Source: an alpha proteobacterium MED-G10
GTDB taxonomy: Bacteria > Pseudomonadota > Alphaproteobacteria > Methylaequorales > Methylaequoraceae
Length of the DNA: 47,530 nt
Assembly: GCA_002457065.1 (NCBI GenBank)
Contig: NTKR01000004.1
Span: 1 to 47,530, forward strand
Direction: 5' to 3'
Shown: positions 1 to 47,530 of the stretch, one piece after another
How the letters are laid out: each line of letters opens with the position of its first letter
How positions within the stretch are numbered: the first letter of the stretch is position 1
Notes under the pieces: model-generated
Database searches by the model: none
What the model saw: the letters and a program-made list of their open reading frames with translations, nothing else
Told to the model about the DNA's origin: nothing
Made by a program: the position numbers and the translations under genes

Positions 1-2349
1 ATATGTTGTACCAAAACTAAACCTAAAAATCTCTTTTTTATCATAATTTTCTTTCAAAATAGCTTTTGATAGGTAAAATTTTACAGGTCCGAATGGTGAT
101 AACCAAGATAAACCTATTCCAGCTGATGCACGAAGTGAAGACTCATCTCGTATATTAGATCCAGAGGATGAGGTATTGTATACAGTTCCAATATCTGCAA
201 AAATAAGTCCACCAATACCTAAATCGTCAGGAAGACCAATAGGAAAGGTTAATTCATTTCTATTAACATAATAAACTTCACCTCCAAGAGAGTCACTTGT
301 TGAGGAATCTCTGGGCCCTACACCCAAATTTTTGAAGCCTCTTAACTGATCACCATTAAGAAAAAATAAATCGTTAATTTTTACTTCTTTAATGGAAGCG
401 ATATAACCACCCTCAAGAAAATTCCCAAGAATAACACCGTCAGTTATTCTCAAAAAATTAGCAATTTTTAACTCCGTCAGTATGTGCTCTGAATCTCCTC
501 CAAGACCAAAATAGTCAACATCAAATCTAACTCTGTATCCATCGGTTGGGTTAATTCTATCGTTTAATTCGTCATACTGAAGAGCCTGACCAATAACTGA
601 AGTTACTCTTTTTCCTTCTTGAGCTTGAATATATATTGAGGTATCGTTATCTATATCGTGTATTTTATCTCTTTTAAGTGTGTAGCTAGAAAAGTATCTT
701 AGGTTATCAATTATCTCAAATCCCGTTCTTAATTTAAAGCCAATTATATTGTGTTTGTATCCACTATACGTTTTTTGATTTCTTCTTATATTAAATATAT
801 CAATTCCTGCTGCTAGATCTTTATTTAAAAAATATGGGTCAGTAAATGATAGATCAATTTCAGATTTTCTTGTTGAAAGACCTAAATTTAGGCTTAACTC
901 TTTAGCTTCACCAAATAAATTTGATTCTTTTATTCCTATACTACCAATTGCTCCATCTAAAGACGAAAATCCAGCACCAACAGTAAATTGACCAGTTGAT
1001 CTTTCTGTAACACCAACATCAACCTCAGTTTTATTTGTTCCAACCATTTCGTCTATTTTGATTTCAATATTATCAAAAAGACCTGTACCTCTAATATGTC
1101 TCTCACTTTCTTTGATTTTTGAGGAATTATAAGCATCACCTTCAACAAAAGTTAATTCTCTACGAATCACATCGTCATTAGTTTTAACATTTCCAGAAAT
1201 ATTTATCCTATCAATAAATATCTTAGTACCCTCTTGAATTTCAAATGTTACCTCAACTTTATTATCCCCAATTTTTTTTATCCTGGGTGAAATATCAACA
1301 AAAGCATAACCCATCTTTGAAGTTTCATCTGTAATTTTTTTTATAGCGTCATCTAGTTCTTTTGAACTAAACCAGTCACCTTTGTCAACATCCACTAAAT
1401 CTTTGATTTTAATACTTGAGAGATTTCTTATAGAGGAATTAAATTTTACATTTGTAATTTTATATCTTTTACCCTCAAAAATAGTAAAATTTACAATAAA
1501 ATCTTTCCTGTTATCTACTAAACTAGAATTAACTGAAACAATCTCAAAATCAATATATCCATTGTCAAAATAATATTTCTTTAAAAGGTCTTTATCGTAA
1601 TTAATCCTATCTTTATCAAATCGATCATTGGTGCCCCAGAATTCATACCATCTATATTCAGTAGAACTGATAACATCTTTGAGGGTAGAATCTGAGAAAA
1701 TTTTATTATTCGTAAAATTCACTTTTTTGATAGTCGCCTCTTTTCCCTCAAAAACCTCAAATACAAGATTAACTCTATTTTCATCAACCTTAATTATTTT
1801 AGGTTCAACAAAGGTTGAAAAAAATCCTTGTCGTTTATATAAGGTCAGTATTTTTTCCGAATCATTTTTTATTAATTCTCTAGAAAAAACATTACGAGGT
1901 CTCGTTCCAATTTCCTCAAGAATTATTTCATCAGTAATTTCCTTATTACCTTCAATAGAAATTAAGTCAATAATTGGATTTTCTCTAACGTTTACGTAAA
2001 CTACTCCCTTACTTTTATAAATATTCACATCTGAAAAATAACCAGATCTGTATAAATTTTTGATTGCTTGACTAAAGCTTCTATCATCTAATCCCATTTC
2101 TTTAAGTCCAGATGACCTTAGAATTAACTCGCTTTCTAATCTTTTATTTCCTTGTATTACTATTTGGCTCTGCTCCTGACTAAAAGTTCTAGGAATAATT
2201 GGTGTTGTATTAATAATGCTTCCTTCTTTTTTTAAAAAATAGTCATTGCTATAACTGGAAGAAGGTGTTCCGGGAGTATTTGCAGATGTAAATGAGGAAA
2301 ACAGAAAAGTTAATACTAAGGCATTAACGAATTGAGAAAAAAAAAACAT
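1..2349 (-). CDS. bamA: Outer membrane protein assembly factor BamA (stop codon just outside window)
   Basis: BamA is the central Omp85 subunit of the BAM complex, which inserts beta-barrel proteins into the outer membrane. The reading frame is open from an ATG at 2349 to the left edge, 783 codons. Residues 1-25 look like a signal peptide (hydrophobic stretch, then SANTPG). Repeated POTRA-type segments follow (for example GNKRLESELI, EGNKEITDEIILEEIGTRP, ISGNVKTNDDVIRRE), then a barrel carrying the L6 motif RGF in NGDQLRGFKNLG. The last residues in the window are FRFSFGTTY, which is the C-terminal beta-signal ending in an aromatic residue, so only the stop codon should be missing. A Shine-Dalgarno-like AAGGGA precedes the ATG. 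It lies 5 nt after rseP, the usual neighbour, suggesting co-transcription with the envelope genes upstream. Confidence 0.96.
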   Translation of the reverse strand, partial: MFFFSQFVNALVLTFLFSSFTSANTPGTPSSSYSNDYFLKKEGSIINTTPIIPRTFSQEQSQIVIQGNKRLESELILRSSGLKEMGLDDRSFSQAIKNLYRSGYFSDVNIYKSKGVVYVNVRENPIIDLISIEGNKEITDEIILEEIGTRPRNVFSRELIKNDSEKILTLYKRQGFFSTFVEPKIIKVDENRVNLVFEVFEGKEATIKKVNFTNNKIFSDSTLKDVISSTEYRWYEFWGTNDRFDKDRINYDKDLLKKYYFDNGYIDFEIVSVNSSLVDNRKDFIVNFTIFEGKRYKITNVKFNSSIRNLSSIKIKDLVDVDKGDWFSSKELDDAIKKITDETSKMGYAFVDISPRIKKIGDNKVEVTFEIQEGTKIFIDRINISGNVKTNDDVIRRELTFVEGDAYNSSKIKESERHIRGTGLFDNIEIKIDEMVGTNKTEVDVGVTERSTGQFTVGAGFSSLDGAIGSIGIKESNLFGEAKELSLNLGLSTRKSEIDLSFTDPYFLNKDLAAGIDIFNIRRNQKTYSGYKHNIIGFKLRTGFEIIDNLRYFSSYTLKRDKIHDIDNDTSIYIQAQEGKRVTSVIGQALQYDELNDRINPTDGYRVRFDVDYFGLGGDSEHILTELKIANFLRITDGVILGNFLEGGYIASIKEVKINDLFFLNGDQLRGFKNLGVGPRDSSTSDSLGGEVYYVNRNELTFPIGLPDDLGIGGLIFADIGTVYNTSSSGSNIRDESSLRASAGIGLSWLSPFGPVKFYLSKAILKENYDKKEIFRFSFGTTY

Positions 2350-2354
2350 TTCCC

Positions 2355-3404
2355 TTACCTAATAATTCTCAATACATCATTATATGTCGCAAAAATCATT
2401 AAAGATAGTAATAAAAAAAGTCCAACAGAATGTATAATTTCTAAATATTTTTGTTTTAATGGTGATCCTTTAACATATTCAATAAAATTCAAAAGTAAAT
2501 GTCCACCATCAAGCATTGGAATTGGAAAAAGATTGATTAGACCTAGATTTAAGGAAATTATCATCATAAACCAAAGAGTACTTTGCAAACCTTTACTCCA
2601 AAAGTCTCCTGATAATTCGGCAATCCTAATTGGTCCACCTAGGTCCTCAGTTCCTCTAGAACCTGATATCATCTCATAAATACCAACCAAAGTAATTTTA
2701 ACAAAAAAGTAAATCTGATTAGCTGACTTAACCATAGAGTCAAAAATATTTAACTTTTGTACTTCAACAACCCCTTTTATTCCTATTTTGTTACTAACTG
2801 GGGAAATGTCTAATTCATTCAGCTTGCCGTCCCTGTTGTAAAGAATAGTTATGCTGTCAGAATCATTATTTAAAATAACATCCTTTAAAGAATTAAAATC
2901 GAGAATTTTTTGGTTATTAGCCTGAACAATTATATCTCCTTCTTTCAAACCCATACTTTCAGCAGGACTTCCAGGTTCTATGCTGCTGATTATTGGTTTA
3001 GTTGATGAAAAGCCAAAATAGCAATTGATAAAAACGAGAACCAAAAAAGAAAAAATAAAATTTGCAGCCGGTCCCGCAAAAAGGATTGTTGATCTTTGTG
3101 AGATAGTTTTATTATGAAAAGATAAACTTTGATCTATTTTGCTACTTTTATCTTTTTTTGAGCTTGATGGATCTGCGTCTCCATGCATTTTTACGTACCC
3201 ACCTAGTGGTATGAGAGAAAACTTCCATCTTGTACCAGACTTATCAGTATATCCAAATACTTCTTTTCCAAATCCAATTGAAAAAACTTCCACTTTTACA
3301 TTGTTCTTTATTGCTGCAAGGTAGTGACCCAATTCGTGAACAAAAACTAGAATTGTCAATATTATTAGAAATGGAATTATTGTATTTGTAAGGGTTTCAA
3401 TCAT
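2355..3404 (-). CDS. rseP: RIP zinc metalloprotease RseP (site-2 protease)
   Basis: This is an inner-membrane site-2 protease that cleaves transmembrane anti-sigma factors and leftover signal peptides. The zinc motif HELGH is at residues 23-27 in the first membrane helix. The other conserved membrane motif, NLFPIPMLDGGHL, is near the C-terminus. One PDZ domain is visible in the periplasmic part (core around SSIEPGSPAESMGLKEGDII). At 349 residues it is shorter than E. coli RseP (about 450, two PDZ domains), and I see only one PDZ, as in several alphaproteobacterial homologues. It sits between dxr and bamA, in the common order dxr-rseP-bamA. The ATG has no obvious Shine-Dalgarno. The substrate cannot be told from the sequence. 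Confidence 0.95.
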   Translation of the reverse strand: MIETLTNTIIPFLIILTILVFVHELGHYLAAIKNNVKVEVFSIGFGKEVFGYTDKSGTRWKFSLIPLGGYVKMHGDADPSSSKKDKSSKIDQSLSFHNKTISQRSTILFAGPAANFIFSFLVLVFINCYFGFSSTKPIISSIEPGSPAESMGLKEGDIIVQANNQKILDFNSLKDVILNNDSDSITILYNRDGKLNELDISPVSNKIGIKGVVEVQKLNIFDSMVKSANQIYFFVKITLVGIYEMISGSRGTEDLGGPIRIAELSGDFWSKGLQSTLWFMMIISLNLGLINLFPIPMLDGGHLLLNFIEYVKGSPLKQKYLEIIHSVGLFLLLSLMIFATYNDVLRIIR

Positions 3405-3418
3405 AATAGTTAAAGCTT

Positions 3419-4570
3419 TTACGAATTAATTAATTCTGTTGCAATGCTTCTAGATTCACAATCAATATCTATCACATCTTTTATACTATTAATATCAGAA
3501 ATTGAAGCTTTATTTAAAGTTTTTTCAACAACTTTGTGTATATCTAAATATGAAATCTTTCTTTTTAAAAATGAATCAACTGCTATTTCATTAGCAGCAT
3601 TTAAAACTGTTGGAGCACTTTTTTTCATTTTTAAAGATAAATAAGCAAGATTTAGGCAAGGAAATTTTTTAAAATCTGGCTCAAAAAAGGTTAATTTCTT
3701 TATTTCACTTAATTTAAGTTTATCTACAGATATAGGAATTCTTTCTGGGTATGCCAAAGTATAAGAAATTGGTGTCCTCATATCCGGATTACCCATTTGT
3801 GCTAATATAGAACCATCTGAATATTCAACACAGGAATGAACAATTGACTCAGGATGAACCACAATTTCTATTTTTTCTTTTGGCATATCAAATAGATAAT
3901 GAGCTTCAATAAGTTCTAATCCTTTATTCATCATTGTTGCTGAATCAACAGATATTTTTTTACCCATTGACCAATTTGGATGCTTAATTGCTTGCTCAGG
4001 AGTTATATCTTTTAAATCTTCTATATTTTTATTAAGGAAAGGACCACCAGAAGCAGTCAAAATTAATTTAGAGATACTTTTCTTATTTTTTATATCTAGT
4101 ACCTGGTAAATAGCGTTATGTTCAGAATCAACCGGAAGAATTGTAGATCCATTTTTTTTTGCTAAAGAAGTAATAAGTGATCCTGAGCAAACTAGACTTT
4201 CTTTATTGGCTAGTGCTATTGTTATTCCTCTTTCTGCAGCACCAACAACTGGAAGTAAACCTGCGGATCCTGTTATTGCTGCGACTACAATATCAGTATC
4301 ATAGTCTAAAATATCATCATAAGAATCACTACCATTTAAAATTTTTAATGATTGATTTGTGTTTTCATCTTTAAACTTTTCATAAGAAATAGAGTCTTTA
4401 ATTGACACTATCTTTGGGCTAAAGACAGAAACTTGTTCGAGTAATTTTTGATAGTTGTTGTTAATACTTAATCCAACAACTTCATATTTATCTTTATGCT
4501 GATTGATAATATCAAGCGTTGATAACCCAATTGATCCAGTAGAACCAAAGATTGTTACTTTTTTTTTCAT
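3419..4570 (-). CDS. dxr: 1-deoxy-D-xylulose 5-phosphate reductoisomerase
   Basis: DXR rearranges and reduces DXP to MEP with NADPH, the first committed step of the MEP isoprenoid pathway. Its product feeds undecaprenyl phosphate made by the nearby UppS. The N-terminal Rossmann motif is GSTGSIGLSTLDI (residues 9-21). The metal and substrate motifs are present: LPVDSEHNAI with the acidic metal ligands, SGGPF, KISVDSATMMNKGLELIEAH and HPESIVHS. The length of 383 residues is close to the family norm of about 390-400. It lies 14 nt upstream of rseP and 6 nt after cdsA, inside the co-directional envelope cluster. No damage or unusual feature is seen. Confidence 0.97.
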   Translation of the reverse strand: MKKKVTIFGSTGSIGLSTLDIINQHKDKYEVVGLSINNNYQKLLEQVSVFSPKIVSIKDSISYEKFKDENTNQSLKILNGSDSYDDILDYDTDIVVAAITGSAGLLPVVGAAERGITIALANKESLVCSGSLITSLAKKNGSTILPVDSEHNAIYQVLDIKNKKSISKLILTASGGPFLNKNIEDLKDITPEQAIKHPNWSMGKKISVDSATMMNKGLELIEAHYLFDMPKEKIEIVVHPESIVHSCVEYSDGSILAQMGNPDMRTPISYTLAYPERIPISVDKLKLSEIKKLTFFEPDFKKFPCLNLAYLSLKMKKSAPTVLNAANEIAVDSFLKRKISYLDIHKVVEKTLNKASISDINSIKDVIDIDCESRSIATELINS

Positions 4571-4576
4571 TCCAAC

Positions 4577-5407
4577 TTAATACACTATAAAGTAAAATTT
4601 AAAATTGAGAAGCTTTAAAATGTAAACAAATACAATTAACAAAGCTAAACCATCGAATCTATCTAAAACACCCCCATGTCCAGGTATGAGATTGCTACTT
4701 TCCTTTACAAAACAAACTCTTTTATAATATGACTCAATTAAATCACCAACTTGCACTATGATCGAAAAAATAATTGATGTTACAACAATCATAATAACTG
4801 AATCATATGTTTCTATGAAAATTAATAAACTAATTAATGAGGGGATAATTAATCCTCCAACTGAGCCTGAAATTGTCTTCCCAGGGCTTATTTTAGGTGC
4901 AATTTTCCTTCCTTTTAGGAAACTACCAACCAAAAATGAAGAAGTATCCGTGACTACAGCATAAAAAAGAATTAAAATGAGAAAATCTTGGTAATTTAAA
5001 TCTCTACTTAAAAGAATCAAAACACAATAAGGTGAGCTTACATAAAATATACCAATGATCTTAGATAATTTAAATTTTAAAAAAAAAAAGATAAATAAAA
5101 AACAGAAAACAAGAAAAAAAGAAATTGCAAAAGCACTAAGTATCATTGAAGAAATAAATAAGTTGATCAAAATGATAACTAGAAAGTCTGAATAATTTAA
5201 ACGTTGTCTTGAAAGAAAAAAATTACCTTTGTCAGAACTGATTCTATCTGAATTCCTGTAGTTAAGTAATCTTAGAAACTCCCAGATAGATAAAGAAACT
5301 AAAGAATGAATTATAATTGGGAAGAAAAAATTATCATTTAAAAATAAGCAATAAATTAATAAAATAAGAAAAAAACTTGAAAAAACTCTTAAATATAAAT
5401 TATTCAC
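4577..5407 (-). CDS. cdsA: Phosphatidate cytidylyltransferase (CDP-diacylglycerol synthase)
   Basis: CdsA is an integral membrane enzyme that makes CDP-diacylglycerol from phosphatidate and CTP, the precursor of bacterial phospholipids. Several hydrophobic helices are followed by the family signature near the C-terminus, here KRVCFVKESSN then PGHGGVLDRFDGL. The HGG-DR-D part is intact, but the usual Lys-Asp pair reads Lys-Glu. I chose the GTG at 5407 (276 residues) over an ATG at 5443. The GTG follows GGAGGAGAT at good spacing and starts 1 nt after the uppS stop, while the ATG has no visible ribosome site and would overlap uppS by 35 nt. The order uppS-cdsA-dxr is conserved. Confidence 0.92.
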   Translation of the reverse strand: MNNLYLRVFSSFFLILLIYCLFLNDNFFFPIIIHSLVSLSIWEFLRLLNYRNSDRISSDKGNFFLSRQRLNYSDFLVIILINLFISSMILSAFAISFFLVFCFLFIFFFLKFKLSKIIGIFYVSSPYCVLILLSRDLNYQDFLILILFYAVVTDTSSFLVGSFLKGRKIAPKISPGKTISGSVGGLIIPSLISLLIFIETYDSVIMIVVTSIIFSIIVQVGDLIESYYKRVCFVKESSNLIPGHGGVLDRFDGLALLIVFVYILKLLNFKFYFIVY

Positions 5408-5408
5408 T

Positions 5409-6110
5409 TTAATCTCCTCCAAATCTTCTTTTTCTACTGACATAATTTTCTAAGGCTTGTGTATATCTTGAGATATTAAATTCAGGCCATAATGTTTTTG
5501 TAAAATATAATTCTGAGTAAGCTATTTGCCAAAGCAAAAAATTAGATAATCTTTTTTCACCTGAGGTTCTTATAACTAAATCTGGGTCAGGAATACTATT
5601 AGTCATAAGATTCATTGTGATGTCATTTTCATAAATTTCTCCTAAATCTTTTTTTATTTTTCTTACTGCGCAAACAATTTCATCTCTTGAACCATAGCTT
5701 AATGCTAGGGTAAAAAAAAGGTTTGAAAAATGAGAAGTTTTATTCTTAAAATATTTGAGTTTTTTTTTTATTACCCCACTAAATTTACTGATATCTCCGA
5801 TGAAGTTAAAATTAATTTTTTTTTTGTTAAAATTTTCAAATTCAGAATCTAAATAAAATTCTAGTAAAGACTGTAGCTTAAGTATTTCACTTTTACTTCT
5901 ATTCCAATTTTCAGTTGAAAAACTATAAAAGGTTAAATATTTAATTCTTAATTCAAGTGATTTTCCAACTATTTTTTTTATTATTTTAGAACCCATTTTA
6001 TGTCCTTCAATAATTGGTAAATTCTTTTTTTTTGCCCACCTCCTGTTACCATCCATTATAAAAGCAACATGTCTTGGAAGAAGGTCTTTAGAGTTTTGAC
6101 TTAAAGTCAT
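5409..6110 (-). CDS. uppS: Undecaprenyl diphosphate synthase (cis-prenyltransferase)
   Basis: UppS extends farnesyl diphosphate with isopentenyl diphosphate to the C55 lipid that carries peptidoglycan and other envelope precursors. The catalytic motif HVAFIMDGNRRWAK near residues 15-28 contains the essential Asp. Also visible are the conserved TFYSFSTENW, LALSYGSRDEI, DPDLVIRTSGEKRLSNFLLWQIAYSE (split in the sequence into its usual blocks) and a terminal RRFGG. Length 233 is normal. Its ATG shares one base with the frr stop. Its last codons carry the Shine-Dalgarno of cdsA, which suggests translational coupling. Confidence 0.97.
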   Translation of the reverse strand: MTLSQNSKDLLPRHVAFIMDGNRRWAKKKNLPIIEGHKMGSKIIKKIVGKSLELRIKYLTFYSFSTENWNRSKSEILKLQSLLEFYLDSEFENFNKKKINFNFIGDISKFSGVIKKKLKYFKNKTSHFSNLFFTLALSYGSRDEIVCAVRKIKKDLGEIYENDITMNLMTNSIPDPDLVIRTSGEKRLSNFLLWQIAYSELYFTKTLWPEFNISRYTQALENYVSRKRRFGGD

Positions 6111-6661
6111 TATACCGTAAGAATATCTTTTTCTTTTTCAGTAAACAAGTGATCAATCTTTTCAATTAATTTATCAGTAATTTTTTGAACTTCCTCGGAG
6201 ATTTTAAAGGATTCATCTTTGGATATCTCCTTATTTTTTTCTTCATTCTTAATTTTTTCCATAGCATCTCTTCTTATATTTCTTATCGAAACCTTACAGT
6301 CTTCTGAATACTTTGATGCAATTTTTACTAACTCTTTTCTTCTTTCCTCTGAAAGCTCAGGAATTGGAATCCTTATTAAGTTGCCCTCCAACATTGGATT
6401 TAATCCAAGATCAGAATTTCTTATAGTACTCTCAACTATACTTGTTAATGTTTCATCCCAAACCTGAACAGTAATCATACGTGGTTCAGGAACACTTATG
6501 TTTGAGACTTGATTTAAGGGCACTTTACTTCCATAAGAATCAACAAAAATTGAGTCAAGGAGAGAAACGGATGCTCTACCTGTTCTTAAACCCGTAAATT
6601 CTCTTTTTAACACATCAATAGCCTTATCCATTTTTAATTCATATTCATTTAAGTCTATCAT
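6110..6661 (-). CDS. frr: Ribosome recycling factor
   Basis: RRF acts with EF-G to split post-termination ribosomes. The whole 183-residue protein matches the family length (about 185). It shows the characteristic three-helix bundle sequence, with LKREFTGLRTGRAS near residues 17-30, the beta-strand block VPLNQVSNISVPEPRMITVQ, and the long charged helix with RRKELVKIASKYSEDCKVSIRNIRRDA split over residues 105-135. It sits in the strongly conserved order rpsB-tsf-pyrH-frr-uppS, 9 nt after pyrH and overlapping uppS by 1 nt. The ATG has no clear Shine-Dalgarno. Confidence 0.97.
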   Translation of the reverse strand: MIDLNEYELKMDKAIDVLKREFTGLRTGRASVSLLDSIFVDSYGSKVPLNQVSNISVPEPRMITVQVWDETLTSIVESTIRNSDLGLNPMLEGNLIRIPIPELSEERRKELVKIASKYSEDCKVSIRNIRRDAMEKIKNEEKNKEISKDESFKISEEVQKITDKLIEKIDHLFTEKEKDILTV

Positions 6662-6670
6662 TTCAAACTA

Positions 6671-7384
6671 CTATTTTATTATCGTACATGATCCACTACC
6701 ATTAATGACATTAATTAAGGAATCTTTCTCTAAAATTGAAAAAACCAAAATAGGAATTTTATTTTCCTTTGCCAAAGATATAGAAGCAGTATCCATAATT
6801 CTTAAATTATTATTAATAACATAATCATAATTTAGGTCATATAACTTTTTTGCATTTTTATCAATTTTTGGATCCTTATCATAAATACCGTCAACTTTAG
6901 TAGCTTTAAATAAAATATCACATTTCATTTCTGATGCTCTCAAAGCTGCTGCAGTATCAGTAGTAAAAAAAGGGTTACCCGTTCCTGCTGCAAAAATTAC
7001 AATTCTTTTTTTTTCTATGTGACGTATTGCTCTTCTCCTTATATATGATTCGCATACGGTGTCCATTTTTATTGCTGATAACACTCTTGTAGGAACCCCT
7101 TTTTGTTCAAGTGAGTTTTGTAAAATTAAAGAATTTATTACAGTAGCCATCATTCCAGTATAGTCAGCCGAAGATCGATCCATTCCCTCTGACGAAGCCG
7201 AGATACCTCTGAAAATATTACCCCCACCAACAACAATCGATATTTTAATACCATTTTTTAAAATTACAGAAATTTGGTTTGTTATCGAATTGATTGTGTC
7301 TAAATCTATACCAAAATCTTTATCACCCATTAAAGCTTCCCCGGATAGTTTAAGCATAATGTGTTTGTTTTTGAAGTTTTTCAA
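6671..7384 (-). CDS. pyrH: UMP kinase
   Basis: PyrH phosphorylates UMP to UDP, feeding all pyrimidine nucleotides; the bacterial enzyme belongs to the amino-acid kinase fold. Visible blocks are [12 protein letters not shown] (ATP site), [42 protein letters not shown] and [13 protein letters not shown]. The length of 237 residues is usual. The start codon is TTG: the first ATG in frame is codon 10, within the first beta-strand, so starting there would delete part of the fold. No in-frame ATG precedes the TTG after the tsf stop. It lies 11 nt downstream of tsf. TTG may keep expression low relative to tsf, but this is inference. Confidence 0.95.
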
Positions 7385-7395
7385 TGTTCTTTTAT

Positions 7396-8268
7396 TTAAT
7401 CTTGTCCAAGTTTATAAACCAAGAAATTATTCACGGAGAAATTTAAACCAGTATCTTTATTAAAATTCGCAATACAATCTTTAATGATTGTCTTATTGTC
7501 AATAACGAATGTTTGTTCCAAAAAGCAAACCTCAGAATAGAACTTTTTTATTTTACCCTCAACAATCTTTTCTATAATATTTTCAGGTTTTCCAGATGAC
7601 TTAACTTGTTCAGAAAATATTACCCTCTCTTTCTCAACCACATCAGGACTTAAACTTTTAATATCCATTGATAAGGGATCAGCAGCGGCAATATGCATAC
7701 ATAGCTGTTTAGTAAAAGATTCAACATCTTTTCCATTATCTTCCGCGGAAAAAGAAAGTAAAACCCCAATTTTCCCTGAATTTGGAGAGATAGCATTGTG
7801 AAGGTACTTCTGATAAAAAAGACCAGGCTCTGAAAAATAATTTAGGCGTTTAATCACAATATTTTCTCCTAATTTTGCAATTACATTAGTTAGTTCCGTT
7901 TCAACTAACGTATCAGAATTGATAAAATTAGATTTAAGTAATGAATCTTTATCTTTTACTTCATATTCCAAACAAGTGTTTGCAACATCATCACAGAACT
8001 TTTGAAAAGTCTCATTTCTTGCAACAAAATCTGTTTCAGAATTAATTTCAACTATTACACTACCCTTTTTTCCAGTAGCTACGTTGATAAGACCCTCTGT
8101 AGCAAGACGTGATGACTTCTTTTGCGCTGTATTTATACCTTTTTTTCTTAGCCATTCTTCAGCTTTTTCAATGTCACCTTCATTTTCTGAAAGAGCCTTT
8201 TTGCAATCCATCATTCCAGCACCAGTTTTTTGCCTAAGAAGTTTAATAGTTTCAGGTTTTATGCTCAT
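7396..8268 (-). CDS. tsf: Translation elongation factor Ts
   Basis: EF-Ts is the guanine-nucleotide exchange factor for EF-Tu. The N-terminal UBA-like module carries the signature [17 protein letters not shown] (residues 10-26) and AEEWLRKKG. The core has the conserved [18 protein letters not shown] and the C-terminal LEQTFVIDN block that contacts EF-Tu. Length 290 is normal for alphaproteobacteria. The ATG overlaps the rpsB stop in an ATGA arrangement, so the two are probably translationally coupled and share control through the rpsB leader. Confidence 0.97.
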
Positions 8269-8969
8269 TCTTTATCGCTCTTTTTCTTATGTGAATTTGC
8301 ACTATTTTTTATAGATTGAGATATAGCATTACAGTAATATTCGATAGATCGTATGGCATCATCATTTCCTGGAATTGGATAATCTATTCCATCTGGATCA
8401 GAATTTGAATCAACAACAGCCACTATCGGAATGCCAATTTTATTAGCTTCCTTAACAGCTAAAATTTCTTTATTGGTATCTATGATAAATAATAAATCAG
8501 GCTTACCTACCATATCTTTTATACCTCCAAGAGCTTTATTCAATTTTTGAGCAGAATTTTCAAACTTAAGTATTTCTTTTTTTGTGTATGAAGAAATTTT
8601 GTTTTCAAGTATGTCTTCTATATTTTTCAATCTCCTAATTGAATTCTGGATTGTATCCCAATTTGTAAGCATACCACCTAGCCATCTTTTGTTAATAAAA
8701 TACTGTTTACAATCAACTGCGTATTTTTCAATAATGTCTGATGCCTGTCTTTTGGTCCCAATAAATAAAATATTTTTACCTTGTGATGAATAATCATTTA
8801 TTATTTTTAATGCATCGTTAAAAAAAGCCACTGTTTTTTGCAAATCTATAATATGGATCCCATTTCTATGGCCAAAAATGTATTCAGACATCTTTGGGTT
8901 CCACCTATTCGTTCTATGTCCAAAGTGAATTCCAGCGTCTAAGAGATCTTTAATGGTAATTTTATACAT
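8265..8969 (-). CDS. rpsB: Small ribosomal subunit protein uS2
   Basis: S2 is a late-assembling protein of the 30S subunit. The N-terminus [20 protein letters not shown] and the central blocks [28 protein letters not shown] and [20 protein letters not shown] are textbook S2. I use the ATG at 8969 (234 residues) rather than one 13 codons upstream. It matches the family N-terminus and has GGAG 7 nt before it, and the upstream extension would run through the leader hairpin. Overlaps tsf by 4 nt. The 5' leader can hide the Shine-Dalgarno, see the separate entry. Confidence 0.96.
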
Positions 8970-8976
8970 AATAATA

Positions 8977-9024
8977 CTCCGGTTATACATACACACAACA
9001 AATATCACCAGAGCTGTTGTGCGT
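8977..9024 (-). promoter_or_regulatory. rpsB leader RNA: hairpin plus loop/Shine-Dalgarno pseudoknot
   Basis: In the rpsB transcript, ACGCACAACA (9024 to 9015) pairs with UGUUGUGUGU (9000 to 8991), giving a 10-bp stem with one G-U and a 14-nt loop. Loop bases CUCUGG (9013 to 9008) can pair all six positions with CCGGAG (8982 to 8977). That segment contains the GGAG Shine-Dalgarno of rpsB. The result is an H-type pseudoknot covering the ribosome site. Ribosomal protein leaders commonly work this way, with the free protein stabilising the closed form. Binding of S2 to this RNA is inference. Confidence 0.65.
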
Positions 9025-9037
9025 TTGAGTTAAAAAG

Positions 9038-9065
9038 AATTTACATTTTTAATTATTTAATTCAA
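9038..9065 (-). promoter_or_regulatory. Candidate sigma70-type promoter for rpsB-tsf
   Basis: On the minus strand TTGAAT (9065-9060) is followed after 16 nt by TAAATT (9043-9038) with an upstream TG. The position just after the dnaE stop and before the leader hairpin fits. The -10 is a 4/6 match in very AT-rich DNA, so this is tentative. Confidence 0.35.
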
Positions 9066-9073
9066 CATTTTTT

Positions 9074-12000
9074 TTAATTTGTCCTTATAACATCAACTAT
9101 ACCTGTTATCTTTCTTAAGGAAGAAATCTCATCTAAATTAATTTCAAAGAAATGATCACTTTTTATTTTTATTTTTTGATCATTATGATGGATATAAAAA
9201 AGTATTTCACAATCACCTCTCTTGTTTTGACGAAAAAATTTTTCAAATTTTAAATGATCAATCAATTTAGGGTTGATAAGTACTTCAATTTTTTTTCTTT
9301 GATTATTGATTTTTTCTATATTTGTCAAAGAGACCACTATAAATCTATCAGAATCTTTTAAATTCTGTAATGAAAGTTTTACTAAAACAATCTTTCCTTC
9401 AGTCAATTCAAAATCTAGACTTTCTAAAACCTCTGAAAAACAAATAGTATCTAGTTCTCCGGAATCATCAGTTAATTTTAGAAAACAAAACTTCTTTCCA
9501 AGTTTTGAAGTTCTTTCCTTTTTTTCTGAAATTAAAGCGATCACACTTTTGCTAATGTTTGAAGATTTGTCTAATGTATTATCAAAAAGTTGACTTAGGT
9601 TCGATATTTTTTTATCTCTAAAAAGAGTTTTATATAACTTTGTTGGATGCTCAGTTAAATAAAAACCAAAAGCATCATATTCCATTTCTAACTTTTTGCT
9701 AAACTCTAAGTTATCAAAATTTGATGAATCAAAAAAATTTGCGTCTAAGTCCTCTTTAAAAAGACTATTTTGATTTTGTATAAAATTTTTGTGAAAATTT
9801 ACATTGAAGGAAATTATCTCATCCATTTTTTGGAGCAAAAAATTTTGATTATCCTCTATAGATTTTAGAGATTCTGAAAAAATTAAAGCCTCTATTATTT
9901 TTTTATTCAATGTGCTGTTATTTAGTCTTTTTAACAAATTTCGTAATGAAGTAAATTTTCCATTTTCTTCACGTTCTTTCACTATTTCTATCACAGAATT
10001 TTCACCGATGTTTTTAATAGCACTTAAACCAAAATTTATACCAAATGGATTATTATTTTTATAAATAACTTTAAAACGTGCCTGCGAGTTATTGATATCT
10101 GGTTTTATCATTTCAAAATTAAACTTTTTTACTTCATTACAATAACTTGAAATTTTTTCAAAATTACCGATATCACAATTCATTAATGAACATAAAAACT
10201 CTAATGGATAGTTTGCTTTTAAAAAAGCTGTTTGGTAAGCAATCATAGCATAAGCTGCTGCATGACTTTTATTAAAACCATATCCTGCAAATTTTTCAAT
10301 TTCGTCAAATAGTTCTGAAGCCTTTTCTTCAATGAGTCCATTTTTTACACAACCTTCAACAAAATTTGATTTTTGGGCGATCATTTCAGACTTGATTTTT
10401 TTCCCCATTGCTCTTCTAAGTAAATCTGCCTTTGCTAGGCTAAAACCAGCAACTTTTTGTGCAATTAGCATTACTTGTTCTTGGTAAACCATAATCCCAT
10501 AAGTTTCATCAAGGATTTTTTTCAGTTCATTATGAATGTAAGAATAACTTTCTTTGTTTTGCTTTCTATTTATGTATGTTTGGATGTTGTCCATAGGTCC
10601 TGGTCTATAAAGGGAAACAACAGCGATTAAATCTTCAAACCTGTCCGGTATAATGTTTTTCAAAGTTTCCCTCATACCCTGGCCCTCTAGCTGAAAAATC
10701 CCAGTTGTATTCCCACTTCTTAATAGTTCAAAAGTTTTTTTGTCATCTAAAGGAATAGAATCGATATCAATAAAAATTTTTCTTTTTTTTAAATTTTCAA
10801 TTGCCTCTTGAATGACTGTAAGTGTTTTTAATCCGAGAAAATCAAATTTAATTAAACCTATTTTTTCAACATATTTCATAGAAAACTGAGTAACAGGAAC
10901 ATCTGACTTTGGGTCTTTATATAATGGAACCAGGTTTTTAAGTGACTGATCTGAAATTACAATTCCTGCTGCATGTGTTGATGCGTGTCTATACAAACCT
11001 TCAAGATTTTTAGAAATTTCAAAAAGCTTTTTTATATTAATATCGTTGGAAATAATTTTTTTTACTTTTTCATCACTTTGCATAAACTCCCTAAGACTAA
11101 CTTGCTGAGCAGGATTGAAAGGAATCATTTTACAAAGATCGTCAACTAGGTAAAGTGGGAGCTGCATAACACGACCTACATCTCTTATTGCAGCTCTAGC
11201 CTGAAATGAACCAAATGTAATTATTTGAGCAACATTAGAAGTTCCATATTTTTTTTGTACATACTTAATAACATCATCTCTTCTATCCATACAAAAGTCT
11301 ATGTCGAAATCAGGTAACGATACTCTTTCAGGATTTAGAAACCGTTCAAAGAGTAGTCCAAATTTGATTGGATTTAAATTAGTAATGGACAAACACCAAG
11401 CCACAAGAGAACCAGCTCCAGAACCTCTTCCTGGACCAACTGGGATATTATTATCTTTCGCCCAGTTTATAAAGTCAGAAACTATTAAAAAATAACTTGA
11501 ATATCCCATTTTAGTAATAGTATCTAGTTCATAATCCAATCGTTTCTTGTAAATATCTAGCTCATCACTAGAAATTTCATTTTTTATACGAGACTTCAAT
11601 CCATCATAGGATTTTTTTTTCAAAAAAACATTTTCATCTGTATTGTCTAATTCAACTTTAGGTAATTTTGGAGGTTTTTCTTCTAAGAAAAAATTACATT
11701 TTTTTGCCAATAAGACAGTATTTTCGGTCGCATCCTTTAAATCTGAAAATTCACTCAACATTTCTTTTTCACTTTTAAAACAAAAATTATTATCGCTTTT
11801 TAATCTGTCTTCTGATTCAAGATATTTTTGTTGAGATATGCTTAATAAAGCGTCATGCGAATCAAAAAAACTTTGTTCAAGAAAAAAATTTTCATTTGTT
11901 GCTACAAGTGGAATTTTCATTACATTAGATTGCTTAATTAAATAATTAAAATATTGGTCTTTCTTACTTTCTTTTTTTTGTATTTCTAAAAAAAAGTTGT

Positions 12001-12487
12001 CTTTAAAAATTTCAGAAAGCATTTTTATAGCTAAATTTGCCTGTAGCTTATTTCCAGAAAAAAAATTTTTGGTTATAAAACCAAATTTACCACCAGCAAT
12101 ACATACCAAATCATTCGAAAATCTTTCTAAATTCTCAAAATTGATATACGGATTAATATTTTCAGAGTTTTCTAAAAAAGAAATTGAGACAAGATTTGAC
12201 AAATTCTTAAAACCATTTTCATTTTTAGCTATTAATAAAATATATCCGTCCAAAAAATTATTATCTGATAAAAATAAATTGCATCCTATTATTGGCTGAA
12301 CACCCTTAGATTTACATTCTAATGAGAATTCCATACATCCAAATAAATTATTAAAGTCAGATATACCTACAGCTGGAATTTTTTCATCAACGCACTTTCT
12401 TACTAGATCACTTATTTTAAGAGCCCCTTTTGATAAAGAGTACTGTGTGTAGTTACGAAGGTGTATAAATTTTCGACTAGATTTCAA
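9074..12487 (-). CDS. dnaE: DNA polymerase III alpha subunit
   Basis: DnaE is the replicative polymerase. The order is PHP domain (residues 1-270), catalytic palm, thumb and fingers, then a C-terminal OB-fold part. The catalytic motif PDFDIDF supplies Asp395 and Asp397, with the third Asp in IKFDFLGLKTLTV. GPGRGSGAGSLVAW is also present. The PHP metal ligands are lost: the usual HxH reads Arg-Asn-Tyr in HLRNYTQYS, and the TDH motif reads SDF. This agrees with proofreading by a separate DnaQ. Length 1137 is near the norm. The start is TTG inside the end of lolD, with AAGGA 7 nt before it; the overlap is 11 nt. Sitting last in the nuo-lol run suggests possible co-transcription. Confidence 0.97.
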   Translation of the reverse strand: MKSSRKFIHLRNYTQYSLSKGALKISDLVRKCVDEKIPAVGISDFNNLFGCMEFSLECKSKGVQPIIGCNLFLSDNNFLDGYILLIAKNENGFKNLSNLVSISFLENSENINPYINFENLERFSNDLVCIAGGKFGFITKNFFSGNKLQANLAIKMLSEIFKDNFFLEIQKKESKKDQYFNYLIKQSNVMKIPLVATNENFFLEQSFFDSHDALLSISQQKYLESEDRLKSDNNFCFKSEKEMLSEFSDLKDATENTVLLAKKCNFFLEEKPPKLPKVELDNTDENVFLKKKSYDGLKSRIKNEISSDELDIYKKRLDYELDTITKMGYSSYFLIVSDFINWAKDNNIPVGPGRGSGAGSLVAWCLSITNLNPIKFGLLFERFLNPERVSLPDFDIDFCMDRRDDVIKYVQKKYGTSNVAQIITFGSFQARAAIRDVGRVMQLPLYLVDDLCKMIPFNPAQQVSLREFMQSDEKVKKIISNDINIKKLFEISKNLEGLYRHASTHAAGIVISDQSLKNLVPLYKDPKSDVPVTQFSMKYVEKIGLIKFDFLGLKTLTVIQEAIENLKKRKIFIDIDSIPLDDKKTFELLRSGNTTGIFQLEGQGMRETLKNIIPDRFEDLIAVVSLYRPGPMDNIQTYINRKQNKESYSYIHNELKKILDETYGIMVYQEQVMLIAQKVAGFSLAKADLLRRAMGKKIKSEMIAQKSNFVEGCVKNGLIEEKASELFDEIEKFAGYGFNKSHAAAYAMIAYQTAFLKANYPLEFLCSLMNCDIGNFEKISSYCNEVKKFNFEMIKPDINNSQARFKVIYKNNNPFGINFGLSAIKNIGENSVIEIVKEREENGKFTSLRNLLKRLNNSTLNKKIIEALIFSESLKSIEDNQNFLLQKMDEIISFNVNFHKNFIQNQNSLFKEDLDANFFDSSNFDNLEFSKKLEMEYDAFGFYLTEHPTKLYKTLFRDKKISNLSQLFDNTLDKSSNISKSVIALISEKKERTSKLGKKFCFLKLTDDSGELDTICFSEVLESLDFELTEGKIVLVKLSLQNLKDSDRFIVVSLTNIEKINNQRKKIEVLINPKLIDHLKFEKFFRQNKRGDCEILFYIHHNDQKIKIKSDHFFEINLDEISSLRKITGIVDVIRTN

Positions 12488-13145
12488 TTAACATTCCTTT
12501 TTCAACTTTGAAGCATATATCTAATTTCTTTATAAATTTAAAATTGTGAGTCGCAATAATTGAAAGAGTATTGTTTTTTCTTGATATCTCAGTGATATAC
12601 TTAAATACTAAATCAGCCGTTTCATCGTCTAAACTTCCTGTAGGTTCATCAGCTAACAAAAGTTGAGGTTTCTTTATCATAGCTCTAGCAACCGCAACTC
12701 TCTGCTGTTCCCCACCTGATAATAAGCCTGGTTTAAAATAAATACGCTCAGCTAACCCAAAAATATCTAAAAAATCTTTTGCAATTTCACAGGAATTTTT
12801 ATAGTTCTCACCATTCAAAATCAGAGGAAGTGCAACATTTTCTAATACATTAAAATCTTCAAGCAGTTGATTATTTTGAAAAATATATCCAATATTTTTT
12901 TTTCTAAATTCAGTTTTTCTTAAATTATTCATTTTTAGACAATCCTGATCCCTAAAAAAGTAAGAACCAGACTTTGGATTTTCAATTAAACCAATAATAT
13001 TTAGTAAAGAAGTTTTTCCAGAACCAGAAGGACCTATGATTCCAATAATTTTAGGCTCATTAATTTGAAGCTTTAGGTTTGAGAAAACATTTATTGGCAA
13101 GTTACCCTGATAATATTTCTGTTCTATTTTTAATAATTCAATCAA
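12477..13145 (-). CDS. lolD: Lipoprotein-releasing system ATP-binding protein LolD
   Basis: LolD is the ATPase of the LolCDE exporter, which lifts mature lipoproteins from the inner membrane to the carrier LolA. It shows Walker A GPSGSGKTSLL, Q-loop FQNNQLL, ABC signature LSGGEQQRVAVARA, Walker B LLLADEPTGSLD and the H-loop ATHNF. Length 222 is typical. The start is TTG, 1 nt after the lolC stop; no ATG lies nearby in frame. The pairing with lolC directly upstream separates it from the similar MacB and FtsE ATPases. Overlaps the dnaE start by 11 nt. Confidence 0.93.
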   Translation of the reverse strand: MIELLKIEQKYYQGNLPINVFSNLKLQINEPKIIGIIGPSGSGKTSLLNIIGLIENPKSGSYFFRDQDCLKMNNLRKTEFRKKNIGYIFQNNQLLEDFNVLENVALPLILNGENYKNSCEIAKDFLDIFGLAERIYFKPGLLSGGEQQRVAVARAMIKKPQLLLADEPTGSLDDETADLVFKYITEISRKNNTLSIIATHNFKFIKKLDICFKVEKGMLIEI

Positions 13146-13146
13146 A

Positions 13147-14394
13147 TCAATCCCACTTTATTAGATTTATTGGCTCAACTCTACTAGCTTTTATTGATGG
13201 ATAAATTGTTGCCACAAACGAAAGAAATAAAGAGATTATTAAAATTTTAGAAATTTGGAAAAAGTCTATAATAACTGGTAATTTAGTAAAAAAATAAATT
13301 TCCTCAGAAAAAAGTTCAAAATCTAGAAGATATTCTAACATCTGTTTTACATCATTAATATTTAAACAGAATATTATTCCAAGTATAAATCCTAAAATTG
13401 TTCCACATAATCCTATGAAAAAACCATTTATTATGAAAATTTTTAATAATTGATTTTTACCAACTCCAAGTGTTCTTAAAACGCCAATATCCCTTGACTT
13501 GGTTGATACAAGAATAATCATTGATGATACCAAATTAAATGCTGCAACTAAAATTATTAAAAATAAAATTAAAAACATCACATTTCTTTCTACTTCTAAA
13601 GCATTAAATAAGGATGGGTTAAGCTCTCTCCAATCAATTACTCTGAGGAAACTAGGAATTATACTTTTAATTTCCTTTTTATAAAAACTAATTCGATCAA
13701 AATCATCCACATATAACTCAAGAAAATCAATTTCATTTTTAGAATTTAAAAATTTTTTTATTAATTCAATAGGAAAATAAATTAAGGATGAGTCATATTC
13801 GTACATCCCAATGCTAAAAAAACCTATAATCTTAAAGCTTGCTGACCTTGGAAAGTTTCCTAAAATAGTTTCAACATTATCTGGTGACAAAATATTTAGT
13901 CTATCGCCAACTTTAATGTTTAATTTTTTTCTTAACTTTTCACCAACTAAAATGCCTTCATTATTAGAAAATAACTCTAATGTTTCAGAGTCAAGTGACT
14001 GATTAAATATTTTTCTATCCTGAAAATATTGGCTTTCAACTCCTTTCATTATAACACCAGTGGAAAAAGTTGAATAATTTAGAAGACCTTGTCCCATTAA
14101 AACTTTATGAGTTTTAATAGTATTTATTTTTTCTTCTATTCTAGATTCAAGTGCAACTACATTTTTAATTTCTAAACCATTCAAAGGTTGAATTTTTAAA
14201 TGTCCATTTACTCCTAGTATTTTAGAAGTTAATTCTTCACGAAATCCGTTCATAACGGACATCACAATTATCAAAGTAGCAACTCCTAGTGCTATTCCTG
14301 CAAATGAAATAAACGTGATTATAGAAAAGAATTTTTCTTTAGTTTGAGGAAAAAGAAATTTATAAGAAACCCATAATTCAAAAAAACTTATCAT
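13147..14394 (-). CDS. lolC: Lipoprotein-releasing system permease LolC/LolE
   Basis: This is the membrane subunit of the Lol lipoprotein exporter. The layout is typical of the family: an N-terminal helix with VATLIIVMSVMNGFREEL, a periplasmic domain of about 200 residues, then three C-terminal helices of the FtsX type with TKSRDIGVLRTLGVGKNQL and the ending YPSIKASRVEPI. Length 415 is normal. Only one permease gene is present beside lolD, so the complex probably uses two copies of this protein, as in species with a single LolF-type permease; that is inference. Gaps of 3 nt to proS and 1 nt to lolD show a tight operon. Confidence 0.93.
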   Translation of the reverse strand: MISFFELWVSYKFLFPQTKEKFFSIITFISFAGIALGVATLIIVMSVMNGFREELTSKILGVNGHLKIQPLNGLEIKNVVALESRIEEKINTIKTHKVLMGQGLLNYSTFSTGVIMKGVESQYFQDRKIFNQSLDSETLELFSNNEGILVGEKLRKKLNIKVGDRLNILSPDNVETILGNFPRSASFKIIGFFSIGMYEYDSSLIYFPIELIKKFLNSKNEIDFLELYVDDFDRISFYKKEIKSIIPSFLRVIDWRELNPSLFNALEVERNVMFLILFLIILVAAFNLVSSMIILVSTKSRDIGVLRTLGVGKNQLLKIFIINGFFIGLCGTILGFILGIIFCLNINDVKQMLEYLLDFELFSEEIYFFTKLPVIIDFFQISKILIISLFLSFVATIYPSIKASRVEPINLIKWD

Positions 14395-14397
14395 TTT

Positions 14398-15684
14398 TTA
14401 ATGTTTCATATGTTCTAAAATTTTTTTTTCAGCTTCTTTAACCTTAAAATCAAACTCTTCATCTGAGTATTTATCTTTTAAAGTTACAGTTTCTTTATCT
14501 ATAAAATTTTTACCTACAATTAAATTGTAGGGAATTCCTATAAGTTCAGCATCAGAAAACTTAATTCCGGGTCTTTCATTCCTATCATCGTAAAGAATAC
14601 TTACACCTATTTTTTTTAAACTATGGTAAATAAGTTTACAGAATTTGCTTATGTTCTCATCATCAACCTTTAAGTTAATTATAAGCAAGGTAAAAGGTGC
14701 TATATTTTTTGGCCAAACTATTCTTGTGTTATCCTCACTTTGGTATTCTATAATTGCTGCAGGAATTCTTGAAATGCCAATTCCGTATGACCCCATAAAG
14801 GGGAAAAATTTCTCTGTTTCACCATCAATAAAAAAATCAAAAGATTTTGAGTATTTTGTACCAAACAAAAAGATATGACCTAATTCAATGCTTTTTAACT
14901 TTTTTAAGTTTTGCTTATTTCTCTCTTTTAAATACATTTCGTCAGTAAAGGAATTTAATGAAATAATTTCATCAATAGATAATTTCTCAAAATCAGAAGA
15001 AATTAAACTTTCATCTATATATATATCTGACTCACCACTTCCTACAATTAAATGAAATTCGTGAGAAAGGTCTCCTCCAATTTCTCCTGTAGGCGCTCTT
15101 ACGGGTACAATAGGAATACCCAGTCTTTTAAAAATCCTAAGATATAATTTGAAAAACATTAAATAGGTTTCTTTCCCTGCCTTTTCATTAACATCAAAGC
15201 TGTATGCATCTTTCATTAGGAATTCTCGAGCCCTCATAACTCCAAACCTCGGTCTTATTTCATCCCTAAACTTAGATTGTATGTGATAGAAATATCTCGG
15301 AAGATTTTTATAACTTTTTATGAAGTTTTTTCCTAAAGCTGTAATCATTTCTTCATTCGTGGGTCCATATAAAAGGTCTTTATTATGCCTATCTAGAATT
15401 TTTAACATTTCTTTGCCATAGGTATCGTATCTTTCACTCTTTTTCCATATGTCAGCACTTTGAATTGTAGGCATCAAAATTTGATTAATTCCATTTTCAT
15501 TATGAAATTCTTCTATAACTTCCTGAATTCTTTTTATTACTCTATAGCCAAGTGGAAGCCAAGAGTAAATCCCCGAAGCCTCTTGCCTAATCATACCTGA
15601 TTTAATCATCAATTTATGAGACTTAATTTTTGCGTCAGAGGGATCTTCTTTTTTAGTTGGTATAAAAAAACTAGAATATTTCAT
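14398..15684 (-). CDS. proS: Proline--tRNA ligase (short alphaproteobacterial form)
   Basis: ProS charges tRNA-Pro. The class II motifs are present: motif 1 region IRQEASGIYSWLPLG, motif 2 SKFRDEIRPRFGVMRAREFL, and motif 3 GSYGIGISRIPAAIIE, followed by a C-terminal anticodon-binding domain. The protein is 428 residues and lacks the YbaK-like editing insertion of the E. coli type (about 570), the form usual in alphaproteobacteria. I chose the ATG at 15684 because MKYSSFFIPTKKEDPSDAK aligns with the family N-terminus; a TTG 3 codons upstream is the alternative. It overlaps the end of the DUF1467 gene by 14 nt. This overlap and order are characteristic of the class. Confidence 0.96.
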   Translation of the reverse strand: MKYSSFFIPTKKEDPSDAKIKSHKLMIKSGMIRQEASGIYSWLPLGYRVIKRIQEVIEEFHNENGINQILMPTIQSADIWKKSERYDTYGKEMLKILDRHNKDLLYGPTNEEMITALGKNFIKSYKNLPRYFYHIQSKFRDEIRPRFGVMRAREFLMKDAYSFDVNEKAGKETYLMFFKLYLRIFKRLGIPIVPVRAPTGEIGGDLSHEFHLIVGSGESDIYIDESLISSDFEKLSIDEIISLNSFTDEMYLKERNKQNLKKLKSIELGHIFLFGTKYSKSFDFFIDGETEKFFPFMGSYGIGISRIPAAIIEYQSEDNTRIVWPKNIAPFTLLIINLKVDDENISKFCKLIYHSLKKIGVSILYDDRNERPGIKFSDAELIGIPYNLIVGKNFIDKETVTLKDKYSDEEFDFKVKEAEKKILEHMKH

Positions 15685-15883
15685 TTTTAACAATAATAAT
15701 GATAATTGTAGTAAAAAATGATATAATAGTCGTTAATATAAATTTTTTTTTTAGCATTGGGTTTTTTGGAGCACCAGGATCATTTCCAAAGTCTACACTT
15801 TCTTGTTTTTTTACCCCAATCGGAAGCAATAAGAAGAGAATTAGCCACCACAAAATCACGAAAATTACAACAAAAGTTAGCAA
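15671..15883 (-). CDS. DUF1467 family small membrane protein
   Basis: A 70-residue protein with two hydrophobic helices (about residues 3-22 and 48-66) joined by a polar loop containing QESVDFGNDPGAPKNP. The helix ending in WWLILFLLLPIGV, then the PGAP loop, is the pattern of DUF1467, a family found mainly in alphaproteobacteria next to proS and methylmalonyl-CoA epimerase, as here. Its function is unknown to me. The start is TTG, supported by GGAG 6 nt upstream and by its place 3 nt after the mce stop. It overlaps proS by 14 nt. Confidence 0.8.
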   Translation of the reverse strand: MLTFVVIFVILWWLILFLLLPIGVKKQESVDFGNDPGAPKNPMLKKKFILTTIISFFTTIIIIIVKNEIF

Positions 15884-15886
15884 TAA

Positions 15887-16291
15887 CTACTCCTGCTCTA
15901 ACTCTATTAAAGTTCCATAAAAATCCTTTGGATGTAGAAAAAGAACAGGTTTATTATGTGCACCATTTTTTGGCTTACCATCACCAAGAATTCTTATATT
16001 TTTCTTTTTTAAACTCTCTGCTGTTTTATAAATATCCTTAACTTCAATGCAAATATGATGAATGGCTCCATTAAGATTTTTTTCAAGAAATTTTTTTATT
16101 GGCGAATTATCTCCATATGGATACATTAATTCAATTTTACTATTTCCAAGATTTACAAAAACAACACTTACTCCATGTTCTGGATAATCGTTTTTTTCAG
16201 AAACCTCGGCGCCTAGAACTTCAGCATACTTCACACGCGCTTTTTCGAGATCAGGTACTACGATTGCAACATGATTAAATCTAGTGAGCAT
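15887..16291 (-). CDS. mce: Methylmalonyl-CoA epimerase
   Basis: This is a small vicinal-oxygen-chelate (glyoxalase-fold) enzyme that interconverts (2R)- and (2S)-methylmalonyl-CoA in propionyl-CoA use. The two repeated beta-alpha-beta units are visible. Likely metal ligands are His7 in FNHVAIVV, His79 in GAIHHICIEV, and Glu130 in GTLIELEQE, the pattern of the epimerase rather than of lactoylglutathione lyase. The length of 134 residues fits. No mutase or propionyl-CoA carboxylase gene is in the window, so the pathway itself cannot be confirmed. It lies 13 nt after rnj and 3 nt before the DUF1467 gene, the normal alphaproteobacterial neighbourhood. Confidence 0.9.
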   Translation of the reverse strand: MLTRFNHVAIVVPDLEKARVKYAEVLGAEVSEKNDYPEHGVSVVFVNLGNSKIELMYPYGDNSPIKKFLEKNLNGAIHHICIEVKDIYKTAESLKKKNIRILGDGKPKNGAHNKPVLFLHPKDFYGTLIELEQE

Positions 16292-16304
16292 AATTCATTA
16301 TATT

Positions 16305-17951
16305 CTATATTCTTACAATCTCAACATAGGTTAAAGGTTTTAATCCAATTAATTTGTTGATTGTTTTCTTTATTAATTTTTTTAATTCAGTAGAGATAAT
16401 ATTATCATCAAAGAAATTTTTACCATAACCATTTATTTCATCAATTAGTAATTTTTTAATATCTTCAATTAATTCCTTATCCTCTGAAACTGTAGGACAA
16501 AATATTATTGGTTCATTTAGTAATTTATTATCTAAATCTAAGATTAAATTTACAAAAAACTCACCGTCGGAATTTACATATTTCAACCTATTAAATATTT
16601 CACTATTAATTGGAATGATTTCTTTGCCTTTCAACATATTCCTCCCGGAAAACACTTTTGAAGAGATATTCACATTGGATTTATTAATTTTTATTACATC
16701 TCCATTCTGAATTAATAGTTGGTTTTTTATTCCACTTTTTTTCGCAAAATTTACTTGCTCTACCATATGTCTATATTCTCCGTGAACGGGAATCACTGTA
16801 TGTGGTGAAATCCAATTGTACATTTTTCTTAATTCATTTTTAGAGGGATGTCCTGAGACATGTACTTTAGACATTCTATGATCAAGGTATTGACAATTCT
16901 TTTTTAATAACTTTTCCTTTAAGGAATTAATTTTTTTTTCATTTCCTGGAATTTCTCTTGATGAGAATATTATTAAATCCTCTTTATATATTTCAATATT
17001 GTTATTTTTACCTCCAACCAATTTAGAAAGAGCAGCATTTTCCTCACCTTGACTTCCAGTACAAATTACTACCAAATCATCATCTGAAATCAACCTAGCT
17101 TCTTTTTCTGAAACAATATTTTTAAAATTAGTTAAATAATTATTTTCTACAGCTGACTCAAAAATCCTATGAATGGACCTACCAGCAAAAACACAAGACT
17201 TGTTTAATTCTTCAGAAACTTTTAATACTGTTTCAAGTCTAGCTATATTGGAGGCAAAACAGGTAACGAATATTTTTCCCTTCTTTTTTTCAGAAAATAT
17301 TTTTCTAAATACATTCCTTACTTCTTTCTCACTTCCAGATGGATTTTCATCAAATACATTTGTTGAATCACAAATCATAGCGTCAATACCATCACTTTTT
17401 ATTTTTTTTAACTTCTCTAAATCTATGGGTTGCCCAATGAGCGGTTCGGGATCAATTTTCCAATCACCCGTATGAAAAATATTGCCTTTTTGCGTCTTAA
17501 GTATTATAGCATTTGGTTCAGGAATTGAATGTGTGAGTGCAAATATTTCTATTACAAACTCTCCTATTGATATTTGTTTGTTATAGTCCAATAATCTAAT
17601 ATCATAATCTTTCACATCATTTGACATAAATTTTCTTTTCAAAACTGAAGCAGTAAAAGATGTAGTAAAAATTGGAACATTATTGAGCTGATAATATAGA
17701 TATGGAACTGCTCCAATATGATCTTCGTGTGCGTGTGTCAATATCAACGCACTTAATTTTATTTTATTTTCATATAGAAAACTCAGATCTGGCATTATTA
17801 GCTCGTTTGGAGACATTGACGAATTACCAAACATAACTCCTAAGTCAATCATAATCCAACTACCATTGTAGTGATATAAATTACAATTCATTCCAATCTC
17901 ACCAGAACCACCTAAGGGAATGAATATAAGATCATTTTTGGAAAATTTCAT
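16305..17951 (-). CDS. rnj: Ribonuclease J
   Basis: RNase J is a metallo-beta-lactamase/beta-CASP nuclease with 5'-exonuclease and endonuclease activity on RNA. The metal site LTHAHEDHIGAVPYL is at residues 71-85. Other conserved parts are the N-terminal GGSGEIGMN, THSIPEPNAI, HTGDWKIDPEP, the beta-CASP block CFASNIARLETVL, GSQGEENAALSKL, HVSGHPSKNEL and IPVHGEYRHM. Length 548 is typical. Its ATG overlaps the coaX stop by 4 nt. It probably shares mRNA turnover duties with RNase E in this class; no RNase E is visible here. Confidence 0.95.
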   Translation of the reverse strand: MKFSKNDLIFIPLGGSGEIGMNCNLYHYNGSWIMIDLGVMFGNSSMSPNELIMPDLSFLYENKIKLSALILTHAHEDHIGAVPYLYYQLNNVPIFTTSFTASVLKRKFMSNDVKDYDIRLLDYNKQISIGEFVIEIFALTHSIPEPNAIILKTQKGNIFHTGDWKIDPEPLIGQPIDLEKLKKIKSDGIDAMICDSTNVFDENPSGSEKEVRNVFRKIFSEKKKGKIFVTCFASNIARLETVLKVSEELNKSCVFAGRSIHRIFESAVENNYLTNFKNIVSEKEARLISDDDLVVICTGSQGEENAALSKLVGGKNNNIEIYKEDLIIFSSREIPGNEKKINSLKEKLLKKNCQYLDHRMSKVHVSGHPSKNELRKMYNWISPHTVIPVHGEYRHMVEQVNFAKKSGIKNQLLIQNGDVIKINKSNVNISSKVFSGRNMLKGKEIIPINSEIFNRLKYVNSDGEFFVNLILDLDNKLLNEPIIFCPTVSEDKELIEDIKKLLIDEINGYGKNFFDDNIISTELKKLIKKTINKLIGLKPLTYVEIVRI

Positions 17952-18688
17952 TTGTTAACCTCACTTACGATATAGTTAAGTGCTCTTGATGTAAAAAGGT
18001 CATCTGTTATTGAGATATTCTTAAACATTTTTTTAAAAAAATTTGCGTTCCCGCCTGTTAAGACAACTTTAAATCTATCATTTTTTTCTTTATTCAATTT
18101 ATTTATCAATCCTTCAATCATTGAAACATATCCCCAAAAAAAACCCGATTGGATAGCTTGAACGGTATTTTTACCAACAATGTTTTTAGTTCTTTTAAAT
18201 TTAACTAGGGGAAGTTTAGCAGTCATTTTTTTTAATGAATTCAAAGACAGATCTATTCCTGGAGTGATTACTCCTCCTGAATAAACTCCATTACGATCAA
18301 GTACATCTAACGTCGTGGCTGTTCCAAAGTCAATAACAATCACAGAATTTCCAAATAATTTTTTTGCATAAATCATATTTACGATTCTATCGTCACCAAT
18401 TTCATTTCTATTACGAATGTTGGTTTTGAATTTAAAATTTTCAACAAGATCTTTTAATAATAAAAACTTTAAACTTTTACTATTTAAATACGAAATTAAC
18501 AGTTTATCAGTTAAAGGTACTACAGAAGAAATAATTATTTTTTCTAAATTAGAATATTTACCCATTATCTTTTCAATTTTACTCAAACTTGCTTCTTCTG
18601 TTTTCAACCTTTCAGAGCCAATAACTTTTTTATTTATAAAAAAAGCAAATAAAATATTTGTATTTCCTATGTCAATTGTTGCTTTCAC
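17948..18688 (-). CDS. coaX: Type III pantothenate kinase
   Basis: CoaX phosphorylates pantothenate, the first step of coenzyme A synthesis. This type belongs to the ASKHA fold and needs a monovalent cation. Motifs present are the N-terminal phosphate loop TIDIGNTNILFAF, GDDRIVNMIYA, IDFGTATTLDVLD, GGVITPGIDLSLNSL and the C-terminal LTGGNANFF. Length 246 fits. The start is GTG, sharing its first base with the birA stop, and the GGAGAG in the birA end gives a Shine-Dalgarno. The pair birA-coaX is common, linking two cofactor enzymes whose products are both used by carboxylases. Confidence 0.95.
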   Translation of the reverse strand: MKATIDIGNTNILFAFFINKKVIGSERLKTEEASLSKIEKIMGKYSNLEKIIISSVVPLTDKLLISYLNSKSLKFLLLKDLVENFKFKTNIRNRNEIGDDRIVNMIYAKKLFGNSVIVIDFGTATTLDVLDRNGVYSGGVITPGIDLSLNSLKKMTAKLPLVKFKRTKNIVGKNTVQAIQSGFFWGYVSMIEGLINKLNKEKNDRFKVVLTGGNANFFKKMFKNISITDDLFTSRALNYIVSEVNK

Positions 18689-19413
18689 TAGATAATCTCT
18701 CCATAATTAATAACTCGATATTTGTTGCCAACTTTTAAAATAAGTTCTCCTGAATCATTTAAATCTGAGAATATACCCTCAACAACTTTATTGTTAATTT
18801 TAATTTTAATAACCTCACCAAAATTCTTAAAGTTATCCTTAATATCTAAGCAAGTAAATTTAGATAATATTTTTTTAAAATTAGTTAATGATTTATTCAT
18901 TTCTAATACTAAAGAAATAAAGAAATTTAATGGTTTTATGTTTTTTGAGAATTTGGAAATACACATTGTCTTGTAATTTAGATATCTAGGGGTTGAAATA
19001 AAGTTCAAACCTAAACCTATAATAATGTTCTGAATTTTATTCTCGATAATATTAGTTTCAATTAATATTCCAGCTAACTTTTTTTCATCAAAATAAATAT
19101 CATTAGGCCATTTTATTTTAAAATTTTGATTAGGAATTTTTGTTTTTATTAAGTTTAATATGATTTGAGAGAACCAAATATTGACTTTTCCAATTTCTTT
19201 CGTACTTATCTTTTGGTTAATTAAAAAAGAGCATATTAAATCACCTTTATTACTAATCCATTCTCTATTCATTCTTCCTCTTCCTTTTTTTTGCTCTAAG
19301 GTAAAAAGGGCTAAATTATTTCTTGTGTCGTTTGTTTTAATTAAATTTCTAATTTCATCATTAGTATTTAAACTTGATTTATTAAAATAAATGTCAAATA
19401 ATATTTCCTTCAT
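18688..19413 (-). CDS. birA: Biotin--[acetyl-CoA-carboxylase] ligase (no repressor domain)
   Basis: BirA activates biotin as biotinyl-AMP and attaches it to carboxylase carrier domains. The biotin-binding motif reads KKGRGRMNREW, and the catalytic block KWPNDIYFDEKKLAGILIE (residues about 100-118) is intact, with a C-terminal SH3-like end. The length of 241 residues lacks the N-terminal winged helix of E. coli BirA (321 residues), so it should be a ligase only, without repressor activity on biotin genes. This agrees with the distant, independently placed bioB near 43.4 kb. Located 4 nt after nuoN and overlapping coaX by 1 nt. Confidence 0.93.
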   Translation of the reverse strand: MKEILFDIYFNKSSLNTNDEIRNLIKTNDTRNNLALFTLEQKKGRGRMNREWISNKGDLICSFLINQKISTKEIGKVNIWFSQIILNLIKTKIPNQNFKIKWPNDIYFDEKKLAGILIETNIIENKIQNIIIGLGLNFISTPRYLNYKTMCISKFSKNIKPLNFFISLVLEMNKSLTNFKKILSKFTCLDIKDNFKNFGEVIKIKINNKVVEGIFSDLNDSGELILKVGNKYRVINYGEII

Positions 19414-19417
19414 TAAT

Positions 19418-20845
19418 TTATTTCAATGCAAAGAGTGATAAAGTAATTGATGCGCACAAATTTAAAAAGAATTGTGGATATAAAATAACAGTTAAATTAA
19501 AAAATGATAATAATGTCATAAGAAGTTTTGATTGAGGGTTTGTAAGCAAATCAAGTTCATCAGTTGGTGAATCAAAAAACATAGATTTAATTAATCTTAT
19601 ATAATAAAAAGCAGCTATTACCGATGTTACGACAGCAATTATTGCTAAAAAGAATAAATTATTATCAATTACAATATTTAAAACCAGTAACTTACCAATA
19701 AAACCTGCTAATGGCGGAATTCCTGCCATAGAAAAAAAAATAATAGCTAAGCAACCTGCAATAACTGGTTCAGTTTTATACAGCCCTGACAAATCTTTAA
19801 TTTTAGTAACGTTAATTTGGTCTCGTCTCATATTCAAAATAAATAAAAAGACGCCTAAATTCATAGTAAGATAAAAAATTAAATAAATACAAATCGCAGT
19901 AATTCCATCCTCAGATCCTGGAACTAATGCCATTAAAATAAAACCTATATGATTGATTGTACTATAGGCCATTAATCGTTTTAAATCATCTTGCTTTAGT
20001 GCGCCCAATGAGCCAATTATCATTGAAGCAATTGAAAGTATGATTATTATTTTCCCCCAATCAATAATAATCTCACCAAATGGATAAACTAGTAATCTTA
20101 TCAAAACTGCAAAAACTGCTATTTTTGGTGCTGTAGATAAAAATGCAGTAACGATTGATGGGGCTCCTTGATACACGTCTGGTGTCCACATATGAAAAGG
20201 TGCAGCTGAGATTTTCAAAGATAAAGAAACTAAAATAAAGATTAAACCTATTATCAACAATGTAGGTAAATTATATTGATCTGATATAAATTGACTAATT
20301 TCTGAAAAGTTTGTGGATCCAATAATTCCATAAATTAAACTTGAACCAAATAGAAAAATACAAGTCGAAAGACTACCAATAACAAAATATTTCACTCCTG
20401 CCTCAGATGAGTTAAAGTCATCTTTGGAAAAAGACACTAGGATATATAAAGCTAAACTTTGAAGTTCGAGTGAAACAAAAAGTGACAACAAATCGTTAGA
20501 TGAAACCATTAACATCATTCCAATAATGGCGATTAATGTAATCAACAAAAATTCAGGTCTTTGAAGAGATATTTCATTTTTTACTATCAAATAGAAATAT
20601 ATTACAAGACCTGCACTGATTAAAATAATTGATTTTAGAAATGAGCCAAAAGAATCTATTACAAAAAAAGAATTAAAGATTTCTTCGAACAGAAAAATAT
20701 CTTTCAGGACAAAAAATTGTGTTAAAAATATAAGTATTAATGAGAGATATCCTACTATAATATGAGAGTTTTTTTTTAAAAAAACTGATATGATCAAGAT
20801 CACTAAGAAGCCCAGGGACATAAATATTTCAGGAATAAAAATCAA
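19418..20845 (-). CDS. nuoN: NADH-quinone oxidoreductase subunit N
   Basis: An antiporter-like proton-pumping membrane subunit of Complex I, 475 residues with about 13-14 predicted helices. Conserved features are the membrane glutamate in SLELQSLALYILVSF, the lysine-containing AAPFHMWTPDVYQGAP, and KQDDLKRLMAYSTINHIGF. The start appears to be TTG at 20845, with AAGGA in the preceding 13 nt; the next ATG is nine codons on and would cut into the first helix. It is the last gene of the nuoA-N set and runs straight into birA after 4 nt. Confidence 0.95.
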   Translation of the reverse strand: MIFIPEIFMSLGFLVILIISVFLKKNSHIIVGYLSLILIFLTQFFVLKDIFLFEEIFNSFFVIDSFGSFLKSIILISAGLVIYFYLIVKNEISLQRPEFLLITLIAIIGMMLMVSSNDLLSLFVSLELQSLALYILVSFSKDDFNSSEAGVKYFVIGSLSTCIFLFGSSLIYGIIGSTNFSEISQFISDQYNLPTLLIIGLIFILVSLSLKISAAPFHMWTPDVYQGAPSIVTAFLSTAPKIAVFAVLIRLLVYPFGEIIIDWGKIIIILSIASMIIGSLGALKQDDLKRLMAYSTINHIGFILMALVPGSEDGITAICIYLIFYLTMNLGVFLFILNMRRDQINVTKIKDLSGLYKTEPVIAGCLAIIFFSMAGIPPLAGFIGKLLVLNIVIDNNLFFLAIIAVVTSVIAAFYYIRLIKSMFFDSPTDELDLLTNPQSKLLMTLLSFFNLTVILYPQFFLNLCASITLSLFALK

Positions 20846-20854
20846 AACAAATCC

Positions 20855-22336
20855 TTAAAAAATTGAAATTGGATATAATTGTATAATTCTATTAAGTGAT
20901 GATGAAGTATAATCAAGTAATAAATTAGGTTTCAACCCAATTATGAAAATCACAATAGTCAAAATCGAGTAAGTAACAAGTTCATAAATATTTAACTTTT
21001 CACTTTTCTTTTCTATATTAGGATTAGTCACACCAAGAAAAACTCTTTTATATAAAATTAGCATATATGAAGCCGCTAAAATAACACCAGTTGCTGACAA
21101 AAAAGCAACAGTCGTACTTTTACTGAAAACTGACATCAACGTTAAATACTCACCTACAAAACCAGATGTTCCTGGAAAACCAATTGCCCCTAAAGTAAAA
21201 ATCAAAAAAAAGACTGAAAATCTTGACATTCTATTACCTAAGCCACCGAAAAAATTTATCTCTTTTGTTTTATATCTATTATAAATTGATCCTATTGCAA
21301 AAAACAAAGCTCCAGAGATTATTCCATGAGAAACCATTTGAATAATAGCTCCATGTAACCCTTGCATATTAGATGAAAAAATACCTAATGTTACAAAACC
21401 CATATGAGCTACTGATGAATAAGCAATTAATTTTTTCATATCATCCTGAACAAGAGCTATTAATGAAGTATAAATAATTGCAATTACTGATAAGAAATAA
21501 ATAAACGGTGTAAAAAAAATAGACGCATCTGGAAGAATTGATAAATTAAACCTTATAAAACCATATCCACCAAGTTTCAAAAGAATACCTGCAAGAATTA
21601 CCGAACCCTCTGTTGGGGCTTCAACATGCGCATCTGGCAGCCAGGTATGAAAAGGCCACATTGGAATTTTTACTGCAAATGAAGCAAAAAAAGCTAGCCA
21701 CAACCAAATCTGAATGTAAAATGGTAACGAGAAATCAAATAATCTTGGTATACTTGTTGTCCCATATTCTTGGTATAAAAAAATGATTGCTATTAGCATC
21801 AAAACAGATCCTAATAGAGTATAAAGAAAAAATTTGTAGGCTGAATATATTCGTCTCTCACCTCCCCAAAAACCAATAATTAAGTACATTGGAATAAGAA
21901 TTGATTCAAAGAAAATATAGAAAGAAAATAAATCAATTGAGCTGAATGTACCAATTAAAAATGATTCAAGTAATATAAAGGAGGCCAAATACATCCTCAT
22001 ATTTTTTTTTGATTGAGGATAAATAAAGATTATACAGAGTAAGATTAAAAAAGTTGATAAAACAATAAATGGCATTGAAATACCATCAACACCAAGAGAA
22101 AACTTTAAATTGTCACTATTAAACCAGCCAAATGAATTTACAAATTGAAAATGGGGTATATCTTTATCGAAGTTATAAGGAAGATACAATGAAAGTAAAA
22201 AGTTACTTCCAGATGTCCATAGTGCAGATCTTTTTGATTGAATCGAAAAATCATCATTCTCAGATGATAAAAGAATAAAAATCAAACCAATTAGTGGGAT
22301 ACAAATTAAAATTGGTAATATTGGAAGATTTAGCAT
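20855..22336 (-). CDS. nuoM: NADH-quinone oxidoreductase subunit M
   Basis: The second antiporter-like subunit of the Complex I membrane arm, 493 residues and about 14 helices. Marker segments are FFESILIPMYLIIGFWGG with the essential glutamate, MWPFHTWLPDAHVEAPTEGS, QDDMKKLIAYSSVAHMGF and SHGIISGALFFAIG. Length matches the family (about 500). The start ATG shares one base with the nuoL stop, and nuoN follows after 9 nt, so L, M and N are almost certainly made from one transcript. Confidence 0.97.
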   Translation of the reverse strand: MLNLPILPILICIPLIGLIFILLSSENDDFSIQSKRSALWTSGSNFLLSLYLPYNFDKDIPHFQFVNSFGWFNSDNLKFSLGVDGISMPFIVLSTFLILLCIIFIYPQSKKNMRMYLASFILLESFLIGTFSSIDLFSFYIFFESILIPMYLIIGFWGGERRIYSAYKFFLYTLLGSVLMLIAIIFLYQEYGTTSIPRLFDFSLPFYIQIWLWLAFFASFAVKIPMWPFHTWLPDAHVEAPTEGSVILAGILLKLGGYGFIRFNLSILPDASIFFTPFIYFLSVIAIIYTSLIALVQDDMKKLIAYSSVAHMGFVTLGIFSSNMQGLHGAIIQMVSHGIISGALFFAIGSIYNRYKTKEINFFGGLGNRMSRFSVFFLIFTLGAIGFPGTSGFVGEYLTLMSVFSKSTTVAFLSATGVILAASYMLILYKRVFLGVTNPNIEKKSEKLNIYELVTYSILTIVIFIIGLKPNLLLDYTSSSLNRIIQLYPISIF

Positions 22337-24258
22337 TAAAAAATATAGGTATATAGACTAATTAATAAGGTTAAACCAATTATAATTGATAAAACATAAT
22401 GATATAAAAAACCAGATTGAACTTTTGCAACAACTCCACTAAAAGAAGAAACAAACCTGCTCAACCCATTAGGACCTAAGTTATCAATCAAATCTTTATC
22501 GACTGATTTCCAAAATCCATTTCCAAGATAAAAAGCTAAAAAAACAAATGTTTTTTGATAAATTTCATCAATGTACCATTTATTTTTAAAGAATTTATAT
22601 ATCATATTTAACCTACTTTTAATTTTTGGCAAAAAACTTACAAGAGAGAAATATGTAATGTAAGAAATTATAGCACCAATTAAGATTACTATTAATGGAA
22701 GTTTTTTAAAAAATGTTGGTACATTTTCATAAATGTAGTTTTGATCTGTAACTTTATTAACGTATAAAACATCAGACCATAAATTTAAATAATCGATACC
22801 TATAAACATTGAATGGCAAAACATTCCAAAAAAGATGGCAAAAACAGATAAAATGGCAAGAGGTATCATCATTATAACTGGCGATTCATGTATATGAGCT
22901 ATTACTTTTTCATCAGCCATACTTTTTCTGTGAAATACATAAATTATTAATCTCATTGAATATAAGGTAGTTAATAATACAACAGTGATACCTACCAAAA
23001 AAGCATAAAAGCTTAAAGATGAATCACCTAAATATAATATCTCTAATATTAAGTCTTTAGAGAAATATCCACTAAAAAATGGAATTCCAACAAGTGATAA
23101 GGATCCTATAATCATTGTTAAATAAGTAAGCGGAATTTTATTATAAAGACCTCCCATATTCTTAATATTCTGCTCATCCGACATTGAATGAATTACAGAT
23201 CCCGCTCCTAAAAAAAGTAAAGCTTTAAAAAAAGCATGAGATAATAAATGAAAATAAGCAGATGTGTAAGCAGACGCTCCTACAGCCATAAACATATAAC
23301 CTAATTGACTGCACGTAGAATAAGCTATAATTTTTTTAATATCATTCTGAAAAACAGCAACTGATGCTGCAAAGATACAAGTTAAACATCCAACTATTAG
23401 AATAAAATCACCTGCAAAAGTTGATGCTTCTATAAGAGGTGACATTAAGATAAGCAGATAAACTCCAGCTGTAACCATTGTTGCAGCATGAATTAATGCA
23501 GAAACTGGTGTTGGTCCCTCCATTGCATCTGGCAACCACGTGTGAAATCCAAACTGAGCAGATTTCCCCATACAACCAATGAATAGAAGAAGGCTTATTA
23601 GAGTTATGGAATGTACCTTTAAACCAATAAAATCAAAATATGTATCTGAATAAGAGTTTACCAAAATCATAATTTCATTTATATTTAAGGTTCCAAATAC
23701 TACAAAAATTGTAAATAATGCCATCAGCAAGCCAAAGTCTCCTACTCTGTTAACAACAAAAGCTTTTATTGCAGCAGAATTTGCTGAATCTTTATAATTC
23801 CAAAAACCAATAAGGAGATACGAGGTCAAACCAACACCTTCCCAACCTAAGAACAGTTGAAGTAAATTATTTGAAGACACTAAAAGTAACATAAAAAAAG
23901 TAAAAAGACCTAAATAGCCCATAAATACAGAGATTTTTGGATCTTTTTTCATATAGCCAACTGAATATATATGAATTAATGTCGAAACAAAATTAACCAT
24001 TAAAATCATTGATGCACTAAGAAGGTTTAGTTGTATCGCCCAATCAACACTAAAACTTCCAGAATTAATCCAATTAGTAAAAATAATAAAAGATTCGCTA
24101 TTAAGTTTAAAAAAATAAAAAGAAAGAATCGAAGAAATTGTGCTTAAAGACATAAACACACATGACATATAAGCTATTTTTTTACTTGCTAAGTAATCTT
24201 TGAAAAAAACACAAAAAAAGTAACTTAAAAGTGGCAAAAATATTGAAAGAAAAAACAA
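22336..24258 (-). CDS. nuoL: NADH-quinone oxidoreductase subunit L
   Basis: The distal antiporter-like subunit of Complex I with the long lateral helix at its C-terminus, 640 residues. Conserved parts are LFLGWEGVGLTSYLLIGFW, AFVVNRVGDFG, GKSAQFGFHTWLPDAMEGP, VSALIHAATMVTAGVYL, and KKIIAYSTCSQLGYMFMA. The start is TTG at 24258, preceded by AAGGA 7 nt away, directly after the nuoK stop; no ATG sits near. The order K-L-M-N is standard. Confidence 0.97.
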   Translation of the reverse strand: MFFLSIFLPLLSYFFCVFFKDYLASKKIAYMSCVFMSLSTISSILSFYFFKLNSESFIIFTNWINSGSFSVDWAIQLNLLSASMILMVNFVSTLIHIYSVGYMKKDPKISVFMGYLGLFTFFMLLLVSSNNLLQLFLGWEGVGLTSYLLIGFWNYKDSANSAAIKAFVVNRVGDFGLLMALFTIFVVFGTLNINEIMILVNSYSDTYFDFIGLKVHSITLISLLLFIGCMGKSAQFGFHTWLPDAMEGPTPVSALIHAATMVTAGVYLLILMSPLIEASTFAGDFILIVGCLTCIFAASVAVFQNDIKKIIAYSTCSQLGYMFMAVGASAYTSAYFHLLSHAFFKALLFLGAGSVIHSMSDEQNIKNMGGLYNKIPLTYLTMIIGSLSLVGIPFFSGYFSKDLILEILYLGDSSLSFYAFLVGITVVLLTTLYSMRLIIYVFHRKSMADEKVIAHIHESPVIMMIPLAILSVFAIFFGMFCHSMFIGIDYLNLWSDVLYVNKVTDQNYIYENVPTFFKKLPLIVILIGAIISYITYFSLVSFLPKIKSRLNMIYKFFKNKWYIDEIYQKTFVFLAFYLGNGFWKSVDKDLIDNLGPNGLSRFVSSFSGVVAKVQSGFLYHYVLSIIIGLTLLISLYTYIF

Positions 24259-24262
24259 GTCT

Positions 24263-24565
24263 TTATCCTTTAAGTCTGCTTATTGTATCAACGCTTATCG
24301 AATTGGATTTTTTAAAAAAAATTGTAAGAATTGCTAAACCTATTGCTGCTTCAGCAGCCGCTACAACGAGAATAAATAATGAAAATATCTGACCAGATAA
24401 ATCGTTGAGATAATTAGAGAATCCTATAAAATTTATATTTGCTGAAAGCAACATTAGTTCTATAGACATCAAAATGGTTATAAGATTTTTCCTGTTAATA
24501 AATATACCCAAAAAACCTATAGAAAAGATTAAAGATGATAAAGCTAGAAAATTTAAGGATTCCAT
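24263..24565 (-). CDS. nuoK: NADH-quinone oxidoreductase subunit K
   Basis: A small three-helix subunit of the Complex I proton path, 100 residues. The two membrane glutamates known to matter in this subunit are visible in MSIELMLLSANINF and VVAAAEAAIGLAI. The gap of 24 nt to nuoJ is the largest in the whole nuoA-to-dnaE run and shows no terminator-like hairpin. Confidence 0.96.
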   Translation of the reverse strand: MESLNFLALSSLIFSIGFLGIFINRKNLITILMSIELMLLSANINFIGFSNYLNDLSGQIFSLFILVVAAAEAAIGLAILTIFFKKSNSISVDTISRLKG

Positions 24566-24589
24566 ATTATTTGCTTTTATGTGATTTAC

Positions 24590-25174
24590 TCAATTTAATT
24601 TAATTATATCTTTTTTTCTAATTTTTTTTTGATTTATTGAAGAATTTAGTTTTATCTTTGAAAGATCAGTTTGAGCCAGAACAATTGCTCCAATCATTGC
24701 TAACAATAAAAGAAAACCAGAAATCTGGAAAATTATGAAATAGTCCGTGTACAAATATAATCCTAAAAGTTTAGTATTATCAAAACCGAGATTAGTCATT
24801 TCACTAATATTAATCTTAATGTTATCAGGTATCATAATTGTATCTGAGTTATAGACCAGAAAAAGTTCTGAAATAAATATAACTATAAGAATTAAACCAA
24901 AGGGAAAATATTTTAAAAAGCCTTCCTTTAAAACTGACTCTGAAATATTCAACATCATTACAACAAACAAAAATAAAACAGCTATGGCCCCTACATAAAC
25001 TATTACTAAAGTCATTGCTAGAAACTCTGCATTCATAAGTAAAAAGATTATGGCTGAATTAAAAAATGTAAAAATCAGAAAAAGAACAGAATGGACCGGG
25101 TTATTTGAAAAAACAACAAGGAAACTTGAACAAACAATGAGAAAAGAAAAGAAGTAGAATAAATAAGTTATCAT
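24590..25174 (-). CDS. nuoJ: NADH-quinone oxidoreductase subunit J
   Basis: A five-helix membrane subunit of Complex I, 194 residues. The diagnostic third helix [16 protein letters not shown] is intact; it contains the pi-bulge region near the proton channel in known structures. The C-terminal tail is short and lysine-rich. The ATG overlaps the nuoI stop by 4 nt (ATGA), which indicates coupled translation. Confidence 0.95.
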
Positions 25175-25668
25175 AAATACCTTGATTCTCTCTCAAGATT
25201 TTTCCTTATCTCAAGTTCCCACCTATCACCATTTTCTAAAAGCTTATCTTTATTATAAATTAACTCTTCTCTAGTTTCGGTTGCAAATTCGAAATTTGGA
25301 CCTTCAACTATTGCATCAACCGGACATGACTCTTGACAGTAACCACAATATATACATTTAGTCATATCAATGTCATATCTAGTGGTTCTTCTTGAACCAT
25401 CATCTCTTGGCTCAGCTTCAATGGTTATTGCTTGAGCTGGGCATACAGCTTCACATAACTTACACGCTATGCATCTCTCTTCACCAGAATCATATCTTCT
25501 CAAAACATGTTCACCCCTAAACCTAGAACTTAAAAACCCTTTCTCAAAGGGATAATTAATTGTAACTTTTGGTTTGAAAAAATACTTTAGAGTCAAAGCC
25601 ATACCTGAGATTATTTCAACTAGAAACAACTCTTTTAATATAAATAAAAACTTATTCAATTTTTTCAT
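25171..25668 (-). CDS. nuoI: NADH-quinone oxidoreductase subunit I (2x[4Fe-4S] ferredoxin)
   Basis: NuoI carries clusters N6a and N6b that pass electrons toward NuoB. Two CxxCxxCxxxC-type motifs are complete: [12 protein letters not shown] and [12 protein letters not shown]. The N-terminal helix and [17 protein letters not shown] are typical of alphaproteobacterial and mitochondrial forms (TYKY). I chose the ATG at 25668 (165 residues); TTG codons one and two positions upstream are possible starts. It lies 9 nt after nuoH, or 3 nt if the first TTG is used, and overlaps nuoJ. Confidence 0.96.
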
Positions 25669-25677
25669 CAACAAACT

Positions 25678-26655
25678 CTATTTTAAGTAAAATAATATTA
25701 CTGAAGTAATTATAATCCAAAACAAAGATAAAGGAAGAAATAACTTCCAACCTAAACTCATTAACTGATCATATCTATATCGCGGTAAAGTTGCTCTTAC
25801 CCATAGAAAAACAAATAATAAGAAGGATACTTTTAGCAAAAACCAAATGTAACCTGGGATTAAATTAAAGAAATCATTATCAAAGGGAGGCAACCATCCT
25901 CCAAGAAACAAAATAGTTGTCATAGCGCTCATTAGAATCATATTTCCATATTCACCAAGAAAAAACAGACCAAAGGTCATAGAGGAATATTCAACGTTAT
26001 AACCTGCTACTAACTCAGACTCAGCTTCTGGCAAATCAAATGGCGCTCTGTTGGTTTCAGCAAGAGTAGAAATAAAAAAAATTACAAACATTGGAAAGTG
26101 CGGTATTGCATACCAGTAGTTCTGTTGACTCAAAACAATTTCAGATAAATTGAGACTCCCAGCAGTTAGAAGTATCGATATAATTATTAAACCAATAGAA
26201 ACCTCGTAAGAAATCATTTGTGCAGCCGATCTCAATGCACCAAGAAAAGCATAACGTGAATTACTTGACCAGCCTGCCATTATTATTCCATAAATACCTA
26301 AAGATGAAATGGCAAATATATACATAATACCTACATTTATATCAGAAAGTACTAACTTATAATCTACCGGGATAACCGCCCAACTTAAAAGCGCTAAAGC
26401 AAAAGTCAATATTGGAGAGAAAGCAAAGATAAATTTATTTGAATTTTGAGGGAATATTGTTTCTTTTGTGAGAAGCTTAATTCCATCAGCTATTGGTTGA
26501 AGTAATCCAAAAGGCCCAACCACATTAGGACCCTTCCTTAGCTGAATAGCTCCAATAACTTTTCTTTCAAAATATGTAAGATAGGCTATAAAAATCATCA
26601 AGGGGAAAATAATTAATAAAATTTTCAGAATAATAAATGTAATCTCTAAAAGCAT
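25678..26655 (-). CDS. nuoH: NADH-quinone oxidoreductase subunit H
   Basis: NuoH joins the peripheral and membrane arms of Complex I and forms the quinone tunnel entrance. It is 325 residues with about eight helices. The signature blocks [19 protein letters not shown] and [20 protein letters not shown], followed by [16 protein letters not shown], are complete. The C-terminal [15 protein letters not shown] is also characteristic. Placed 17 nt after nuoG. Confidence 0.97.
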
Positions 26656-26672
26656 ATCACTTAAAGTTTGAC

Positions 26673-28712
26673 TTACGTTTTATAGAAATTCATTGAACAT
26701 TCTGACATAACAGGCGAATTCCTGCTAACAGAATCTGTCATATAGAAATTATTTACTGATGATGTTATTTCTGAGTTTAAGAATGCATTTTTAATTTTTC
26801 TTTCTTTTGGCAATTTACTCTCTGTTATATTATTTACTTTTGAAATATGATTAAAATTTTTAAGCATCAGCTCTCTTAACTCTTGTGGGTTACTGTATCC
26901 TAAATTAATATTAACAAACTTACTAATTTTTTTCAAAACGACTGAGAAATCGTCAACAGAAGGTAATGGCAGTTTTACTTGTCTGGATATTTGTGGTCTA
27001 CCCTCAAGGTTAACATAGATACCTTCCTTTTCTGTAAAACAGCTAATTGGTATTACTAAATCAGCTCTTTTTACAGCTCTGTCACCATGATGACCAAAAT
27101 AAACCACAAATGTCTTGTCTGGTATTCTATCGAAATCTATTTCATCTGCACTTAGAAGAAAAAGAATTTCAAACTTTTCGTTATAAATATCATCTTTGAT
27201 GGATTTATTAGAAGTATATTTCTTATTGTAAAACCCTAGATCAAGAGCACCAACTCTTCCTGAATAATTTTGCAAAATATTAAATCCGTTCCACGAAGTC
27301 TTCGAGGTAAACTTATTATGAAGCTCAAGTGAAAAGTTAAAGATACCTTCAGCATCTTTTGAACACATCGCACCTTGACCCAAAATAAATATAGGCTTTT
27401 TAGATTTCAAAAGAATGTCTTTATTTTTTTTTTCATTAAGTTTTCTTAATGAATTTGACTTAGAACCAAGTTCTATTGTTTTAAATATAGTCTTAGACTC
27501 TATCCCTACTCTAAAAATAGGGTAAGTTTTTTCAAAATTTACATATCTTTGTCTTATTCTTGATGATAAGACAGGCGCCTCTTTTTTTATATCAGCACCA
27601 ATAAGGATACAAACATCTGATTCATCAATCCCGCTTATTTTACTGTTAAAAATATATGAAGATCTCTCATTTGGAATAAAGTAAGAGTCGTCTTGTCTAC
27701 ATTCGTAATTTTTTGCATCTAAGTTATCAAGGAATAATTTAAAAGCAAATATAGATTCACAGTCTAATGAATTCCCTACAATTGAAGCAATTTTATTTTT
27801 GCTTACATTTATTATTTTATCTTTGAGTATATTAAAGACATTATCTGTCGAATCCTCTGTAAGTTTATTGTCTGCATTTCTTGAGTAGAATCTATCTATC
27901 CTTTGATGATTTAATCCATCGTATGCGAATCTAGTTTTATCAGAAATCCATTCGTCATTAATCTCTTCATTAATTCTTGGCAATACTCTTAAAATTTTGT
28001 CTCCTTTTGAGTCAATTCTTACATTACTTCCAACCGCGTCAAAAACGTCTATGCTTTGAGTCTTTTTTAATTCCCAAGGCCTTGCGAGATACTCATAGGG
28101 TTTGGATGTCAAAGCCCCCACTGGACATAAATCAATGACGTTAGCAGACATTTCAGAATCTATTGACTTTTCAAGAAAACTGGTAATTTCTGTATCCTCA
28201 CCTCTATTAAGAGTTCCAAGTTGATCGTTTCCTGCAATCTCCTCAGAAAACCTTATGCATCTGGTACAGTGTATACATCTTGTCATGTGTGTCTTTATAA
28301 GTGGACCTAAGTGTTTATCTTTAACAGCTCTTTTTTGTTCAACATATCTTCCAATACCACTACCATAAGCCATAGCTTGGTCTTGAAGATCACATTCACC
28401 ACCTTGATCACAAATTGGGCAATCAAGTGGATGATTGATAAGTAAAAACTCCATAACACCTTTTCTGGCTTTAATAACCATTTCAGTGTTGGTTTTAACT
28501 TTCATTCCATCGGCGACTGGCATTGCACAAGATGCAACAGGTTTAGCTGAATTTTCCATTTCAACAAGACACATTCTACAGTTACCAGCAATTGATAGTT
28601 TTTCGTGATAACAGAATCTAGGAATTTCAACTCCAGCTTGTTCGCAAGCTTGGATTATTGTGATACCCTCCTCAACTTCAACAGCTTTTCCATCTATAAA
28701 AATCTGAACCAT
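26673..28712 (-). CDS. nuoG: NADH-quinone oxidoreductase subunit G
   Basis: NuoG is the large iron-sulfur subunit of the peripheral arm. The N-terminal ferredoxin domain has [19 protein letters not shown]-type cysteines with CRMC. Then come the His-ligand block [17 protein letters not shown] and [16 protein letters not shown], followed by a molybdopterin-like domain without cofactor. Length 679 matches the alphaproteobacterial/mitochondrial type rather than the 900-residue E. coli form. I see no cysteine set for the extra N7 cluster. The C-terminal third is more divergent and lysine/asparagine-rich, as expected for low GC. Gaps are 2 nt to nuoF and 17 nt to nuoH. Confidence 0.96.
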
Positions 28713-28714
28713 AA

Positions 28715-29986
28715 CTAAGCTACTTTAGATTTCCTTTCGACGTTTTTTAAGATATCTTCTTTAAAATGTTTTAAAAGACCTTGAATTGGCCAAGCGGCAG
28801 CATCGCCTAACGCGCAAATTGTGTGCCCTTCAATTTGACGAGTGACTTCTTCTAATAATTCTATTTCCTTTCTTGAAACATCATTATTTACAACCCTCTC
28901 CATCATCCTCATAAGCCAACCTGTCCCTTCCCTGCAAGGAGTACATTGTCCACAAGACTCATGCTTATAAAACTCTGATAACCTAGCTATTACTTTCACA
29001 ATACTTGTTTGCTTGTTAATAACTATGATACCAGCTGTCCCTAGTCCGGTACCTAAGTTTTTAAGAGAATCAAAATCCATTAAAACATCTTCACACATAT
29101 TTTTTGGTAGGAGGGGTACTGAAGATCCTCCAGGTATAATTGCAAGCAAGTTATTCCAACCTCCAACAACATCGCCAGCATATTTTTGAATCAAATATTT
29201 CAATGGAACTCCAAGCTCTTCTTCAACATTACAAGGGTTATTTACGTTTCCAGAGATACAAAAGATCTTTGAGCCGGAATTATTCTTTGTACCGAGACTA
29301 CTAAACCAGTTGTATCCTCTCTTCATAATAGTTGGAACAACAGCTATTGTTTCGACATTATTAACTGTTGTTGGCATACCATATAGACCAACATTTGCTG
29401 GAAAAGGGGGTTTTAACCTAGGTTGACCTTTTTTTCCCTCTAAACTTTCAATTAAAGCGGTTTCCTCTCCACACACATATGCTCCAGATCCATAATGAAT
29501 GAAAACGTCAAAATCAAAGCTGCTTCCACAACAATTCTTTCCTAGGTAACCTTTTTTATAAGCTTCATCAATAGCTTTTTGTAAAATAATTGATTCATTA
29601 TAGAACTCTCCTCTTATGTAGATATAACACTTACTTGCATTAATCGCGTATCCAGCTATTAGACAGCCTTCAATTAATTTGTGAGGTTCATTTCTGATAA
29701 TGTCTCTATCTTTGCAAGTGCCCGGCTCTCCTTCATCTGCATTAATTACCAGGTAGTGCTGTTTTTTATCTCCTTTTGGCATAAAATTCCATTTCATCCC
29801 TGTAGAAAATCCAGCACCTCCACGTCCTCTAAGACCTGATTTAGTGATTTCATCAATAATGTCAACTGGAGTCTTTTTAAATATTTTCTTAATATCTTTC
29901 CAGTCTCCTCTTTTTGAAGCTTCTTCAATTAAAGGGCTTTTAAAACCATATAAATTGCTAAATATAATGTCGTTTTTTTTTATCAT
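28715..29986 (-). CDS. nuoF: NADH-quinone oxidoreductase subunit F
   Basis: NuoF is the NADH-oxidising subunit that binds FMN and cluster N3. It has the NADH/FMN glycine-rich block [13 protein letters not shown], the flavin segment [31 protein letters not shown], and the cluster ligands [15 protein letters not shown] plus a later Cys in [14 protein letters not shown]. The length of 423 residues is standard. It sits 4 nt after nuoE, its partner in the dehydrogenase module. Confidence 0.97.
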
Positions 29987-29990
29987 AAAT

Positions 29991-30578
29991 TTATTTTTTT
30001 GGTTCAGAACCTTTCCTTGAAGATTGCGGACCCATTTTTACGTTTTTATTATTACTTAGTTTATTTATTAATTCCTCAAAAGATTGCAAGTCAAGATCCT
30101 CATAATAATTTTCATTAATCTTTACCACGGGAGCATTTACGCATGCACCAAGACATTCTACTCTATTTAAAGAAAATTTATTGTCATCAGTAATCTCGCC
30201 TGTATTAATCCCAATCCAATTTTTCAATTTTTCTAGTAAATTATCTGATCCCCTAAGCATACAAGGAGAAGTTGTACAAATTTCAATATGATGTTTTCCA
30301 ACAGGAGAAAGGTTATACATTGAGTAAAAAGTTGCTATTTCTAATACCTTCATCTCAGGAACATTCAAAAACTTTGAAACATATTCAATGGCTTTTTTAG
30401 GAAGCCATCCGTCATTTTGGCTTTGAGCCATAGACAACAATGGCATTATTGAACTTTCTCTGTAATTTTTTGGATACATTTTTACTATATCTTTAGCTTT
30501 TAGTAAATTTTCATTTGAAAAAGAGAAATTATCTGGTTGTAGTTCCTCATTAGCAATTTTTTTAAAATTATTTCCCAT
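29991..30578 (-). CDS. nuoE: NADH-quinone oxidoreductase subunit E
   Basis: NuoE holds the [2Fe-2S] cluster N1a beside FMN. The four cysteines are in [10 protein letters not shown] and [11 protein letters not shown]. The N-terminal helical part has [19 protein letters not shown] and the family block [17 protein letters not shown]. The 195 residues include a short basic tail ([13 protein letters not shown]) resembling the alphaproteobacterial type. Only 1 nt separates it from nuoD. Confidence 0.95.
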
Positions 30579-30579
30579 T

Positions 30580-31752
30580 TTACCTATCTATTTCTCCAAA
30601 AACTATATCTAAACTTCCAATTATAGCAACTAAGTCTGACAACATATGTCCTTTAGATATATATTCTGTTGCCTGAAGTAAAGAAAAACCAGGGGCTCTT
30701 ATTTTGCATCTATAAGGTTTGTTAGAACCATCAGCTATAAGATAAACTCCAAATTCCCCTTTTGGCGCCTCAACCGCAAAATAAGTTTCACCAACAGGAA
30801 CATGAAAGCCTTCAGTAAAAAGCTTAAAATGGTTAATAAGAGATTCCATAGAATTCTTCATATCCGCTCGTTTAGGTGGAACAATTCTAGGATCATCTGA
30901 TATACAAATGCCTTCAGGCATTTGTTTTACACATTGTTGAATTATTGACAAAGACTGTCTCATCTCTTCAACTCTTACGAGAAATCTCTCAAAACAATCT
31001 CCACTAGAACCGGTTGGAATTTTAAAATTTATTTTTTCATAACAATCATAAGGTTGGTTTTTTCTCAAATCCCAATTTAAGCCTGTTGCTCTTAAACAAG
31101 GACCAGTAAATCCCCAATTAAGAGCATCTTGTTGAGAAATCTTACCTATACCAACTGACCTTTGTTTAAAAATTCTATTTTCCTCAATTAGCCTTTCGAG
31201 ATCATCAATATGCTTTGGAAAGCGTTCACAAAATCTACTAATGTCATCAATCAAACCATCTGGCAAATCGCGATGAACTCCACCAGGACGAAAATAAGCT
31301 GAATGTAATCTAGACCCTGAAACTCTCTCATAGAATTCCATTAAAACTTCACGTTCCTCAAATAACCATAAAAAAGGTGTCATAGCACCTACGTCTAAAG
31401 CAAATGTTGTTATATTCAAAATATGGTTTAATATTCTGGTTATTTCGCTAAACATAACTCTTATGTATTGGCCTCTAATCGGAACTTCTACATTTAGAAG
31501 TTTTTCTACCGCTAAAGCATAAGCATGCTCTTGACACATTGGTGAAACATAGTCTAATCTATCAAAGTAAGGCAAAGCTTGAACATAAGTTTTGCTCTCA
31601 ATAAGTTTTTCAGTTCCTCTATGCAGCAAACCAATATGAGGGTCAGCCCTTTCAACAACTTCACCATCAAGCTCAAGAACTAATCTAAGAACACCATGAG
31701 CAGCTGGATGTTGAGGGCCAAAATTAAGAGTGTAGTTTTCTTTTTTAGTCAT
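30580..31752 (-). CDS. nuoD: NADH-quinone oxidoreductase subunit D
   Basis: NuoD is the 49-kDa-type subunit lining the quinone site. It shows [19 protein letters not shown] with the quinone-site His, [26 protein letters not shown] and the ending [10 protein letters not shown] chose the ATG at 31752 (390 residues), because [16 protein letters not shown] matches the family N-terminus. GTG and ATG codons at 31776 and 31773 are alternatives that would lengthen the overlap with nuoC. C and D are separate genes here, unlike the fused CD of E. coli. Confidence 0.96.
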
Positions 31753-32368
31753 TTGAATTTTTTGATTTTTCATCACCAGGTAAGTATTTTGACATTCCTT
31801 CCCAAGGACTCAAGGAGTCAAATTGCCTGAAATCTTGATCAAGTTTTACTGGCTCTTTGACTACTTTACCCAACTCATCGTCAAAGCGCACTTGAGTAAA
31901 GCCTGAAAGTGGAAAATCTTTCCTTAATGGATGCCCTTCAAAGTCATAATCTGTAAGTATTCTTCTTAAATCCGGATGACCTGAAAATCTAATACCAAAC
32001 AAGTCCCAAACTTCCCTTTCATACCAATTTGCGCACGGATAAATATCTGTAATAGATTGGGTTGGCACATCTTCACTAATCTTTGTTTTTACTTTTATTC
32101 TTAAGTTCTTAGACACACTTAATAAATTGTAAGCAAGTATAAATCTTTTTTCTTGGTTTGGATAATCAATGGCAGTTAGATCGATCAAAGACTCCATACT
32201 TATGGAGGGGTTATCTTTAAGAAACATTAAGATAGAAAAAATATCTTTCTGCTTGGCCATAATTGTTATCTCATTTTTGCTATTAGAAATTTCATAGTCG
32301 CAAAAATTGAGTAGACTCTTGATAAGCTCAACAACTTCAACAATAAATTTTTTATCTGGATAGCTCAT
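31745..32368 (-). CDS. nuoC: NADH-quinone oxidoreductase subunit C
   Basis: NuoC is the 30-kDa-type subunit of the Complex I peripheral arm, 207 residues. The diagnostic block [20 protein letters not shown] and the following [17 protein letters not shown] are complete. Its ATG overlaps the nuoB stop by 4 nt, and its end overlaps the nuoD start by 8 nt. These overlaps suggest a translationally coupled B-C-D cassette. Confidence 0.96.
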
Positions 32369-32901
32369 AGGCGGAAAATTTTGTTATCTCTCATTATTTT
32401 TTTTTGAAGCTGAAGAACACCATACAAAAGCGCTTCGGCAGTTGGAGGACAACCAGGAACATATATATCAACGGGAACAATCTTATCACAACCTCTCACA
32501 ACTGAATATGAATAATGATAATAACCCCCACCATTTGCACAACTTCCCATTGAAATCACCCACCTTGGTTCAGGCATCTGATCATATACCTTTCGTAGTG
32601 CTGGAGCCATTTTATTAGTTAAAGTTCCAGCAACGATCATTACATCGGATTGTCTTGGACTTGGCCTGAATACAATACCGAACCTGTCAAAATCATATCT
32701 ACTAGCTGCTGATTGCATCATTTCCACTGCACAGCATGCTAATCCAAAACTCATTGGCCACAAGGATCCGGAACGAGCCCAGTTAACTAAATCATTAACT
32801 TTAGTTACTAGAAAGCCATTGCTAGAAATATGTTTCTGAGCTTGATCAAAATTTTGAGCATCTACTTTTTTTAGTTCCAATCTAACGCTCCTTTCATCCA
32901 C
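32365..32901 (-). CDS. nuoB: NADH-quinone oxidoreductase subunit B
   Basis: NuoB carries the terminal cluster N2 that reduces quinone. Its cysteines are in [23 protein letters not shown] and [14 protein letters not shown]. As written with the ATG at 32901 it has 178 residues and overlaps nuoA by 31 nt. A TTG at 32880 (171 residues) has a strong AAGGAG 7 nt before it and would reduce the overlap to 10 nt; given the many TTG starts nearby, it is a serious alternative. The N-terminal region before [19 protein letters not shown] is variable in this family, so homology does not settle it. Confidence 0.95.
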
Positions 32902-33224
32902 TCATAAACAAAACCAATAGTGAGCACAAATAAAAAAAACATCATAGACAAAAAACCAAACTGTCCAATTTCATTGAAAGCTATAGCCCAAGGAAATAGG
33001 AAAATAATCTCAAGGTCAAAGATTATAAATAAAATTGCAACGAGATAAAATTTAACCTCAAATTTTCCCCTCGAATCGTCAAATGGTTCAAAACCGCATT
33101 CATAAGTTGAGTTTTTCTCAGCATATGATGAATTTTTTCCAGCGAGTATTGAAAAAAAGAAGGCACCAAAAGACAATAAAAATGCAAAAACCAAGAAAAT
33201 AAGTATTGGTAAATATTCAGTCAT
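32871..33224 (-). CDS. nuoA: NADH-quinone oxidoreductase subunit A
   Basis: NuoA is a three-helix membrane subunit next to the quinone tunnel, 117 residues. The conserved loop [20 protein letters not shown] and the second-helix block [12 protein letters not shown] are present. It is the first gene of the nuo set. The 34 nt upstream separate it from the exported hypothetical protein; that gap is AT-rich, with TATATT/TATTAT possibilities but no good -35, so transcription may come from further upstream. Confidence 0.96.
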
Positions 33225-33258
33225 ATCTATAATATAGTTAAATTATATTTATTTTCAT

Positions 33259-34380
33259 CTAATTGTTTATAATTTCATTAACCCGGTCAATACTTTCCTT
33301 AAAAATTGGATAATCATTACTTTTAACAAGGGTATTCGACTTTATTGATCTTATGGTGTTAGACAAAAAGTCACAGCCAACCCTTTTATCATTTCCTTTG
33401 AAATGATACCATAAACCACCTTCACCAACTACACAAGACGATTCATTATCAATAAATACATGCTTGAGAATAATTATTTTAGCGTTAAAACCTAATGATC
33501 TCATTACATTTAAAGCTAAAGGTATATTTAACAATGGAACCTCATATATTTTTGATGAACTTGAAATTACTATCGTTTCGTTACTACCTAATAGTCCCTT
33601 TTTTGAGTCAGGAACAAATATAAATATTTCCTTCTCGCCTTGATCAACTATTCTTCCTCCAAGAAGAGAAAAAGCCAGCAATTTTGATTCAGCGACGTCT
33701 GCTACACTTACCATTGAATTTTCTCCAAAAAACAAAGTTCTTACCTCTTGTGGAAGTAAAGATTCGATTATATTTTGTTGATAACCATAATCGTCGTAGA
33801 GAGATTTGATAGCTGAGTCTAGAGACATTGGAGATGGAATAATTTGTGTTCTGATAAACTCTTGAGCAATATTATTATTTTTGTTAACCGCAGTTGCATA
33901 AAGTCTTAAAATTCTTTCAAAAGAAATTTCATAGTGACCAATAATTGAATCTCCAAACAAAGAAAAGAATTCACATTTTTCAGGATGTCTTAAAAAAATC
34001 TTTGAGGATCTATTTAAAAGAGAGGCTAAAGTAGCTCCACCCAATGAAGCAAACTTATCTATATCAATTTTAACAACTTTTTCATCTTTCAATTGTAATG
34101 AATAAAATCTTATTGACTTGTGTTTAATTTCCTCTTCTGTCAAGGGTGGACCACTTTCGAATTCTTTAGAAGTTGGGTTAAACTTTTTTAACTTAAAATT
34201 TAATAGGTTTATTAATTCAGAATCTTCAGATAAAGCGCATTCTCTTGAATCATCAAAAGTTTGAGGAGTTTGGTTAGGGGAACCAAAATCTGTAACATCC
34301 TCTTCAGAATCCTGAGCTAAAACTGGAAAACTTAGAGCAAATAAAATTAAAAGAGTTGAAGGACTAAACTTTTTTATCAT
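33259..34380 (-). CDS. Exported protein of unknown function
   Basis: I do not recognise this 373-residue protein. It begins MIKKFSPSTLLILFALSFPVLAQ, a clear signal peptide with likely cleavage after ALA/AQ near residue 20. An acidic, Thr/Pro-rich stretch follows, then a mixed alpha/beta region without membrane helices, so it is probably periplasmic or outer-membrane attached. Four cysteines remain after cleavage (in RECALS, EKCEFF, SSCVVGEGG and VGCDFL), enough for two disulfides. I prefer the ATG at 34380 over the one at 34389 because the latter falls inside a likely -10 element and breaks the signal-peptide n-region. It is 34 nt upstream of nuoA on the same strand, so co-transcription with Complex I is possible but unproven. 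Confidence 0.8.
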   Translation of the reverse strand: MIKKFSPSTLLILFALSFPVLAQDSEEDVTDFGSPNQTPQTFDDSRECALSEDSELINLLNFKLKKFNPTSKEFESGPPLTEEEIKHKSIRFYSLQLKDEKVVKIDIDKFASLGGATLASLLNRSSKIFLRHPEKCEFFSLFGDSIIGHYEISFERILRLYATAVNKNNNIAQEFIRTQIIPSPMSLDSAIKSLYDDYGYQQNIIESLLPQEVRTLFFGENSMVSVADVAESKLLAFSLLGGRIVDQGEKEIFIFVPDSKKGLLGSNETIVISSSSKIYEVPLLNIPLALNVMRSLGFNAKIIILKHVFIDNESSCVVGEGGLWYHFKGNDKRVGCDFLSNTIRSIKSNTLVKSNDYPIFKESIDRVNEIINN

Positions 34381-34387
34381 TACATAC

Positions 34388-34396
34388 AATATAACA
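34388..34396 (-). promoter_or_regulatory. Extended -10 promoter element, near-leaderless start
   Basis: TGT-TATATT on the minus strand (34396-34388) is an extended -10 of the TGnTATAAT type. A weak TTTATT lies 16 nt upstream. The expected start point falls at or next to the ATG at 34380, which would give a nearly leaderless mRNA for the exported protein and perhaps the whole nuo run. AT-rich background makes this tentative. Confidence 0.4.
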
Positions 34397-34447
34397 AGAA
34401 TTAATAATCAATAAATAGGTTTTATAAACTTATTGTGCCATAAGAAA

Positions 34448-34524
34448 TGGCGGGAGTGACGAGACTCGAACTCGCGGCCTCCTGCGTGACAGGCAGGCGT
34501 TCTAACCAACTGAACTACACCCCC
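34448..34524 (-). tRNA. tRNA-Asp (GTC)
   Basis: The minus strand folds as a full cloverleaf of 77 nt including an encoded CCA. The acceptor is GGGGGTG with CACTCCC (one G-U), discriminator G. The D arm is GTTC-AGTTGGTTA-GAAC, the anticodon stem-loop CCTGC-CTGTCAC-GCAGG with anticodon GTC, and the T arm GCGAG-TTCGAGT-CTCGT. It lies 10 nt downstream of tRNA-Val, so both probably come from one precursor. Confidence 0.97.
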
Positions 34525-34534
34525 GCTAGGGATT

Positions 34535-34610
34535 TGGTGGGCGGTGAGAGGATCGAACTCCCGACATCCACGGTGTAAACGTGGCGCTCTCCCAGCTGAG
34601 CTAACCGCCC
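34535..34610 (-). tRNA. tRNA-Val (TAC)
   Basis: A 76-nt cloverleaf on the minus strand with encoded CCA. The acceptor is GGGCGGT with ACCGCCC, discriminator A. The anticodon stem-loop is CCACG-TTTACAC-CGTGG with anticodon TAC, and the T arm contains GTTCGATC. It is the first of a Val-Asp pair. The 90 nt upstream are almost pure A/T and serve both this tRNA and the divergent glycosylase gene; no single promoter stands out. Confidence 0.97.
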
Positions 34611-34700
34611 TATAATACCAATTTATAAGTTTATATGATATTTTATAATTTTTTTAAACAATTTATTTTTTTATAAATTAATATTGTAATATTTTGCATT

Positions 34701-35357
34701 ATGAATCCAAAAATCAAAAATCTTAATCAAAAAATAATCTCTTGCAGAAAGTGTGATAGACTAACTGAGTTCAGAGAAAAAATTGCAATAGAGAAAAGAA
34801 AACAATTTGAAAGTGAAAATTATTGGGGAAAACCTGTTACAGGGTTCGGTGATATAAACTCCGAGATTCTAATGCTGGGATTAGCTCCGGCTGCACACGG
34901 AGGTAACAGAACTGGAAGAGTTTTCACTGGAGACAAATCAGCAGAATTTTTATTTAAATGTTTGCATTTAGCAAAATTCTCTAATCAACCAAATTCAGAA
35001 CGTATGAATGATGGATTAACTTTAAATAATATTTATTTGACTCTAGCTCTTAAGTGTGTGCCACCATTTGACAAACCAACATCAAATGAACTTAAAGAAT
35101 GCTTTAAATATCTTAAAGAAGAATTTATTCTTCTTAAAAATCTCAGAATTATTGTTACTCTAGGTAAGATTGCATTTGACAGTTGTTTAAAAGTTTTTGA
35201 ATTAAAGAACAAAGATTTTAAGTTTTTCCATGGAGCCAGGTATCGACTAAATAACAAACTTGAGATTGTTGCTAGTTATCATCCTAGTCCAAGAAATGTT
35301 AACACAAAAAGAATTAATCAGACAGAGATGATTAAATTACTTAAAAGCTTAAAATAA
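34701..35357 (+). CDS. Uracil-DNA glycosylase, family 5 (UDGb type)
   Basis: This is a 218-residue DNA repair glycosylase that removes uracil and probably other deaminated bases. The motif GLAPAAHGGNRTGRVFTGD near residues 58-78 is the family 5 (UDGb) version; its Ala-Ala-His replaces the polar catalytic residue of other uracil glycosylases. The second motif is YHPSPRNVNT near the C-terminus. Cysteines at ISCRKCDRL and in KCVPP may ligate an iron-sulfur cluster, as in family 4/5 enzymes. It is transcribed divergently from the tRNA pair and converges on hup, with the hup terminator starting right after its stop. In such an AT-rich genome a defence against cytosine deamination is sensible, but that is inference. 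Confidence 0.9.
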   Translation: MNPKIKNLNQKIISCRKCDRLTEFREKIAIEKRKQFESENYWGKPVTGFGDINSEILMLGLAPAAHGGNRTGRVFTGDKSAEFLFKCLHLAKFSNQPNSERMNDGLTLNNIYLTLALKCVPPFDKPTSNELKECFKYLKEEFILLKNLRIIVTLGKIAFDSCLKVFELKNKDFKFFHGARYRLNNKLEIVASYHPSPRNVNTKRINQTEMIKLLKSLK

Positions 35358-35390
35358 ATCACACCTTTAAACGTATGTTAAAGATATGAT
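35358..35390 (-). terminator. Rho-independent terminator of hup
   Basis: Downstream of hup the minus-strand RNA forms a 13-bp stem (35390-35378 with 35370-35358, two G-U pairs) around a 7-nt loop, followed by UUUAUUUU. On the plus strand two of these pairs become C-A mismatches, so it fits hup best, though it could weakly stop the convergent glycosylase transcript too. The stem is AU-rich, as expected here. Confidence 0.6.
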
Positions 35391-35407
35391 TCATTTTATA
35401 AAAGAAA

Positions 35408-35680
35408 TTAGTTTAAAGATTCTTTTAAAGCCTTACCTGCTCTAAATTTTGGAACATTAGCTGCAGGGATGTTTATCGAAGCCCCAGTTTGAGGATTTCT
35501 TCCTGTTGTAGCTTTTCTCTTTGACACTAAAAAAGTGCCAAAACCTACTAATCTAACGTCTCCCCCACTTTTTAAAGTATCTGTTATAGTGTCCAACACG
35601 GAATCAACTGCTTTTGCACTATCCGATTTGCTTAAGCCAGTATTATCTGACACTTGGTTTACTAAATCATTCTTATTCAC
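35408..35680 (-). CDS. hup: HU family DNA-binding protein
   Basis: A 90-residue nucleoid protein that bends and compacts DNA. The N-terminal helices (MNKNDLVNQVSDNTGLSKSD) are followed by VRLVGFGTFLVSKRKATTGRNP, the DNA-binding arm INIPAANVPKF and FRAGKALKESL. The length and sequence match HU rather than IHF. The start is GTG with GGGGG upstream. It has its own consensus-like promoter and terminator, so it is probably transcribed separately from lon, which ends 73 nt before it; the lon-hup order is widespread in proteobacteria. Confidence 0.95.
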   Translation of the reverse strand: MNKNDLVNQVSDNTGLSKSDSAKAVDSVLDTITDTLKSGGDVRLVGFGTFLVSKRKATTGRNPQTGASINIPAANVPKFRAGKALKESLN

Positions 35681-35716
35681 CCTAACCCCCTTTTATTATA
35701 GGATTTATATTAAAAC

Positions 35717-35745
35717 ATAATATTAATAACTAAAGGTCTAGTCAA
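35717..35745 (-). promoter_or_regulatory. Sigma70-type promoter of hup
   Basis: TTGACT (35745-35740), a 17-nt spacer and TATTAT (35722-35717) on the minus strand. Both boxes match the consensus at five of six and five of six positions with ideal spacing, and the distance to the GTG leaves a leader of about 30 nt with the ribosome site. This is the best promoter I see in the window. Confidence 0.7.
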
Positions 35746-35752
35746 ACATATT

Positions 35753-38155
35753 TTAATGTGTGAGTGCACTTTCTTTTGGGTTGAGAGGTTTTTCAGGAAT
35801 TTCTATATTTTTCTTACCCACATTTTTAAAGGGAGTTATCTTAGCTGTAAAAGCTTTTTTAATTATCTCATTGGCATTATCTACGAAATGTATCTCTATA
35901 TTATCGAGTATTTCATTTTCAGTGATTTCTGATAGATCTTTTTTATTTTCACTTGGGATTATGACTTCTCTAATTCCACCTCTAACGGCTGCCAATAATT
36001 TTTCCTTTAAACCACCAATAGGGAGCACTCTTCCACGCAAAGTGATTTCACCAGTCATTGCTATATTATTTTTTATTGGTACACCAGTAAAGGCTGAAAT
36101 AATGGAGGTAAACATAGCTATGCCTGCAGAAGGACCATCCTTGGGAGTTGCGCCTTCTGGGACATGCACGTGAATATCATTTTTCTCAAATAAGCTGTCA
36201 AGAATTCCATATTTTGCAGCATTAGAATGGACGAAGCTCTGTGCTGCTTGAACTGATTCTTTCATAACATCTCCTAGTTTACCTGTATAATATGCTTTTC
36301 CTTTTCCTGGCATAATTACAGATTCTATCTGTAACAATTCTCCTCCAACTTCTGTCCAAGCCAGGCCAGTACATACACCCACTAAAGATTTGCTTTCTAT
36401 TTCACCAAATTTGAACTTTTTTACCCCAAGATAGTTTTCAATATTTCTTTTAGAAATAGACGAGGATCTTCTCTTTTTTATAATTATAGATTTCAACGCC
36501 TTTCTTAATAATTTAGAAATTTCTCTTTCAAGACTTCTAACCCCGGATTCACGAGTGTAATGTCTAATAATACTTTGTAAAGCTGAGTCAGCTACTTTTA
36601 CTTCTTTAGGCTTAATACCGGTTTCTTTAATTTGTTTTGGAAGTATATATTTACTTCCTATCTTTAGTTTCTCTGATTCAGTGTAACCAGATATTCTAAT
36701 TACTTCCATTCTGTCAACAAGAGGTTGAGGTATATTAAGTGTATTAGCAGTGGTAATAAACATCACATTGGATAAATCATAGTCAACCTCAAGATAATGA
36801 TCATTAAAATTTTTATTTTGCTCCGGATCAAGAACTTCTAGTAAAGCTGATGCAGGATCACCTCTCCAGTCTGCACCAATCTTATCAACTTCATCCAAAA
36901 GAAAAAGCGGATTGGAGTGTTTGGATTTTTTTAGACTTTGTATTATTTTTCCAGGCATAGACCCAATATATGTTCTTCTATGCCCCCTTATTTCTGACTC
37001 ATCTCTCATTCCACCTAAGGATACTTTAATGAAAGGACGGTCTAATGCTCTTGCTATTGATTTTCCTAATGAGGTTTTTCCAACTCCTGGAGGACCCACT
37101 AAACAAAGTATTGGTCCCTTTGGCTTCTTTACCCTAGTTTGGACTGCCAAATATTCAATAATTCTGTCTTTTACCTTATCTAAACCATAATGATCTTCAT
37201 CTAGGACTTTAGTGGCTTTGTCTAAGTTTATTTTAGATTCGGAATTGTTATTCCATGGTATTGAAGTCATCCAATCAATATAATTTCTGATTACAGTTGC
37301 TTCAGCCGACATTGGTCCCATATTTCTCAATTTTTTAACTTCTGACTTTACCTTTTCAAGGGCTTCATTAGAGAATTTAATTTTTTTAATTTTCTCTTCG
37401 ATCTCCGAAATCTCATCCTTACCGTCATTAGATTCACCTAATTCTTTTTGAATCGCTTTCATCTGTTCGTTTAGGTAGTATTCTTTTTGGGTCTTGTCCA
37501 TTTGTCTTTTGACTCTACTTCTGATTTTCTTCTCTACCTGAAGTACGCCAATCTCATCGTCCATAAAATCAATTATTTTTGAAAATCTTTCCCTAACTGA
37601 TATAGTTTCTAGTAAATTCTGTTTCTCTGAAAGTTTTATTCCAAGATGCGCACTCATAGTATCAGCAAGTTTGTTCAAATCTGTTATTTGGTTTAAAGTC
37701 ACTAAAATCTCGGGTGGGACTTTTCTATTTAGTTTTACGTAATTCTCGAATTGGCTTACTGCTGTTCTTGATAAAGCATTTGTTTCTCTATCATTTTCGT
37801 AATTAGCTAAACTAATCCTGTCTAGATAAGCCTCAAAGAAGTCGGGATTATCTGTGAAATGAGAAACTTTTGCTCTTTCTATCCCTTCAACAAGAACCTT
37901 AACAGTGCCGTCAGGAAGTCTTAAAAGCTGGAGAATTGTCGCAACAGTTCCAAAGTCATATATATCTTCGACACCTGGCTCATCAACATTTGCGTCTCTT
38001 TGTGCAACCAAAAAAATCTCTTTGTCATTTTTTTCTGCAAATTCTAATGCTTTTATTGATTTAGTTCTCCCTACAAAAAGCGGAACAATCATATTTGGAA
38101 ACACAACAATGTCTCTGAGAGGTAATACGCAAAATGGATTTTTAAAATCAGTCAT
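35753..38155 (-). CDS. lon: ATP-dependent protease Lon
   Basis: Lon is a soluble AAA+ serine protease that degrades misfolded and regulatory proteins. The N-terminal substrate domain starts FCVLPLRDIVVFPNMIVPLFVGR (in blocks), then a coiled-coil, the AAA+ module with Walker A GPPGVGKTSLGKS and Walker B NPLFLLDEVDKI, and the C-terminal protease with Ser676 in PKDGPSAGIAM and the catalytic Lys in GGLKEKLLAA. The length of 800 is normal. It starts 2 nt after clpX, so it is very likely read from the clpX promoter. No damage is seen. Confidence 0.97.
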   Translation of the reverse strand: MTDFKNPFCVLPLRDIVVFPNMIVPLFVGRTKSIKALEFAEKNDKEIFLVAQRDANVDEPGVEDIYDFGTVATILQLLRLPDGTVKVLVEGIERAKVSHFTDNPDFFEAYLDRISLANYENDRETNALSRTAVSQFENYVKLNRKVPPEILVTLNQITDLNKLADTMSAHLGIKLSEKQNLLETISVRERFSKIIDFMDDEIGVLQVEKKIRSRVKRQMDKTQKEYYLNEQMKAIQKELGESNDGKDEISEIEEKIKKIKFSNEALEKVKSEVKKLRNMGPMSAEATVIRNYIDWMTSIPWNNNSESKINLDKATKVLDEDHYGLDKVKDRIIEYLAVQTRVKKPKGPILCLVGPPGVGKTSLGKSIARALDRPFIKVSLGGMRDESEIRGHRRTYIGSMPGKIIQSLKKSKHSNPLFLLDEVDKIGADWRGDPASALLEVLDPEQNKNFNDHYLEVDYDLSNVMFITTANTLNIPQPLVDRMEVIRISGYTESEKLKIGSKYILPKQIKETGIKPKEVKVADSALQSIIRHYTRESGVRSLEREISKLLRKALKSIIIKKRRSSSISKRNIENYLGVKKFKFGEIESKSLVGVCTGLAWTEVGGELLQIESVIMPGKGKAYYTGKLGDVMKESVQAAQSFVHSNAAKYGILDSLFEKNDIHVHVPEGATPKDGPSAGIAMFTSIISAFTGVPIKNNIAMTGEITLRGRVLPIGGLKEKLLAAVRGGIREVIIPSENKKDLSEITENEILDNIEIHFVDNANEIIKKAFTAKITPFKNVGKKNIEIPEKPLNPKESALTH

Positions 38156-38157
38156 AC

Positions 38158-39420
38158 TTAAGCTTTTTTATTAATTACTTTGTTAGATTTATCGTAAATA
38201 TAAAGTGGTTTTATTTTTTTTTGTACAACATCTGCATTAACCACAATCTCATCTACTCCTTCCACACCGGGTAAACTAAACATAGTATCCAATAAAATAT
38301 TTTCAAGTATTGTTCTCAAACCTCTTGCACCAGTATTTTTATCTAAAGCTTTTTTGGCAATAGAGGACAAAGCATCGTGTGTAAATTCTAGTTTTACGTT
38401 TTCAAAGCTGAACAATTTTTGATATTGCTTTACTAAAGCATTTTTTGGTTTGGTTAAAATTTCTACAAGAGCTTCTTTATTCAAATCATCTAAAGTTGCT
38501 ATCACAGGAAGCCTTCCAACAAATTCAGGGATTAGCCCAAATTTTAACAAATCTTCTGTTTCAAGCTTTTTAAGGATCGATCCTATATTTTTTGTTGATT
38601 TATCTTTAACCTCAGCTTCAAAACCAATACTGGATTTATCCCCTCTGTTTGAAATAATTTTATCAATTCCAGCAAAAGCACCTCCACAAATAAAAAGAAT
38701 ATTAGTTGTATCTACTTGAAGAAAATCCTGTTGTGGGTGTTTACGTCCACCCTGAGGTGGAACTGATGCTACAGTCCCTTCCATTATTTTTAATAAAGCT
38801 TGCTGGACACCTTCCCCAGATACATCTCTTGTTATTGATGGGTTATCTGACTTTCTGCTTATTTTATCAACTTCATCAATGTAAACGATACCCCGTTGAG
38901 CCCTTTCAACATTATAATCAGCTGCTTGAAGTAATTTAAGAATAATGTTTTCAACGTCCTCACCAACGTAACCCGCCTCAGTAAGGGTGGTTGCGTCTGC
39001 CATTGTGAAAGGTACATCAATGATTCTTGCAAGTGTCTCTGCAACAAGAGTTTTTCCAGATCCTGTAGGTCCAACCAATAGAACATTCGATTTTGATAAT
39101 TCCACATCATTATTTAAACTTACGTTATCTATTCTTTTGTAGTGATTATGGACTGCTACTGATAGGATTTTTTTTGCATCATCTTGACCAATTACATAGT
39201 CATTGAGTAGCTTGTATAATTCCTTTGGTGTCTCAACATTAGCCGTTTTTGGAGATGAAATTACCTTGTTTTCTTCTCTGATAATATCCATGCATAGTTC
39301 AACGCACTCATCACAGATAAATACCGTTGGACCTGCAATAAGTTTTCTTACTTCATGCTGGCTTTTTCCACAGAAACTGCAGAACAATGTATTTTTAGAA
39401 TTATTCTTTGAATCTACCAT
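38158..39420 (-). CDS. clpX: ClpX ATPase of ClpXP
   Basis: ClpX unfolds substrates for ClpP. The N-terminal zinc domain has CSFCGKSQ and [10 protein letters not shown]. The AAA+ core shows [15 protein letters not shown], the pore loop GYVGEDVE, Walker [11 protein letters not shown], the RKH loop [10 protein letters not shown], and the sensor-2 block [10 protein letters not shown]. Length 420 is standard. It lies 66 nt downstream of clpP with a candidate promoter in between, and 2 nt upstream of lon. Confidence 0.97.
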
Positions 39421-39450
39421 AATGTCTAACTATCTCTTCCATTTATTTAT

Positions 39451-39478
39451 ATTCTAACTACTGCAACCTTTATTCCAA
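39451..39478 (-). promoter_or_regulatory. Candidate promoter for clpX-lon
   Basis: TTGGAA (39478-39473), 16-nt spacer, TAGAAT (39456-39451) on the minus strand, in the only sizeable gap of the tig-to-lon run. The -10 matches five of six positions. I see no sigma32-type CCCAT box here. Confidence 0.45.
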
Positions 39479-39486
39479 ATTAAAAA

Positions 39487-40101
39487 TTATTTTTTTTCCT
39501 TTCCTTCACTCAAATTTGGTCTTTCAGAAACAACCTTGTCAATAATTCCAATTTTTTTTGCATCATCAGCACTCATAAAATTGTCTCTGTCCATCATTTT
39601 TTCAATATAACTTAAGGTCTGTCCTGTATGCTTCTCATAAATCTTATTTAAATTCCTTCTCAGATTAATTATTTCTTTCGCATGAATTTCTATATCTGTA
39701 GCCTGGCCTTGGACCCCACCTGAAGGTTGATGAGTCATAATCCTGCAATGTGGAAGACAATATCTTTTTCCTTTAGTTCCAGATGCAAGCAATAAAGACC
39801 CCATACTTGCCGCTTGACCAACACAAACTGTTGAAATATCAGGGCGTATGTATTGAATTGTATCATAAATAGCAAGTCCTGATGAAACAACTCCACCAGG
39901 AGAATTTATGTAAATAAAGATGTCTTTTTTTGGATCCTCAGATTCTAAAAACAGGAGTTGAGCACAAATTAAGCTTGCAACAGCATCATTAACTTCTCCT
40001 GTTAAAAAAATAATTCTTTCTTTTAACAAGCGTGAAAATATATCATAAGATCTTTCACCTCTATTTGTTTGTTCTACAACCATTGGGATTAATGAACTCA
40101 T
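39487..40101 (-). CDS. clpP: ATP-dependent Clp protease proteolytic subunit
   Basis: ClpP forms the tetradecameric proteolytic chamber that works with ClpX. The catalytic Ser99 is in [14 protein letters not shown] and His124 in [10 protein letters not shown]; the acidic third residue lies in the following helix region. The N-terminus [22 protein letters not shown] is typical. Length 204 fits. Its ATG overlaps the tig stop by 4 nt, so folding and degradation factors are made together. Confidence 0.97.
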
Positions 40102-41420
40102 TTGATCTCTCCTTTTTTGTTTTTAGAAATTTGGGAATTTTCTTCTTTTAAAAAATCTGATTTAAATAGCTCTTCAATAGTACACTTTTTTTCTGTTTTT
40201 TTACAACTATTAACAACAAAATTCATCACTTTCTCTTCAAGTGCAATACCTCTAAGATTATTCATCATAGCCGGGTTATTTTTATAAAACTCAACGACTT
40301 TCTGCTCCTGACCAGGATACTTTTTTGCCTCGTCAACAACTGCTTTTGTTAAATCAGCATCTTCAACAACTATTTTATTAACCTCAGAGACTGAATTGAT
40401 AATTATGCCTAACTTGACTCTTCTTTTGGCAAGATTTTCTATTTCTTTAGCTTTTTTATCCTTAGCATTTGATTTTAAGAAATTAATCTCCTCTTCGACC
40501 ATTTTTGAAGGTAATTCAAAATCAGTTGCTCGTAGCAGTAATTCTGTTGCTTGTCGTCTCATTTTTAGTGATGATAAATTCTGGAAATCTGCCTTTATTT
40601 TCTCCTCAATTTTTTTCTTTAAATCATCTAGATTCTTTTCACCCAGCTCTTTTGCTAGCTGTTCATCAATTGGAACATTTTTAACTCTTTCTTGAATATC
40701 TTTTATGTTTAATTTAAAGACTGCTTTCTTATTTGCTAATTTTTTTTCGCGATAATCATTTGGAAAGGTTACTTTTATATTCTTTTCTTCGCCAACTTTA
40801 AGGCCTACCATTTGCTCTTCATATCCTGGAATATATTTATTTGAACCCAAGACTACCGTTTCATCTTTTCCTTTTCCACTATCAAAAGCTTTATCATCAA
40901 TTTTGCCTTCATAATCAAAAAGGACCAAATCTCCATTTTTTGCAGTTCTTTTGGTTTTCAATGGAATAAATCTTTCATGTCTTTTGGCCAAATCATCAAG
41001 TGTATTCTTTATATCTTCATCTCTGATTTGTAAATTAGACTTCTCTATTGAAATTTTCTTCAAATCTATTTCTTTTAAGTCTGGCATTTTTTGGATTGAT
41101 ACATTTAGAGTAAGATCATTCCCTTCTTCATAGTTATCAATTTTAACAGAAGGTTGTACAGATGGTCTTATTTTTTTCTTTATGAATGCCTCCTGTAAAT
41201 TTTCATTAATTACTGTATCAATTACTTCTGAGACAACTGATTTAGAAAATCTTTTTTTTATGATATTATCTGGAACTTTTCCTGGCCTAAAGCCTGGAAG
41301 TTTAAGGTTTTTACTTATCTCACTGTATTTTTCGTTTAACTTGCCATTAATTGAGGAAGATGGAATTACAACCTTCCATTCTATATCTAAGTTTTTATTT
41401 TTTTTTTCTTCAATCTTCAT
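40098..41420 (-). CDS. tig: Trigger factor
   Basis: Trigger factor is the ribosome-bound chaperone for nascent chains. The ribosome-binding loop is in [18 protein letters not shown] (about residues 40-57). The FKBP-like domain has [33 protein letters not shown] and [15 protein letters not shown], followed by the long helical C-terminal arms. Length 440 is normal. The ATG is 10 nt after the 3' end of tRNA-Leu; its Shine-Dalgarno AAGGA begins on the last base of the tRNA CCA, so mRNA release depends on tRNA processing if they share a transcript. Confidence 0.96.
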
Positions 41421-41430
41421 ATTTTATCCT

Positions 41431-41515
41431 TGGTACGGGCGGAGGGACTTGAACCCACACGACAAAAGTCACTGGTACCTAAAACCAGCGCGTCTACCAA
41501 TTCCGCCACGCCCGC
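41431..41515 (-). tRNA. tRNA-Leu (TAG)
   Basis: An 85-nt class II tRNA with a long variable arm and encoded CCA on the minus strand. The acceptor is GCGGGCG with CGCCCGT (first pair G-U), discriminator A. The anticodon stem-loop is CTGGT-TTTAGGT-ACCAG with anticodon TAG; the T arm contains GTTCAAGTC. It sits between nnr and tig on the same strand, with its CCA ending 10 nt before the tig ATG. Confidence 0.97.
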
Positions 41516-41559
41516 AGAACTAATATTAAAAAACAACATTATCTAAATTAAATCAATTA

Positions 41560-42945
41560 TTATTTTTTTAATTTTAGCAAAATTTTAGATACAGAACTTA
41601 TAAAATCCTCGGCTATAAAATTTTTTTTAATTTGAGATAATTCCCCTAGAATATAGACTCCTGCCAAAATAGCTTTTCTGAAATTCATTTTTTGCGCAAT
41701 TAATCCAGAAATTAATCCACAAAGAATATCTCCTGTTCCGGCAGTCGCAAGCCTTTCGGTAGCATTGTGATTAATCCATAGATTTTCACCTTTGAAACAC
41801 ACTACGGTATCATTTCCCTTGTAAACAATTGAATTATTTATCAATCTAGATGCTTTTATACAATTTTGTAATTTTGATTCTTCGCTTTCGTTGAATAATC
41901 TATTAAATTCACCCTTATGTGGGGTAAGAACAATATTTTTTTTTTTTTTAATTATTTGATAAAACAATTTTCTTTCATCTTTAAAAATACTTATAGCATC
42001 AGCATCAATCACTATTGGGCCTTTAAATACTTCTAAGAAGAAAATAATTTCTTTTTTATCAAAGTTCTTCCCTAGCCCTGGCCCAAGAACCAACACATCT
42101 TTTTTTTTCAACAAATCCTTAGTTATTTCTTGAACAATCGTCCCAACTTCAACGCCATTATAATATTTTAAATAATTTTTGCTCACACCAATTGTAGATA
42201 AACCGCATCCTATTTTTCTAGAAACAAGTGCAACAATCCTTGATGCTCCTGACATCTTCCCACCTATAACCAAAACATGTCCTCTATCATATTTGTTACA
42301 ATCAGATTTAAAGTCAGGTAAAAAATTACACACTTTTGAGTCAATTAAATTTACATTAGGTTTTAATTTTTTTGGTACCTTTAGATTAAGTTTAATAATT
42401 TTTTTTTCACCTGACTGTATTTTTCCTGGTAAAAGAAAATGGGCCGGTTTGTAAAACCCCATACACAATGTAAGATTGGCTTTAACTGATATTCCTAGAA
42501 TTTGTCCAGTATCACATTTTGTTCCGCTTGGAAGGTCAATTGCAATTATGTACTTTTTGGAGTTATTTATTTTCTCAATTATTTTTTTTAAATTGCCATT
42601 TATCTGTCTGTTTAGACCTGTACCAAAAATACAATCCACTAAAACTTGATATCTACATAATAAATTTACAAATTTTCTTTCGTCTTGTTTGAATGTCTTA
42701 GAAAGTTGGTAAATATCACACTCTATTTTTTTTTTTTTTAAATATTGAGCGGCAATAACTCCATCCATTCCATTATTTCCTGCTCCACATATAAATAAAA
42801 TCTTTTGTTGTTTAAAATTTTTATATAAAAATTTACCAATTTCAGTGCCTGCGAAATATATTAATTTTTTGTGTGAGTTTTTAACAATAAAATTGTTTTC
42901 AGCTTTTAAAACTTGTTGTAAAGTAAGAATTTTATTAAGACTCAT
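41560..42945 (-). CDS. nnr: Bifunctional NAD(P)HX epimerase / ADP-dependent dehydratase
   Basis: This two-domain enzyme repairs hydrated NAD(P)H. The N-terminal YjeF_N epimerase (residues 1-200) has ILFICGAGNNGMDGVIAA and VDCIFGTGLNR with IAIDLPSGTKCDTG. The C-terminal ribokinase-like dehydratase has GHVLVIGGKMSGASRI, VLTPHKGEFNRLF and the nucleotide motif ATAGTGDILCGLISG. Length 461 is slightly short of the usual 490-500. Two runs of fourteen A in the coding strand (at 42739-42726 and 41949-41936) encode poly-lysine stretches and are slippage-prone. Its ATG is only 10 nt from the ATG of the divergent secreted protein, so its promoter must lie inside that gene or the transcript is leaderless. 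Confidence 0.93.
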   Translation of the reverse strand: MSLNKILTLQQVLKAENNFIVKNSHKKLIYFAGTEIGKFLYKNFKQQKILFICGAGNNGMDGVIAAQYLKKKKIECDIYQLSKTFKQDERKFVNLLCRYQVLVDCIFGTGLNRQINGNLKKIIEKINNSKKYIIAIDLPSGTKCDTGQILGISVKANLTLCMGFYKPAHFLLPGKIQSGEKKIIKLNLKVPKKLKPNVNLIDSKVCNFLPDFKSDCNKYDRGHVLVIGGKMSGASRIVALVSRKIGCGLSTIGVSKNYLKYYNGVEVGTIVQEITKDLLKKKDVLVLGPGLGKNFDKKEIIFFLEVFKGPIVIDADAISIFKDERKLFYQIIKKKKNIVLTPHKGEFNRLFNESEESKLQNCIKASRLINNSIVYKGNDTVVCFKGENLWINHNATERLATAGTGDILCGLISGLIAQKMNFRKAILAGVYILGELSQIKKNFIAEDFISSVSKILLKLKK

Positions 42946-42955
42946 TTTGATAATT

Positions 42956-43435
42956 ATGCATTTTTTTTTACTATTTTATATTTTTTTTTTTCAAACACTT
43001 GCAGCCGAAGATTTAAAAATTAAGTCAATAATTACCTTGAATGATAAAGTTCCTAGCGAATGTGGTTTAAGCTTCGAAACTTCAAAAACAGCGACAAAAA
43101 TTTTAATTAAAAAAACAAAGGAAGGAACAACAACATTTTTCTCAATTGATTCAAAAGGTGAAATTTTAAAAAAAGCTAATGTAAGGACATACAGTCAAGA
43201 TCTAAATAAACTTTTATCTTTCAAAACCTTAGATTCTCAAAATATTTCAATTGAAAAGAAAACGGATGAGGACCAAACAACAGCTTTCTTTCAAGAACTT
43301 TTGATTGGTGGAGGCACACTAGAAATTAATGATAAAAAAATTGAAATCAAAGGACCAGTTGATTCTAAAGTCAGGTTAGAGTATCTTTTCTGCACAGGTG
43401 AAATGTTTTTACCTAATTACGAAACTAACAAATGA
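42956..43435 (+). CDS. Small secreted protein of unknown function
   Basis: I do not recognise this 159-residue protein. The ATG at 42956 begins MHFFLLFYIFFFQTLAAED, a signal peptide with likely cleavage after LAA. The mature part is lysine/threonine-rich and predicted mostly beta, with two cysteines (PSECGLSF and LFCTGEMF) that could form one disulfide. An in-frame ATG at 42845 would place the hydrophobic segment internally and run antisense through nnr, so I reject it. The stop overlaps the bioB ATG (ATGA), indicating a shared transcript and coupled translation. A link to biotin synthesis is suggested only by position. Confidence 0.75.
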   Translation: MHFFLLFYIFFFQTLAAEDLKIKSIITLNDKVPSECGLSFETSKTATKILIKKTKEGTTTFFSIDSKGEILKKANVRTYSQDLNKLLSFKTLDSQNISIEKKTDEDQTTAFFQELLIGGGTLEINDKKIEIKGPVDSKVRLEYLFCTGEMFLPNYETNK

Positions 43436-44388
43436 AATATACAAAAGAAAATATACTTGAAATTTTAAATCTTCCTTTAAGTGACTTAATTTATAAATCT
43501 CAAAAAATTCACAGAGAGCACTTTAAAAAAAATGATGTTCAGCTCGCATCACTTGTTTCTATCAAAACTGGAAGTTGTCCAGAAGACTGCAAATATTGTC
43601 CTCAATCAGCTCATTTCAATGTTGATCTAAAAAAAGAAAAATTAATTGATTTTGATGAATTAAAAAAAGCAGCACATAAAGCAAAAGAAAATGGAGCAAA
43701 TAGATTTTGTATGGGCGCTGCTTGGAAAAAATTAAACGACGGAACACAATTAAATGCTGTTTTGGAAATGGTAAAAGAGGTTAAGTCCATTGGACTAGAG
43801 GCTTGTGTAACATTAGGTTCAATAAGCTTAGAGCAAGCCAAAAAACTAAAAGAAGCTGGCCTAGATGCTTATAACCATAATATTGATACTTCCCCAGATT
43901 TTTATAAAAAAATTATTACTACAAGAACTTTTAGTCAAAGACTTGAAACAATTCAAAATGTAAGTGAAGCCGGAATCAGTGTTTGTTCAGGCGGGATTCT
44001 TGGAATGGGGGAAACATGGGAAGATAGGGCTGAAATGCTAGAAGTTTTAGTGAATTTGGACCCTCAGCCTGAAAGTGTACCTTTAAATGCTCTTGTTCCT
44101 GTTAAAGGAACTCCTCTTGAAAACCAAACTCCCATACAGCCCTTAGAGATGGTCAGAATGGTTGCAACAACAAGAATTTTAATTCCCAAAGCTAGAGTTA
44201 GACTGTCAGCCGGAAGAAAAAACTTTTCAACAGAGGCACAACTGCTATGTCTGATTGCAGGTGCGAATTCTATTTTCTATGGTGACTCACTGCTCACCAC
44301 AAAGAATAATGAAATGGAAGATGATAGAAAATTAATTTCACAATTTTCTAAAAAAGATCTCCTAAAGTCTAATAACTCTCATTTATAA
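43432..44388 (+). CDS. bioB: Biotin synthase
   Basis: BioB is a radical SAM enzyme that inserts sulfur into dethiobiotin. The SAM cluster motif CPEDCKYCPQS holds Cys49, Cys53 and Cys56. YNHNIDTSPDFY, GGILGMGETWEDRAEML and the Arg-containing RVRLSAGRKNF near the [2Fe-2S] site are all present. Length 318 is normal. It stands alone without bioA, bioD or bioF nearby. Its product is used by the ligase encoded at 18.7-19.4 kb. It overlaps the preceding secreted-protein gene by 4 nt, which may control its translation. Confidence 0.97.
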   Translation: MKYTKENILEILNLPLSDLIYKSQKIHREHFKKNDVQLASLVSIKTGSCPEDCKYCPQSAHFNVDLKKEKLIDFDELKKAAHKAKENGANRFCMGAAWKKLNDGTQLNAVLEMVKEVKSIGLEACVTLGSISLEQAKKLKEAGLDAYNHNIDTSPDFYKKIITTRTFSQRLETIQNVSEAGISVCSGGILGMGETWEDRAEMLEVLVNLDPQPESVPLNALVPVKGTPLENQTPIQPLEMVRMVATTRILIPKARVRLSAGRKNFSTEAQLLCLIAGANSIFYGDSLLTTKNNEMEDDRKLISQFSKKDLLKSNNSHL

Positions 44389-44463
44389 AACCTTTTAATC
44401 GAAACTGGTCCGAATTTTGCAAATTACTATTGCAGTTAATTTTATATTTACAATATAAGAAAA

Positions 44464-44649
44464 ATGTCGACATTTTTTGAAAATATTAACAAAAATAGCG
44501 TTCAATTGGATGTGTTACACGGTTGGGATGTCAATGCAAAAGCTTGGTATATTGACATCAAAATGACGGGGTTCTCTGGCAGTAACATAAGAGAACTTTT
44601 TACCTCTGAAAAAAATTACAAGAATACACTTAAAAACTTTCTGGTTTAA
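44464..44649 (+). CDS. Hypothetical 61-residue protein
   Basis: An open frame between bioB and trmL on their strand, starting MSTFFENINKNSVQLDVLHG. The composition looks protein-like: two Trp, an amphipathic beta-rich first half (WDVNAKAWYIDIKMTGFSG) and a basic helical end. No signal peptide or membrane helix is seen, and I recognise no family; it lacks the residues of the KTSC family that came to mind. It starts 75 nt after bioB, and trmL starts 23 nt after its stop. No good Shine-Dalgarno is seen, though AT-rich -10-like elements (TATATT, TATAAG) lie just upstream. Confidence 0.5.
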   Translation: MSTFFENINKNSVQLDVLHGWDVNAKAWYIDIKMTGFSGSNIRELFTSEKNYKNTLKNFLV

Positions 44650-44672
44650 ATTTTATAATGCTATAAGAACGT

Positions 44673-45143
44673 ATGGCTGTAACGTTCCAGGTTGTACTTT
44701 TTAATCCTCAGATCCCACCAAATACAGGAAATGTTCTTAGAATTTGTGCTAATACCGGATCAAATCTTCATATTATAAAACCTATAGGATTCTCCCTAAA
44801 TGAAAAATCAATGAGAAGAGCCGGTTTAGATTACTACTCAAGTGTTAAGATGTACGTCTATGATAATCTTAATGATTTCCTAAGTAAAAATAATTTTAAA
44901 AATATCTATCTTATAACAAAATTTGGAAAAAAACGGTATGATGAAGTTAATTATAAAAGAAATGATTATCTTATGTTTGGTTCAGAAATTAATGGTTTAT
45001 CAGAAGAGGTTTACAAAAAATTAAATAAATCCACAAGAATTTTTATTCCTATGTATCCAAAAAATAGGAGTATAAATCTAGCTAATGCTGTATCAATATG
45101 CGTTTATGAAGCGTGGAAGCAAATCAACTTCTCAACTTTTTAA
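44673..45143 (+). CDS. trmL: tRNA (cytidine(34)-2'-O)-methyltransferase
   Basis: TrmL is a SPOUT-class enzyme that 2'-O-methylates position 34 of certain tRNA-Leu species, stabilising wobble decoding. The protein is 156 residues, the minimal SPOUT length. Motif 1 is LFNPQIPPNTGNVLRI; RRAGLDYYSSV and the knot region MFGSEINGLSEEVY and IPMYPKNRSINLANAVSICVYEAW are complete. It overlaps the convergent methyltransferase gene by 12 nt at the 3' end, leaving no room for a separate terminator. tRNA-Leu(TAG) is encoded in this window, but E. coli TrmL prefers the CAA and UAA isoacceptors. Confidence 0.94.
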   Translation: MAVTFQVVLFNPQIPPNTGNVLRICANTGSNLHIIKPIGFSLNEKSMRRAGLDYYSSVKMYVYDNLNDFLSKNNFKNIYLITKFGKKRYDEVNYKRNDYLMFGSEINGLSEEVYKKLNKSTRIFIPMYPKNRSINLANAVSICVYEAWKQINFSTF

Positions 45144-45767
45144 AATCACAAAATAAATGTCTCTTGGTGTATCTTCAAAATAAAAAGACTTTACGTTTTT
45201 GAATAAATCCATAAGTTTCTTTTGCATTAAATCTTTATTTACGTAATAAATTGAATTTACTATTTCAGAATACTTAGCCTGTTGAAGACTAAAAATCATC
45301 CCTTTATCTGATTTCTGAAAACATTTTGTAAGATTATATTCTAAATATTTCTCCCAAAGTTTTAAATTTTCATATACGGCAAAATTGTAAGTGCCATTCA
45401 TAATGGAAAAATCACAAACTTCACTTGGAGAATCAGAAACAAAAAAATTAATGTTTTTATGTTTTTTCTTACATAACTCAATAAACTGTTTATTTATATC
45501 ATAACCGTCATAATGAAATTTTACCTTTAATTCTTTTTGAAGGTAAGTTAATAAGTCTCCATAACCACAACCAACGTCAGCTATCTTTATTGCTTTTTGG
45601 TCAATATTCTCCTCAATTAGCTTAGTTATAATTTTAAATCTTTTAAATTGTGAATCTTTTGAGTTCCAAAACAAGCCCCTAGGAGTGTATCCAAATCTTT
45701 TAACATTTCTGTTATAGATATTTGTTAATAGAAAATTAAACGAATGAAATAAAAAATTATTAAGCAT
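45132..45767 (-). CDS. Class I SAM-dependent methyltransferase, substrate unknown
   Basis: A 211-residue protein with a Rossmann-type SAM site: motif I IADVGCGYGDLLTYL (about residues 66-80) and the acidic end of strand two in YDGYDINKQFIEL. The N-terminal FGYTPRGLFWNSKDSQFKRF is conserved-looking and aromatic. The end FYFEDTPRDIYFVILKS resembles the last strands of the fold. I cannot assign a substrate. The start is the ATG at 45767; a TTG just before it is possible. It is transcribed away from the small-protein cluster and runs 12 nt into the end of trmL. Confidence 0.8.
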   Translation of the reverse strand: MLNNFLFHSFNFLLTNIYNRNVKRFGYTPRGLFWNSKDSQFKRFKIITKLIEENIDQKAIKIADVGCGYGDLLTYLQKELKVKFHYDGYDINKQFIELCKKKHKNINFFVSDSPSEVCDFSIMNGTYNFAVYENLKLWEKYLEYNLTKCFQKSDKGMIFSLQQAKYSEIVNSIYYVNKDLMQKKLMDLFKNVKSFYFEDTPRDIYFVILKS

Positions 45768-45857
45768 CAAAAAAAAATTAATTTTAAATGTTAGATGTTG
45801 ATCTATACTATTATTATATTATTTAGTTAATATATTAATTTTATTGGAACAAAAACT

Positions 45858-46016
45858 ATGAAGATAATTAAAGGAACAATCTTAGGAGGAATCACCCTAG
45901 GTTTTGGGCTGCTCACTTTGGGAACAGCTTTTTTTGTATGTAAAAATAAAGAAAAAATAACAAGTAAGTTAAAAAGTCTTCAGTTTAGAGAAAATAAAAG
46001 TGCTTCCAGAAAATAA
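45858..46016 (+). CDS. Tiny single-pass membrane protein, unknown
   Basis: A 52-residue open frame starting MKIIKGTILGGITLGFGLLT. A glycine-rich hydrophobic helix (about residues 6-28) ends at CKNK and is followed by a basic, Ser/Lys-rich tail with ITSKLKSLQFRENKSASRK. This could be a lone membrane helix or an uncleaved signal. The stop is followed within 1 nt by a TTGACT promoter-like box. No family recognised. No strong Shine-Dalgarno is visible; the 85 nt upstream are nearly all A/T. Confidence 0.55.
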   Translation: MKIIKGTILGGITLGFGLLTLGTAFFVCKNKEKITSKLKSLQFRENKSASRK

Positions 46017-46017
46017 C

Positions 46018-46045
46018 TTGACTTAAACAATCACATTACTATTTA
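46018..46045 (+). promoter_or_regulatory. Candidate promoter for the small secreted peptide
   Basis: TTGACT (46018-46023), 16-nt spacer and TATTTA (46040-46045). The -35 is strong, the -10 weak. It lies between two small genes, with GGAG and an ATG following at 46068. Confidence 0.35.
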
Positions 46046-46067
46046 AATATTAACAATAGGAGTAAAA

Positions 46068-46220
46068 ATGCTTAAAATACTTTCAATACTATCAGTTTTC
46101 TTTATGTTCGGAGCATCATCTTTTGATGCCAACGCAAATCATTGCGGCGGTGGACATAAGGAAATTAAAGATTCTAAAGATTCTTCAGAAGAAGATTCTA
46201 AAGAAGCTAAATCTAATTAA
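46068..46220 (+). CDS. Small secreted charged peptide, unknown
   Basis: A 50-residue frame with AGGAG 6-7 nt before the ATG. The signal peptide MLKILSILSVFFMFGASSF ends in DANA, giving a mature peptide of about 28 residues that begins NHCGGGHKE and continues as a Lys/Glu/Ser-rich tail (DSKDSSEEDSKEAKSN). The HCGGGH group could bind a metal ion such as copper, zinc or nickel; this is inference. It is followed by a perfect inverted repeat and the photolyase-like gene. No family recognised. Confidence 0.65.
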   Translation: MLKILSILSVFFMFGASSFDANANHCGGGHKEIKDSKDSSEEDSKEAKSN

Positions 46221-46225
46221 TGATT

Positions 46226-46249
46226 ATGCAGAGATTTATATCTCTGCAT
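46226..46249 (+). repeat. Perfect 10-bp inverted repeat (hairpin)
   Basis: ATGCAGAGAT, loop TTAT, ATCTCTGCAT, fully complementary. It lies between the secreted peptide stop and the photolyase-like ATG, 7 nt before the latter. There is no T tract after it, so it is not a standard terminator. It could be an RNA-processing or stabilising hairpin, limit ribosome access to the next gene, or be a palindromic protein site. Confidence 0.7.
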
Positions 46250-46256
46250 CATCAAT

Positions 46257-47426
46257 ATGGACCTCAATACAAGGGATTCAGCCCTTAACCTACTGAAAAA
46301 ATTCATAAATAACGGGCTTTCAAATTATTCCTCTGATAGAAACTATGATTATGGTCCGCAAAATAGGACTAACACGTCTAACTTGTCTCCTTTTATTAAA
46401 AGAAGAATTATTCATGAAACAGAAGTAATTAAAGAATGCTTAAACTATTTTAAATATTCAAAAATAGAAAAATTTATTCAGGAAGTTTTTTGGAGAACAT
46501 ACTGGAAAGGTTGGTTAGAAGGAAGGCCGAAAGTATGGGAAAATTATAAAAAGGATATAAAAAGCCTCAAGGAATCTCATTCATTTGGAATAAAAAAAAA
46601 AATATATCTTTCAGCAATAGAGGGTACAACGGGCATTGATTGTTATGATTTTTGGGTTAAAGAACTTATTGATTATGGTTATCTTCATAATCATTCTAGA
46701 ATGTGGATGTCTAGTATCTGGGTTCATACTTTAAACCTTCCTTGGCAGTTAGGAGCAGATTTTTTCTTAAATAACTTATTAGATGCAGATCCTGCTTCTA
46801 ACACTTTATCTTGGAGATGGGTAACTGGTATTCATACAAGAGGTAAAAATTATCTTGCCTCAGAACAAAACATAAACAAATACACGCAAAATAGATTCAT
46901 TAAAAAAAAAAACTTAAGTAAAAAATCTGTCATTCCAAACTTTGAAGATTTTATTTTTGAGAAAAAAAGATTTACTGAAAACCTTGAATTTTCTAAAGAA
47001 GATATTCTTCTTATTAATAGTAACTACTTAAACTATTCTTTAGAATCAATTGAATTTTGTAAAAACTTTAAAGTTTGTTTATTAGAAAATTCTTCAAATA
47101 ATGAGAGCAATAAAATTGTTAAAAAATTCAGCAAAAAATCAGTAGAAGACTACCTACTGCAACTAAAAAAAAAAAGTGTACATGTAGAAACCTTTGAAAA
47201 TGAAAAAGATTTTTTAAAATTTCTTTTTATGAATAAAGTTAAGAATGTTTATAGTTTTTATCCAGGTATTGGAAGACAACTTGATATTTTAACAAAACTC
47301 GCTGAAAATAATAATTTAAAACTATATTTCAAATATGATCAATTTGACAAGTTATGTTGGCCATATGCATCGTCAGGTTTTTTTAAATTCAAAAAAGAAA
47401 TCCCCAGGTTTATTGAAAATATATAG
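46257..47426 (+). CDS. Photolyase/cryptochrome-like flavoprotein lacking the N-terminal antenna domain
   Basis: The first 215 residues match the FAD-binding domain of DNA photolyases and cryptochromes. The start of the linker (ALNLLKKFINNGLSNY, SNLSPFIKRRI) is followed by FIQEVFWRTYWKGWLE, GTTGIDCYDFWVKELIDYG, LHNHSRMW, and DADPASNTLSWRW with Asn182 and Trp186/Trp188. The usual N-terminal alpha/beta domain of about 130-200 residues is absent, and no in-frame upstream ORF supplies it. Residues 245-389 look like alternating strands and helices (ILLINSNYLNYS, KVCLLENSS, VKNVYSFYPG, LKLYFKYDQFD, then WPYASSGFFKFKKEIP), as if a Rossmann-like domain had been placed after the FAD domain. Repair activity cannot be told from sequence. 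The gene follows a hairpin and two small ORFs. Confidence 0.82.
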   Translation: MDLNTRDSALNLLKKFINNGLSNYSSDRNYDYGPQNRTNTSNLSPFIKRRIIHETEVIKECLNYFKYSKIEKFIQEVFWRTYWKGWLEGRPKVWENYKKDIKSLKESHSFGIKKKIYLSAIEGTTGIDCYDFWVKELIDYGYLHNHSRMWMSSIWVHTLNLPWQLGADFFLNNLLDADPASNTLSWRWVTGIHTRGKNYLASEQNINKYTQNRFIKKKNLSKKSVIPNFEDFIFEKKRFTENLEFSKEDILLINSNYLNYSLESIEFCKNFKVCLLENSSNNESNKIVKKFSKKSVEDYLLQLKKKSVHVETFENEKDFLKFLFMNKVKNVYSFYPGIGRQLDILTKLAENNNLKLYFKYDQFDKLCWPYASSGFFKFKKEIPRFIENI

Positions 47427-47427
47427 T

Positions 47428-47530
47428 TTAATCAGGGCATTTTTTATCAAAAGGAGTCTCTTTTTTTCTAATTGGCATTTCATCAATCAAATTAAAATAT
47501 TTTTTTAAATTAGAAAAATTATCGTCTACA
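47428..47530 (-). CDS. C-terminal end of an unidentified protein (partial)
   Basis: The minus strand is open from the right edge to TAA at 47430-47428, encoding 33 residues that end MPIRKKETPFDKKCPD. It stops 1 nt from the convergent photolyase-like stop, a packing typical of real genes here. It is too short for family assignment; a single Cys and many Lys and Phe are all that can be seen. Confidence 0.5.
   Translation of the reverse strand, partial: VDDNFSNLKKYFNLIDEMPIRKKETPFDKKCPD

Follow-up and report, generated by a model that had tools for sequence, protein, structure and literature searches.

Introduction

Does the short leader upstream of rpsB in this alphaproteobacterium carry an operator for ribosomal protein S2, and, if so, how would S2 act on it? 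In E. coli, S2 present in excess acts on the rpsB-tsf leader and, assisted by S1, represses translation of rpsB; tsf expression falls too. The ribosome-binding site (RBS) reportedly does not form part of the S2 operator, and for this reason the mechanism of S2 is described as unclear (PMC10931766). Meyer et al. (2009) found an "rpsB motif" in most Alphaproteobacteria and beyond, and proposed that it serves S2 autoregulation (PMC2704228). The motif is built on a stem, P1. Two arms, P2 and P3, vary in length and can be lacking altogether, and J2-3 forms a pseudoknot with the sequence that extends P1 on its 3' side. In the majority of Gammaproteobacteria P2 is very short or does not occur (PMC2704228).

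A preliminary description of the DNA analyzed here (a 47.5-kb stretch, hereafter the window) had proposed that a hairpin ahead of rpsB hides the Shine-Dalgarno (SD) sequence in a loop pseudoknot, that the leader may belong to a computationally proposed alphaproteobacterial class, and that S2 could set the level of EF-Ts as well. Here, we examine the leader in the window, in its family and across the class.

Results

A hairpin with loop pairing upstream of rpsB

The leader occupies the gap that separates the dnaE stop (9074) from rpsB on the minus strand (Table 1). The segment ACGCACAACA (9024-9015) pairs with UGUUGUGUGU (9000-8991) over 10 bp, including one G·U, and encloses a hairpin loop of 14 nt (9014-9001). 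Loop sequence CUCUGG is complementary to CCGGAG at six out of six positions, one of them a U·G, and the rpsB AUG follows at 8969-8967. The hairpin and its loop pairing at these coordinates are thus confirmed as real features of the leader, and the proposed pairing between the 14-nt loop and CCGGAG is borne out by the sequence. The stated overlap of tsf and rpsB is also correct.

Table 1. Features of the rpsB leader and neighboring genes in the window.
Feature	Position	Strand	Details
Likely sigma-70-type promoter, dnaE-rpsB gap	9038..9065	-	TTGAAT (9065-9060), 16-nt spacer, TAAATT (9043-9038), TG at 9045-9044
P1 5' strand	9015..9027	-	Outer C9027-A9026, internal loop A9025-A9024, stem C9023-A9015
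Pseudoknot 5' strand CUCUGG, in hairpin loop	9008..9013	-	Followed by UG; CYGGUG conserved
P1 3' strand	8988..9000	-	Stem 9000-8992, internal loop 8991-8990, outer U8989-G8988
Pseudoknot 3' strand CCGGAG, also Shine-Dalgarno (GGAG)	8977..8982	-	From pairing counts; 7 nt to AUG
rpsB (ribosomal protein uS2)	8265..8969	-	Relatives in the genus 84-88% identical
tsf (elongation factor Ts)	7396..8268	-	Start overlaps rpsB end by 4 nt (AUGA)

The isolated hairpin folds at -14.3 kcal/mol (z -2.55). For the whole leader of 71 nt the energy alone is unexceptional (z -0.84), and therefore the case for the structure rests on relatives. We also scanned both strands of the window for stems of 10 bp or more that have a start codon at SD distance and a hexamer in the loop able to pair with sequence 3' of the stem. 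The rpsB leader was the single site of this kind, and 10 Markov resamples of one strand yielded no comparable site.

The TTGAAT-TAAATT block probably serves as the rpsB promoter. TTGA or TTGT, a spacer of 16 or 17 nt and then (T)GTA occur at the same place in 22 of the 24 family leaders described below; the exceptions are L005, which is cut by a contig end, and L012, where the form is diverged. Transcription from this promoter would start shortly before P1 and leave a 5' UTR of about 60 nt.

Covariation of P1 and the pseudoknot in the family

Sequences of rpsB with upstream DNA were collected from the genus and family of the window and from other Alphaproteobacteria. Genomes of the family, which is probably of marine origin, measure 0.9-2.0 Mb (most of them 1.0-1.4 Mb), and their rpsB loci contain 26-31% GC. 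The family alignment comprises 24 distinct leaders.

Compensatory changes in relatives had been chosen beforehand as the test of this structure, and they are seen in the stem: at least one double-sided change was found in 9 out of 11 counted P1 pairs. The whole structure pairs in 95.1% of the alignment cells compared to 84.5% in shuffles, and none of 500 shuffles reached the covariation score of the alignment. When the partner is shifted by 1-3 columns, pairing falls to 25-46%. The same P1 stem is recovered unprompted by RNAalifold. What is conserved is the stem formed by 9023-9015 with 9000-8992, together with an outer C9027-G8988 pair that is present in 24/24 leaders and lies, in most of them, across a 2x2 internal loop. 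The 10-bp hairpin was thus correctly read in its letters and coordinates, but its outermost pair, A9024-U8991, is private to the window; the other leaders have A·A, A·C or A·G in the same column. The hairpin loops stay short throughout the family.

The pseudoknot pairs form in 97.2% of cells, and the CUCUGG/CCGGAG pairing is therefore kept in the family. Three of its six pairs are invariant (columns 31, 33 and 34), one changes from U·G to C-G, another from C-G to A-U or U·G, and pair 30-67 is broken in 4 of the 24 leaders. Because of these invariant columns and the broken pair, the in-family support for the pseudoknot comes mainly from compatibility and not from double changes. CYGGUG is present in all 24 leaders. 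Along with AACCGGA and the outer C-G, this block is maintained despite the free drift of the P1 stem. The invariant CYGGUG could be a protein-contact sequence instead of the product of a pairing constraint.

One further family member (L024; genome G006, genus g4) has neither CYGGUG nor AACCGGA upstream of rpsB. It is the only member with readable rpsB upstream DNA that lacks the motif. This is a single leader that contains Ns, and the absence may reflect assembly quality or true loss.

The pseudoknot strand and the Shine-Dalgarno sequence coincide

In 24/24 family leaders the 3' strand of the pseudoknot is the only SD, ending 4-8 nt before the start codon, and no other SD-like GGA, AGG or GAG was found between that strand and the start in any of them. 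Across 108 distinct leaders from other Alphaproteobacteria the distance from pseudoknot to start is 6-23 nt (median 15), and in 103 of them a distinct purine SD comes after the pseudoknot. The suggestion that CCGGAG contains the rpsB ribosome site is therefore upheld, with the qualification that the overlap is typical of the family of the window and not of the class. While the rpsB motif itself was already known, the coincidence of pseudoknot strand and only SD throughout this family is new.

Five leaders outside the family lack a separate SD: L043, L135, L145 (genome G190), L147 (G286) and L156 (G143). They are possible independent pseudoknot-SD fusions in other alphaproteobacterial families. 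A DNA pattern for such fusions over the class proved too loose in GC-rich genomes to be used for counting.

A search with RF00177 for 16S rRNA in genomes G000, G003 and G017 found nothing, and the 16S tail was taken from a relative in the family, G005. Its 3' end reads GGATCACCTCCTTTC, which is complementary to the SD, and so GGAG of CCGGAG should be usable as SD. The duplex energies of the two competing pairings, with loop costs not included, are -7.2 kcal/mol for loop:SD and -6.1 kcal/mol for SD:anti-SD. Since these values are close, a bound protein could tip the balance.

Leaders across the Alphaproteobacteria

Two sequence blocks, CYGGUG within the loop region and AACYGGA or AACCAGA 3' of P1, recur in rpsB leaders of Rhizobiales, Rhodospirillales, Acetobacteraceae and small-genome alphaproteobacteria. 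Pseudoknot pair 4 is C-G in most of the class, U·G in the family of the window and U-A in several lineages (Commensalibacter L051, L064 and L075; Lichenicoccus L100; L120; L148 and L154 of family f94); a lone C-A row at this pair is an artifact, since the regular expression put the anchor in the wrong place. At pair 5, G-C and G·U occur. Variation across the class is thus compatible with the pairing. For the six columns, in strings anchored by regular expression, the observed pairing was reached by 14 of 2000 shuffles, and this class-wide control gives only moderate support for the pseudoknot.

A covariance model built from the family leaders finds rpsB leaders in distant alphaproteobacterial families (L100, E 2.8e-7; L116, E 1.9e-6; L124, E 5.8e-6), and L116 and L124 are themselves above the cut-off of Rfam model RF01815. 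In the window's own genome the rpsB site stands alone (E 4e-18).

Two further features of the class leaders were observed. In L148 and L154, from genomes of 1.3-1.4 Mb, the possible pairing between loop and 3' strand extends beyond six positions (AAUUCUGG with CCAGAAUU in L148), and a separate SD lies downstream; this amounts to a longer pseudoknot in another small-genome lineage. Most class leaders and some genera of the window's family (L023, L025-L027) have GGAGG after P1, an SD-like sequence retained in the operator far from the start codon; the main genera of the family have a GAAUGU-like sequence in its place.

A reduced form of the known rpsB motif

The proposed membership of the leader in the alphaproteobacterial rpsB class is right in anatomy and position (PMC2704228). 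The leader agrees with the published motif in its location directly 5' of rpsB, in a long P1 that covaries in the family, in the pseudoknot between loop CYGGUG and the P1 3' extension AACYGGA, and in the conserved blocks. It differs in having neither P2 nor P3, which the published definition permits. A second difference is that the pseudoknot strand of this family is the sole SD and lies close to the start codon; most leaders in Alphaproteobacteria have their SD apart from the pseudoknot, further 3'.

Comparison with Rfam, which the preliminary description had recommended, did not recover the leader. In the window, RF01815 had no hits that reached the gathering cut-off of 40 bits, nor any at E <= 5 over 8900-9130. 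It also had none in 20 loci of the family and none at rpsB in the family's genomes, although it does score other alphaproteobacterial rpsB leaders. The model apparently misses the family because P2 and P3 are missing. Weak Rfam matches to mir-210 and 6A in the window were dismissed as chance. As the anatomy of the motif is there and the Rfam cut-off is not reached, we file the leader as a reduced variant: judged by its sequence, it is a minimal and diverged form of the alphaproteobacterial rpsB motif.

Discussion

The interpretation that we favor, and consider probable, is that the rpsB-tsf mRNA begins with an H-type pseudoknot that has the SD as its 3' strand, and that the SD is occluded when S2 binds. 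Free S2, perhaps together with S1 (an rpsA gene is present in the genome), would bind and stabilize the pseudoknot when it exceeds its uptake by new 30S subunits. CCGGAG would then be held in the loop pairing, the 30S subunit could not bind at the rpsB start, and translation of rpsB, and with it that of the overlapping tsf, would drop. S2 is the putative ligand by virtue of class membership, and both the direction of the effect and the coupling to tsf, and thus to the level of EF-Ts, would follow by analogy.

That analogy is with the E. coli rpsB-tsf leader (Aseev et al., 2008, as reviewed in PMC10931766), where a conserved structure also precedes rpsB-tsf and S2 is a translational repressor that lowers tsf. 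The occlusion step cannot be carried over from E. coli, because the RBS reportedly lies outside the operator there, unlike in the window, where it is inside the pseudoknot. The arrangement in this family itself suggests direct occlusion. The E. coli rpsO (S15) and alpha-operon (S4) leaders likewise place the RBS of a gene for a ribosomal protein within a pseudoknot. Those pseudoknots serve autoregulation, a role that is putative for the leader described here; sequences and proteins are unrelated, and the two leaders are examples of mechanism only. Whether the whole family, and separately a few others, fused the S2 operator with the SD, lost the original SD and came to be repressed by direct occlusion, unlike E. 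coli, is a broader proposition for which we consider the chances to be even.

The main rival to occlusion is entrapment of the 30S subunit. The pseudoknot would then be a platform recognized by the 30S via S1, on which S2 halts the initiation complex in the manner of E. coli S15 and S4, and the SD overlap would position the ribosome rather than hide the SD. Pseudoknots are high-affinity targets of S1, the S4 leader acts by entrapment, and effective repression by S2 in E. coli needs S1 (PMC10931766). However, with the SD inside the pseudoknot helix, a bound 30S would have to open the helix or use part of the SD, and we consider entrapment unlikely.

It is also conceivable, but quite improbable in our view, that the pseudoknot keeps the rate of translation constant, low, or dependent on temperature or Mg, and that protein feedback is gone in this streamlined lineage. 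Reduced genomes often lose regulation, and P2 and P3, usual in the class, are missing here while P1, the loop and the SD strand remain. Against this, CYGGUG, AACCGGA and the outer C-G pair are maintained although the stem drifts freely. Moreover, the class definition does not require P2 and P3. Most Gammaproteobacteria have no P2 or only a very short one, and S2 control is known from one member of that group, E. coli. Ordinary coding or a chance hairpin is exceedingly unlikely: in the window, an open frame of 247 aa starts at GUG 9008, but this N-terminal extension of rpsB is open and in frame in only 3/24 leaders, the window included, and was rejected because relatives do not keep it, while chance is countered by the compensatory pairs and by the empty resamples.

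It follows from the Rfam searches that RF01815 overlooks an entire family of Alphaproteobacteria. The family is probably marine, and its leaders are a reduced form of the motif. In these leaders of about 60 nt, a single stretch of six bases is both putative operator strand and ribosome site, which makes them a compact object for distinguishing occlusion from entrapment. The fusion of operator and SD in this family thus makes the question of how S2 acts easier to test.
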